Shown one piece after another: positions 1 through 53,206 of a DNA stretch of 53,206 nt; the first letter of the stretch is position 1; each line of letters opens with the position of its first letter. The DNA lies in assembly GCF_001654865.1 (NCBI RefSeq), contig NZ_LXEO01000021.1:1-53206 (forward strand), read 5' to 3'. The translations under genes were made by a program, and so were the position numbers. The notes under the pieces were generated by a model. The model worked only from the letters and a program-made list of their open reading frames with translations, was not told where the DNA came from and did not search any database. This DNA comes from Buttiauxella noackiae ATCC 51607 (GTDB lineage: Bacteria > Pseudomonadota > Gammaproteobacteria > Enterobacterales > Enterobacteriaceae).

Positions 1-7
1 CGGCATT

Positions 8-28
8 GCCCCGTACGGGGCTTTTTTG
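8..28 (+). terminator. Rho-independent terminator of a gene left of the window
   Basis: A perfect GC-rich palindrome (GCCCCGTACGGGGC, 8-21) is followed directly by six T on the plus strand. No T run follows on the minus strand, so it should end a plus-strand transcript that starts outside the window. Confidence 0.75.
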
Positions 29-78
29 TTATTGTCGATCCGAAAATGAAAACTCACTTCCGGATTTTTACTTATTGG

Positions 79-1080
79 CTAAACCTGGATTTCAAAGGGG
101 AACTTCATTCCCCATTCTTTACGCATATTATCCATAATTTTTAATACGGCGATTGTGTCTTTCGGTTTCATTATGTCACTTGCCGTTTTCCCCTGACGAA
201 TACAATCGTTGGAATGCCTTAATTGATACTCAAAGCCATCAAAATCAAACGGGAAGTTATACTCTTTTTTATTTTCATTCTGGTAAACAGTAAAACCATT
301 TGCAGCATGCGGCGTATCTATAACAATGTAGCCATTTTTACATTGAATAACCGCTTGCTGGCGTGATAATGCTTCTACTGATGAGCTTAGCAAAGCAACT
401 TGCTCACTTTCATACTGCATATAATAGAAACTTGACAGATCAACTCCACCGTCAGATAACACGGCGTTAGAGACTACTTTTTGAGGTTCATAGCCCAACA
501 ACATGCAGGTAATACCAATAACGTAAATCCCCACATCATAAAGTGCACCACCCGCAAGCGCAGGGTTTATTTTACGATCACTCCTGCTACCTGGCGGATT
601 GATACCAAAATCTGCGGCTATATTAACCACATCACCCAGTTGACCGCCGTTTAAAATTTTAAGTATTTCAGTATATGCCGGTAAGAATTTCGTCCAGAAC
701 GCTTCCATAATAAACAAGCCATTATCAGATGCTTGTTTAAATAGATGCTCAGCCTGCTTTACATCGATAGTGAAGCTTTTTTCACATAAAACGTGTTTGT
801 TATTTTTTAAGCACAGTAAGCTATTTTCGTAATGTGAATTGTGTGGCGTTGCGATATACACTGCATCTATATCAGCACTCTGCGCCAGTTCCTGATAACT
901 GCCAAATGCCTTCTTCGCACCATATTGCGTAGCAAAATCTTCTGCTTTTTCAATGGAGCGTGATGCCACACCAACAAATTCACACTCATCTGACAAATAT
1001 CCCAACGTGCCTGCGAATTTTTTAGCGATCGTTCCCGTACCAATGATGCCCCAACGAATTTTTTTCATATTAATTACCAT
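79..1080 (-). CDS. Gfo/Idh/MocA family NAD(P)-dependent oxidoreductase
   Basis: Predicted cytosolic dehydrogenase of 333 aa acting on a sugar, polyol or related compound; the substrate cannot be read from sequence. The N-terminal Rossmann motif GIIGTGTIAKKF is at about residues 11-22, followed by the family's HNSHY and CEKS stretches. The usual EKP signature reads EKS here, as in some subfamilies. The C-terminal half fits the family's alpha/beta substrate domain. Two ATG starts are possible, at 1080 and 1068; the second gives the common MKKIRWGIIG N-terminus, and neither has a strong ribosome binding site. It is a single gene, divergent from the pseudouridine synthase. The family call is firm, the function unknown. 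Confidence 0.85.
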   Translation of the reverse strand: MVINMKKIRWGIIGTGTIAKKFAGTLGYLSDECEFVGVASRSIEKAEDFATQYGAKKAFGSYQELAQSADIDAVYIATPHNSHYENSLLCLKNNKHVLCEKSFTIDVKQAEHLFKQASDNGLFIMEAFWTKFLPAYTEILKILNGGQLGDVVNIAADFGINPPGSRSDRKINPALAGGALYDVGIYVIGITCMLLGYEPQKVVSNAVLSDGGVDLSSFYYMQYESEQVALLSSSVEALSRQQAVIQCKNGYIVIDTPHAANGFTVYQNENKKEYNFPFDFDGFEYQLRHSNDCIRQGKTASDIMKPKDTIAVLKIMDNMRKEWGMKFPFEIQV

Positions 1081-1318
1081 TCACTATTTTAATTTGATAA
1101 ATAACCCTACATTCCAAACTAACGCTGAAACACCTTAATTTCAATGAGTTATTCTCAAATAGAAACCACCAGGTCCGATCAGAGTTCATATCTACTACAC
1201 GCTAACGGTTCATATTCTTATTCAGTCATGCGCTTGAAATATCAGTCAATGGGGCCAGATTCGCCAGTCGATTTAAAATTCGTTATTATCCGCTCCCACT
1301 CACCCTCCAGGCAGCCTG

Positions 1319-2017
1319 ATGTCTACGATTATCGATACCTTTATTGCTCCGCCCTGCCATGACAAGGTAGAGATACTCTATCAGGATGAGCACCTGGTGC
1401 TTATCAACAAACCCTCCGGGCTGCTCAGCCTCTCAGGGAAAAACCCGCAAAATCTCGATTCGGTGCATCATCGATTAGTTAAGACATTTCCCGGCTGCAC
1501 TTTGGTCCACCGCCTGGATTTCGGTACTTCCGGGCTGATGGTGATTGCCCGTAATAAGGCTATTAATGCAGCCCTTTGCCAGCAATTCAGCCAGCGCGCG
1601 GTGACCAAAGTATACAGCGCACTGCTCTGCGGGCACCTGGACAACAACGAAGGGGTGATAGATGCACCGATTGCCAAAGACCCGGCGCTTTTCCCGCTGA
1701 TGTCGATTTGCGCAATCAACGGCAAACCTGCACGCTCTGGCTATCGTGTTATTGAACGCTTTTATCACGAACTGGAGAACGGGACGTTACTGCCATTAAC
1801 ACGAGTTGAACTAACCCCGGAAACAGGACGTACTCATCAACTGCGCATCCATTGCCAGCAGTTAGGCAACCCTATTTTGGGCTGTGACCTATATGGCGGT
1901 TTACTGCTGCCGGGCACCGAACAAACTCCCCGTCTGATGCTGCATGCCAGCGAGCTGCATTTTGTTCATCCGGCTAGTGGGGAGTGGATTAGAGCGCGCA
2001 ATGAGAGTTTATTTTGA
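1319..2017 (+). CDS. RluA-family RNA pseudouridine synthase
   Basis: Cytosolic enzyme that isomerises specific uridines in rRNA or tRNA to pseudouridine. The catalytic motif HRLDFGTSGL is at about residues 64-73, with the aspartate as nucleophile, and the later motif GRTHQLRIH is also present. At 232 aa it is a short form without an N-terminal S4 domain, like RluA or TruC. The ATG at 1319 is preceded by a weak purine-rich site. The RNA target cannot be assigned; it differs from E. coli RluA in the residues after HRLD. The 240 bp before it carry no gene I can support. Confidence 0.85.
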   Translation: MSTIIDTFIAPPCHDKVEILYQDEHLVLINKPSGLLSLSGKNPQNLDSVHHRLVKTFPGCTLVHRLDFGTSGLMVIARNKAINAALCQQFSQRAVTKVYSALLCGHLDNNEGVIDAPIAKDPALFPLMSICAINGKPARSGYRVIERFYHELENGTLLPLTRVELTPETGRTHQLRIHCQQLGNPILGCDLYGGLLLPGTEQTPRLMLHASELHFVHPASGEWIRARNESLF

Positions 2018-2230
2018 GGAGAGGTTGATGCTACTCAAGTTGGATTAGTGTCTGCTGTGAGCGAGGAGCGGGTACAGTGACATGCGAAGGCTCGCATTGA
2101 AATCATTGCCAATAACTCTGTATGGTAATTGAGGGTGAGGTAATTAACATCAGTGTTGTGAATTTGCTTTTTACTAACTATAAAAAAGCAATATAACTAA
2201 CTTAATGAACTCCTTATTCAGGAAATTGTT

Positions 2231-2767
2231 TTGCAACTACAATCCTCCAGACTGAATCTTCGTCCCGTAACTGCATCAGACTTAGATGACCTTTTCAGAA
2301 TTTATGGCGACCCGGCTACGAACACGTTTAATCCCACAGGGCCATACCCTGACATACGGCATGCACAAACTGTTTTAGCTCGCTGGATCAGCCACTGGGA
2401 AACTCACCGCTTTGGAAACTGGGCAATCTCTTTGCAGGATAGTCCTGAAAGAATCATTGGTTTTGGGGGGCTGAGCATCAGCAGTTATGCAGATATCTTA
2501 ATCTATAACTTAGGATATCGTTTCGCCACAGAAGCATGGGGAAAAGGCCTGGCGACAGAGTTTTCGAAGAACTCTGTCAGATATGGATTTGTTGAGTTAA
2601 AGCTGACTGAGATATCTGCCGTAGTAAGAGGAAACCACCTGGCATCGCAGAAAGTTCTTCGAAAAGCCGGGTTACAATACTTAAGAGAGATTCATGATGT
2701 GAAAGACGCTCCGCCTAGCCTGCTCTTTTCTCTCACACACAGCGAATGGCTTAGAAAGTCAATATGA
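2231..2767 (+). CDS. GNAT family N-acetyltransferase (RimJ/RimL type)
   Basis: Acetyl-CoA-dependent acetyltransferase, 178 aa, of the Acetyltransf_3 group that includes ribosomal protein N-acetyltransferases and many small-molecule acetylating enzymes. It starts SSRLNLRPVTASDLDDLF, typical of the group, and carries the acetyl-CoA loop GYRFATEAWGKGLATE at about residues 97-112 and the SQKVLRKAGL helix near 139-148. The start is TTG at 2231, supported by AGGAA seven bases upstream. It stands alone between unrelated genes, so the substrate is unknown. Confidence 0.85.
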   Translation: MQLQSSRLNLRPVTASDLDDLFRIYGDPATNTFNPTGPYPDIRHAQTVLARWISHWETHRFGNWAISLQDSPERIIGFGGLSISSYADILIYNLGYRFATEAWGKGLATEFSKNSVRYGFVELKLTEISAVVRGNHLASQKVLRKAGLQYLREIHDVKDAPPSLLFSLTHSEWLRKSI

Positions 2768-2834
2768 GCATATATAATCTAACTCACAGATAGCTGAAAT
2801 GAAGTAAATGAAACGCTTACGGCACTATGGAAAA

Positions 2835-3260
2835 TTAGTTGTTCTGATACAAATCCCAGCGATTTCCGTAGAGATCCTCAAATACAACCACCGTTCCGTA
2901 CTCTTCCTCACGTGGCTCCTCGCAAAATTTAACGCCTGCGGCCTTCATAGCTTCATAATCGCGCCAAAAATCGTCGGTCTGAAGGAAAAGGAATACCCGC
3001 CCGCCACACTGATTACCGATAAAGGTTTTCTGCGTATCGTTTGAGGCGCAAGCCAGAAGAAGATTACAATCACTTTCCGGGTTAGGCGTCAAAACCACCC
3101 AGCGCTTGCCAGGTTGAGGCGTGTCTTCAACAAGCGTAAACCCGAGGTTGCTTGTGTAATATTGAATCGCTCGATCATAGTCGTCGACGACAATAGCCAC
3201 ATACCCCATGCATCTTTTCTGCGTTCTCAAAATCAACACCATCCGTTTTGGGAGCTGCAA
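2835..3260 (-). CDS. VOC family protein (glyoxalase/bleomycin resistance fold)
   Basis: Small protein with the paired beta-alpha-beta-beta-beta vicinal-oxygen-chelate fold. The opening MGYVAIVVDDYDRAIQYY and the closing VFEDLYGNRWDLYQ are hallmark stretches of the superfamily. The family includes isomerases, dioxygenases and drug-binding proteins; nothing here picks one. The start is uncertain. The longest frame begins at 3260, a TTG at 3230 is possible, and the ATG at 3209 gives the usual family N-terminus of about 124 residues. There is no clear operon partner. Confidence 0.8.
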   Translation of the reverse strand: MQLPKRMVLILRTQKRCMGYVAIVVDDYDRAIQYYTSNLGFTLVEDTPQPGKRWVVLTPNPESDCNLLLACASNDTQKTFIGNQCGGRVFLFLQTDDFWRDYEAMKAAGVKFCEEPREEEYGTVVVFEDLYGNRWDLYQNN

Positions 3261-3390
3261 TTCACTCGTATCACCATATCATTCGCTAGTAATGTCCGCT
3301 ACTGGCACTAACCAACCCACAGGTTGAGCTCTGTCTGAAATGAGCTTTGCCACACTGTTTCGTTATAGTATTCCACTGCCAGCACCACTT

Positions 3391-4437
3391 TTAACGCTGT
3401 TTTCGTTCGTGATCAATAAGCCATTCTTTGCGCGCAATGCCACCGCCGTAGCCAGTCATTGCACCATCTTTACTGATAACTCTGTGGCATGGAATGACAA
3501 TGGCTATTCGGTTTGCTCCATTTGCTGCGGCCACCGCGCGTGCTGCATTGGTATTTCCAATCTGCTCAGCAAGCGCTTGGTAGTGCGATGTTTGACCATA
3601 AGAAACCGCACGTAGCTCTTGCCAGACAGAACGTTGAAAATCACTACCGGGGGCATCGAGGAGTAGATCAAATTGTTGGCGAGTTCCAGAAAAATACTCA
3701 CTAATCTCTTTTTCTGCCTGACGCGTATGACTATTTTCCCCTGATATTATTCGCGCTTTAAGCAAACGTTGAAGATCGCTAAATTCAGTCTCCAGCATCC
3801 GACGGTCAGTAAATTCCAGCAGGCAAACTCCACGTTCAGTGGCACAGACAAACATGGGACCGAGCGGTGTGGTAAAACGGTGGATCATAATAACCTGACC
3901 CTGTTGAGTTGGAGCAACACCCGTGACCCGTTTATAGGTATAACCAAAACCGCTCAATGATTCGTAGCCGTTATCCAAAGCAACATCAGTGGCCGTTCGC
4001 CCACCTTGTAGCTCCTGAAGCGCGATATTTACTCGTTGCATTCTTTGAAATGCATGGAAGGTAATTCCGTGATTTTGTAGAAACCAGCGCCGTACCCGCT
4101 CCGGGCTGATACCATGTTTCCGTAATTCTGCATCATTTATTCTTGTTTTAGGATTAGCGCGCACCAGTTCAAGCGCTTTTTCGATTAACAACGGTGCGCT
4201 GTGCGCATTTTCCGTGGGTCGGCACACTTTGCAAGGGCGAAATCCTGCATTCAGAGCAGTTTTAAAATCTTTGTAAAACTCGACATTTTCACGTTTCGGT
4301 TTCCGTGCCCGACATACCGATATACAAAATACTCCTGTTGTTTTGACACCAACAAAAAACACCCCTGTATACTCTGAAGCGCGCTCAAGTAATGCCTGAT
4401 ACCAGACATCGCACTGTTCATTATCGAGAACTTTCAT
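3391..4437 (-). CDS. ada: Bifunctional DNA alkylation repair regulator / O6-methylguanine-DNA methyltransferase (Ada)
   Basis: Repairs methylphosphotriesters and O6-methylguanine by suicide transfer to its own cysteines and, once methylated, activates alkylation-response genes. The N-terminal zinc site has all four cysteines at the E. coli positions (38, 42, 69, 72), although the RPSC around the first pair reads ISVC. An AraC-type helix-turn-helix follows, then the methyltransferase domain with PCHR at Cys317. I chose the ATG at 4437 (348 aa) because GCAGGAG lies nine bases upstream; a longer TTG frame exists. The start lies inside the last codons of the upstream PEP-mutase-family gene, so translation is probably coupled. 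Confidence 0.92.
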   Translation of the reverse strand: MKVLDNEQCDVWYQALLERASEYTGVFFVGVKTTGVFCISVCRARKPKRENVEFYKDFKTALNAGFRPCKVCRPTENAHSAPLLIEKALELVRANPKTRINDAELRKHGISPERVRRWFLQNHGITFHAFQRMQRVNIALQELQGGRTATDVALDNGYESLSGFGYTYKRVTGVAPTQQGQVIMIHRFTTPLGPMFVCATERGVCLLEFTDRRMLETEFSDLQRLLKARIISGENSHTRQAEKEISEYFSGTRQQFDLLLDAPGSDFQRSVWQELRAVSYGQTSHYQALAEQIGNTNAARAVAAANGANRIAIVIPCHRVISKDGAMTGYGGGIARKEWLIDHERKQR

Positions 4438-5197
4438 CAACAAAAACTCCTGCAAAGGACTGTTGTGAATGGATAATTTGCATTAAATCTTTAAGCTTCG
4501 ATTGAATGGCTGAGTGAACGAAATTACCCATAGAAATGCGACTTACACCTAGTGTTTCCAGCATCTCGAACGTGGGGAGATTTGGCATACACATTACGTT
4601 TAATGGCAGATTGAGCTCTTTGGTAATGGTTTCAATATCTTTTTCTGACGTGAGGCATGGAACAAAAAGCCCGTCTGCACCCGCAGCTTCATAAAGTCGG
4701 CCGCGTAACAGCGTTTCTTGCAAAGCCTGCTCATGATTAAGCAGGTATGTATCAGTACGGATATTAAGAAATAATTGATAATGCTCTACATTCAACATCT
4801 TGCGAATCTTTTTTAGTTTACTGGCAAATGCTGGGGCATCATCAAGTTGCCTGACACCGTTAACAACTCTGCTGTCCTCAAGGTTTATACCAACCACGCC
4901 AAGTTGTACGAGGCGTTTAAGATGAGTCGTAATCTCTTCAGCTGTATAACCAAATCCTGCTTCTACATCAACACTTAATGGCAGGTTACTGACGGATTTG
5001 ATGCGAGTGACGAAATAGAGCAATTCGTCAAAAGACATGGCTTCTCCGTCTTCGTAACCTAACGTAGCGGCAATCGCTGCACTGGAAGTACCAAGGGCCT
5101 GATAACCCGCCTGCTGCGCCGCAATCGCACTTCCAGCATCCCAGACATTCGCGATCAGTAGCGGTTTGTTTTGATTATGAAGCTCAATGAAGTTCAT
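4421..5197 (-). CDS. Isocitrate lyase / PEP phosphonomutase family protein
   Basis: 258 aa TIM-barrel protein of the ICL/PEP-mutase superfamily, which cleaves or rearranges C-C or C-P bonds of 2-oxo acids with magnesium. Visible motifs are ANVWDAGSA at about residues 16-24, LPLSVDVEAGFGYT near 72-85 and NLEDS, the acidic metal-binding residues of the family. The catalytic KKCGH loop of true isocitrate lyases is absent, so it is more likely an oxaloacetate-decarboxylase-like or uncharacterised member. The ATG at 5197 has the strong site AAAGGAGA. Its 3' end overlaps the ada start by 17 bases, forming a two-gene unit. Confidence 0.85.
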   Translation of the reverse strand: MNFIELHNQNKPLLIANVWDAGSAIAAQQAGYQALGTSSAAIAATLGYEDGEAMSFDELLYFVTRIKSVSNLPLSVDVEAGFGYTAEEITTHLKRLVQLGVVGINLEDSRVVNGVRQLDDAPAFASKLKKIRKMLNVEHYQLFLNIRTDTYLLNHEQALQETLLRGRLYEAAGADGLFVPCLTSEKDIETITKELNLPLNVMCMPNLPTFEMLETLGVSRISMGNFVHSAIQSKLKDLMQIIHSQQSFAGVFVDESSR

Positions 5198-5217
5198 GAT
5201 TATCTCCTTTTAGAATG

Positions 5218-5521
5218 AAGATAAATCTAGAACATCCGACGAAACCCTCACAACCGAAAATCGGACGACCATTTTTTGTTGACCATATATGGACGCCCCG
5301 GGTGCTGCAAGTCCTGATTCGATACGGTTTGTGACCATATATCCGGCGTCGTTAGTAGGTTCAATGACCTGCGCCATGATGTTATCCGAGCCCTGTTTCC
5401 TTATCACTACACCGGTATTTGATTACACAGGTCAACTTCAGGCTGTTACAGGGACGGTAGCCGTTTTCTCATCAGTGCCTGCAAACTCAGAGAGACATAT
5501 TTTCTTCAACACTCCATTACG
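5218..5521. other. Gene-free stretch with repeated TGACCATATAT motif
   Basis: I see no supportable gene. The sequence TGACCATATAT occurs twice about 50 bp apart (near 5280 and 5331), the first copy inside the palindrome CCATATATGG. A short minus-strand frame across 5210-5407 has no recognisable homology. The stretch lies between the start of the PEP-mutase-family gene and a transposase remnant, so it may hold that gene's promoter or debris of the mobile element. Confidence 0.35.
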
Positions 5522-5650
5522 TTAACTCACAGCAAAAGCCTTATTCATATTAAAATCAACACTATCGGTCAGTAAGCTCCAGATTATCCTTGTCAGTTTA
5601 TTCGCCAACGCTACGGTGGTTTTCAGAAACCCACGCCGGGCCTCAAGTTT
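5522..5650 (-). mobile_element. Remnant of an IS110/IS1111-family transposase, C-terminal end
   Basis: The minus-strand frame ending at 5522 reads EARRGFLKTTVALANKLTRI and continues IWSLLTDSVDF. This resembles the C-terminal stretch of IS110/IS1111 transposases, where RG.nKA.VALANK.ARi.WAlL is well conserved. The catalytic N-terminal domain and the rest of the C-terminal domain are missing, because an unrelated gene starts at 5728 on the other strand. I infer an inactive fragment left by deletion. The match is a short motif seen by eye, so confidence is moderate. Confidence 0.55.
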
Positions 5651-5727
5651 TTTCTGCAACTGAATAAAGTTTTCAATTTTCTGGCCGTTACTTATTCTAT
5701 AGGCAGGAGGTTTCAGGAGGAGGGACA

Positions 5728-6225
5728 ATGGCATTTACCGTTGGTGAAAACTATGCATTCAGGGACATACAGAAGCGTTATAAATCGCTGAAACCAGGCG
5801 AAAAGGGACTGTCGCAGGGCGGTTTTTTGAATCCCTCGCGTGGCAATTCCTCTACGTCAATTCGCGCCATCTTTGCGCGCAGAGAGGTCAATGGCCCCCT
5901 TGATAATCTGTTGTTCATTTCTGGCGATAATGCGTACCGAAACTACTTTAACCGTCTTGGGAAAGTGCAAAAGGAATGGAGTCCATTCCTCTATTTTAAA
6001 GAAAAGAATGGCGAGTGGTCTTATATGGGACACAGTAAGGTGGATCGTTTACTGGAGCCCGGATCAGAAGAATTAACCCTCTTGCTTGACGAAATGGGCT
6101 GCACGCTGGAAAAGGTTGGCGAGGCGGATGGCAAACCATTGTGGCAGCTTTCCGCATTTGGATGGCAAGGTTTTAACAGGCCACGTAAACTGGAATTTAT
6201 TGCGGTCTTACAGCAGGATGTGTAG
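5728..6225 (+). CDS. Hypothetical protein, possible SRA/ScoMcrA-like DNA-binding domain
   Basis: I do not firmly recognise this 165 aa protein. It opens FTVGENYAFRDIQKRYKS, followed by a GGFLNPS stretch, LLFISGDNAYRNYF, a YFKEKNGEWSYMGH strand pair and a closing LWQLSAFGWQGFNRPRKLEF. That order (glycine-rich beta strands, an early YxxRDI motif, paired tryptophans) resembles the N-terminal domains of modified-DNA-binding restriction proteins, but this is only an impression. No nuclease motif such as HNH or PD-(D/E)xK follows, so it could be a lone binding domain or a cut-down enzyme. The ATG has an excellent GGAGGAGGGA site. It abuts a transposase remnant, which suggests acquisition. Confidence 0.6.
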   Translation: MAFTVGENYAFRDIQKRYKSLKPGEKGLSQGGFLNPSRGNSSTSIRAIFARREVNGPLDNLLFISGDNAYRNYFNRLGKVQKEWSPFLYFKEKNGEWSYMGHSKVDRLLEPGSEELTLLLDEMGCTLEKVGEADGKPLWQLSAFGWQGFNRPRKLEFIAVLQQDV

Positions 6226-6416
6226 CTAAAAAATAGTTGATGGTCTGTCTTTGTCATCAGATGTGGTTGGGGGACGTTCAGTGCGGACATTCCCGGCATG
6301 CGATATCAAGAAGATACATCACCGTTGTTCGTCGCTTGACGCAACGTCGCTATAACGAGAGGGAGCATGTTCAGTCGTAATATCGGTAATCTGATTTCAG
6401 GGATATTTGCAACGGA

Positions 6417-6713
6417 TCAACCTAATGGACAATCTTTGGCCTCAAAAAAAGAGGTTCCGATGCAGAAAAAACCTACGGCCCCTAAAATCCACAGACGTGC
6501 CGGTAATGTGTCCGACAGCACACCGTTTTCCCAGGACAGGCCTGCGGCAAGCAGCAAACCGTTGCGGCTGAAATCACTCAGCTCCTCGAGGCTACTTGCG
6601 CAGGCCTGACCGGTCACCGCACCTGCATCCCGCAGTGTTTCAAAAGCCGCAAGCTCAATAGCACGTAGCATGCCTAAGTGTTCAGGCTGTGCGGGGCCGA
6701 TAGTGAAATCCAT
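6417..6713 (-). pseudogene. Decayed GNAT acetyltransferase (N-terminal part only)
   Basis: The first 58 or so residues (start DFTIGPAQPEHLGMLRAIE, then a helix with SSLEELSDFSRNGLLLAA) are a typical start of a small GNAT acetyltransferase. The frame then runs into sequence unlike the family and stops at 98 aa, without the acetyl-CoA binding Q/RxxGxG/A motif. Another frame of the same stretch looks more family-like (GHITGTSVDF), so I infer one or more frameshifts followed by a deletion. The ATG at 6713 keeps a GGAG site. It lies 55 bp downstream of the SnoaL-like gene on the same strand. Confidence 0.5.
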
Positions 6714-6768
6714 GACTTAATTCTCCATGTTTCTGACGAGACTACCCGCTGCATGTCCGGCAACGATT

Positions 6769-7173
6769 TTAAGCATTATCAGCGTCCAAAAGAGACGTGC
6801 CGTAAGAATTGTCGATGGTGCAAAGCCAGCGACCATCGCGTTCCTGCCGAAATACATAAGTTGCGCGACGTGTGGTTTCAACTGTTCCGCTATGACCATC
6901 GGGGAAACGAAGCACCGTTTCCATAATAACGAGAGCGTTGTCGCCACCTTCTATGACCTGCATCTCCCCCTGTTCCACCATTAGCTGCCCCTGAAAATAA
7001 TCAGAGATGGCAATAAAGGCTTTGCGGATATTATCTTTACCTTTGACGATCATTCCTGGCTTAACCACCAGAGCAGCGTCTTCGGAATAGTTTTCCATCA
7101 GAGCGTCATAATCTTTAGCGGTGATAGCTCTATCGCAGGATTCAATGATCTGACGTAGCGGATGTGAGTGCAT
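6769..7173 (-). CDS. SnoaL-like / nuclear transport factor 2 fold protein
   Basis: 134 aa cone-shaped alpha+beta barrel protein of the SnoaL/DUF4440 type, a fold used by small isomerases, hydrolases and ligand-binding proteins. Characteristic parts are the first helix, ALMENYSEDAALVVKPG, then GKDNIRKAF and a C-terminal strand pair ending RDGRWLCTIDNSYGTSLL. No catalytic role can be read. The ATG at 7173 has an AAGGTAA site. It lies 53 bp downstream of fosA on the same strand and may share its transcript. Confidence 0.8.
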   Translation of the reverse strand: MHSHPLRQIIESCDRAITAKDYDALMENYSEDAALVVKPGMIVKGKDNIRKAFIAISDYFQGQLMVEQGEMQVIEGGDNALVIMETVLRFPDGHSGTVETTRRATYVFRQERDGRWLCTIDNSYGTSLLDADNA

Positions 7174-7226
7174 AAATATTACCTTTATTAAGCGGCCAAC
7201 CCGTTGTCGCCAACGAATATACGAAT

Positions 7227-7625
7227 CTAGAACAGCACCATTTTTTCATAAGGATGCTTCATACAGGCACTGAGTCGGCTATCCAAATCGCCATCATGAA
7301 TTTCCAGCTTATGCCCATCAGGATCCAGGAAATAGATAGATTTGCCTTCGCTCTTATTTGTTTTCCACTCTGTCACGCCCGATGATTTCAGGTGAGCAGC
7401 AAACGCATCAAAGTCTTCGCTGCGGATGCTGAAGGCGTAGTGAGTGTAATCTTCATGCGAAGCAATAACGTCAGCAGAAAGACACAGCCACAGATTCCCA
7501 AGGTAAAGGTAAGCCCCAGTGGCCCATCTGGCCTTAGGTGTAAAGCCAAGCGTGTGGACGTAAAAATCAAAACTTCTTGAAATATCACTGACTGCTATGG
7601 TTATGTGATTCAATCCACTTAGCAT
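7227..7625 (-). CDS. fosA: Fosfomycin resistance glutathione transferase FosA
   Basis: Adds glutathione to fosfomycin using Mn2+ and K+, inactivating the drug in the cytosol. The protein begins MLSGLNHITIAVSDISRSFD, and the three expected metal ligands are present: His7, His62 (in DYTHYAF) and Glu108 (in GHKLEIH). The potassium-loop stretch NKSEGKS is at about residues 90-96. Length is 132 aa, close to chromosomal and plasmid FosA. I chose the ATG at 7625 because it gives the canonical N-terminus and follows AAAAGGC; the frame is open 13 codons further. Whether it gives clinical-level resistance cannot be judged from sequence. Confidence 0.93.
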   Translation of the reverse strand: MLSGLNHITIAVSDISRSFDFYVHTLGFTPKARWATGAYLYLGNLWLCLSADVIASHEDYTHYAFSIRSEDFDAFAAHLKSSGVTEWKTNKSEGKSIYFLDPDGHKLEIHDGDLDSRLSACMKHPYEKMVLF

Positions 7626-7695
7626 GCGAAGCCTTTTCTGCAAGATGTGGGCGGTTATGAGCAAAAAGCATACACGTTTAAACAGGAGAAAAGCG

Positions 7696-8040
7696 ATGAT
7701 TTCAAAGGATAATGCAGAGCATTATATCTGGGGTGACAATTGTGACGGTTGGTATCTGTTAAACCGAACGGACATGTTGATTATTCATGAAAAGATGCCT
7801 TCCGGCACTTGCGAAAAACGACATTTTCACTCCGTTTCCAGACAGTTTTTCTTTGTTCTTCAGGGTGTCCTGACGATGGAACTTGAAGGTAATAAACATG
7901 AAATCAAGGCCCACCAGGGATTAGAAATTCCGCCGGGGATAAAGCATCAAGCCAGAAACGACGGACAATCTTCCGTAGAATTTATTGTAATCTCTCACCC
8001 GACAACACGAGGCGATCGTTCAGATATTCCATCCTCATGA
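7696..8040 (+). CDS. Cupin domain protein
   Basis: 114 aa single-domain cupin. The first cupin motif is present as CEKRHFHSVSRQFFFVLQG, giving two metal-binding histidines, but the glutamate usual in this motif is replaced (Gln or Arg in its place). The second motif GLEIPPGIKHQARN supplies the third histidine. Members bind a metal and act as isomerases, dioxygenases or sensors; the role here is unknown. The ATG at 7696 follows AGGAGA; an open frame to 7624 lacks such a site. It is divergent from fosA with about 70 bp between starts, so the two may share a control region. Confidence 0.8.
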   Translation: MISKDNAEHYIWGDNCDGWYLLNRTDMLIIHEKMPSGTCEKRHFHSVSRQFFFVLQGVLTMELEGNKHEIKAHQGLEIPPGIKHQARNDGQSSVEFIVISHPTTRGDRSDIPSS

Positions 8041-8324
8041 CGACAGTTCCGCTTCTGGCACGGAGTCGCCAGCGAACGATCTTAGAGCAGATCTGAGCGA
8101 AAGTCAGATATTCCATGACATTTTATTGATAGGAAAATACTTGTTGATTGCACAATCTACTTTTATTATCTGATATATTAAATATTATACCCCCTTCCCT
8201 CCTGTATAAGGATGCGCTACTCTCGAAATGAGTTCGCTACTATAACGGTTGTGGCCATATATTTTTTCAATTCATAAAAACTTAGGCTAGCATCTGATAT
8301 ATAATTTATAAACAAAGGTTAAAA

Positions 8325-8987
8325 ATGAAAAAAACAACTCTGGAATATACATCTGTTGACTTATCTCGTTGGGCAAGGAAAGAGCATTTTGAAGTATTTC
8401 AGTCTTTTGCTCAATGCACATTTAACCAAACTGTCCTGTTAGATATTACCGCGCTGCTAAAACATATAAAAGAAGTTGGCTGGAAATTTTACCCTACCAT
8501 TATTTCCCTCCTTTCTAAAGCCGTAAACAATCATGCGGAGTTCCGTATGGCTATAAAGAATAATGAGCTTGTCATATGGAATGAAATTCATCCAAGCTAT
8601 ACCATTTTCCATAATGAAACGGAGACCTTTTCATCATTATGGAGTCACTTCGATGGCAATATTCATCACTTCCAGAGCGTTTATTCAGAAGACGTTGCAC
8701 GCTATGGTAATAACCTTTCTTATTGGCCTAAGGAGGAGTCTCGGGAAAATGTATTTTTCGTATCGGCTATTCCTTGGGTAAGTTTTACCAGTTTTAATAT
8801 GAACATTGCTAACATGCAGAATTTTTTTGCCCCCATGTTCACTCTTGGAAAATATTACAAACAAGATGGAAAAGTATTGTTGCCTCTGTCCGTTCTGGTA
8901 CATCATTCCGTGTGCGATGGTTTCCATGTGGCGAGACTTATCAATGAGTTACAAGATATGAGTGATAGCATCAAGCACCTTTCATAG
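8325..8987 (+). CDS. cat: Type A chloramphenicol O-acetyltransferase
   Basis: Acetylates chloramphenicol with acetyl-CoA and so inactivates it; works as a cytosolic trimer. The signature [18 protein letters not shown] spans residues 193-210 and includes the catalytic His194 and the structural Asp198. The family stretches [10 protein letters not shown] and [11 protein letters not shown] are intact. Length is 220 aa, the normal size, with no frameshift. The ATG follows AAAGG. It stands alone with 280 bp of AT-rich sequence upstream and no integron or transposon parts visible, so it looks like a chromosomal cat rather than a recent cassette. Confidence 0.93.
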
Positions 8988-9047
8988 GAATTCAATGCCT
9001 GATGCGCCAGAAGCCCTGAACTCACAGGCAGAAAGAACATTCCCTCT

Positions 9048-10976
9048 TTAACCGTTTCTGATTTTCCCATCGATATAAGGCTGAGGCTTACCAAACAGAT
9101 AGCCTTGTATGAAATCACAGCCCAGCACCTGGAGGCTTTCCAGCTGCTCCTGTGTTTCAACACCTTCCGCAATGGACTTCATATTGAGGGATTTCGCCAT
9201 GCCGGTGATGAGCCTGATGATATTAAGGGCGTCTTCGTGTGTCGATATCGAATGCACAAAGGACTTGTCTATTTTGATTTTATCGAAGGCAAGCCTGCTC
9301 AGGCGCGAAAGAGAAGAATAACCGGTACCAAAATCATCGATGGAGATTTTAACCCCCAGAGCCCGCAACCTGTTAAGGGTGTTTATTGGCGTATGGCTCT
9401 CACTAAAGAGAGAGGATTCAGTCACTTCCAGTTCAAGACGCTCAGCGGGAAGTCCCGTTTCGTTCAGAATAGACTGCACGATTGTGGCAAAGGCTTTGTT
9501 GCTTAGCTGGACAGGAGAGACATTGACTGAAATTTTAGCCGGAATCACCCAGGAAGCGGCCTCCCGGCAGGCCATTTCAAGCACCGATTTCCCCATCTCG
9601 TTAATCATTCCTGTTTTTTCAGCCACAGGAATAAAGCTGTCTGGCGACAGGAGGCCCTTCAGAGGATGTATCCAACGAATAAGGGCTTCATAGCTGTAAA
9701 TTTCCTGGCTGAAAGAATCGACAATAGGCTGATAATAAACCACGAATTCTTTATTCACTATCGCCAGTGCCATATCATGCTCAAGAGTTCGACTTTCTTG
9801 CAGTTTTTCTAACATCCATTGCCGGAAGACTTTTATCTTACCCGCGCCTTCTTTCTTAGCTTCATAAAGGGCCAGATCGGCAAATTTATAGAGATAGTCG
9901 GAGCGGCGTTCAGTGTCTGAGATGACGATGCCAACACTGGTAGTTATATTGATAATCGTATTATAAATAGTGTAGGGCTGGCTGATAACATCGCATATAT
10001 TTTGGGCTCGTGAAACGGCACTGCTCTCCGTCATGCCACTCGAGAGAAATGCAAATTCATCACCGCCTAAACGATAAAGCGTATCGGAAGTCAGGCCCAT
10101 CGAAATCAGACGCTGTGATATCTGGCGTAATAACATATCACCGACATCATGACCATATGTATCATTCACTTCCTTGAATCGATCTAAATCAAACAGCATC
10201 ACATTCACAGTATTATTGCTTTTTACTGCGTTCTCGATGGTTTCATTTAAATTCCCCCAGAAAAAATGGCGGTTATTCATCTCTGTCAGAGAGTCATGGT
10301 AGACGTCATACTCCAGCTTTGCATTCTGAACTTGCAGTTTTTCTTTAGATTCCTGTAGAGCTTCAGCAAGACTCTTTACCTGAAGATGTGCTTTCAGAAT
10401 ATTTCTGTTTTGATAAAATATCAGCAGACCAAGTATCGCACTCATTATTATCAGCAATACAGACGTCGCTGAGTAAATATAGTACAGGATTTTAATTTTG
10501 AGGTTGGCGTCATTAATCGAGTTGATATCTTTATCTAAAGCCCCCGACGACAGACGACCCAGTTGCGGGTCAAGTGTCTGCATTTTTTTCAGGTATGCCT
10601 GGAGTTCTGAGCGGCTCATTTTCTCAAGATGAGAATCCAGATACTCAAGTGTATTTTCAAGCTGTATAGCCAGTGCATGATGAGTTTTATTACTTTCTAT
10701 GTAACTCCTCAGGTCACCTTCTTTCATTAAATCACTCTGGCTGAGCATAATGTCGAGACGCATGCGTACATCATCCAGTGTCATCGTCTCATCGATAGTG
10801 TAAAGACCAAGCAACGATTCGAACCGGTAATATTCTGAAACCATCTGTGCAGCAGACCACGAAGCGGTGTAGTGAGTCAGTTTCTGTAACTCTTGTTGCC
10901 TTTCATGCACAAGGAAAGAGATATATCCGGTAGATATAAAAAGGAAAAAAATGATGCCAGCCAGAATTCTGTTCAT
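9048..10976 (-). CDS. Membrane-bound GGDEF/EAL cyclic-di-GMP enzyme
   Basis: 642 aa inner-membrane signalling protein. Transmembrane segments lie at about residues 4-22 and 165-188 and enclose a helical periplasmic region with no domain I recognise. A coiled linker (200-222) precedes the GGDEF domain. GGDEF itself is intact at 304-308, but the RxxD inhibitory site reads LTSD, so product inhibition is probably lost. The EAL domain has intact EAL (430-432), NVS, DDFGTGYSSL, KIDKSF, EGVET and QGY motifs. Sequence therefore allows both synthesis and hydrolysis of c-di-GMP. It starts 17 bp after a secreted oxidoreductase-fold protein, which probably supplies its input signal. Confidence 0.93.
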   Translation of the reverse strand: MNRILAGIIFFLFISTGYISFLVHERQQELQKLTHYTASWSAAQMVSEYYRFESLLGLYTIDETMTLDDVRMRLDIMLSQSDLMKEGDLRSYIESNKTHHALAIQLENTLEYLDSHLEKMSRSELQAYLKKMQTLDPQLGRLSSGALDKDINSINDANLKIKILYYIYSATSVLLIIMSAILGLLIFYQNRNILKAHLQVKSLAEALQESKEKLQVQNAKLEYDVYHDSLTEMNNRHFFWGNLNETIENAVKSNNTVNVMLFDLDRFKEVNDTYGHDVGDMLLRQISQRLISMGLTSDTLYRLGGDEFAFLSSGMTESSAVSRAQNICDVISQPYTIYNTIINITTSVGIVISDTERRSDYLYKFADLALYEAKKEGAGKIKVFRQWMLEKLQESRTLEHDMALAIVNKEFVVYYQPIVDSFSQEIYSYEALIRWIHPLKGLLSPDSFIPVAEKTGMINEMGKSVLEMACREAASWVIPAKISVNVSPVQLSNKAFATIVQSILNETGLPAERLELEVTESSLFSESHTPINTLNRLRALGVKISIDDFGTGYSSLSRLSRLAFDKIKIDKSFVHSISTHEDALNIIRLITGMAKSLNMKSIAEGVETQEQLESLQVLGCDFIQGYLFGKPQPYIDGKIRNG

Positions 10977-10993
10977 GTTGGTCTTCTGACCCC

Positions 10994-11488
10994 TTACTCA
11001 ATATTCATTCTGCTGACCTGCCATGCTGACCTTGAATAATAAATCTGATTATTCAACTCAGGCATGCTGTCATAGGGGTAAACAACAAACAACGGGCCTT
11101 TATCACGGATACGCATATATTCTCCGTTAATTTTTAAAGCAAGGATAACGTTGTATTTCTTAAAATCACTGAGGGGGATTTCGGTGGTGTAGTCATTGAG
11201 TGCTGTGATCTTAACAACAGAACCTTTCGCTCCGACATAATCCATAAGCTTTTGCAGTGGAATACCCGTAAAGGTAGTGCGTCCATCATACCAGGGAGAC
11301 GTAGTCTGAAAGCTGACCATACCCAGTTTCTCAAGGCTGGCGAGATCAAAAACGGCTTTCCCACCTTCATTTGTATTTTCGATATGACCAGACATCGTTA
11401 AAAGGACTTTACCGGCAGGTCTGGAAAATTCACCCGCCCAGACCTGGGTGGAGAGCGCAAAGCTTAACAGCATGACAATTAATCGCAT
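10994..11488 (-). CDS. Secreted molybdopterin-oxidoreductase-fold protein lacking the cofactor cysteine
   Basis: 164 aa periplasmic protein with a clear signal peptide (cleavage near residue 18, after QVWA). The body resembles the sulfite-oxidase/YedY-type Oxidored_molyb domain: FDLASLEKLGMVSF, then TGIPLQKLMDYVGA, LNDYTTEIPLSDF and GPLFVVYPYD. The mature protein has no cysteine at all, so the molybdenum-ligating Cys of real SUOX-fold enzymes is absent and it is unlikely to be a Moco enzyme. The start at 11488 follows CGAGGTC. It is cotranscribed with the GGDEF/EAL gene, and I infer a ligand-binding partner for that sensor. Confidence 0.8.
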   Translation of the reverse strand: MRLIVMLLSFALSTQVWAGEFSRPAGKVLLTMSGHIENTNEGGKAVFDLASLEKLGMVSFQTTSPWYDGRTTFTGIPLQKLMDYVGAKGSVVKITALNDYTTEIPLSDFKKYNVILALKINGEYMRIRDKGPLFVVYPYDSMPELNNQIYYSRSAWQVSRMNIE

Positions 11489-11955
11489 TTTGACCTCGTA
11501 TATCAACCGGATGTTAAAGAATTATAATTTAGTTATTGTGCTATTTATATATGCTCCCGGACTATTGTTGACGCAATCATTTTACCAACATTTTAACTCT
11601 TTAAAATCAAATGGTTAAGAATGATTTTCTTTTTATATTGATTAAGCAAGGTCGATGCCGTTATTTGATATACACAAAATAATGTTGCACCTGCACAAAT
11701 AAAAGCCACCTGTTTACTCAGCGTAAATAAACACACAGCAATATAAAGGTTTATTTATTTGTAAGGCAGGAGGGGTTTCACGCAAGCAATTTTCCGTTCC
11801 TGGCACAATGAAGACATTAAAAAATGATTTCCCCTACAGACACAGGACTGGTGAGCGGATGACGGTCTACATCGTACTAACGTTTCGGCCAAATAGTTTC
11901 AGCGGGGATTCCCCTCCCAAATACCCCTACTCTCTGTAAAGTTTTGCATATCATT
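11489..11955. other. AT-rich intergenic region between two divergent units
   Basis: No gene is supportable here. It must hold the promoter of the minus-strand oxidoreductase-fold/GGDEF-EAL unit. The only structure I note is the inverted pair AAATAAAC (11725-11732) and GTTTATTT (11749-11756), whose role is unknown. Confidence 0.4.
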
Positions 11956-11986
11956 TTGACCCTCCCCTTACGGGAAGGTTTAGAGT
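11956..11986 (+). promoter_or_regulatory. CueR-type copper-responsive promoter of cueP
   Basis: A -35 box TTGACC (11956-11961) and -10 box TAGAGT (11981-11986) are separated by 19 bp, the long spacer typical of MerR-family targets. The spacer holds the dyad ACCCTCCCC-TTA-CGGGAAGGT, very like the CueR sites before copA and cueO. I infer activation by Cu(I)-CueR, as known for Salmonella cueP. Confidence 0.85.
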
Positions 11987-12025
11987 CGGCGTCAATCTCA
12001 CTCTCTTTTCAGCAAGGAATGATTA

Positions 12026-12565
12026 ATGAAACGAAGCATACTTTTCGCATTACTGGCACTTGGCATCAGCGGTTCAGCATTGGCTCAGAACGATGCCGAC
12101 TTCCTCGCAGCACACGGTTTAGCGGGTAAAACTACCGAGCAAATGGTTGAGGCGATTGATGGCTCACCGCAGGCGCGACCATTACCGTATAACGCAGGCA
12201 TCACCAGCACAGAATTGAAGTTGTCTGACGGCACACAGCAGTTCAGCTATCCGCTCGGCGATAAGTTCTATTTGTCTTTCGCACCTTATCTGACGCAAAC
12301 CCATCCGTGTTTTAACCACAGCCTTTCTGGCTGCCGTGGAGAGCTTGCGAATACGCCGTTTGATGTGAAAGTGACGGACAAAAGTGGCAAAGTGTTGATG
12401 CAGAAAAAGATGAGCAGTCACGCGAATGGCTTTGTTGGCATCTGGTTGCCACGTGATATGGAAGGCACAATTGAAGTGAGTTACCAGGGTAAAACGGCCA
12501 GCGCGCCGATTGCGACACATAAAGACAGCCAGACCTGTTTAACCACGCTGCCATTGCAGGGTTAA
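12026..12565 (+). CDS. cueP: Periplasmic copper-binding protein CueP
   Basis: Binds copper in the periplasm and supports copper tolerance and, in Salmonella, copper supply to superoxide dismutase. The signal peptide ends at about residue 20 (SALA-QND). The three conserved copper-associated cysteines are present at 95, 103 and 171 (HPCFNHSLSGC and QTCLTT). Length of 179 aa is normal. The ATG follows AGCAAGGAATG, and the CueR-type promoter lies 40 bp upstream. CueP occurs in Salmonella, Citrobacter and some relatives but not in E. coli, which helps place the genome. Confidence 0.94.
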   Translation: MKRSILFALLALGISGSALAQNDADFLAAHGLAGKTTEQMVEAIDGSPQARPLPYNAGITSTELKLSDGTQQFSYPLGDKFYLSFAPYLTQTHPCFNHSLSGCRGELANTPFDVKVTDKSGKVLMQKKMSSHANGFVGIWLPRDMEGTIEVSYQGKTASAPIATHKDSQTCLTTLPLQG

Positions 12566-12586
12566 CCGTTTAAATATCGAATGAAT

Positions 12587-12614
12587 GTCGGGTGACGCGA
12601 ACGCTTACCCGACC
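12587..12614. repeat. REP-like palindromic element
   Basis: The sequence TGTCGGGTGACGC-GAA-CGCTTACCCGACCT is an imperfect hairpin of the REP type, between the convergent ends of cueP and the deaminase gene. It may also stabilise or end the transcripts. Similar elements recur at three junctions in the cobalamin operon. Confidence 0.7.
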
Positions 12615-12621
12615 TATCCCT

Positions 12622-13122
12622 CTACCGAGTCGACCAAAACGCCTGCTGCATCGCCTTTGTCTCTTCGATGATTTCCGGCACCGGGCCAATCAACTCCACC
12701 GGTTTCTGGCAATGCTCAAAGACGTATTTCGACGACACGCTCATGGTCGGGTTTTCTTCGTGGTTGCCGGTCGCTTCCAACAGCTGGCTTTCATACATGC
12801 CAAAAACAACTCGCCCGATATTCGCCCAATACGCCGTTCCCGCGCACATGCAGCAGGGTTCAACTGCAGTATATAGCGTGCATTGCCATAAATATTCGGC
12901 GGTGTAATTGGTGGCTGCAATTCGCGCAAGTGTTGATTCCGCGTGGTTAACCGTGTCGATATTGCACTGCTCAAGCAATACTGTTTCGTTATCGGGTGCG
13001 ACTAACAGCGCGCCAAATGGATGATGTCCGAGCGCTATTGCCCTGTGTGCTACCGCATTGGAACGGCGCAAGTGGCGAACAATCTGTTCTTTACTCGGTG
13101 CTGGCCCACGTTTTACTGACAT
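12622..13122 (-). CDS. Nucleoside/nucleobase deaminase (cytidine deaminase superfamily)
   Basis: 166 aa zinc-dependent deaminase. The zinc ligands and catalytic glutamate are present: HAE at residues 60-62 and PCCMC with Cys90 and Cys93. Overall it looks like the guanine deaminase / tRNA adenosine deaminase branch rather than cytidine deaminase itself. It is the last gene of a four-gene unit behind an NMT1/THI5-type ABC importer, with 13 bp between the genes, so it probably acts on the imported compound, perhaps a purine, pyrimidine or thiamine-related base. The ATG at 13122 follows AAGGAG. Superfamily sure, substrate unknown. Confidence 0.85.
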   Translation of the reverse strand: MSVKRGPAPSKEQIVRHLRRSNAVAHRAIALGHHPFGALLVAPDNETVLLEQCNIDTVNHAESTLARIAATNYTAEYLWQCTLYTAVEPCCMCAGTAYWANIGRVVFGMYESQLLEATGNHEENPTMSVSSKYVFEHCQKPVELIGPVPEIIEETKAMQQAFWSTR

Positions 13123-13135
13123 ATTTTCTCCTTCA

Positions 13136-13894
13136 TTATTTCGCGTCGATGCTCCACGGGAACAGTCGTTTTTGCAGCCAGCTCACCAGCCCATACAACA
13201 TCAGGCTGCACACCACCAGCAAGAACAAACTGGCAAAAGCCAATGGGATTTTGAACGATGAAGTGCTGAATAAAATCAGATATCCCAGGCCTTGATCTGC
13301 TGCGACAAACTCTGCCACCACCGCGCCGATAATCGACAGCGTAATCGCCACCTTTAGCGCACTGAAGATATACGGCACCGCATACGGCATACGAATCTGC
13401 CAATATTCGCGGTTGCGTGGTGCACGTAATGTTTTAGACAGCTCAAGCAATTCGGACGGCACTGAATTCATTCCGGTCGCCGTGGAAATCACCAGCGGGA
13501 AAAAGGAGATAAGCGTAGTGATCACCACACGCGGCAGCATGCCGGAACCGAGTGTGACGACAATAATCGGCGCAATCGCCACTACCGGCGTGGACTGGAT
13601 AACAATCAGCCAGGGCAACACCAGGCGGGCAAGCAACTTAGAGCTGACAATAGCAATAGCCAGCGGCAGCGCAATGACAATTGCCAGCAGGAAACCGCTT
13701 AACGCCACGCTCAATGTCGCCAGGATATGAGTCGCCCAGCGCCCGGCATCCAACGTAGTCACAGAAGCAAAAATGGCCGTTGGCGACGGCAGGATAAACA
13801 CCGGAATGGCGAATAATTTACACGCCGCCTCCCAAAGCAAAACTGCCACCACCAGCGCCAGCAGCGCGATGTACTTTTCCAGAAACGCTTTCAT
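13136..13894 (-). CDS. ABC transporter permease (nitrate/sulfonate/thiamine-precursor type)
   Basis: 252 aa inner-membrane permease with about six hydrophobic segments and the EAA-like cytoplasmic loop ELLELSKTLRAPRNREYW that contacts the ATPase. It resembles SsuC, TauC and ThiX. Its start overlaps the ATPase stop in ATGA, so translation is coupled. The N-terminal hydrophobic segment (ALLALVVAVLLWEAAC) and C-terminal LQKRLFPW fit the family length. Confidence 0.88.
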   Translation of the reverse strand: MKAFLEKYIALLALVVAVLLWEAACKLFAIPVFILPSPTAIFASVTTLDAGRWATHILATLSVALSGFLLAIVIALPLAIAIVSSKLLARLVLPWLIVIQSTPVVAIAPIIVVTLGSGMLPRVVITTLISFFPLVISTATGMNSVPSELLELSKTLRAPRNREYWQIRMPYAVPYIFSALKVAITLSIIGAVVAEFVAADQGLGYLILFSTSSFKIPLAFASLFLLVVCSLMLYGLVSWLQKRLFPWSIDAK

Positions 13895-14670
13895 GCTGGC
13901 TCCTTGCGGCGGCTAAAGACTTTGTGGCGGATATCGGCGGTTAACTCATGGAACAGCGGATGATTAAGGGTTTCCTCATCCCGTGGGCGAGCCAGCGGGA
14001 CATCAATAATTTCACTTACTCGCCCAGGGCGTGCGCTCATTACCACGATGCGGTCGGAAAGCAGCAACGCTTCCTGAATTGAGTGGGTGACAAACAACAC
14101 CGTTTTTGGGCGTTCGTTCCAGATACGCATCAACTCAAAACTCATTTCATCGCGTGTCAGTGAATCAAGAGCGGAAAACGGTTCATCCATCAGCAAAATA
14201 TCCGGGTCATGCAGCAAAGAGCGAGCAATAGAAACACGCTGCTGCATGCCGCCTGACAATTCCGCCGGTCGCTTATTAGCAAACTGCGTCAGCCCTGTCA
14301 TTTCCAGCAATTCATGCCCACGCGCGGTATCTTTAGCATCCACGCGGCCATACTTGTGTTTCATCGGAAATGTGATGTTATCGAGCACAGTTAGCCACGG
14401 CAGCAACGTCGGTTTCTGGAACACAAACCCCATTTCATCACGAGGTTCGGTCACCGGCTTGCCATATACAGAAATCATGCCGCTGCTCGGTTTGAGCAAC
14501 CCGGCAATCAAACGCAAAATGGTCGATTTTCCGCAGCCTGACGGGCCAATAAATGAGACGAATTCGTGGCGGCGTAGCGTCAGATTCACCTCATCAAGTG
14601 CCGTAACCCTGGTACCATCAGCAGATTTAAACGTTTGATTGACATGACGAAGCTCTATAACAGGCTGCAT
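13891..14670 (-). CDS. ABC transporter ATP-binding protein (SsuB/TauB type)
   Basis: 259 aa ATPase energising the importer. Walker A is GPSGCGKST at about residues 42-50, the signature is LSGGMQQRVSIARSL, Walker B is ILLMDEPFSALD and the switch histidine is in VTHSIQEAL. It lies nine bases after the binding-protein gene and overlaps the permease by four. Sequence puts it in the nitrate/sulfonate/taurine/thiamine-precursor subfamily; the solute follows from the partner binding protein, which is itself unassigned. Confidence 0.9.
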   Translation of the reverse strand: MQPVIELRHVNQTFKSADGTRVTALDEVNLTLRRHEFVSFIGPSGCGKSTILRLIAGLLKPSSGMISVYGKPVTEPRDEMGFVFQKPTLLPWLTVLDNITFPMKHKYGRVDAKDTARGHELLEMTGLTQFANKRPAELSGGMQQRVSIARSLLHDPDILLMDEPFSALDSLTRDEMSFELMRIWNERPKTVLFVTHSIQEALLLSDRIVVMSARPGRVSEIIDVPLARPRDEETLNHPLFHELTADIRHKVFSRRKEPA

Positions 14671-14679
14671 ATCATTCCC

Positions 14680-15666
14680 TTATTGTGCGAGAAAACTACG
14701 GTCGACCAGAGTTTCCGGGTTCACTTTATCGCTCGGATATTTCATTGATTTCGCCACCCATTCCCACGTGTGTTTCAGGAGCGTTGAGTCAAATTGCCCC
14801 AGGCCATCGCGCTGGCTAATTTCATTGTTAATCAGCGGTTTTGTGACATTGAAATCGGCTTCCAGCATTGCAACATCAGCTTCAGGCACCATCGCTTTTT
14901 GGTCAGCGGCGGCTTTATCCGGATGCGCGAGGCTAAATTCGATAGACTTTTTGGAAGCCCGGACGAAACGCGCTACAACATCCGGCTTTTCTTTGATGAG
15001 CTTATCGGATGCAAAGAACGACAAGCCGTAACCATCGAGGCCGTAATCGGTCCAGGCCAGTTCAAGCGGTTTTTTACTCACCTGAGCCAGCGTCGCTTCA
15101 ATATTCGGGCGGTTAGTTGACCACACCACAACACCATCAACACGTCCCTGCGCAAGCATTGGCACCAACGTGCCCGGGTCGGCTTTGATCTGTTTTACGC
15201 TATCGGGGTCAACACCATTGTTTTGCAACATGATCGGCAACAAGGCGTTAGACGCAGAGAACGTTGGAATGCCAAGCGTTTTGCCTTTCAGGCTTTTCAT
15301 ATCGGTTACACCGCTGCCCTGCCACGAGTAAATCGCATCCGGCTGTTTTGAATAGATGCTCATGATGGCTTTCACCGGAATACCGCCTTCGGCCTGCGCC
15401 ATCATTAAAGAAGCAATCCCGCCAGTTCCCACATCAGCCGCACCTGAAGCAATTTTCGTCAGCGTGTCGCTACTGCCACGGCCCGGTAATATGGCGACAT
15501 CCAGCCCTTCGGCTGCGTAAAAACCTTCCTGGACACCAACAAAAACGAATGCTTTATCACCGCCATTTGGCATCCAGTCGAGTTGCAGTTTTAGTTTATC
15601 CAGCGCGCTCGCATGCGCACTTGCCAGTACCAGGGCTACAGCGGTTGTAAGTCGAATGACGCGCAT
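14680..15666 (-). CDS. ABC transporter substrate-binding protein (NMT1/THI5-like)
   Basis: 328 aa periplasmic binding protein with a signal peptide (RVIRLTTAVALVLASAHASA). The mature start DKLKLQLDWMPNGGDKAF, followed by FYAAEGLDVAILPGRGSSDT, is typical of the NMT1/THI5-like group that captures pyrimidine, thiamine-precursor or other heteroaromatic compounds; the LDWxPN motif is strong. I chose the ATG at 15666 because it starts the signal peptide and follows TGAGGAGA; the frame stays open to 15753. First gene of the importer-deaminase unit, divergent from acuI, with two dyad motifs upstream. Confidence 0.88.
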   Translation of the reverse strand: MRVIRLTTAVALVLASAHASALDKLKLQLDWMPNGGDKAFVFVGVQEGFYAAEGLDVAILPGRGSSDTLTKIASGAADVGTGGIASLMMAQAEGGIPVKAIMSIYSKQPDAIYSWQGSGVTDMKSLKGKTLGIPTFSASNALLPIMLQNNGVDPDSVKQIKADPGTLVPMLAQGRVDGVVVWSTNRPNIEATLAQVSKKPLELAWTDYGLDGYGLSFFASDKLIKEKPDVVARFVRASKKSIEFSLAHPDKAAADQKAMVPEADVAMLEADFNVTKPLINNEISQRDGLGQFDSTLLKHTWEWVAKSMKYPSDKVNPETLVDRSFLAQ

Positions 15667-15709
15667 GCTTATCTCCTCAGAAGGTGCTGAAACTGCCCCA
15701 TGGGCATAT

Positions 15710-15747
15710 GTGAAACTTTTGTCACAACGGTTAGAAACTTTTGTTTC
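15710..15747. promoter_or_regulatory. Paired operator-like dyads upstream of the importer-deaminase unit
   Basis: Two related palindromes, GTGAAACTTTTGTCAC (15710-15725) and GAAACTTTTGTTTC (15734-15747), share GAAACTTTTGT and have centres 23 bp apart, about two helical turns. They lie 44-81 bp upstream of the binding-protein start. Arrangement and symmetry suggest a dimeric regulator, but no regulator gene is adjacent. Inference only. Confidence 0.45.
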
Positions 15748-15925
15748 AAACATACGAGTGACAGGGCCAAAAGTTAAAATATGAAAATCTTATAACCTGC
15801 TAAAAAGCAGCCATTTACACAGGAATATTGTTGGTATTCTTTATTCTCAGGTGCTTCGGGTATACCGTGTTGGGCATCAGAAACAATTAGGCTGGAATAC
15901 CCGGCCCAACGAATGAGGAATCACC

Positions 15926-16900
15926 ATGAAAGCAGTCGTACTTGAGCAAGTTGAAGGCAAGACTCTGGCCGAGGTAAAACAAATCTCTGAGCCAGCAATC
16001 GAACTGGGAAATGTGCTGGTTGATGTTGAGTGGTCAAGCCTGAACTATAAAGATGCGCTGGCGATCACCGGCACAGGCAAAATCATCCGTAACTTCCCGA
16101 TGGTTCCGGGGATTGATTTCGCAGGCCGCGTGGCGAGTAGTGATGATGCTAATTTCAGCGCAGGTCAGGAAGTGGTGTTGACCGGCTGGGGTGTGGGCGA
16201 AAATCATTGGGGCGGTCTTGCTGAACTAGCGCGTGTGAAATCCGAATGGCTGGTTCCCCTGCCTGCTGGCCTTAGCGCACGTAAAGCGATGATCGTTGGT
16301 ACCGCTGGATTTACTGCCATGCTGTGCGTGATGGCGCTGGAAGATGCAGGTATTACGCCAGAAAGCGGTGAAGTGGTTGTAACCGGTGCCAGCGGCGGCG
16401 TAGGCAGTACTGCAATCGCTCTGCTGCATGCTTTGGGCTACCAGGTTGCCGCTGTTTCTGGCCGGGAATCCACACACGACTATCTGCGCCAGTTAGGTGC
16501 CAGCCGCATTCTGCCACGCAGTGAATTCGCTGAAACTCGTCCGCTGGAAAAACAAGTGTGGGCTGGCGCGGTAGATACCGTAGGTGGCAATGTGCTCGCC
16601 AAACTGCTGGCACAGATGAACTACTCAGGTTGTGTCGCGGCCTGTGGCCTCGCGGGAGGGTTCTCACTGCCAACAACGGTGATGCCATTCATTCTGCGTA
16701 ACGTGCGCCTGCAAGGTGTAGATTCGGTGAGTGCCCCGCAAGTTCGCCGCATCGCTGCATGGAAACGCCTTGCTGAGTTATTGCCAGAAAGCTTCTATGA
16801 AGCTGCGACAACAGAAATTAGCCTGGAGCAGGCGCCACAAGTTGCAGAAAGCTTTATGAGCAATGAGATTCAGGGCCGCACGTTGGTGAAGGTTAGTTAA
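15926..16900 (+). CDS. acuI: Acrylyl-CoA reductase / YhdH-type quinone oxidoreductase
   Basis: 324 aa medium-chain dehydrogenase/reductase of the YhdH/AcuI group, which reduces toxic acryloyl-CoA to propionyl-CoA with NADPH. The start KAVVLEQVEGKTLAEVKQI, the SSLNYKDALAITG stretch and the nucleotide-binding motif TGASGGVGSTA (about residues 153-163) are diagnostic, as is the absence of zinc ligands. The ATG follows ATGAGGAATC. It is divergent from the ABC importer unit, with 260 bp between starts. Older annotations call the group quinone oxidoreductase. Confidence 0.9.
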   Translation: MKAVVLEQVEGKTLAEVKQISEPAIELGNVLVDVEWSSLNYKDALAITGTGKIIRNFPMVPGIDFAGRVASSDDANFSAGQEVVLTGWGVGENHWGGLAELARVKSEWLVPLPAGLSARKAMIVGTAGFTAMLCVMALEDAGITPESGEVVVTGASGGVGSTAIALLHALGYQVAAVSGRESTHDYLRQLGASRILPRSEFAETRPLEKQVWAGAVDTVGGNVLAKLLAQMNYSGCVAACGLAGGFSLPTTVMPFILRNVRLQGVDSVSAPQVRRIAAWKRLAELLPESFYEAATTEISLEQAPQVAESFMSNEIQGRTLVKVS

Positions 16901-16961
16901 TTTTTTAAGGATCGAAGGTTTCCGTTCATCCTGGTGTGCAGTTCCTATGAAGAAACGGTGA

Positions 16962-17493
16962 TTTTCCGTTCACCTGAACGTAATTCGATCCCACATCTTT
17001 CGGTGAACGGTGAACGTGCCAGGAGGATAACGACATCCCCTGGCAACCCCGGCTCCCGGTGATTAAATTGCCGCTGCGCGGTAAACCCCAGCTTATCCCC
17101 AACGTTCAGGGTCGTTCGCTATTCGTTCCTGACGATCGCTCTCTTTCACGGCGGACGGCAGCTCAACCCTGACTTATGGGTAACGCTGGAGCAATTTATA
17201 CCGGGAACAAGGTCAAAACTGGCTCGGCTTTTGACTTTGACCTTCGAGTCCGGCATAAATCGCCTCCGTTTTGACTGTAAGGCCGGGTCGAGCCGTCGGG
17301 AACGGCGAGAGGTAGTGATCGCCGGGAGCGCGTCACAACCGACCCAGGGACTGAAAGGAAAAACGGAGGTTTACTGCGAAGCAGCGATTTAATCGCCGGG
17401 AGCCGGGATTGCCAAGGGTGCTGCGGTAGCACCCTTGGCACGTTCACCGTTTCGGTAGCTTCTGGGAACACTGAACGCTCAGTGAACGGAAAA
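16962..17493. repeat. Gene-free, nested inverted-repeat element of about 530 bp
   Basis: It fills the space between the convergent ends of acuI and cobT and has no plausible gene. Complementary arms are nested symmetrically. Outer ends TTTTCCGTTCAC (from 16962) pair with the sequence near 17482-17493. A perfect 15-bp pair joins 17006-17020 to 17437-17451. A 39-bp imperfect pair joins 17048-17086 to 17369-17407. Local hairpins occur at 17019-17043 and, with a perfect 12-bp stem, at 17411-17439. Inside, CCTCCGTTTT (17262-17271) pairs with the sequence ending at 17369. It could be a non-autonomous mobile element or a structured RNA. No transposase and no target duplication are visible. Confidence 0.7.
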
Positions 17494-17530
17494 AAGCAAT
17501 CTCACAAAGCATTCCCACATAATCAGGAAC

Positions 17531-18583
17531 TCACCCCGGCAACACAATATTGCTGTCTGCAAGCGATCCCATATTGTTGTGCATTGCGCATGCCGCATCC
17601 ACCAGATGCATTGCCAGTGCCGCACCACTGCCTTCACCTAAACGCATACCCATTTGCAAATACGGCTCCAACCCTAATTTATTCATCGCGATAACCGCAC
17701 CTTTTTCCGCAGATAAATGCGACGGGATTAGGTAATCACGCACACCTGGCGCAATCTGGCAGGCCGCGAGTGCTGAGGCATACGACAAGAAACCGTCGAG
17801 AACGACCGGCAGGCCAGCTGCCGCTGCACCCAACATCACCCCTGTCATCCCTACCAGGTCGAAACCACCCACTTTGACCAGCACATCAATACCATCAGCT
17901 GCATCAGGTTGATTGGTTTCAATCGCTTTACGTACTACGGAAATTTTGTGATGCATCTGGTCGACTGGGAAGTTAGCGCCCATACCAACAACGTCATCCG
18001 GTGAGCTATCGGTGAACACGCTGACCATCGCTGCCGCAGGCGTGGTATTGGCCATACCCAGTTCACCCACACCAAACAGCGTTACACCTTCAGCGGCTTT
18101 CTGAATGGTGAGTTGCATGGTTGCCAGCAGCAGATTTTCTGCTTGCTCACGGCTCATCGCCGGACCTTGCGCAATGTTGCCACTGCCGCGCGCCACTTTC
18201 ATATCCAGTACACCTGGCAGAACATCGCTGTCGATACCAACATCGACCACATGAATATCCGCACCGACAGTCGCGCCCAGGACACACACGCCAGTGTTGT
18301 GACGCGTCATGTTCATTGCCTGAATAGCGGTGACAATTTGCGGTGAAATAGCCACACCTTCGGCATACACTCCGTGGTCGGCACACATCACGAAGATTGA
18401 TTTGCGTTTAGTGTTCAGGCCATTTTTCATACCTGGCATTCCTGCCAGCTGCACCGCTAATGCTTCCAGACGCCCAAGGCTGCCGAACGGTTTAAGCAGG
18501 CCGTCGATATGTTGTTGTGCGCGTGACATTGCTTCGCTATCAAGCGGAGAAATCATTGCCAAAAGGGAGTTCAGTGTTTGCAT
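17531..18583 (-). CDS. cobT: Nicotinate-nucleotide-dimethylbenzimidazole phosphoribosyltransferase CobT
   Basis: Makes alpha-ribazole phosphate from nicotinate mononucleotide and dimethylbenzimidazole, activating the lower ligand of cobalamin. 350 aa, matching the Salmonella enzyme in length; the stretches [38 protein letters not shown] and [14 protein letters not shown], which carries the catalytic glutamate, are intact. Last gene of the cobalamin operon. It is separated from cobS by about 100 bp holding a paired REP element, so its translation depends on its own weak site (AAAGAG). A structured element lies directly downstream. Confidence 0.96.
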
Positions 18584-18614
18584 TTTTTTCTCTTTAGAAT
18601 CGGGATAAATAATG

Positions 18615-18685
18615 GTGGATGACGCTGCGCTTATCCACCCGACCTCAGCTCATTCGTAGGTCGGATAAGCGCAGCGTCATCCGAC
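18615..18685. repeat. Paired REP (BIME-like) element between cobS and cobT
   Basis: Two REP units face each other: GGATGACGCTGCGCTTATCC on the left and GGATAAGCGCAGCGTCATCC on the right. They can form one long stem of about 20 bp within the operon transcript and may protect the upstream message or lower expression of cobT. Confidence 0.8.
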
Positions 18686-18687
18686 AA

Positions 18688-19434
18688 TCAACGCAGTAGT
18701 GCCAACAAAAACACCAGCTCGCCTAATTCGATAGCCGCGCCCAACGTGTCACCTGTTTGCCCGCCGAGCGTGCGCTTTAACATCAGGCCAAGGCCATACA
18801 TCGCCAGTATTGTGATTACCAGCGCCAGCAGCCCGGATGTGGGCAGCAGAACCGTACACAGCACCGCGCCGCCAATCAGCGTCAGCAGCGCTTGTGTGCC
18901 CGTCACTTTGCCAATAAACAAATTGCCCAGACCTTGTTCACGCGCATACTTGTGGTTGTACATCAGCAGCACACAAGCACTCCGCCCGGCAATGGACGCG
19001 GCGGCCAGCACCATCAGCATATTATTACCACGCAGGGCCAGCTCGCTCACCACCAGCACTTTGGTCACAATCAAAAAGATCAGTGCCAGCCCGCCGTGCG
19101 TTCCAAGGCGGCTATCGCGCATGATTTCCAACATGCGGTCACGTGTACGCGCAGAGAAAATGCCATCGCAAGTGTCAGCCAGCCCATCGAGATGGAAACC
19201 ACCGGTCAATAATGCGAGTGCCAGAACATAACCCATGGCTGCTAAAGGTAAGCCTGCCCACGGTTGCAGCAGCGTAAATACAGCCCCTGCCAAAGCACCC
19301 AGTACCAGGCCAACAAACGGAAAGGTCACAATGCCGCGCACATACTGGTGAGTTTCGATACCATCCGCCCAGCGAGCGCGCACCGGGATGCGGCTCATAA
19401 ACTGCAACGTGGCGAAGAACAAACGGAAGATCAT
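18688..19434 (-). CDS. cobS: Adenosylcobinamide-GDP ribazoletransferase (cobalamin synthase) CobS
   Basis: Inner-membrane enzyme joining adenosylcobinamide-GDP with alpha-ribazole (phosphate) to complete the cobalamin skeleton. 248 aa with multiple hydrophobic segments. The conserved [20 protein letters not shown] stretch (about residues 77-96) holds the acidic residues needed for magnesium, followed by RDSRLGTHG. Its ATG overlaps the cobU stop as ATGA, so the two are translationally coupled. Confidence 0.95.
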
Positions 19435-19973
19435 TTAATTTTTACCCCAATCCCTGAAACGACAAGCCATACCTCGTCGGCACGCTGTGCCAGGCGCTGA
19501 TTTACTCGCCCGGCGATATCGCGGAAATGCCGCGCCAGGCGGTTTTCCGGCACAATGCCCATCCCCACTTCATTGGTCACCAGAATGACTTCCGCCGGGC
19601 TTGATTCACAGGCCGCCAGCAAAATGTCGATTTGCTGATTCACCACCTGTTCCATCGAGTCAAAATCCCAGTCGTCTTCCGGTTTATCACCGGCGGCGTC
19701 ATACATCACGTTAGTAATCAAAGTTGTGATGCACTCCAGTAGCACAGCTTCGTGGGCATCATTGTGCTCATTAATAACGCTATTTAACTCACGATATTGC
19801 TCAATGGTTTGCCAGTGCGAGGGGCGGCTGTCGCGGTGGTGCGCAATTCGCTGCTCCATTTCACTGTCGAAAATTTTCGACGTGGCGATATACAGCACTC
19901 GTTCAAAATTTGCCGCCAGTTGTTCGGCATGACGGCTTTTACCGCTGCGAGCCCCACCCGTGACTAATTTCAT
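19431..19973 (-). CDS. cobU: Adenosylcobinamide kinase / GTP:adenosylcobinamide-phosphate guanylyltransferase CobU
   Basis: Phosphorylates adenosylcobinamide and then transfers GMP onto it. 180 aa. The P-loop GGARSGKS lies at about residues 6-13. The histidine that carries GMP sits in [15 protein letters not shown], and [15 protein letters not shown] is the second nucleotide motif. It overlaps cbiP and cobS by four bases each (ATGA both times). Confidence 0.95.
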
Positions 19974-21505
19974 ATTGGTTGTTCCTGATGCTCTTCCATA
20001 ATCTGGTAAATACGTGAGATATCAATATTCTCGCGCATCGCGTCAGCCAGGATATTGAACTGCTGCTCTTTATGATTTTGATAGTCGAATACCTTACCTT
20101 CCCAGGCATTCAGCCCTTTGCGCAGACGCAAGCTATTCAACAGACTGCGGGTAAAGTCACCACTATCAAACAGGCCATGCAGGTAAGTGCCCAGCACACG
20201 ACCATCCTCGCTGATTGCACCATCAACATTATGATAAGGCTGAGTATTACACTCGTTGAAAGTAGCGAAAGGCACGGTATTTTCCCCACGCTGAGTTTCG
20301 CCCATATGAATTTCATAACCTTGTAGTGCTGTACCTGAGCTTGCGGCAAAAACTCCTGGCAGCTGTGCCTGAACCTGACCTGCGACACGGGTCGTGGTTT
20401 TTTCACTGGCAAAACGGGTGACAACATCAAGCAGGCCAATACCTGGCATTTCGCCAAGCCCGGATTCCACTTCGTCGTAAATATGCTGCCCGAGCATCTG
20501 ATAGCCGCCACAAATCCCCAGCACCGCGCCGTCATGGCGATGGTGTGTTAGCAGCGCCTGTTCAAGGCCATTTTCGCGCAACCAGCGCAGATCGCCGAGT
20601 GTGTTTTTGCTGCCCGGCACAATCACCAGGTCACACTTTTGCAGCTCATCAGGCTTACTGACATAACGCAGGCGCACATCAGGCTGGGCGGCCAGCGCAT
20701 TAAAATCGGTGAAGTTCGACATATACGGCAGTTTTAACACCGCAATATCCAGCTCTTTCGCTGTAACTTCGTCGTATTTCCCACGTTGCAGAACAACGCT
20801 GTCTTCATCCTCGAGATCGACATCCAGCCACGGCATGACGCCTAATACCGGCACTCCCGTTAACGCTTCAATCTGTTCGATACCGGAATAAAGTAGTGCC
20901 ACATCGCCACGGAACTTGTTAATGATGACGCCTTTTACACGCCATTTTTCATGTTCCAGCAGTAGCGCGATAGTGCCATAAATCGATGCAAACACGCCGC
21001 CACGGTCAATATCCGCCACCAGAATCACCGGACACTGCGCCAGTTCTGCCATGCCCATATTGACGATATCGCGGTCGCGTAAGTTGATTTCCGCCGGGCT
21101 GCCAGCGCCTTCGAGCACCATCACGTCGTGCTCTGACGCAAGGCTTTGGTAAACCTCGCGGATTTGCGTTTTCAACTGGGGTTTGTAGTTGTGGTAAGTG
21201 ACGGCATCCATGTTGGTGGCAACTTTGCCCATCAACACCACCTGGGCTTTGCGGTCGCTGGTTGGTTTAAGCAGGACCGGATTCATACGCACATCTGGCG
21301 CAATCCCTGCCGCTTCGGCCTGGAAAATTTGCGCCCTGCCCATCTCTTTACCATCTGGGGTAATGCCCGAATTTAACGCCATATTCTGCGATTTAAACGG
21401 CGCGGTACGCTGGCCATCCTGGGAAAAAATACGACACAGACCTGCCACCAGCATGCTTTTACCCACATCTGAGGCGGTACCCTGAACCATTATTGCAAGG
21501 CTCAT
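19970..21505 (-). CDS. cbiP: Adenosylcobyric acid synthase CbiP (glutamine-hydrolysing)
   Basis: Amidates side chains b, d, e and g of the corrin ring using glutamine and ATP. 511 aa. The N-terminal dethiobiotin-synthetase-like ATP domain has [11 protein letters not shown] and [11 protein letters not shown]. The C-terminal class I amidotransferase domain has the nucleophile elbow [10 protein letters not shown] and the catalytic histidine in [10 protein letters not shown]. Cytosolic. It overlaps cbiO and cobU by four bases each. Confidence 0.96.
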
Positions 21506-22311
21506 CCTGCTTCCTTTGAAACGCGCAAAGCGTTAAACAATTGAGTTTCAGTTTTGCATAGCGGAAAACCGAGTTCGCTGTGCAGTTTGACCAGCCACGG
21601 CTGCACCAGCCCAGCATCTTGCAGCATCTGCGCCTGGCTAAAGACTTCACCGGGTTCACCTTCTGCGACGATTTTGCCGCCTTTCATCACGTACACACCG
21701 CCGCAAACTTCATAAATCAGATCAATATCGTGGCTGGATATGACAACGTGCTTACCCTGCGCGGCAATCCGGGCGATGATTTCAATCATCTGTTGGCGGC
21801 CCGATGGGTCAAGACCGGCGGTCGGTTCATCGAGCAATAAATAGTCGGCTTCCATTACCAGTGCGCCGGCAATGGCCACGCGTTTCTTCTGCCCATGGCT
21901 TAAATATTGAATAGGTTTGTGGCGAAAAGATTGCGCGTCTACCAGTTGAATGGCTTGTTCAACCCGGCGGGAAATTTCGGCTTCATCCACACCCAGATTG
22001 CGCAAACTAAACGCGATATCGCTGTCGATATCGGTATAAAAGATCTGTTGTTCCGGGTCCTGAAATACGGTGGTGACGCGCTGGCGGTGCTCGATCATCC
22101 CAGCCTTACTGTAATTTAACGGTTTACCCTGCCACAACACGGCACCCTGCTGGGGGCGCAACACACCGTTGAGGTTCATAAACAGCGTCGATTTCCCGCA
22201 GCCATTTTTACCGACAATTCCCGTCACCGGATACGCGCCAAAATCGAAGGTTAAGTCATGCAGAACCGTATCGTCCTGATAGCGAAAAGATAAATTTTGG
22301 GTTGTCAGCAT
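21502..22311 (-). CDS. cbiO: Cobalt ECF transporter ATPase CbiO
   Basis: Energises cobalt uptake by CbiMNQO. About 269 aa from the ATG at 22311, which matches the Salmonella start ([14 protein letters not shown]). Walker A is GKNGCGKST, the signature [15 protein letters not shown], Walker [13 protein letters not shown], and the switch histidine is in [13 protein letters not shown] at 22326 would overlap the cbiQ stop as GTGA and is an equally possible start. The 3' end overlaps cbiP by four bases. Confidence 0.95.
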
Positions 22312-22322
22312 TGGTGCAGTTC

Positions 22323-23000
22323 TCACAGGTGGAAATCACCCTGGTAAAGTTTGATATCCAGCGTCGTGACCATTTGCTGGTAACGCAGCAGCACGCGTGA
22401 AAAAAGCATACTGACTAACATAGCAAGCGATCGGTAGCCGCCGGGCAGCGTACGATAACCGAAACGCAGTGACTGAGCACGGTGAATGGCCTGCGCTTCA
22501 TCCAGAAGGATGAAAATAAAACGCCAGGTGAGCAGAATTTGCTCAATCAATAAACGCGGCACACGGCATCTTTGCAGCAAAATAATTAACTGCGGAAAAG
22601 GCAGATTCAATACCAGCCAATAAGTGGCAGCAAGTGCGGCAAGGCTACGCCAGAAAGTCTGGTTTGCCATCACCATGCCCTGCGCATCAATACCCAGATA
22701 AAACGAGCCGAGTGGCACACTCCACAATAAGGATTCGGCGTGATGTGCCGCACTGAATATAATCGTCACCACTCCCACTAGCAAAAAGCCCAATGGCACC
22801 ATCAGCCAGCGTAAATAGCGCACTGGCCCTACCCGCAGTAGCCAACAGGTAAATGCGCCAATCACCAGCAGCAAAACCGCCTGTCCAACGGGTGGCAGCG
22901 CAAACGCCAGCACCATCATCAGCAGATACAGCGCAAATTTACGCAGCGGTGAGACACGGCACCAGCGGCTTTGGTAGCTGAGTTTATCAATCCCCAGCAT
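22323..23000 (-). CDS. cbiQ: Cobalt ECF transporter T component CbiQ
   Basis: Transmembrane coupling protein between the CbiM substrate component and CbiO. 225 aa with several hydrophobic segments (LLMMVLAFALPPVGQAV, FLLVGVVTIIFS) and the cytoplasmic coupling helices around HRAQSLRFGYR. The ATG at 23000 lies inside the end of cbiN, overlapping it by 14 bases. Confidence 0.94.
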   Translation of the reverse strand: MLGIDKLSYQSRWCRVSPLRKFALYLLMMVLAFALPPVGQAVLLLVIGAFTCWLLRVGPVRYLRWLMVPLGFLLVGVVTIIFSAAHHAESLLWSVPLGSFYLGIDAQGMVMANQTFWRSLAALAATYWLVLNLPFPQLIILLQRCRVPRLLIEQILLTWRFIFILLDEAQAIHRAQSLRFGYRTLPGGYRSLAMLVSMLFSRVLLRYQQMVTTLDIKLYQGDFHL

Positions 23001-23268
23001 GGTCTTCGCGGCGGCCCCGGTAATAACCCAGAATGTAGAAAATCACCGCCGTACCGATAGAGCCTTGCAGGGTAAACAGCAGGCTTTCGATTTCGCTACT
23101 GGCGGGTTCATAAAGCGGCTGGAACCAAGGTTTATAATGCGGAGCAACAACGAGTATCTGGCCTTCAGCCTGGTCGTCAGAGCCGCCGTATTCGCCACCA
23201 TGTGAGATAAAGAACGGCACAATCATTAGCCCCACAACCAGGGCGAGTAAAATCAGGGTCTTTTTCAT
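22987..23268 (-). CDS. cbiN: Cobalt ECF transporter accessory protein CbiN
   Basis: 93 aa protein with an N-terminal and a C-terminal transmembrane segment (about residues 4-22 and 68-84) around a periplasmic loop containing DDQAEGQILVVAPHYKPW, typical of CbiN. It is needed for metal insertion into CbiM. One base separates it from cbiM and it overlaps cbiQ. Confidence 0.93.
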   Translation of the reverse strand: MKKTLILLALVVGLMIVPFFISHGGEYGGSDDQAEGQILVVAPHYKPWFQPLYEPASSEIESLLFTLQGSIGTAVIFYILGYYRGRREDHAGD

Positions 23269-23269
23269 C

Positions 23270-24001
23270 TTATTGGCTCCGGGCAGGAAGCAGTTGTCGT
23301 TTGGTTAGCTGATCGTAAATCATCACGGTGAGCAAGCCTTCGGCGATGGCAATTGGGATTTGCGTCAGGCAGAAAATCCCCATGAATTTCATCGAAGAAC
23401 CGGTAACGCCAAAGTGCGGATCGGGGAACGCTACACCGAGTTGAATCGAGGTGACAAAGTAAGTGGTTAAATCAGCAATCATCGCACACAGGAATACGGC
23501 CACATCGCGGCGAAAGCCTGCTTTACAGGCCAGTTTCCACACCAGATAGCCAACAACCGGTCCAATCACCGCCATCGACATACCGTTTGCGCCAAGCGTG
23601 GTCAGGCCGCCATGCGCCAACAGTAATGCCTGGAACAGCAGCACGATGGCGCCTAAAATCGCCACCACGCCAGGGCCAAATAGAATGACTGCAAGGCCAA
23701 CGCCAGTTGGGTGCGAGCAGCTTCCGGTAACAGACGGAATTTTTAGCGCCGAAAGCACAAAGATAAACGCACCGCACAGCGCCAACAGCACTTTCTGATT
23801 GCTGTCGTGCGCCACGATTTGGCGCAAACGCACCAGCCCGACGTACAAGCACGGCAGGAACAGAATCCACCATGCCAGTGCCCACATTGGTGGCAGAAAA
23901 CCTTCCATAATGTGCATCGCGAAGGCTTCTTGCGGCACGATGAGCAACAACATCCCCATGCCCAGCCCGCTTAGCGAGAGTTTTTTTAGTAACGATTCCA
24001 T
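23270..24001 (-). CDS. cbiM: Cobalt ECF transporter substrate-specific component CbiM
   Basis: 243 aa membrane protein that binds Co2+. An N-terminal signal sequence (about 28 residues, ending EAFA) precedes [10 protein letters not shown], whose new amino-terminal Met and His would supply metal ligands, as established for the CbiM/NikM family. Further conserved stretches are [18 protein letters not shown] and [12 protein letters not shown]. The ATG follows CAAAGGA. A REP element separates it from cbiL upstream. Confidence 0.95.
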
Positions 24002-24023
24002 GGTTTTTCCTTTGAGACGTTAA

Positions 24024-24056
24024 TGTCGGATGGCACTTACGCTTATCCGACCTACG
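24024..24056. repeat. REP element between cbiL and cbiM
   Basis: TGTCGGATGGCACTTACGC is followed by TTATCCGACCTACG, forming the usual REP hairpin. It fills most of the 69-bp gap between cbiL and cbiM, one of the few real gaps in the operon, and may mark differential stability between the enzyme and transporter parts of the transcript. Confidence 0.8.
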
Positions 24057-24070
24057 AATGCGTATCAGAA

Positions 24071-24787
24071 TTACAACGTCTGGTTACGCCACTGCTTATT
24101 CACAAGAATGGTCGAAAAATACGGTAGCTTCTGGTCATCCGGCACCTCGTCCAGGTTTCTCCAGCATTGCTCGCCAGGTAACGTCGCTTCCGCCATTAAC
24201 ACCGCGTGTTGGATAATTTCCAGGTGTTGCAGCAACGCTTTGATTTGCGCAAAACGGCCATAGACTTTCATCAACACGACACAGTCGTGAGCGCGCAATG
24301 CTTCAGTAAGAGCCTGATGTGAAGCCGTGCAGGACATCACCGCCAACGACTGTTGTTCCATCGCCAATGGCAGCTGCGCACGTGAAGCGATAGCAGCAAA
24401 AGAGGTCACACCCGGAACGATTTCCAGCCACTCAGGGTTGCCAATGCGTGCCAGCAAAAACACCCAGGTGCTAAATAACATCGAATCACCGAGCGTGATA
24501 AACCCGACCTGTTTTCCCTGCGCCACATCGTGTTGCAGCGCCGCTGCGGTTTCATCCCACACCACCGCTTTTTCATCGTTATCAGCACTCATCGGGAAGT
24601 GACAGGTGCGTACTTCGGTCGTCTCACTGAGATATTCGCGCACAATTGAAAGCGCCAGGCTGTCGCCGCCCTTGCGCCCTGCTGGCGCGTATAGCACATC
24701 GAGTTTGCCGATGATGCGTGCCGCACGAACGGTGATCAGATCACTGGCGCCAGGGCCGGTGCCGAGGGCATATAAACGTCCGGTCAC
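24071..24787 (-). CDS. cbiL: Cobalt-factor II C20-methyltransferase CbiL
   Basis: SAM-dependent tetrapyrrole methylase adding the C20 methyl group of the corrin ring. 238 aa; starts TGRLYALGTGPGASDLITVR, the SAM-binding GxGPG motif, with the family stretch FITLGDSMLFSTW near the middle and IVPGVTSFAAIASR. It overlaps cbiK by four bases. Confidence 0.95.
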   Translation of the reverse strand: MTGRLYALGTGPGASDLITVRAARIIGKLDVLYAPAGRKGGDSLALSIVREYLSETTEVRTCHFPMSADNDEKAVVWDETAAALQHDVAQGKQVGFITLGDSMLFSTWVFLLARIGNPEWLEIVPGVTSFAAIASRAQLPLAMEQQSLAVMSCTASHQALTEALRAHDCVVLMKVYGRFAQIKALLQHLEIIQHAVLMAEATLPGEQCWRNLDEVPDDQKLPYFSTILVNKQWRNQTL

Positions 24788-25578
24788 GCTGGCACCTCCG
24801 CTGATTTCTCCAGAGCACGCTGCAAATGGTTCACGAACATGGCGCGAATTTGTGGGTTTTCACCCAGGCCTTGCAGCCAGGGTTGCGCTTCAATGCCTGC
24901 TTCCTGTAGTTGGGTTTTCCAGGAGTCTTCTTCATCAGACGCCATATCGTTAATCGCGTGGTCGCCCGCCACCAGCATTAATGGCATCAGGTGCACTTTG
25001 CGTACCTTTTCTTGCAGTAAACCGCGCAAGATGAGGTCGATTTCCGGGTAGCTTTCTACCGCGCCAACGCGTGCCGGGATTTGGCGTGCTGCCATTAAAT
25101 GGTCGAGACAGGCATAAGCAGAAAACGCATGGTGGCTGGCACCGTGGCCCATAAACACGACACGTTCGTCGGCTTCGAGCGGTGGCATCTGGCTTTGTAG
25201 TGCATCAAGCAGCAGCTCGTAATCATTAAAATCGCTGAGCAATGCGGTGCCTAATGCCAGGCGCTGGAACAAATGGCTATACGCGTTAACTTCACGGGAG
25301 ATTTTTTCGTACTCATCACCGTTAATAACATGCAGTGATTGCACCGCCACATCCTGATAGCCCAGTTCTGCAAGACGCAGCAGCGCTTGCGCAGGGGTAT
25401 CAATATCCAGGTTATCGCGCTTTTTTAATTTGCGGATAATCATGCCGGAGGTGAAGGCGCGGAACAGGTCACGCCCCGCAAAAGTACGAGCAAGCTCTTC
25501 TTCACAGGCAACAATATTTTTGGCACAGGTTTCGTGGTAACTGGTGCCAAAACTGATCACTAACAGGGCTTTTTTCAT
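24784..25578 (-). CDS. cbiK: Sirohydrochlorin cobaltochelatase CbiK
   Basis: Inserts Co2+ into sirohydrochlorin early in the anaerobic pathway. 264 aa, the ATP-independent class II chelatase. Metal-site stretches are visible: FMGHGASHHAFSAY with the histidines, VESYPEID with the glutamate, and LVAGDHAINDMA with the third histidine. Its presence, rather than CobNST, fixes the anaerobic route. It abuts cbiJ (one-base overlap). Confidence 0.95.
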   Translation of the reverse strand: MKKALLVISFGTSYHETCAKNIVACEEELARTFAGRDLFRAFTSGMIIRKLKKRDNLDIDTPAQALLRLAELGYQDVAVQSLHVINGDEYEKISREVNAYSHLFQRLALGTALLSDFNDYELLLDALQSQMPPLEADERVVFMGHGASHHAFSAYACLDHLMAARQIPARVGAVESYPEIDLILRGLLQEKVRKVHLMPLMLVAGDHAINDMASDEEDSWKTQLQEAGIEAQPWLQGLGENPQIRAMFVNHLQRALEKSAEVPA

Positions 25579-26375
25579 TATTTTCTCTCTTGCAGCCAGC
25601 GCGTTACACGGCGGCTCACATCTTCACGGCTTTCAAGTAATTCAGGGCCAAAAACCTGCGGTTGCGGGCGCGTCACCACTACGCAAGGAATGCCTCGTTC
25701 CAGCGCAGGATTGACCTTATCGAGATAGCCACCTTCTGCCCCGGACTCTTTGGTAATCACCACATCAGGCGAACAGAACTCATAGGTTGCGGCGTTGAAC
25801 TGGGCAGTGAACGGGCCGCGCATGGCAATAATGTTGTCCACCCCCAGGCCCAGCGCTTCACATTCCGCGATCACTTCGCTGGTCGGTAATACCCGCGCCA
25901 GCAACGTTTTACCGGGTAAGCCTTGTTGATACGCTGCCAGCTCTTTGCTACCGGTTGTCAGTAATACGCGCGGGCCGAACTGGCTTGCCACCGCGCATGC
26001 TTCTTGCAGGCTTGCGACCTTATGCAGCAACGGGTGTTCCAGATCATTGAGTTCACTGCGGCGCTGATACCGGCTGAGTGTTACACCCACAGTTTCGCAG
26101 GCGCGGGTGATATTTTGGCTAAGCAATTCGGCATACGGGTGTGAGGCGTCAATCACCCAGTTCACGCCATGGCTCACCAGCCAGTCAGCGATTCCGTCAG
26201 TATCAATTCGCCCAACACGAATTTTCCCTCTGATATCACCAGCCAGAGCCTCACCAACCGCCGTCGCCACCGACAAGGTGTACGAAATGCGTTGATCATC
26301 GAGGATCTGGCAGATAAACCGGGCATCGCTGGTTCCGCCAAACACCAGCACCGATGACTCTGCAGAGGTCATCAT
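25578..26375 (-). CDS. cbiJ: Cobalt-precorrin-6A reductase CbiJ
   Basis: Reduces the corrin ring with NADPH; family members also occur as CobK. About 265 aa. The Rossmann start VLVFGGTSDARFICQILDD matches the family, and later stretches are NWVIDASHPYAELLSQNI and VVITKESGAEGGYLDKV. The start is uncertain. A GTG at 26414 overlaps the cbiH stop as GTGA, but its first 13 codons would lie in a REP element. I prefer the ATG pair at 26375/26372, which gives the normal family N-terminus, though without a good ribosome site. Confidence 0.92.
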   Translation of the reverse strand: MMTSAESSVLVFGGTSDARFICQILDDQRISYTLSVATAVGEALAGDIRGKIRVGRIDTDGIADWLVSHGVNWVIDASHPYAELLSQNITRACETVGVTLSRYQRRSELNDLEHPLLHKVASLQEACAVASQFGPRVLLTTGSKELAAYQQGLPGKTLLARVLPTSEVIAECEALGLGVDNIIAMRGPFTAQFNAATYEFCSPDVVITKESGAEGGYLDKVNPALERGIPCVVVTRPQPQVFGPELLESREDVSRRVTRWLQERK

Positions 26376-26406
26376 GTCGGATGGTGCTTCGCTTATCCGA
26401 CCTACG
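26375..26406. repeat. REP element at the cbiH-cbiJ junction
   Basis: TGTCGGATGGTGCTTCGC followed by TTATCCGACCTACG forms a REP hairpin lying exactly between the cbiH stop and the likely cbiJ ATG. It overlaps the 5' end of the longest cbiJ frame, so it either separates the two genes or has been absorbed into the coding region. Confidence 0.8.
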
Positions 26407-26410
26407 TCAC

Positions 26411-27136
26411 TCACAGCTCATAACCTCGTGGAGTAATCATTAAGCCATTGCGTACAAAGGTCGTTTTGTTGCCGACAATCACCAGGCTCGTCATGTCCAC
26501 CGGCTCGAAATCCATCTCACCAAAGGTGGTCAGCCATTTTTGTTCTTTCTTCCGACCGGCCGCTTTCACCACGCCCACTGGCGTTTGCGGGCTGGTAAAC
26601 TCACTCATCAATTCGAACGCACGCGCCAGATGCCCTTCGCGACCACGGCTGCGCGGGTTATAGAAGCAAATAACAAAATCAGCACAAGCCGCTGCAATAA
26701 TGCGTTTTTCAATAACCGGCCACGGCGTCAGTAAATCGCTCAGGCTGATATGACAGAAATCATGCATTAATGGCGCGCCGAGCAATGATGCCGCGGCAAT
26801 ACTGGCGGTGATGCCTGCCACCAGGCGCACTTCAATGTCCAGGTTCTGTGATGTCACCAGTTCCAGCACCAACCCGGCCATGCCGTAAATCCCGGCATCA
26901 CCGCTGCTGATTAACGCGACCTTATGCCCAGCTTGCGCCAGTTCGATGGCGGTCTGGCAGCGTTCAATCTCTTTGCACATGCCGGTTTTGATCACCTGTT
27001 TGTCGCCAGTCAATGGCTTTACCAGGTGGGTATAGGTTTTATATCCGACAACAATTTCCGCTTCTTGCAAAGCTGCAATAGCTTCCTGCGTCATCATGGC
27101 TTCGCTGCCAGGGCCTATGCCGATTACCGTTAACAT
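26411..27136 (-). CDS. cbiH: Cobalt-factor III C17-methyltransferase CbiH
   Basis: SAM-dependent methylase performing C17 methylation with ring contraction. 241 aa; SAM motif VIGIGPGSEAMMT at the start, then SSGDAGIYGMAGL and GITASIAAASLLGAPLMHD. The ATG overlaps the cbiG stop by seven bases. The downstream gene cbiJ is separated by a REP element. Confidence 0.95.
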   Translation of the reverse strand: MLTVIGIGPGSEAMMTQEAIAALQEAEIVVGYKTYTHLVKPLTGDKQVIKTGMCKEIERCQTAIELAQAGHKVALISSGDAGIYGMAGLVLELVTSQNLDIEVRLVAGITASIAAASLLGAPLMHDFCHISLSDLLTPWPVIEKRIIAAACADFVICFYNPRSRGREGHLARAFELMSEFTSPQTPVGVVKAAGRKKEQKWLTTFGEMDFEPVDMTSLVIVGNKTTFVRNGLMITPRGYEL

Positions 27137-28191
27137 CTGTCTGAAACTCCTAAAGTTATAGTGACGCCCTGCTGTTTAAGGGTGCGCCCCACTAGTTTGC
27201 CGTTGCTCATCAGCCACGCAGCAGGCTGCGAGACGCTGCCAACACCCACGGTCAGGCGTACAAATTCCGATGCCGGAAATCGATGCTCGTGTTCACTCAG
27301 TTGGTCAACGCTAAAAATGTCGAAAGGGATTTGATGATTCTTTGCCAGCTCAAGCAGTGCGGGCTCATGTTGTTTGAGCGTCACACTGCCGATTGCGCGA
27401 AGCGCCAGCGGGTCAAAATGGTTTTCTGCCAGTTGCTGATTTAACAGCAGGGCCACGGTTTGTGGCTGCGTGTCACGGCGGCAGCCGATACCCGCGACAA
27501 CACGCTTTGGCACCAGTTTATAAAGCGGGATTTTTTGTGGCGGCAACGCGTCGCGCAGCGTGACGCAAACCAGCGCATCGAGTGCGGGTAGAGAATCGAG
27601 ATGATCAACGGGGATAAAACCGCGGGTATCGTACTGCTGTGCACTGCCCGCAAAATCATCGTCCCACCACAGGCCAACACGTTGCTGACTTACCAACATC
27701 TGGTTGATGGTTTTCACCACCTGACGGAAATCTTGCATCGTTGCGTCAAGTTTTGCCGCAAGCGTATCGAGCGCGGCCATCTGGTTCACATCAGTGGCGG
27801 TTGTGATGACCGGATCTGCGTTTAACAGCGTAGCCAGTTGACGAGTTAACTCATTAGCACCGCCCATATGTCCAGACAGCAGGCTTATCACATGCTCTGC
27901 GCGCTCATCCATTACCACGATAGCCGGGTCTTGCAGTTTGTCGCACAGCATTGGCGCAATGACGCGCACCACAATTCCGGTGGCAGCAATAAATACCAGC
28001 GCCGAATACTGGCTAAATGCCTGCTGTACCGTTTGAGCAAAACTGCCGCCAAACGGGATAAAACCCGGTTGTAACAACTTTTCACTGGTGAAGCAGGTTA
28101 GCGGCAAGGCTTCGCGCAGGCGTTGTGCCAGCGCCACGCCGCCGGGTGTCAGACAAAACAAGGCGATAGACTCAGGCCTTACGGTATTCAT
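27130..28191 (-). CDS. cbiG: Cobalt-precorrin-5A hydrolase CbiG
   Basis: Opens the delta-lactone of cobalt-precorrin-5A and releases acetaldehyde. 353 aa from the ATG at 28191, which gives the Salmonella-like start [20 protein letters not shown] and follows CAGGGT; the frame is open 16 codons further. Conserved stretches are [29 protein letters not shown] and KAAG-type C-terminal [20 protein letters not shown]. It overlaps cbiF by 20 bases. Confidence 0.94.
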
Positions 28192-28945
28192 GGCTGAACC
28201 CTGCGTCGTACAGTTTTGAGTAGTGATACTCCTCGCCAAGAAATGCCCCGACCATGATCAAAGCAGTTTTACGAATCCCGGCTTCGCGTACTTTTTCAGC
28301 AATATCGGTAAGGGTGCCGCGTAACTCCTGGCAATCAGGCCAGGTGGCTTTATAGACTACGGCGACTGGCGTATCCGCTGGATAACCGCCTTCAATCAGG
28401 CGCTCTGCCACACGGTTAATCCGTTGTACCGAGAGGAAAATGGCCATTGAGGTTTGGTGTTTGGCGAAGGATTCAAGCTGCTCAAGCGGCGGCATCGGCG
28501 TGCGGCCTTCAATGCGCGTAATGATCAAGCTCTGGGAAACTTCCGGTACGGTGTATTCCACGCCAAGTTGCGCAGCAGCCCCCAAAAACGCGCTGACACC
28601 CGGCACAGAAACGTAGCCGATGCCGAGTTTGGTGAGCATTTCGCCCTGTTCGCGAATTGAGCCATACAGCGAGAGATCGCCGGTTTGCAGGCGCACCACC
28701 AGCTTGCCTGCTTTCACGCCGTTTTCCATCAGCTCAATAATCTCTTCGAGATTGAGCCCTGCGCTGTCATGGCATTCGGTGCCCGCCTGGCAGTAATCCA
28801 GCAGTTCAGGATTGATGAGTGAGCCGGCATAAATCACCACTTCGGCCTTCTGTAAGATGCGATAGCCTTTCAGGGTAATCAGCTCTTTGTCGCCAGGACC
28901 TGCGCCAACGAACCAGACTTTGCGGGTATCAAATAACTCAGTCAT
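28172..28945 (-). CDS. cbiF: Cobalt-precorrin-4 C11-methyltransferase CbiF
   Basis: SAM-dependent methylase for C11. 257 aa; opening [20 protein letters not shown] with the SAM motif, then [16 protein letters not shown] and [19 protein letters not shown], all standard for the CbiF/CobM group. It overlaps cbiT by eight bases and cbiG by 20. Confidence 0.95.
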
Positions 28946-29507
28946 TGCTTCCTTCCTTGCGACAAGAGATCAGATAAGTGGGATTGTTGGGTTTGAAGTA
29001 GTGCCCACTGCCAAGGGTTGCGAGGTTTGCGACTTGCAATTGCAGGCAGTCAAAATCGCTCACCGCACACTGTTTAAGATGGGTTAACGCGCAAGTTAAG
29101 TTTTCCAATAGGATAAAGGTCAACACCAGGCGCCCGCCTGGGTGCATATGTGCCAGCGACCAGTCGATCAATTCCGTGAGCTGACCGCCGCTGCCGCCGA
29201 TAAACACCGCATCGGCCATGACATTCAGCTCTATTGGCGCGTAACCGCTGATGATTTCAACGTTCGGGCAGGCGAAAAGTTCACGGTTTTCCGCCATTAA
29301 CGCCAGCGCGTCGGGGTTGCGTTCAATTGCCGTCACCTGCAATTGTGGATAACGCATCGCCGCTTCAAGCGATACGCTGCCGGTTCCAGCACCGATATCA
29401 ATAAAGCGTTCAGCATCCTGAAGTTGTAAACGGTCCAGCGCCTGAGTACGTACCACTTCTTTGGTCATCGGCACGCGTGCACCGCGTAAAAAGAGATCAT
29501 CTTTCAT
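28938..29507 (-). CDS. cbiT: Cobalt-precorrin-6B C15-methyltransferase (decarboxylating) CbiT
   Basis: Methylates C15 and decarboxylates the acetate on C12, together with CbiE. 189 aa; opens [20 protein letters not shown] as in Salmonella, with the class I methyltransferase motif [26 protein letters not shown] and [16 protein letters not shown] separate protein here, whereas CobL of the aerobic pathway fuses it to CbiE. It overlaps cbiE by 11 bases. Confidence 0.95.
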
Positions 29508-30099
29508 TGAGGATTATCACCACATTCATCGCGTAAGACTGCGCCACATCGGCAGCACGTAAGCGATGGATTCGTTCATCTGCTGACGAAAGATTCTCGC
29601 CAATAATTAGGGTGGGATTGAGGCCACGTTTCAGCAACTCTTGGGCAATGACATGCGGCCCGATGATGGTGTCGGTGACCATTGCCACTTTTTGGTGCGC
29701 CGCAATCGCTTTGAAATCTGGCTCGCGCCCATGGCTGCTGGTTATCCATAAGTCGTTCATATCAACGGCCGCTTTGGCGCACAGATATTGAACTGAGCTA
29801 ATGCCGGGAATAATGCGCAGTTGTTCAGGCGGGAATTTTGCGGCCAGACGTTTACCAATGCCGTAAATCAACGGGTCACCCGAGGCCAGCACTACAATGC
29901 GCTTAGCCATGTTCTCGCTAAGCCAGACAACCAAACCATCAAGATCGCTATCCAGCAGTCGCGTTTCGCCCCTAAACTCAGCAAAAAGCGCCAGTTGGCG
30001 CTTGCCGCCGACCAAAATCTCAGCGTCATTAATGGCGCGATGTGCCTGGAAAGTCAGATACTCCGCAGCGCCAGGTCCAATACCTACGACGGTCAGCAT
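29497..30099 (-). CDS. cbiE: Cobalt-precorrin-7 C5-methyltransferase CbiE
   Basis: SAM-dependent tetrapyrrole methylase for C5. 200 aa, with the N-terminal [12 protein letters not shown] motif and the central [16 protein letters not shown] and [14 protein letters not shown] stretches. It overlaps cbiD by seven bases and cbiT by 11. Confidence 0.95.
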
Positions 30100-31229
30100 C
30101 GCAACTCCTGAGCTATTTCAGCTACCGGGCGGCTACTGCCTAATACGTTGTTATCAAACGAGAATAAAATGGCATCGCACTTAGGTGGGGATTGGGTGAA
30201 ACGCAGCATCTCATTAACACGCTCACAGATGCGGACAGCCAAGCGTTCAAACACCCCCATCCAGCCTTGTTCGGCGATGATTTCAAGCGCCGCTTCCGTG
30301 GTGTCGCACTGGCTGACAGCTTCAAGTAACGCAAACGGCGCACCCATAAGTGCCAGGTGTGCGACCAGCGTCTCCATGCGCCCATCGGCAATGTGGCTGT
30401 GGGTGTGGAAAATACCGGCAGCGACTTTCACCAATTTGCCCGGATGGCCAATTAACACGATGTGGCGGTACTCAAGGCGCACTGCTTCCTGAATCATGTA
30501 GCCGACGAAATTACTCATCGTCACCACACATTCACTGTCCAAATCCAGTTGCTCGCGGACAAAACGTTCGCCGTGATTGCCCGGCACCAGAATCACTTTA
30601 TCCAACCCGGCTGCACGTTTCATTTCCAGCTCAAGTGCCAGCGAACGCTTCCAGCTTTCTTCGGACATTGGCATCACAATACCGGTAGTGCCAATGATGG
30701 AAATGCCGCCCAAAATCCCGAGGCGATGGTTGTAAGTTTTCTTTGCCCGTTCCTCACCTTCCGGAGCAAAAATTTCAATCTCTGCACCACGTTCTGCGCC
30801 GATAACTTCACGTACCGCGGCTTCTATGGTCTGGCGCGGCGTGCGGTTAATCGCTGATTCACCAATCGGCAAACCGATACCTTTGCGTGTCACCACGCCG
30901 ACTCCAGTACCACCGCGCAGCGCAATCGTGCCGCTGTCATTTAGCTGCACACGGGCGAAAATCAGCATACCGTGGGTAGCATCAATGTCGTCGCCGCCGT
31001 CTTTTCGAATGGCGGCGATTGCCTGCTGCCCTTCGATTATTGGCATTTCAACATTAAGATGCAGCGTGACACCTGATGGCGTGACGATAGAAACCTGTTC
31101 GATAATGTGCTGGCGTAAAACCATCAGCGCCGCGACTTTAGCCGCAGCGGTAGCACATGAACCGGTGGTATAACCCTTGCGGTAGGCCTTGCCTTTATGC
31201 CAGACGCAATCGGCTTGTTGCTCGCTCAC
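30093..31229 (-). CDS. cbiD: Cobalt-precorrin-5B C1-methyltransferase CbiD
   Basis: Methylates C1 of the corrin ring. 378 aa; characteristic stretches are [17 protein letters not shown] near the start, [33 protein letters not shown] and [20 protein letters not shown]. It touches the cbiC stop (one-base overlap) and overlaps cbiE by seven. Confidence 0.95.
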
Positions 31230-31858
31230 TAAGCCTCCCGCATACGATAGAGCAGCGCATTAACGATAGCGGCGGCGACATTGCTGCCCCCCTTACGCCC
31301 ACGTGCAGCAATTGCCGGCAAACCACTTTTGACTAATGCTTCTTTGGACTCCTCCGCTCCGACAAACCCAACAGGCACACCGATAACAGCAGAAGGTGTT
31401 GCACCTTTTTCCAATAGGCGAAACAGTGCCGTTGGTGCATTACCAAAGACAAAGACCTTCTCGCCCTCTTCTTCCAATGCCAGATCTACCGCCGCCATAG
31501 AACGAGTGACGCCCTGCTCTTTGGCATGGGCCACCACGCGCGGGTCGCTAATAAAGCAGCGGCAACTACAGCCAAACTCCGCAAGAAGGGTCTTGTTGAT
31601 CCCCGAAAGTGCCATGGTGGTGTCGGTGTACAACGTGCAGCCGCGCAACAAACTGGCGGTCAATTTTTCAATAACATCCGGGGAGAACCACAGAATATCC
31701 AGCCACTCAAAATCAGCCGTGGTGTGGATAACCCGCTTGATCATCGCTTCCTGGATAGCACCGTTAAAACGATATTCCGGGCGTTCGGCAGCAATAATTT
31801 CGCTAATGATTTCAAAACTGTGTTGCTCAATAAGCTGGGGTTTTTGCAGGTAGTTCAT
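31229..31858 (-). CDS. cbiC: Cobalt-precorrin-8 methylmutase CbiC
   Basis: Moves the C11 methyl group to C12, giving cobyrinic acid. 209 aa; the catalytic histidine lies in [18 protein letters not shown], and [20 protein letters not shown]-type sequence ([16 protein letters not shown] here) and [19 protein letters not shown] close the protein. Nine bases separate it from cbiB. Confidence 0.95.
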
Positions 31859-31867
31859 CAGGTGTCC

Positions 31868-32827
31868 TTAAGCTATGCCGGGCGCAAGTGTGCGCAATGC
31901 GGCAAACAGCAGCAAAGCAAACAGCGAAGCCAACATCATGAGTTGAATGGTGCGAGTAATGTCGTCGAGAGCAATGCCACGTTGCTCATCCCCCATCCAC
32001 GGTTTTTCTACTCGCTCGCCAAAATAGGTGTTCGGCCCGCCCAATCGGATACCCAGCGCGCCGGCAACGGTTGCCTCAGGCCAGGCACAATTCGGGCTGC
32101 TGTGTTGATAGCGGTCACGCCAGCCGATAAGCAACGCCTGACGAGGATTGGCTCGCAAGAAAAAGGCTGCGAGAGTAAGCAGTAACCAGCTCAACCTGGC
32201 GGGAATGAAATTAGCGAGGTCATCAATCCGGGCGCTGACATAACCAATAGCGCGATATTTTTCGGTTTTATAACCGACCATCGAATCGAGGGTGTTGATA
32301 GCTTTGTAGGCCAGGGCAAGTGGCGCACCGCCAATCATCAGGAAGAACAGGGGAGCAATCACGCCATCGACACTATTTTCTGCCACGGTTTCAACCACCG
32401 CACGAGTGATTTGTGGACGTTCCAGTTGCGAGGTATCGCGGCCAACAATCCACGATAACTTCTCGCGACTCTCTTCTAACGTGCCATCTTTGAGCGCGCG
32501 ATAAACTTCGAGAGCCGCGTCGCTCAAGCAACGGGCGGCAAGCACGGTGTAAATCATCCAGACCTCAACCAACCAGCCGAGCCACGCAGATACCATGTTT
32601 GCGAGGTGTAAGATTCCCCAGCTCACAATCCAGGTTGAACCCACAACAACCAGCCATAACACGCCGCCACCGATTTTCAATGCACGATCATTTTTGCAGC
32701 ACCGGCGTATCTGGCGCTGCGTAAAGCTGATGAGATTACCAATCCAGCGCACCGGATGTGGCCAGTGATGCGGGTCACCAAGCCAATAATCCAGTAACCA
32801 CGCAACAACCCATGCAAGTAGTGTCAT
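31868..32827 (-). CDS. cbiB: Adenosylcobinamide-phosphate synthase CbiB
   Basis: Inner-membrane enzyme attaching aminopropanol (phosphate) to adenosylcobyric acid; in Salmonella its co-substrate derives from threonine phosphate made by PduX and decarboxylated by CobD. 319 aa from the ATG at 32827, giving WVVAWLLDYWLGDPHHWPHP and forming ATGA with the cbiA stop. The conserved ETVAENSVDGVIAPLFF and AYKAINTLDSMVGYK stretches are intact. cobD is not in the window. Confidence 0.95.
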   Translation of the reverse strand: MTLLAWVVAWLLDYWLGDPHHWPHPVRWIGNLISFTQRQIRRCCKNDRALKIGGGVLWLVVVGSTWIVSWGILHLANMVSAWLGWLVEVWMIYTVLAARCLSDAALEVYRALKDGTLEESREKLSWIVGRDTSQLERPQITRAVVETVAENSVDGVIAPLFFLMIGGAPLALAYKAINTLDSMVGYKTEKYRAIGYVSARIDDLANFIPARLSWLLLTLAAFFLRANPRQALLIGWRDRYQHSSPNCAWPEATVAGALGIRLGGPNTYFGERVEKPWMGDEQRGIALDDITRTIQLMMLASLFALLLFAALRTLAPGIA

Positions 32828-34206
32828 AGGTGATTCCTCGCAAGTGCTAACCAGCGATTGAGTAACGATGGACGTTGGGCGAAATGAACATGCAGGTAGC
32901 TTGCAAAGGTCGCATGATGCTGAAAACCACCCTGCCAACGCGAAATAGCAACGCCATCGCGCCATTTACAGCAATCGAGAGCGGCAGGTAACGGGCCGCT
33001 GAAATCAGAATAGTGAAACTCATGGCCACGCAGGGTTTCGCCTTTTTTGGCAAGTAACGTGTCATGCAATGCCGTGGCTTCGCAGTAGCCAAAACGCGTC
33101 AGTCGCTTGCCCATCTGGCTGTGACCGGGCAATACACCGCACATGGCATGAGTTTCATCATTGCCGTCAGTCAGCGATTCCCCCAGATACATCAACCCGC
33201 CACATTCGGCATACAGCGGCACTCGCTGTTGATGTGCCTTTTGCAGGGATTCACGCATTTTGATATTGGCGGCAAGTTTCGCGCCATGAACTTCGGGGTA
33301 ACCACCACCCAGCCAGATCATTTGGCAATCGGGAAGTTTAGTGTCATGCAATGGGCTAAAACGTTGGATTTTCACCCCTGCCTGCTCGAGCAATTCGAGG
33401 TTATCCGGATAGTAAAAGTTGAAGGCTTCATCCTCAGCAAGCGCAAGCGTAAGCCCATCAGCCAATGCTGCATCAGGAATAGCAGGTGCTTCACCTGGTG
33501 GCAGCGAGTTCAGGCGAGATAAATTCAACAGATGATCAATATTGACGGTTTTTTCAAGCTGTTGTGCAAGCTGCTGCCAGCATTCATCTTGCGGCGCATT
33601 TTCTTGCGCCGGAACAAGCCCAAGATGCCGTGCAGGCAAAGCCACATCAGCCATGACAGGCACACGGCCAAGCACAGGAATGCCACAATAACGGGTGATG
33701 GCATCGGCAAGTAACTGATAATGGCTGTCGCTATTGACTCGATTGAGGATAACGCCCGCGATATTCAACGTTGGGTCAAATCGCTGAAAGCCCATCACCG
33801 TTGCAGCAATCGAGGTGGATACGGCTTTGCCATCCACCAGCAAAATCACCGGGCAACCGAGCTGCTTTGCCATTGCGGCGCTGCTGCAATAATTAGGGTC
33901 AGTTCCGTAGCCGTCGTACAAACCCATCACGCCTTCGATAACGGCAACATCAGCCTGCTGCATTTGTTTTGCAAACAGACCATTAAGCGTTGGAATGGGC
34001 AGCATGAAAGCATCGAGATTACGCGAGGCAATGCCGGTAACAGCACTGTGCCAGCCACTGTCGAGGTAATCAGGGCCGATTTTGAAAGGTTGAACGCGCA
34101 GGCCGCGCAGCATGAGGGCACGGAGCAACCCGAGCGTGACGGTAGTTTTGCCACAACCGCTGCTGGTTCCTGCAATGACGAATGCTTGTTTCGCTGCCCC
34201 TGCCAT
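32824..34206 (-). CDS. cbiA: Cobyrinic acid a,c-diamide synthase CbiA
   Basis: Amidates side chains a and c of cobyrinic acid with glutamine and ATP. 460 aa; P-loop-like FVIAGTSSGCGKTTVTLGLL at the start, amidotransferase elbow YAECGGLMYLGESL and C-terminal catalytic histidine in FASYLHVHFAQRP. First gene of the operon, with ribosome site AAAAAGG and a 120-base leader after a cobalamin riboswitch. Confidence 0.95.
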   Translation of the reverse strand: MAGAAKQAFVIAGTSSGCGKTTVTLGLLRALMLRGLRVQPFKIGPDYLDSGWHSAVTGIASRNLDAFMLPIPTLNGLFAKQMQQADVAVIEGVMGLYDGYGTDPNYCSSAAMAKQLGCPVILLVDGKAVSTSIAATVMGFQRFDPTLNIAGVILNRVNSDSHYQLLADAITRYCGIPVLGRVPVMADVALPARHLGLVPAQENAPQDECWQQLAQQLEKTVNIDHLLNLSRLNSLPPGEAPAIPDAALADGLTLALAEDEAFNFYYPDNLELLEQAGVKIQRFSPLHDTKLPDCQMIWLGGGYPEVHGAKLAANIKMRESLQKAHQQRVPLYAECGGLMYLGESLTDGNDETHAMCGVLPGHSQMGKRLTRFGYCEATALHDTLLAKKGETLRGHEFHYSDFSGPLPAALDCCKWRDGVAISRWQGGFQHHATFASYLHVHFAQRPSLLNRWLALARNHL

Positions 34207-34227
34207 AATTGCCTTTTTGATTTATTC

Positions 34228-34285
34228 GGCAAAATGCGGATGTCAGCACGTGCGCGCACCCTGCGGCTGCACGCATCTGATGACA
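34228..34285 (-). promoter_or_regulatory. Leader hairpin between the riboswitch and cbiA
   Basis: On the minus strand TGTCATCAGATGCGTGC is followed, about 13 bases later, by GCGCACGTGCTGACA, which can pair imperfectly over some 14 bp. It lies between the riboswitch and the cbiA start and has no T run, so it is more likely part of translational control or an RNA-stabilising stem than a terminator. Inference from complementarity only. Confidence 0.4.
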
Positions 34286-34324
34286 ACTGACTTCCCACCG
34301 AAGGAGTTGTTTTAGAGTAATAGT

Positions 34325-34475
34325 GACAAGTCGGTCTTCTGGCTTAGCTTCATTCTTACCTGCCCTTCCCAATCAACGATCAGTGGTTACGCAGGTTCGT
34401 CAGCATCACAGCAGCGGGGGCTGCGGGGGATTGTCACCCCCTTCCCAGCCATGTTTGACACATGGCATAAACGAG
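34325..34475 (-). ncRNA. Cobalamin (adenosylcobalamin) riboswitch
   Basis: On the minus strand the order of conserved blocks is GGGAAGGGGGTGACAATCCC, the GCAGCCCCCGCTGCTGTGA block, GCCACTG-like AACCACTGATC, a second GGGAAGGGCAGG, and the B12 box AGCCAGAAGACCGACTTG (34327-34344). This is the standard core. It precedes cbiA and should repress the whole 20-gene operon when cobalamin is plentiful, as known in Salmonella. Confidence 0.95.
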
Positions 34476-34706
34476 TCAGTTGTATCTGTTTTAATTACCG
34501 TTTTACTGCATGACGTTTTTAAATCATCACGCAGATAAATATTTAAATGAGGGTCTAGTGTAAAAGCTAATAGATATTGATTGTTGCGCTATAACAATTT
34601 TTACTGATTTTTATTAAGGCTTACCCCCTAATCGTTGGCGTGCGCTGCTGTGGTATCATCCTGCGCCTGCGGTGAAAAAACAGAATGAATCCCAACATGA
34701 AAAAGA

Positions 34707-35579
34707 GTGGCCAATACCATGGCTGAAGCACGCTGCCCTGCATCCTGCGGCGAGTTAATTCAGGGCTGGATAGGTGGCGGGGAAAAACTCGTATCCTGCC
34801 CGATTGACTGGTTTAGCACCGTTGAGGTGAGTGAAGGTATGAAACTCTCCGGCGAACGCCCCCGAATGCGCCAGATGCTGGAGCGCGTCGTCGCGTACTA
34901 TGGTTATTCCACTGCATTAGCAAACAGCCTGAATATTACGCTTGAGTCAACGATCCCGGTCGGAAAAGGGCTTGCCAGCAGTACTGCAGATATTGCCGCC
35001 ACCGCGGTTGCCACGGCTCGCCATTTAGGTGAAATGCTTGATGAATCCACACTTGCTGGTTTATGCGTACAACTAGAACCCACGGACAGCACGATTTTTC
35101 GCAAGCCAACCCTTTTTGACCATATCCAGGCACAAGTACAAATTAGTTTCCAGCCCACGCCAATGGTGGAAATTCTACTGCTTGAGAGCAATACCACTCT
35201 ATTGACGGAGGATTATCATCGTTACCAACGGGAACCCGTGTTAATCCGTAACGCTCGACTACTGGATAACGCCTGGCAGACGCTGCAACACAGTTGCCAG
35301 CAACAGGACGCCCGGATGTTAGGTCAAGCCGCGACAATGAGTGCCAAAGCCTGCCAACAACTGTTAGTGAAACCGATGTTTTCACAGCTCTTAGCTCTGA
35401 TCGAGGAGTTAGATTTATACGGGTTAAATGTGGCACATAGCGGCAGTGTGGTGGGATTGATGCTTGATACCCGTAAGCATGATGTTGAGAAAATCCTCTG
35501 GCTAATAAAGGATTTAGAGATTGACAGGCATTACCCGCAGCAGCATCTGGTAAAGATGATAGAGGGCGGAGTGCGCTGA
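34707..35579 (+). CDS. pduX: L-threonine kinase PduX (GHMP kinase)
   Basis: Phosphorylates L-threonine, giving the precursor of the aminopropanol linker of cobalamin. 290 aa; ARCPASCGELIQGWIGGGEK at the start, GHMP ATP motif PVGKGLASSTADIAATAVAT and C-terminal GLNVAHSGSVVGLMLDTRKH. Start is GTG at 34707, with an ATG 12 bases downstream after GAGTGG as alternative. In Salmonella pduX ends the pdu operon; here it stands alone, divergent from cbiA, and no other pdu gene is present. Confidence 0.93.
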   Translation: MANTMAEARCPASCGELIQGWIGGGEKLVSCPIDWFSTVEVSEGMKLSGERPRMRQMLERVVAYYGYSTALANSLNITLESTIPVGKGLASSTADIAATAVATARHLGEMLDESTLAGLCVQLEPTDSTIFRKPTLFDHIQAQVQISFQPTPMVEILLLESNTTLLTEDYHRYQREPVLIRNARLLDNAWQTLQHSCQQQDARMLGQAATMSAKACQQLLVKPMFSQLLALIEELDLYGLNVAHSGSVVGLMLDTRKHDVEKILWLIKDLEIDRHYPQQHLVKMIEGGVR

Positions 35580-35592
35580 GTTCTTGCGAAAA

Positions 35593-35620
35593 AAAACCGC
35601 CGAATCGGCGGTTTTCAAAA
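35593..35620. terminator. Bidirectional terminator between pduX and yeeX
   Basis: The stem AAAACCGCCG-AAT-CGGCGGTTTT ends in Ts on both strands: TTTT on plus for pduX and a run of eight T on minus for yeeX. It starts about 14 bp after pduX. Confidence 0.8.
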
Positions 35621-35630
35621 TCAACACTAT

Positions 35631-35706
35631 TTACCCTAAATAATTCGAATTGTACGAAGGCGGCAAGTGAACGCAGCCAACCAGCTCGAAGTATGACGAG
35701 TATATT
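35631..35706. repeat. Short intergenic repeat-like element with related ends
   Basis: The stretch from CCCTAAATAATTCGAATTGT through GAAGGCGGCAAGTGAACGCA to CTCGAAGTATGACGAGTAT has imperfectly complementary ends (AATTCGAATT near the left, CTCGAAGTAT near the right). It looks like the small enterobacterial intergenic repeats with TATACTCGTCATACTTC ends that I recall from other genomes, though no second copy lies in this window. Confidence 0.45.
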
Positions 35707-36025
35707 ACTCGGGTTTGATTTCGCCCATCACTTTCAGCTTTTTGGAAATTTCACGACGCTCTTTAGACAGCTCAGCATTCTTGATGATGTAGTCATCAAC
35801 ACGGTCTTCATAGTCGGTTTTCATGCTGGCAATGATGCCCTGAATAGCTTCAATGCTCATCCCAGGCTTAATGTAGTCGCTCAGGTTATCAAGCAGCAGA
35901 ACACGTTTTGAGTTATCACGGATCTTTTTCTGAACGTCTTGAATCTCACGTTGCAGCTTGTTTTTACGACGGAACAGACGCACAAACTCAAGCACGTCCT
36001 GGAAAGAAGGTTTAGTTTGTTCCAT
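35705..36025 (-). CDS. tmaR: Polar PTS-localisation protein TmaR (YeeX)
   Basis: 106 aa, nearly identical in reading to E. coli YeeX/TmaR, which forms polar clusters and controls localisation and activity of PTS enzyme I. The start [20 protein letters not shown] and the central [20 protein letters not shown] are diagnostic. The charged helical ends fit a coiled coil. It is a single gene with its own terminator; pduX converges on it from the left. Confidence 0.95.
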
Positions 36026-36233
36026 TTTTATACCCCTGCTAATTTCATACTCGGATTCGTTAAGACAACCGCCATAAGATTACCTTAATGGTAGCGGCGG
36101 TCGCTGACAATTCTTTTATCCCCGCTCGGTTTCGGGCTCTACAACCCGAACATTACAGGCGATTAGTCTCTTTCGCTATCTTAACCTCAATTGGTGCTGA
36201 ATCGAAACCAGCAATTCGCTCCGCGCCCCGCAA

Positions 36234-37292
36234 TTATTTGCGTAACGCGCGGCAGATCAACTGCGAGAGTAATTCAAGTTGACGAGCAAGCTCCAGACTC
36301 AACCACACATAACCGTGAATTGGGGTTTCCTGAAGTTTCCCATTTTCACCTTCCTGCATTAGCTGGCGCAACTCGCTGACGATTTCGGTCAATTTTTCGT
36401 TATTCGCAGAAATCGGTGATGGGTTGCCGTCATGCAATGCCAGGGCAATCGCTGCAAGCGTGCGTTGTGTCATCTGCTGAGTATCACGCAAAGTATGAGC
36501 ATTGATCATCAGGAAATGGCTCTCTCGGGAGGCCCAGTAAGCATTGATTTGCAGCTCAAGCGTGCACACCATATTGCGGCTGACAGTTTGTATCGCTTCG
36601 AAAATCGATTTCTGGATGTGTGTTTCTTTGCTGCTCGGCCCAATCAGCGCGCGCATTTTCACCACATCGGTCAATACCTGATGCAGGTGTTTTTCCAGCC
36701 GTGGGCGTTCGAGTAAGTTCGGGGATAAACCTGCGTTATAAACCCGACCAAACGCGGTGACGAAATTTGCCATTTGAATACGCCAGTGAATAAACGCACG
36801 CTGCGGATAAATACTGGTAAATAGCATTGCCAGTAATGATCCGAAGATAACATCACCACTGCGCCACATCGCAATTTCCATATCGCCAGCCGGTGCACCC
36901 ACCACAACTGCAAGGGTAATACCAATCAGCAGAGCCTGGTAAGGGCGTTTCCCCAGAGCCAGGTAACCGCAAATAAACATCGCGAAAGCACACCAAACCA
37001 ACATCAATGGCAGAGAGAACAATTCTAACCTAAGCGCAATAAGCCCCATGGTTGCGCCACAAATAGTGCCACCGATACGTTCAAAGGCTCGAGGTACCAC
37101 ATTTCCCCAGAAGGAAATTGGGCCCATCACCACCACTAAAGTGATTAATGGCCATGTACCTTCCGGAACTTTCAAAAGATGAACAATGAGAAAGGTAAGA
37201 ACAAATGCCAGCGCGATACGCACGCCATGCACAATTCGATAGTTGCGATAAACGCGGAGTTCAAACGGGCTTAGTGATTTGTCGGGGCGCAC
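36234..37292 (-). CDS. yeeA: FUSC-family inner-membrane protein YeeA
   Basis: 352 aa with a block of membrane helices in the first half (about residues 24-160) and a cytoplasmic helical second half, the arrangement of the fusaric-acid-resistance/aromatic-efflux superfamily. WPLITLVVVMGPISFWGNVV is the characteristic second segment. The start is GTG at 37292 after CAGGAGAG. In E. coli the gene is of unknown function beside sbmC, as here. Confidence 0.92.
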   Translation of the reverse strand: MRPDKSLSPFELRVYRNYRIVHGVRIALAFVLTFLIVHLLKVPEGTWPLITLVVVMGPISFWGNVVPRAFERIGGTICGATMGLIALRLELFSLPLMLVWCAFAMFICGYLALGKRPYQALLIGITLAVVVGAPAGDMEIAMWRSGDVIFGSLLAMLFTSIYPQRAFIHWRIQMANFVTAFGRVYNAGLSPNLLERPRLEKHLHQVLTDVVKMRALIGPSSKETHIQKSIFEAIQTVSRNMVCTLELQINAYWASRESHFLMINAHTLRDTQQMTQRTLAAIALALHDGNPSPISANNEKLTEIVSELRQLMQEGENGKLQETPIHGYVWLSLELARQLELLSQLICRALRK

Positions 37293-37356
37293 ACCCGGCT
37301 CTCCTGAAACAAAAGCGTGATTGTACCTATTTTTTTAGGATGAGCATCACAAAGTT

Positions 37357-37374
37357 AGGGGGCCTCGGCCCCCA
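37357..37374 (-). terminator. Probable terminator of sbmC
   Basis: Minus-strand GGGGGCC-GA-GGCCCCC is a strong stem only seven bases after the sbmC stop. The following bases (TAACTTTG) are a poor T run, so termination may be partial. Confidence 0.45.
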
Positions 37375-37380
37375 TCAGCT

Positions 37381-37851
37381 TCAGACTTGATCTGCTACAG
37401 GGATATACATATCAATTTCCCATACCCCACTTTCGGAACCATCATTCAGATAGTGCTCGAAGCACGGTTTGCCGGTTATCTGGTAGCGATTATCGCCTTC
37501 TACAGCATCGAAGAAACTTTCCCATTGCTGCTGAAAATCATTGTTATCAACACGTGCGCGTGCGACGGCATATTGCCCTGCTTCGATGCGTGTAGTGATG
37601 ACACCTTCACTGTTTTCAGGCACGGTAAAATCTTCCGCAACAGAAACAACCGTATCGCAACGGAGCTTTTCCGCAGGTACGACATCTGGGTTATCGTAGT
37701 ACACCGCCAGCCACTCTTCACCGACAACTTTATGAGATTTCACCCATAGAGAAAGTTGCTCAAATCCTTGTTGAACCGTTTTTTCCCACGGCCCTACCAT
37801 ATGAAAACCCGCTACTTTACGCTCATGAACTTGTTGTACGTTAAATTCCAT
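37381..37851 (-). CDS. sbmC: DNA gyrase inhibitor SbmC (GyrI)
   Basis: 156 aa protein of the GyrI-like fold that binds gyrase, protecting cells from microcin B17 and CcdB, and is induced by the SOS response. [40 protein letters not shown] and [20 protein letters not shown] match E. coli SbmC. I chose the ATG at 37851 because of AGGAGGTCAT directly upstream. A LexA-like site lies 27 bp upstream. Confidence 0.94.
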
Positions 37852-37875
37852 ATGACCTCCTGACCCGATTAAAAG

Positions 37876-37895
37876 CACTGTATATAAATACACCC
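37876..37895 (-). promoter_or_regulatory. LexA-type operator of sbmC
   Basis: The sequence CACTGTATATAAATACACCC fits the SOS box TACTGTATATATATACAGTA with one complete half (CTGT), the AT core and one weak half (CAC for CAG). Its position before sbmC, a known SOS gene in E. coli, supports it. The damaged half suggests weaker repression. Confidence 0.7.
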
Positions 37896-38008
37896 CTCTA
37901 TTGCAGGGAAGCAATCCTTTGGCAAGGTGATGTGGTTGCTTTGCGAGCAAGATCGCTTTTCGCCAATAGATCGTAGTACAGCAGAGAAGCGCAGGTTAGG
38001 CTACAGGC

Positions 38009-38034
38009 GAAAAAAAGGCCGACAAAAAGTCAGC
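38009..38034 (-). terminator. Terminator of dacD
   Basis: Minus-strand GGCTGAC-TTTTT-GTCGGCC is followed by eight T, 20 bases after the dacD stop. Confidence 0.8.
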
Positions 38035-38054
38035 CAATTAAAATGTTTAAGCAA

Positions 38055-39221
38055 CTACAGCTTGTGGCTCAGATAATCGCTAAATCGCGACCACGCACTG
38101 CCCTTTTTGACGTCAGTTAGCGTCACCAATGGCCAGTGTGCAATCAGCTTGTCGCGGTCAAAAAGTTCAACTTCACCGACATGCTGGTTTGCCAGGACAG
38201 GCGCTTCCATTTCTGGTTTATCGAGAACATATTTGGCTTTAATGTTTGGCACTTCTGATTTTGGCAGCGCCAGATACACATCCTGATTGGTGCCAACTTC
38301 TACTTTCTTCTTATCACCGTACCAGATGGTTTCGGTACCAATTTTTTTGCCTTTATGCAGCACCTGCACGGTATCAAAATTATCCTGACCCCAATGCAAT
38401 AATTTACGCGCCTGCTCTTCACGCCCTTTCGGACTTTCTCCGCCCATTACAACGGCAATCAGGCGGCGATCGCCATCAACGCTGGAAGCAATAATGTTAA
38501 AGCCGGCGCTGGCTGTGTGGCCAGTTTTCAGCCCATCAACGTCGAGATTTTTATCCCAAAGCAGGCCGTTGCGATTCTGCTGAGTGATGCCATTCCAGGT
38601 GAGGCTGCGCTCGCTGTACATATGATAGAAGTCAGGCTCACCGTGGATGATGGCGCGGGATAACACCGCAAGATCGTAGGCCGAGCTATGCTGACCCGGT
38701 GCATCAAGGCCATGAACCGTTTCAAAATGGGTATCGCGCAAGCGGAGTTGCTGCACATATTTGTTCATCATCGCCACAAACTGTGGCTGCCCGCCCGCCA
38801 CGTAATCGGCCAGGGCTACACATGCATCGTTACCCGAATCAACAATTAAGCCGCGGCTTAAATCACGGACCGTTAATCTGTCTCCTGCTTTGAGGAACAT
38901 TAACGATGAACCGTCAAACACCGGATTGTCTTTCGCCCAGGCATCTTTGCCAACGGTTACCATATCGTCAGGTGAGATACGCCCGCTATCGATGGCGCGA
39001 TCGACCACATAACCGGTCATCAGTTTGGTAAGACTCGCTGGGTTGCGTCGTACGTGTTCATTTTGCGCAGTCAGAACTTGCCCGGTGGTGTAATCCATCA
39101 ATACCCATGAGCCCGCCTGGATTTGTGGCGGTGGTGGTGCATTAACAAAGGTATCGTCGGCAAAAGCGGAGTAAGCAGAAAATGACAACAGTGAACAGAC
39201 AGCAAACAGACGGATCTTCAA
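38055..39221 (-). CDS. dacD: D-alanyl-D-alanine carboxypeptidase DacD (PBP6b)
   Basis: Removes the terminal D-Ala from peptidoglycan stem peptides in the periplasm. Signal peptide of about 21 residues (SFSAYSAFA). Catalytic motifs are ASLTKLM (SxxK), SGNDACVAL (SxN) and KTGHTASAG (KTG). Length 388 aa equals E. coli DacD when started at TTG 39221, which follows GAGGGT; an earlier TTG frame to 39287 has no such support. The C-terminal LSHKL-type end fits the membrane-anchoring tail of the family. Confidence 0.95.
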   Translation of the reverse strand: MKIRLFAVCSLLSFSAYSAFADDTFVNAPPPPQIQAGSWVLMDYTTGQVLTAQNEHVRRNPASLTKLMTGYVVDRAIDSGRISPDDMVTVGKDAWAKDNPVFDGSSLMFLKAGDRLTVRDLSRGLIVDSGNDACVALADYVAGGQPQFVAMMNKYVQQLRLRDTHFETVHGLDAPGQHSSAYDLAVLSRAIIHGEPDFYHMYSERSLTWNGITQQNRNGLLWDKNLDVDGLKTGHTASAGFNIIASSVDGDRRLIAVVMGGESPKGREEQARKLLHWGQDNFDTVQVLHKGKKIGTETIWYGDKKKVEVGTNQDVYLALPKSEVPNIKAKYVLDKPEMEAPVLANQHVGEVELFDRDKLIAHWPLVTLTDVKKGSAWSRFSDYLSHKL

Positions 39222-39486
39222 CGATATACCCTCAGTAACAATAAATTCAGCCGCATCTTTTACTGGAGTTTTCGACTTTTTTCGCAATTAAATTGCAAAA
39301 AGTTATGAACAGAAAGAATGGGATGGATAGCCTGAGTGCTTTTCATGGTGATGCAGCCGGCTTATTAATGGTTTACCATGCACTTATGCAGCACCTGATA
39401 ATCAAGATGGAAACATGGAGAGAGTTTTAGTGGGATTTCAGTTTAATAACAGTATGTTAAACAACACTCAAGGGCGGAAATAAGCC

Positions 39487-40914
39487 GTGGAAAAATCAAC
39501 GCAGCAACCGACCTTTCTCTTTCATGATTATGAAACTTTCGGTAAGAGTCCTTCTCTTGACCGACCGGCGCAATTTGCGGCGATTCGTACCGATGACCAA
39601 TTCAATGTTATCGGTGAGCCAGAAGTTTTCTATTGCAAACCCGCTGATGACTACCTACCCCAGCCAGAAGCGGTGATGATTACCGGTATTACGCCACAAC
39701 ACGCATTGGCGCATGGCGTGAATGAAGCGGATTTTGCAAAACGTATTCATAGTATTTTTACTGTGCCGAAAACCTGCGTCGTGGGCTACAACAACGTGCG
39801 CTTCGATGACGAAGTAACGCGCAATATTTTTTACCGTAACTTTTACGACCCGTACGGCTGGAGCTGGCAGAACGATAATTCACGCTGGGATTTGCTCGAT
39901 GTCATGCGCGCCTGTTATGCGCTGCGCCCTGAAGGAATTGTCTGGCCTGAAAATGAAGAGGGTTTGCCAAGCTTTCGTCTCGAACACCTGACAAAGGCCA
40001 ATGGCATTGAACATGCCAATGCGCACGATGCGATGTCTGATGTGTATGCCACAATTGCAATGGCTCAACTGGTCAAAACTCGCCAACCGCGCCTGTTTGA
40101 ATACCTTTATAGCCATCGTTCGAAGCACAAACTCACCACACTGATTGATATCCCGCAGATGAAACCGCTGGTGCATGTTTCCGGAATGTTCGGCGCATGG
40201 CGTGGCAACACCAGCTGGATTGCCCCGCTGGCCTGGCACCCGGATAACAAAAATGCGGTGATTATGGTCGATCTGGCTGGGGATATTTCGCCGTTGCTGG
40301 AGCTGGATGCCGATACATTACGCGAACGTTTATACACGCCGAAGGCGTCACTTGGTGATGCCGCAGCCGTGCCAATCAAACTGGTTCATCTGAATAAATG
40401 CCCGGTGTTAGCGGTGGCAAATACGTTGCGCCCCGAAGATGCCGAACGTTTAGGAATCGATCGTAAGCATTGCCTGGATAACCTGAAGTTACTGCGCGAG
40501 CACCCTGTGGTGCGTGAAAAAGCCGTGGCGATTTTTGCCGAGGCCGAACCTTTTGTGCCATCTGATAACGTTGATGCGCAGCTTTATAACGGTTTTTTCA
40601 GCGATGCTGACCGCGCTGCAATGCGGATTGTGCTGCAAACCGATCCGCAAAACCTGCCTGCTCTGGATATTACTTTTGCAGATAAGCGCATTGAAAAACT
40701 GTTGTTTAACTATCGCGCTCGTAATTTCCCAGGAACTCTGGATGAAGCAGAACAACAGCGTTGGTTAGAACACCGCCGTGATGTGTTGTCTCAGGAAGCG
40801 CTGCAAGCCTACGCGCAAGAACTGGAGGCGCTGTATAACCTGCATGAAGGGGACAAGGAAAAGACGGCGTTGCTTAAGGAGTTGTTTGAATACGCGCAGT
40901 TTTTGGTAGGGTAA
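39487..40914 (+). CDS. sbcB: Exodeoxyribonuclease I (SbcB)
   Basis: 3' to 5' single-strand DNA exonuclease acting in recombination and repair. 475 aa, same size as E. coli ExoI. The DnaQ-type Exo motifs are visible: FHDYETFG with the first acidic pair, GYNNVRFDDEV in the middle and NAHDAMSDVYATIAMA with the last aspartates. The SH3-like and C-terminal parts (LLFNYRARNFPGTLDEAEQQ) are intact. The start is GTG at 39487 behind a GGGCGGAAA site. The 265 bp upstream hold only the divergent promoters with dacD. Confidence 0.96.
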   Translation: MEKSTQQPTFLFHDYETFGKSPSLDRPAQFAAIRTDDQFNVIGEPEVFYCKPADDYLPQPEAVMITGITPQHALAHGVNEADFAKRIHSIFTVPKTCVVGYNNVRFDDEVTRNIFYRNFYDPYGWSWQNDNSRWDLLDVMRACYALRPEGIVWPENEEGLPSFRLEHLTKANGIEHANAHDAMSDVYATIAMAQLVKTRQPRLFEYLYSHRSKHKLTTLIDIPQMKPLVHVSGMFGAWRGNTSWIAPLAWHPDNKNAVIMVDLAGDISPLLELDADTLRERLYTPKASLGDAAAVPIKLVHLNKCPVLAVANTLRPEDAERLGIDRKHCLDNLKLLREHPVVREKAVAIFAEAEPFVPSDNVDAQLYNGFFSDADRAAMRIVLQTDPQNLPALDITFADKRIEKLLFNYRARNFPGTLDEAEQQRWLEHRRDVLSQEALQAYAQELEALYNLHEGDKEKTALLKELFEYAQFLVG

Positions 40915-40922
40915 CAGATAGC

Positions 40923-40948
40923 AAAAAGGCCGCTTTCGCGGCCTTTTT
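40923..40948. terminator. Bidirectional terminator between sbcB and plaP
   Basis: AAAAAGGCCGC-TTTC-GCGGCCTTTTT is a perfect stem with A and T runs on both sides, between two convergent genes, eight bases after sbcB. Confidence 0.9.
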
Positions 40949-40960
40949 CGTATTGCGCTT

Positions 40961-42325
40961 TTACGCTAAATCTTCGTTGAATTGCGGAACCGGGTTACGG
41001 AAGCGGCGAGTCACGAAGGCCAGATAAGTCAGGCCAATGGCCGCCCAAATCAGACCCAAAATCATCGAGCTTTCTTCCAGGTTAATCCACAACGCACCGA
41101 CTGTCAGCGCACCACAAATTGGCAGCACCAGATAATTGATGTGATCTTTGATGGACTTATTGCGCCCTTCGCGAATCCAGAACTGGGAAATCACTGACAA
41201 GTTAACGAAGGTAAACGCCACCAGCGCACCGAAGTTAATCAGCGCAGTTGCCGTCACCAGGTCAAACTTCACGGCGAACAGAGCAATGATACCAACCAAT
41301 ACAACGTTCAGTGCCGGGGTACGCCATTTCGGATGAATGTAACCGAAGAAACGCTCCGGGAACACACCGTCACGGCCCATCACATACATCAGGCGAGAAA
41401 CGCCAGCATGTGCCGCCATACCAGATGCCAGAACAGTTACGCAGGAGAAAATCAGGATGCCGAACTGGAAGGCTTTGCCTGCCACGAAGAGCATGATTTC
41501 TGGCTGCGATGCGTCCGGATCCTTAAAGCGCGAGATGTCCGGGAAGTACAGTTGCAGGAAGTAAGACACCACAACGAAGATCACGCCGCCAATTAAAGCA
41601 GTCAGGAAAATCGCTTTCGGGATAACGCGGCCTGCATCTTTGGTTTCTTCAGATAGAGAACTGATACCGTCAAAACCAAGGAACGAGAAGCACAATATGG
41701 TCGCACCCGTAATCATCGGCACCACGTTCGCGTGTTCCGACCAGAACGGACGAGTACTGGTTAATGTGCCCGCACCTTCGCCATTAGCCACACCATAAAT
41801 AACCAGACCGGTGATAACCACCATGACGACCATTTGCAGCACAACGATAAGGCTGTTGAAGTTAGCCACGGTTTTGATGCCGCGTAGGTTGGAGATAGTC
41901 ATAAAGCCAACCAGCAGCACCACGAAAATCCACGACGGGATAGACGGCACCAGGGCTTCAAAATAGATTTTTGCCAGCAGGATGTTGATCATCGGCATAA
42001 ACAGATAATCAAGCAAGGCAGACCAACCCACCATAAAGCCAACCACTGGGTGGATTGCTTTTTGAGCGTAGGTATAGGCGGAACCCGCTGATGGGAAGCG
42101 GCGTACTAGCTTTCCATAACTTAACGCGGTGAACAAAATTGCCACAAGGGCAAACGCGTAAGCCGTAGCGACATGTCCGTCGGTAAGGCCAGATACAATC
42201 CCAAATGTATCGAACAAGGTCATAGGCTGCATATATGCAAGGCCCATCATAACAACCGGAATGAGCGTCAGGCTCTTACGGAGTTCAACACGAGATTTTG
42301 CACCTGCGGTGACGTTAAGCGACAT
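40961..42325 (-). CDS. plaP: Low-affinity putrescine importer PlaP (YeeF), APC family
   Basis: 454 aa inner-membrane transporter with about 12 helices. [49 protein letters not shown] and [20 protein letters not shown] match E. coli PlaP, which imports putrescine with protons. I chose the ATG at 42325 because GGGGGAA lies eight bases upstream; the frame is open 24 codons further. The E. coli neighbours yeeD and yeeE are absent between sbcB and plaP. A GABA-type aminotransferase precedes it on the same strand. Confidence 0.94.
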
Positions 42326-42492
42326 GGTCATTCCCCCAAACGGCGAATACCTGCGCAAAAGCAAAAAGCTGCCCCATCTTAATTTCCTCGGCGACACGAC
42401 TGTCGTTTTTTAAAAGCTAGTATCTATCCGGTACGAAGCCCGGCCTCTTGGTTTTTTTGGCGGATGCCTGTTTGACTACTTGAACTCAATGC

Positions 42493-42527
42493 AAAAAAAT
42501 AACCGACGCGTTTAACGTCGGTTTTTT
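42493..42527. terminator. Bidirectional terminator after the aminotransferase gene
   Basis: AACCGACG-CGTTTAA-CGTCGGTT with runs of T on both strands (six on plus, seven on minus). It begins within five bases of the aminotransferase stop and separates it from plaP. Confidence 0.85.
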
Positions 42528-42531
42528 GTTC

Positions 42532-43830
42532 TCATTTAGTGAGGCGCGTATTTTGCACCAATTCGAGGCAGGATGACAAGATATTGAGGCCTTCATTAAC
42601 AATTTCTTTTTCAGCCGTTAACGGGACGAGAAAACGAATGACATTCGCTCTCACTCCACATGACAGCAACACCAAACCTTTTTTGCCGGCTTCTTTCACA
42701 AGTTCCTGTGTTAACTCTTTATTTGGGCGGTGGCTATCGCGTTCTTCCACAAGCTCCATTGCAATCATGGCACCATAGCCGCGCACATCACCGATGCAGT
42801 TAAATTGCTCGCTCATTTGCTGTAAACGATGAGTGATTAGCTCACCAATTTCCTGCGCCTTTTGATTGAGATTTTCTTGCTCAATGACATCAGTAACCGC
42901 CAGTGCCGCAGCAATCGCTACAGGCGAGCCGGCATAGGTGCCACCAAGACCGCCAGGCATCGCTTTATCGAACAGAGATTTTTTGCCAACCAGCGCTGAA
43001 AGTGGGAAGCCACCTGCCAGGCTTTTTGCCATGGTGATGAGATCCGGCTCCACATCACTGTGTTCAATCGCGAAGGTTTTACCTGTGCGGCAGAAACCAC
43101 TTTGTATTTCATCTGCAATCAGAACGATGCCGTGTTTATCGCACAACGCCCGCAGTTGTTTCATGAAGGAAGGCGATGCGGCATAGAAACCGCCCTCACC
43201 TTGCACCGGCTCAATAATGATGGCGGCGACTTCATCCGGCGAAACATCAGCAGCAAAAATACCCGCCAGTGACGCCAGCGCCTGAGTATCACTCACACCA
43301 AGATAGGCCGCCGGATAAGGTGCGTGATAAATGCCTGCCGGGAACGGGCCATAGCCTTTTTTATACGGCTGCACTTTACCCGTTAAGGCCATGCCGAGTA
43401 ATGTCCGGCCGTGGAAGGCCCCACGAAATGCGATGATGGCCGAACGCCCCGTCGCAATACGCGCCACTTTAATGGCATTTTCAACCGCCTCAGCGCCTGT
43501 TGTGAGAAACAGTGTCTGGCAAGGCTCGCTTATTGGCACCAGTTTATTCAGCCGTTCTGCAAGCTCAATATAATTGCCGTAAGGCGTCACCTGGAAACAA
43601 GGATGGGTGAATTTTTCAAGCTGTTGACGCACCGCATCAATGACTGCGGGGTGGTTATGCCCGGTATTAAGCACCGCAATACCAGAGGCAAAATCAATAT
43701 AGCGTTTGCCTTCAACATCCCACAATTCGGCATTTTTAGCTTTTTCGATGTATACCGGCATTGCATTACCGACTCCATGAGGAACCGCCTGTTCACGCCG
43801 TGACTGCCATTGCTGATTGGTTTGCTTCAT
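42532..43830 (-). CDS. 4-aminobutyrate-type class III aminotransferase (GabT/PuuE-like)
   Basis: 432 aa PLP enzyme that probably moves the amino group of GABA, or a related diamine product, to 2-oxoglutarate. Family signatures are FASGIAVLNTGHNHPAV, FLTTGAEAVENAIKVARI, AFHGRTLLGMALTGK, LIADEIQSGFCRTG and the PLP lysine in LITMAKSLAGGFPLSA. I chose the ATG at 43830 after CAAGGAG; the frame is open 12 codons more. It lies between yeeY and plaP, where E. coli has no gene; next to a putrescine importer it suggests a polyamine-GABA role. PuuE, GabT or GoaG cannot be told apart by reading. Confidence 0.9.
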   Translation of the reverse strand: MKQTNQQWQSRREQAVPHGVGNAMPVYIEKAKNAELWDVEGKRYIDFASGIAVLNTGHNHPAVIDAVRQQLEKFTHPCFQVTPYGNYIELAERLNKLVPISEPCQTLFLTTGAEAVENAIKVARIATGRSAIIAFRGAFHGRTLLGMALTGKVQPYKKGYGPFPAGIYHAPYPAAYLGVSDTQALASLAGIFAADVSPDEVAAIIIEPVQGEGGFYAASPSFMKQLRALCDKHGIVLIADEIQSGFCRTGKTFAIEHSDVEPDLITMAKSLAGGFPLSALVGKKSLFDKAMPGGLGGTYAGSPVAIAAALAVTDVIEQENLNQKAQEIGELITHRLQQMSEQFNCIGDVRGYGAMIAMELVEERDSHRPNKELTQELVKEAGKKGLVLLSCGVRANVIRFLVPLTAEKEIVNEGLNILSSCLELVQNTRLTK

Positions 43831-43968
43831 AAAAACTCCTTGCGTACAAAAAACTCCGCAAAACAACGCAGAGAAGAAAATTTAAACGCGAAGACATATT
43901 CAGAAGAAATAACGATCCACTTTAAACAATAGATGTGAGCCAGGCGCTCTGCCACTCACCCAAAAGCA

Positions 43969-44883
43969 TTATTTTTGCGCCGTTCCGTAAACGACGGCAA
44001 TTTCGGGGCTGGTGACGATTTGCTCTCTCCACCATTCGCTGGCAAGCCCGGCAGTCTGTTCATTCCAGCCAATCCACACCGGAACAAAAGGCACATGGGA
44101 GACAACCTGCTTTTCCACCAGCACGCCACTTTCGATAAAACGCTGCGCCATGTAACGGGGGACGTAACCGCAACCAATGCCGCTAATCTGCAGCTCGAGT
44201 TTAGTTTTGAAATCAAAAACAGTGATCGCGTCCTGTTCTTCGAGCAAATGCATCGAACGTGATGGTTCAAGACGCGATGTGTCGCCAACTACCACAGCAC
44301 GGCTGCGTTTGATAATCCGGCGAGTGAGCGGCTCTTCTGCTTCAGCAAGTGGGTGATGAGGTGCAACAACAAAGATACTTTCAAGTTGGCCAAGGAGCGT
44401 AAAACCAAAACCACTCAACGATGGTGGGTCGCTCATCGCCCCCACAATAATATCGGCCCGACCTTCAGTCAGCGCTTCCCACGAGCCTCCCAATACACCG
44501 TTGATGAATTTCAGTCGCGTCACGCTATAACTTTTGTAGAAAGCTTCAATGAGTGGCGTCAGTAGGGAGAATGGAAAAGAGTCATCAACGCCAATCACCA
44601 GTTCGTTTTCCCATCCCTGGTGAAGCTTAATGGCCTGTTGCTCCAGTTCTCGCACGGTATGCAGAACCTCACGCCCTTTTTCCAGTAAAAGTTGCCCCGT
44701 TCGCGTGAAACGCGCACGGTGGCCTGAGCGGTCGAGAATCTGAATATTGAGATCGTTTTCGAGTTTTTGAACGGTGTAACTGAGTGCGGAAGGCGTTTTA
44801 AAGAGCTTTGTTGCCGCCGCAGCAAAGCTCCCTTCTTTATCGAGGGTATCAAGAATTATCAGCACATCCAGCAGTGGTTTCAT
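43969..44883 (-). CDS. yeeY: LysR-type transcriptional regulator YeeY
   Basis: 304 aa with an N-terminal winged helix-turn-helix (KEGSFAAAATKLFKTPSALS, about residues 16-35) and a C-terminal inducer-binding domain (VIGVDDSFPFSLLTPLIEAF). The whole protein reads like E. coli YeeY, including EGRADIIVGAMSDPP and ISGIGCGYVPRYMAQRF. It precedes the aminotransferase by 138 bp on the same strand and may regulate it; the inducer is unknown. Confidence 0.93.
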   Translation of the reverse strand: MKPLLDVLIILDTLDKEGSFAAAATKLFKTPSALSYTVQKLENDLNIQILDRSGHRARFTRTGQLLLEKGREVLHTVRELEQQAIKLHQGWENELVIGVDDSFPFSLLTPLIEAFYKSYSVTRLKFINGVLGGSWEALTEGRADIIVGAMSDPPSLSGFGFTLLGQLESIFVVAPHHPLAEAEEPLTRRIIKRSRAVVVGDTSRLEPSRSMHLLEEQDAITVFDFKTKLELQISGIGCGYVPRYMAQRFIESGVLVEKQVVSHVPFVPVWIGWNEQTAGLASEWWREQIVTSPEIAVVYGTAQK

Positions 44884-44921
44884 ACTCGTTCCCGGCAGTC
44901 ACGAGCAACACCCCACAGCGG

Positions 44922-45749
44922 TTACTGCATGGGCATTACCAGCGGGTTTGGATACTGATATTCAAACCCAAGTTCGTTGCAAATACGGTTGCCATCCACC
45001 AGCTTACCGTGGCCATTTTGCGTTTCAGTTCGAAAAACGGGTGCGTCTAAATTCATCTGTCGTGCCATCAAAGAATAAAACTCGGCACGCGTTGGGTGAG
45101 CTGGCGCACATAAATTATAGATGTGCCCGCCCTTCGGAGCCTGTAGCAAGAGTGTAATTGCTGAAATAACATCTTCAAGGTGCACCAGGTTGACCCCATG
45201 AGCACCGTTAGCTACATCAGTTTTCCCTGCCAGAAAACGCCCTGGATGGCGCTCCGGCCCAACCAAACCCGCAAGGCGCAGAATATCGACAGAGGTGCCT
45301 GGCAAGTCATGCAGCCAGGCTTCCAGATCTTTCAGTACTCGCCCACTAGCGGTAACTGGCTCAAGCGGCGAGGTTTCTTTAACGCTGCCTTCTGCTTCAC
45401 CATACACAGAGGTTGAGCTGGTAAAAATGATACGCGGAATATTATGCGCCAGTGCGCTATCGACAATTTCCTGTACCGCTTGCAGGTAAAAATCGTCGCC
45501 TTCGCCAGTACGGCGAGCTGGCAGTGTTATCACCAAAGCATCCACGTCGAGCAGCGCATCAAGATCATCGCTGTCGCAAACCAGTTCAGGTGTGAGTTGC
45601 AGTTGATAACTGTCTATCCCACTCATTCGCGCGGCGTCAACACCATCGAGGGTCGTTTTACTCCCTGTGACTTGCCAGCCTCGCGCTGATAAAGACATCG
45701 CCAGTGGCATTCCAAGCCACCCTAACCCGACAATCGCAACCTTTTTCAT
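44922..45749 (-). CDS. yeeZ: NAD-dependent epimerase/dehydratase-like protein YeeZ
   Basis: 275 aa extended SDR-type protein. Rossmann motif VAIVGLGWLGMPLAMSLSAR at the start, FTSSTSVYGEAEGSVKETSP with the active-site serine and tyrosine region, and ILRLAGLVGPERHPGRF. It matches E. coli YeeZ, whose reaction is unknown, and keeps its place beside the his operon. The start at 45749 follows GGAGAGAAGG. It is 38 bp from yeeY and probably cotranscribed. Confidence 0.92.
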   Translation of the reverse strand: MKKVAIVGLGWLGMPLAMSLSARGWQVTGSKTTLDGVDAARMSGIDSYQLQLTPELVCDSDDLDALLDVDALVITLPARRTGEGDDFYLQAVQEIVDSALAHNIPRIIFTSSTSVYGEAEGSVKETSPLEPVTASGRVLKDLEAWLHDLPGTSVDILRLAGLVGPERHPGRFLAGKTDVANGAHGVNLVHLEDVISAITLLLQAPKGGHIYNLCAPAHPTRAEFYSLMARQMNLDAPVFRTETQNGHGKLVDGNRICNELGFEYQYPNPLVMPMQ

Positions 45750-45878
45750 GCCTTCTCTCCAGGAATGCAGCATATCGCTCTGCTGTGCTTTTTAACCCTT
45801 TATTAAGGCTACGCCACGTTACGACAACTGACAATCAATGGTGCTAAACAGAATATTAATTGAGTGGGTAAAAAGCCC

Positions 45879-45908
45879 TTGCACAACAGACTGAATATGG
45901 TTTACGTT
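45879..45908 (+). promoter_or_regulatory. Primary promoter of the his operon
   Basis: TTGCAC (45879-45884) and TACGTT (45903-45908) are 18 bp apart, and the following GTTAAAAGCACATCA resembles the start region of the E. coli his promoter, whose -10 is TAGGTT. Confidence 0.7.
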
Positions 45909-45946
45909 AAAAGCACATCATGAATAAACATTCATACGAGAATTTT

Positions 45947-45997
45947 ATGACACGCGTTCAAACTACTACCCACCATCATCACCATCATCCTGACTAG
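45947..45997 (+). CDS. hisL: His operon leader peptide HisL
   Basis: A 16-codon peptide, MTRVQTTTHHHHHHPD, with six consecutive histidine codons. Ribosome stalling at these codons when charged tRNA-His is scarce should prevent formation of the terminator downstream. E. coli has seven His codons preceded by Phe-Lys; here three Thr codons precede six His. Too short for ordinary gene finders. Confidence 0.97.
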   Translation: MTRVQTTTHHHHHHPD

Positions 45998-46060
45998 TCT
46001 TTCAGGCGATGTGTGCTGGGAGACAGAAAAATCTTCCAGTGGTGCATGAACGAGTCAATA

Positions 46061-46094
46061 AGCCCCCGGAAGATTTCTTCCGGGGGCTTTTTTT
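46061..46094 (+). terminator. His operon attenuator
   Basis: AGCCCCCGGAAG-ATTT-CTTCCGGGGGCT is a perfect 12-bp stem followed by a long T run, 36 bp before hisG. The upstream sequence ATCTTCCAGTGGTGCATGAA can form the competing structures of the known attenuation mechanism. Confidence 0.95.
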
Positions 46095-46130
46095 TGGACG
46101 TCAGACAAGAATTTATTAGAGGGATTACTC

Positions 46131-47030
46131 ATGTTAGACAACACACGTTTACGCATAGCTATTCAAAAATCAGGCCGTTTAAGCGATGACTCACGCGAGT
46201 TGCTCGCTCGCTGTGGCATAAAAATCAACCTGCACACACAGCGCCTGATTGCGCTGGCAGAAAATATGCCAATCGATATTTTGCGTGTACGTGATGACGA
46301 TATCCCAGGCCTGATTATGGATGGTGTGGTGGATCTGGGCATTATCGGCGAAAACGTGCTGGAAGAAGAGTTGCTGAACCGCCGCGCTCAGGGCGAAGAC
46401 CCGCGTTACTTCACGCTGCGTCGCCTGGATTTCGGTGGCTGCCGTTTTTCACTGGCGATTAACGTTGATGAACCATGGGATGGCCCGGCAAGTCTAAACA
46501 ATAAGCGCATTGCGACTTCTTATCCTCACATCCTCAAGCGCTATCTTGATAGTAAAGGCGTGCAGTTTAAATCCTGCTTATTAAACGGCTCTGTTGAAGT
46601 AGCTCCGCGTGCGGGCCTGGCTGATGCAATCTGCGACCTGGTTTCCACTGGTGCAACACTTGAAGCTAACGGTCTGCGTGAAGTAGAAGTGATTTATCGC
46701 TCCAAAGCCTGCCTGATTCAACGCGACGGTGAAATGCCTGAAGCAAAACAGCAACTCATCGACAAACTGATGACCCGCATCCAGGGTGTGATTCAGGCGC
46801 GTGAGTCCAAATACATCATGCTGCATGCACCAAGCGAGCGCCTGGACGAAATTATTTCTCTGCTGCCTGGCGCTGAACGCCCAACCATTCTGCCACTGGC
46901 AGGCGATCAACAGCGTGTGGCGATGCACATGGTGAGCAGCGAAACACTGTTCTGGGAAACCATGGAAAAACTAAAAGCGCTGGGTGCCAGTTCGATTCTG
47001 GTGTTACCAATTGAGAAGATGATGGAGTAA
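46131..47030 (+). CDS. hisG: ATP phosphoribosyltransferase HisG
   Basis: First step of histidine synthesis: joins ATP and PRPP. 299 aa, the long hexameric form with its own C-terminal regulatory domain that binds histidine for feedback inhibition. [20 protein letters not shown] at the start, [16 protein letters not shown], and [18 protein letters not shown], which holds the PRPP loop. ATG after AGAGGGATTACTC. Four bp separate it from hisD. Confidence 0.97.
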
Positions 47031-47034
47031 CACC

Positions 47035-52569
<5,535 letters not shown>

Positions 52570-52576
<7 letters not shown>

Positions 52577-53181
52577 CGACAGAACAACAAGCTCAACTGG
52601 ACTGGGAAAAAACCGACGGCCTGATGCCGGTCATCGTTCAACACGCGAAATCAGGTGAAGTGTTGATGCTGGGATACATGAATCCTGAAGCTCTGGCACA
52701 AACCATCGATAGTGGGAAAGTCACTTTCTTCTCACGCACTAAACAGCGCTTGTGGACCAAAGGCGAAAGTTCCGGCAACTTCCTGAACGTGGTAAACATT
52801 GCGCCAGATTGCGACAATGACACCTTACTGGTGCTGGCAAACCCAATTGGCCCAACCTGCCATTTAGGCACATCAAGTTGCTTCGGTGAAACGCATCACG
52901 ACTGGCATTTCCTGTATCAACTTGAGCAACTGCTGGCGTCACGGAAAACTGCCGATCCGGAGAGCTCGTATACTGCGAAGTTGTATGCAAGCGGAACCAA
53001 GCGTATCGCGCAAAAAGTGGGTGAAGAAGGTGTGGAAACCGCTTTGGCTGCGACGGTTAACGACCGTTTTGAACTGAAGAATGAAGCGTCGGATTTGGTG
53101 TATCACTTACTGGTGTTGCTGCAGGATCAGGATTTGGATCTGAGCGCGGTGATAGAGAATCTGCGCGCTCGACATAAGTGA
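52570..53181 (+). CDS. hisI: Bifunctional phosphoribosyl-AMP cyclohydrolase / phosphoribosyl-ATP pyrophosphatase HisI (HisIE)
   Basis: Carries out the second and third steps of the pathway. 203 aa. The N-terminal cyclohydrolase has [40 protein letters not shown] and [12 protein letters not shown] with zinc cysteines. The C-terminal pyrophosphatase (from about residue 115) has [20 protein letters not shown] and [20 protein letters not shown]. The start is GTG at 52570. Last gene of the operon; no terminator is visible in the 25 bases left. Confidence 0.97.
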
Positions 53182-53206
53182 TATGGAGTGACTAGTCCTG
53201 ATATAA

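Follow-up and report, generated by a model that had tools for sequence, protein, structure and literature searches.

The closest described systems to the repeat reported here are mobile elements and intergenic palindromes, and each resembles it only up to a point. Like MITEs, the repeat is non-coding and multi-copy, and relatives of the copy studied here have terminal inverted repeats, 9-bp duplications and, in the Enterobacter group, ends matching those of an IS. However, MITEs are described in excerpts of PMC2229807 as shorter than 200 bp, A+T rich and ending in TA, whereas the repeat is ~430 bp (Enterobacter group) or mostly 450-730 bp (Buttiauxella group) long, has a G+C of 0.60-0.69 in most units and lacks the TA, and it also differs in that its folded core is conserved and comes with either of two different end types. 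IS50/Tn5 is similar to the Buttiauxella copies in its 9-bp duplication and its ends, with CTGTCTCTTATACACAACT agreeing at 18 of 19 positions with the mosaic end and one other end at all 19, a likeness of sequence alone; in contrast to IS50/Tn5 the repeat has no internal transposase. The IS10/ISEc60-like elements of the IS4 family have the same 9-bp duplication; the CTGAGGGATCCCC ends of the Enterobacter copies match the IS10 end at 12 of 13 positions and are also found on a 1293-bp Buttiauxella IS, but here the repeat differs in that its ~427 bp are non-coding and contain just one folded unit. REP/BIME sequences are likewise palindromic and intergenic and fill the same genomic niche, but are 20-40 bp long (excerpts of PMC3733652), compared with a unit of ~245 nt with IS-type ends. 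The CsrB and CsrC RNAs also have several hairpins with GGA loops; unlike them, the unit is dispersed and has no Rfam match. ERIC/IRU, box C, PAIR and RSA are intergenic enterobacterial palindromes like the repeat, and we liken them to it by description only; a box-C-like palindrome is the usual insertion target of the repeat.

The window, a stretch of 53,206 nucleotides from Buttiauxella noackiae ATCC 51607, holds one copy of this repeat at 16962-17493, between acuI and cobT. The repeat forms a MITE-type family in which a conserved folded core is flanked by one or the other of two kinds of IS4-family ends. We favor the reading, with a probability of roughly 0.78, that the acuI-cobT block is an old, end-decayed insertion of this non-autonomous mobile repeat, served in trans by an IS4-family transposase. 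In the proposed mechanism the transposase, IS50/Tn5-like for the Buttiauxella group and IS10-like for the Enterobacter group, would bind the terminal inverted repeats, excise the repeat and paste it into a GC-rich palindromic target, which would create the 9-bp target duplication. The cargo is the ~245-nt unit, a branched stem with two GGA-loop hairpins and two tail hairpins.

The kind of element is known, but the combination of a folded core with two kinds of IS4-family ends appears to be new within the literature searched, which yielded no description of the repeat and had most subscription papers outside its scope. Older surveys of E. coli repeats (PAIR, RSA) may have covered the truncated E. 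coli copies. The family puts a name to what occupies several 3'-3' intergenic gaps in E. coli and other Enterobacteriaceae. Additionally, one fold behind two vehicles makes it testable whether a MITE owes its success to the structure of its cargo as well as to its ends.

Anatomy of the block

The acuI frame ends at 16900 and the cobT frame at 17531, with the two genes convergent (gene names by eye and from an earlier note) and the block lying between them. Folded as RNA, the 532 nt of the block reach -275.8 kcal/mol (z -13.8), and the fold as single-stranded DNA has a z of -12.25; in each case 0 of 100 shuffles were as stable. A sequence-only reading of this DNA had described five sets of arms placed symmetrically about the center, and an inverted-repeat search does return five arm pairs, which are better described as two inverted copies of one ~245-nt folded unit with their tails outward (Table 1). 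The same reading was right that TTTCCGTTCA recurs at 16919, because the left subterminal module sits there. The perfect hairpin that it placed at 17411-17439 is present, although with a stem of 13 bp and not 12. It had also called the block gene-free, and we agree: no reading frame is conserved among the copies, and only 5 of 17 Buttiauxella-type units are free of stops in the minus-strand frame that the window copy leaves open, which rules out a hidden gene. A single-copy or chance palindrome is ruled out by the fold energy relative to shuffles and by the dispersed copies described below.

Table 1. Features of the acuI-cobT block and its left flank, in window coordinates
Feature	Position	Strand	Remarks
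Left subterminal module TTTCCGTTCA...CCTATG...CGGTGATT	16919-16961	+	Common in part to other Buttiauxella copies (by eye)
Left outer arm TTTTCCGTTCAC	16962-16973	+	12 nt, pairs perfectly with 17482-17493; core end in many full-length copies
Second outer arm pair	17006-17021/17436-17451	+ (first arm)	16 nt, perfect
Left side hairpin TGCCAGG...CCTGGCA	17017-17045	+	Equivalent to the perfect hairpin in the right half; sequence reading and fold
Arm pair	17037-17098/17357-17418		62 nt, 82% complementary; contains the 39-bp pair 17048-17086/17369-17407 named in the sequence-only reading
Left half, inverted unit core	17053-17206	-	112.9 bits against model R1
Right half, unit core	17248-17402	+	151.8 bits against model R1 (itself among the 26 source sequences of R1); with tail 17248-17491
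Arm pair	17263-17284/17348-17369		22 nt, 77%
Hairpin GCCGT-CGGGA-ACGGC, first GGA loop of the unit	17292-17306	+	Alignment and consensus fold
Second GGA-containing hairpin CGC-CGGGA-GCG	17320-17330	+	Consensus fold
Perfect 13-bp hairpin	17410-17440	+	Arms 17410-17422/17428-17440; stem letters vary among copies, pairing kept
Right terminal hairpin GTTCACC...GTGAACGGAA	17441-17493	+	Right core end

In the folded unit TCCGGC/GCCGGG closes a long irregular stem, and two small hairpins sit at a junction; a hairpin that is perfect but variable and a terminal GTTCAC/GTGAAC hairpin complete it. The tail-out order is kept in every close pair of units among the matches listed, which come from Buttiauxella and five other genera, thus in the window and in several genera the inverted pair makes a super-hairpin of ~530 bp. 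Five units (L010, L047, L125, L147 and L185) carry an extra inserted block of hairpins with GGA loops, for example AAAATTGC-CGGGA-GCAATTTT, and such units are seen in the Buttiauxella type and the Enterobacter/Escherichia type alike.

Because the central hairpins came out misaligned when these two types were aligned jointly, covariation was assessed for each type separately; model R1, used for the searches below, was built from the mixed-type alignment and works chiefly as a sequence profile. Among the 15 units of the Buttiauxella type, 17 of 49 base pairs have changed at both positions without loss of pairing, and 97.4% of the cells pair. In none of 500 shuffles was the paired percentage, the number of two-sided changes or the covariation score as high as observed, in a control that ignores relatedness and tests a structure derived from the same alignment, and sliding the partners by 1-3 columns lowers pairing to 36-50%. 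The 11 units of the Enterobacter/Escherichia type have 12 such compensated pairs among 49.

Covariation of this sort could in principle be produced by template switching or gene conversion alone, which would keep the arms alike and leave the compensating changes without functional meaning. Palindromes are prone to such repair, and in this case each half is a copy of the same unit in opposite orientation. The form of the acuI-cobT region in genome G007 fits a deletion by slippage between short TGAACG repeats, and the number of further pair types in the Buttiauxella alignment is ordinary, being reached by 249 of the 500 shuffles. We nevertheless consider repair alone unlikely. Compensating changes are also found within single units, including solo Enterobacter units, where arm-to-arm repair inside one hairpin may still act, and the GGA loops are steadier than the stems, which is the opposite of relaxed constraint.

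Dispersal across genomes

The search of the own genome gave 22 matches at an E-value of at most 1, with both strands of one palindrome counted, and these include three further near-complete copies, one of them split in two pieces. When 60 relative genomes were searched, matches were found in 13, namely the own genome, 10 of the 11 other Buttiauxella and two belonging to other genera. By model R1, 67 of 295 Enterobacteriaceae genomes carry the unit, and so do 35 of 154 genera; copy numbers are lower bounds given that at most 10 candidates were scored per genome. The sequence-only reading had proposed a search for multiple intergenic copies, and such copies exist. In an order-wide sample 7 of 247 genomes match R1, and all 7 are Enterobacteriaceae. 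A single Enterobacter hormaechei chromosome accounts for 16 of the 75 stretches that fit a 19-base core pattern.

In E. coli, the unit between tauA and mmuM used as a query has similar stretches in 5375 of 5426 genomes, at a median of 3 places, but only 23 genomes cover 80% of the query. The places read were tauA-mmuM, yegH-asmA, proX-ygaY and lysO-aqpZ. At yegH-asmA the copy of DH1 (L104), whose matching part is ~150 nt, and the matching stretch of MG1655 (L103) both fall under the R1 threshold; these are the two without a match among 70 stretches (named or E. coli), of which 67 hold one unit and one Citrobacter record holds a pair. In the plasmid collection 3 records match the repeat, two of them chromosome-sized. 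No phage record matched the repeat, and a phage origin was ruled out on that basis.

Ends and target duplications

The copies of Buttiauxella genome G008 reach past the symmetric block to ends CTGTCTCTTATACACAACTCACCC... and ...GATGTGACTAAGAGACAG. A 16-base end searched with up to 1 mismatch occurs 21 times in this genome and its reversed-pattern control 0 times. Sharp common ends, which the sequence-only reading had named as a check, do exist in part of the fresher relatives, but these transposon-type ends are located ~50-100 bp outside the symmetric block of the kind seen at 16962-17493. The commonest Buttiauxella end is the 18/19 form CTGTCTCTTATACACAACT, with 14 instances among the best 12 forms, a count drawn from overlapping loci with a few instances from other loci such as L252; the mosaic end sequence used for comparison is that given in excerpts of PMC2229646 and PMC4248319. 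The 19/19 case, also among the best 12 forms (L219, G008:C1:895972-895987), is internal to a 5.1-Mb contig and continues directly into the right end of the repeat itself, therefore it is not a sequencing adapter. Since the laboratory Tn5 mosaic end has such a wild double, adapter trimming after tagmentation could go wrong and cut genuine reads.

Elements of the Buttiauxella group are mostly 450-730 bp long. The 9-bp target duplication is exact in 4 of the 21 rows with both ends and matches at 8/9 in 2 more, which are one orthologous site in G003 and G008, so that the 6 rows at 8-9/9 represent 5 sites; one locus stands twice among the 21 rows. Re-pairing the flanks gave a mean of 1.1 and a maximum of 5 in 2000 trials. 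The other 15 rows fall below 8/9, in searches that tolerated 2-3 mismatches in the ends and may have picked wrong ends. A 283-bp element (L224, G008:C1) has both Tn5-like ends and the exact 9-bp duplication CCCTAAGGG, and is either a shorter mobile form or the product of a later internal deletion.

In the Enterobacter group the unit lies within a ~427-bp non-coding element with CTGAGGGATCCCC ends, 12/13 to the IS10 end. There are 37 such elements, 35 from Enterobacter and 1 from E. coli among them. The 9-bp duplications are exact in 14 of the 37 and 8/9 in 5 more (19/37 at 8-9/9), compared with a mean of 4.1 and a maximum of 12 exact duplications for re-paired flanks in 5000 trials. The remaining 18 elements are below 8/9, several of them reading as shifted by one base.

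A candidate partner IS could be found for one of the two kinds of ends. The IS10 end used as a query matches 1156 plasmid records, of which the five listed fall under IS4-like features of the ISVsa5 family, which we take to stand for IS10. Two of the 17 DDE_Tnp_1 transposase loci in the 12 Buttiauxella genomes carry IS10-like ends on both sides. The one in G007 is a 1293-bp IS (L231:1258-2550, G007:C63) with ends CTGAGGGATCCCCAGAAAT and CTGAGGAATCCCCACAAA and an open frame of 399 aa, whose product is an IS4-family transposase (340 bits against a cut-off of 152; Pfam DDE_Tnp_1); it sits in a target of the form GGGGTTCCCC and is 72% similar to elements of the ISEc60 type that E. coli plasmids carry. 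Its relative in G003 is 1300 bp long with broken frames, and its left end is identical to the Enterobacter left end over 19 of 19 bases (by eye). This candidate IS10-like partner comes from Buttiauxella, not from an Enterobacter genome with the repeat. A Tn5-like partner in Buttiauxella was sought through transposase domains and ends, and no intact IS50-like element was found: none of the 17 loci has a close Tn5-like end (best 5 mismatches in 19), and the Tn5-type transposase domain PF14706 is absent from the two Buttiauxella genomes sampled and present in 8 of 149 family genomes. In G033 (L251, near locus position 1371-1605) a Tn5-like end lies ~130 bp from a truncated N-terminal piece of a Tn5-type transposase, which is possibly a relic of a helper element. 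Judging by the sequence of the ends, IS50-like and IS10-like enzymes would be the movers of the repeat.

The window copy itself does not show these marks: within 250 bp of it there is no Tn5-like end (best match 8 mismatches in 19) and no IS10-like end (best match 4 mismatches in 13), and no 9-bp target duplication was found for it. Several similar copies have identical neighboring sequence although they come from different species of Buttiauxella (L003, L027 and L036; by eye), thus such copies can be old. We infer that the window copy is an old insertion with decayed ends, and its relatives suggest that it arrived by the Tn5-like route. The term non-autonomous mobile element, used in the sequence-only reading, is therefore apt for the family, on the strength of its terminal repeats, partial 9-bp duplications, dispersal, filled and unfilled sites, type of target and an IS with IS10-like ends, while the window copy has neither end.

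Insertion sites and gene context

The 9-bp target of either group frequently has the form CCCNNNGGG and lies at the center of a palindrome, CCCTCTCCC-GGGAGAGGG, that we take to be a box-C-like repeat, with exceptions such as CTCAGTCCG. In excerpts of PMC1525189, Tn5 is reported to prefer palindromic targets whose duplication begins and ends with G/C, and an IS4-family element to insert into REPs.

Across the acuI-cobT gap of the window (16901-17530) and its orthologs (L109-L118), a pair of units is present in G000 and G010 and partial forms in G002 and G011. Short remnants lie beside inserted genes in G003 and G006, G007 has the deletion-like form described above, and G008 has a gene insertion (first 1200 of 1414 bases covered). 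REP-like palindromes are found instead in G004, G005 and G009, and in G001 the acuI side lies outside the fetched stretch. By eye, one of the regions of inserted genes resembles a HigBA-type pair and one a Fic protein. At proX-ygaY, 5370 E. coli genomes match the unit-bearing query, but just 531 of them span 80% or more of it, and the three shorter alleles examined carry REP-like sequence instead, which we presume to be REP. The E. coli tauA-mmuM region was unusable as an empty site, as synteny differs in the other strains listed.

The repeat is overrepresented where genes converge. Of 93 repeat-bearing junctions 58 are convergent, 32 tandem and 3 divergent, compared with 44 convergent (p 4.6e-17) and 63 divergent (p 3.6e-6) among 281 other junctions of the same stretches; the junctions come from a longest-ORF heuristic, the 281 were obtained by subtraction from one count and some of the 93 are orthologous sites. 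Together with the REP-like palindromes that replace the repeat at acuI-cobT in three Buttiauxella and at proX-ygaY in three E. coli alleles, this pattern would fit a repeat that is tolerated or kept as a 3'-end hairpin block, with a terminating, insulating or stabilizing effect, and that is interchangeable with REP/BIME. We hold this tentatively, at somewhat less than even odds. Purging of harmful promoter copies alone would lead to the same pattern, terminator-like sites show no excess over chance (1 found, 1.1 expected), and the detail of the fold is preserved beyond what a generic hairpin would need. Under the mobile-repeat reading that we prefer, the folded unit probably has a use, either for the repeat itself or for the 3' ends of its neighbors, because it persists from genus to genus and with either kind of end.

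GGA loops and RNA features

Minimum-energy folds of 31 non-redundant units place GGA in 66 of 168 apical loops, while in five shuffled sets it is found in 11-18 of 141-166. On the antisense strand GGA occupies 2 and TCC 36 of 164 apical loops. All 31 units have at least one GGA loop and 28 have at least two, and in hairpin 1 the GGA is invariant in 26 of 26 aligned units despite the turnover of the stem. Csr/Rsm sites are described in excerpts of PMC4005645 as A(N)GGA in hairpin loops, and excerpts of PMC7652899 give the SELEX consensus of CsrA as RUACARGGAUGU. The motif CANGGAYG is present in 14 of 14 Enterobacter/Escherichia-type units, of which 4 have TACAGGGATGT, the SELEX consensus minus its first base.

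These features raise the question of whether the unit is a functional RNA whose GGA loops would bind CsrA, with transcripts acting as CsrA sponges and selection keeping the fold. The excess of GGA loops, their constancy over varying stems, the CsrA-like motifs and the GGA loops of the extra inserted hairpins would all agree with this. Despite this we find it quite improbable. CANGGAYG is present in only 2 of 17 units of the Buttiauxella type, so the fit to a CsrA site is poor for the type to which the window copy belongs, and TACARGGATGT is present in 0 of these 17, where the loop is mostly CGGGA. The stems of 5-9 bp exceed the length favored in SELEX (excerpts of PMC7652899), and where two units form a pair, long-range folding works against the loops. 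The repeat also lacks a sense bias at tandem junctions, being sense in 18 and antisense in 14 (p 0.60). The binding of CsrA by the GGA loops is thus possible but not likely, and speculative. A bolder version, which we regard as very doubtful, is that a selfish repeat carries a portable RNA decoy whose GGA hairpins would titrate CsrA, with many 3' ends together acting as a distributed CsrB-like sponge. If this were true, the unit would be found in two MITE vehicles since it helps them, for example by relieving CsrA control of the transposase or of the host.

The sense fold is more stable than the antisense fold in 30 of 31 units and raw counts favor GU over AC pairs, but among pairs predicted from both strands GU:AC is 6:10 in the Enterobacter/Escherichia type and 22:12 in the Buttiauxella type. 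This is a weak strand test, without excess in the former type and with a small one in the latter, and strand asymmetry was dropped as proof of an RNA role. The sequence-only reading had offered an undescribed structured RNA as its other option; this is supported in part, as the fold is kept with compensating changes and matches no Rfam family, while the test for an RNA strand is weak. Four Rfam scans gave no family for the unit, the CsrB and CsrC models being unmatched at the gathering or a relaxed threshold, and naRNA4 hits in L051, L052 and L104 are under the gathering score and outside the unit. Elsewhere in the window, the Rfam scan found a cobalamin riboswitch at 34312-34491, an STnc240 sRNA at 42491-42566 and a His operon leader at 45973-46095.
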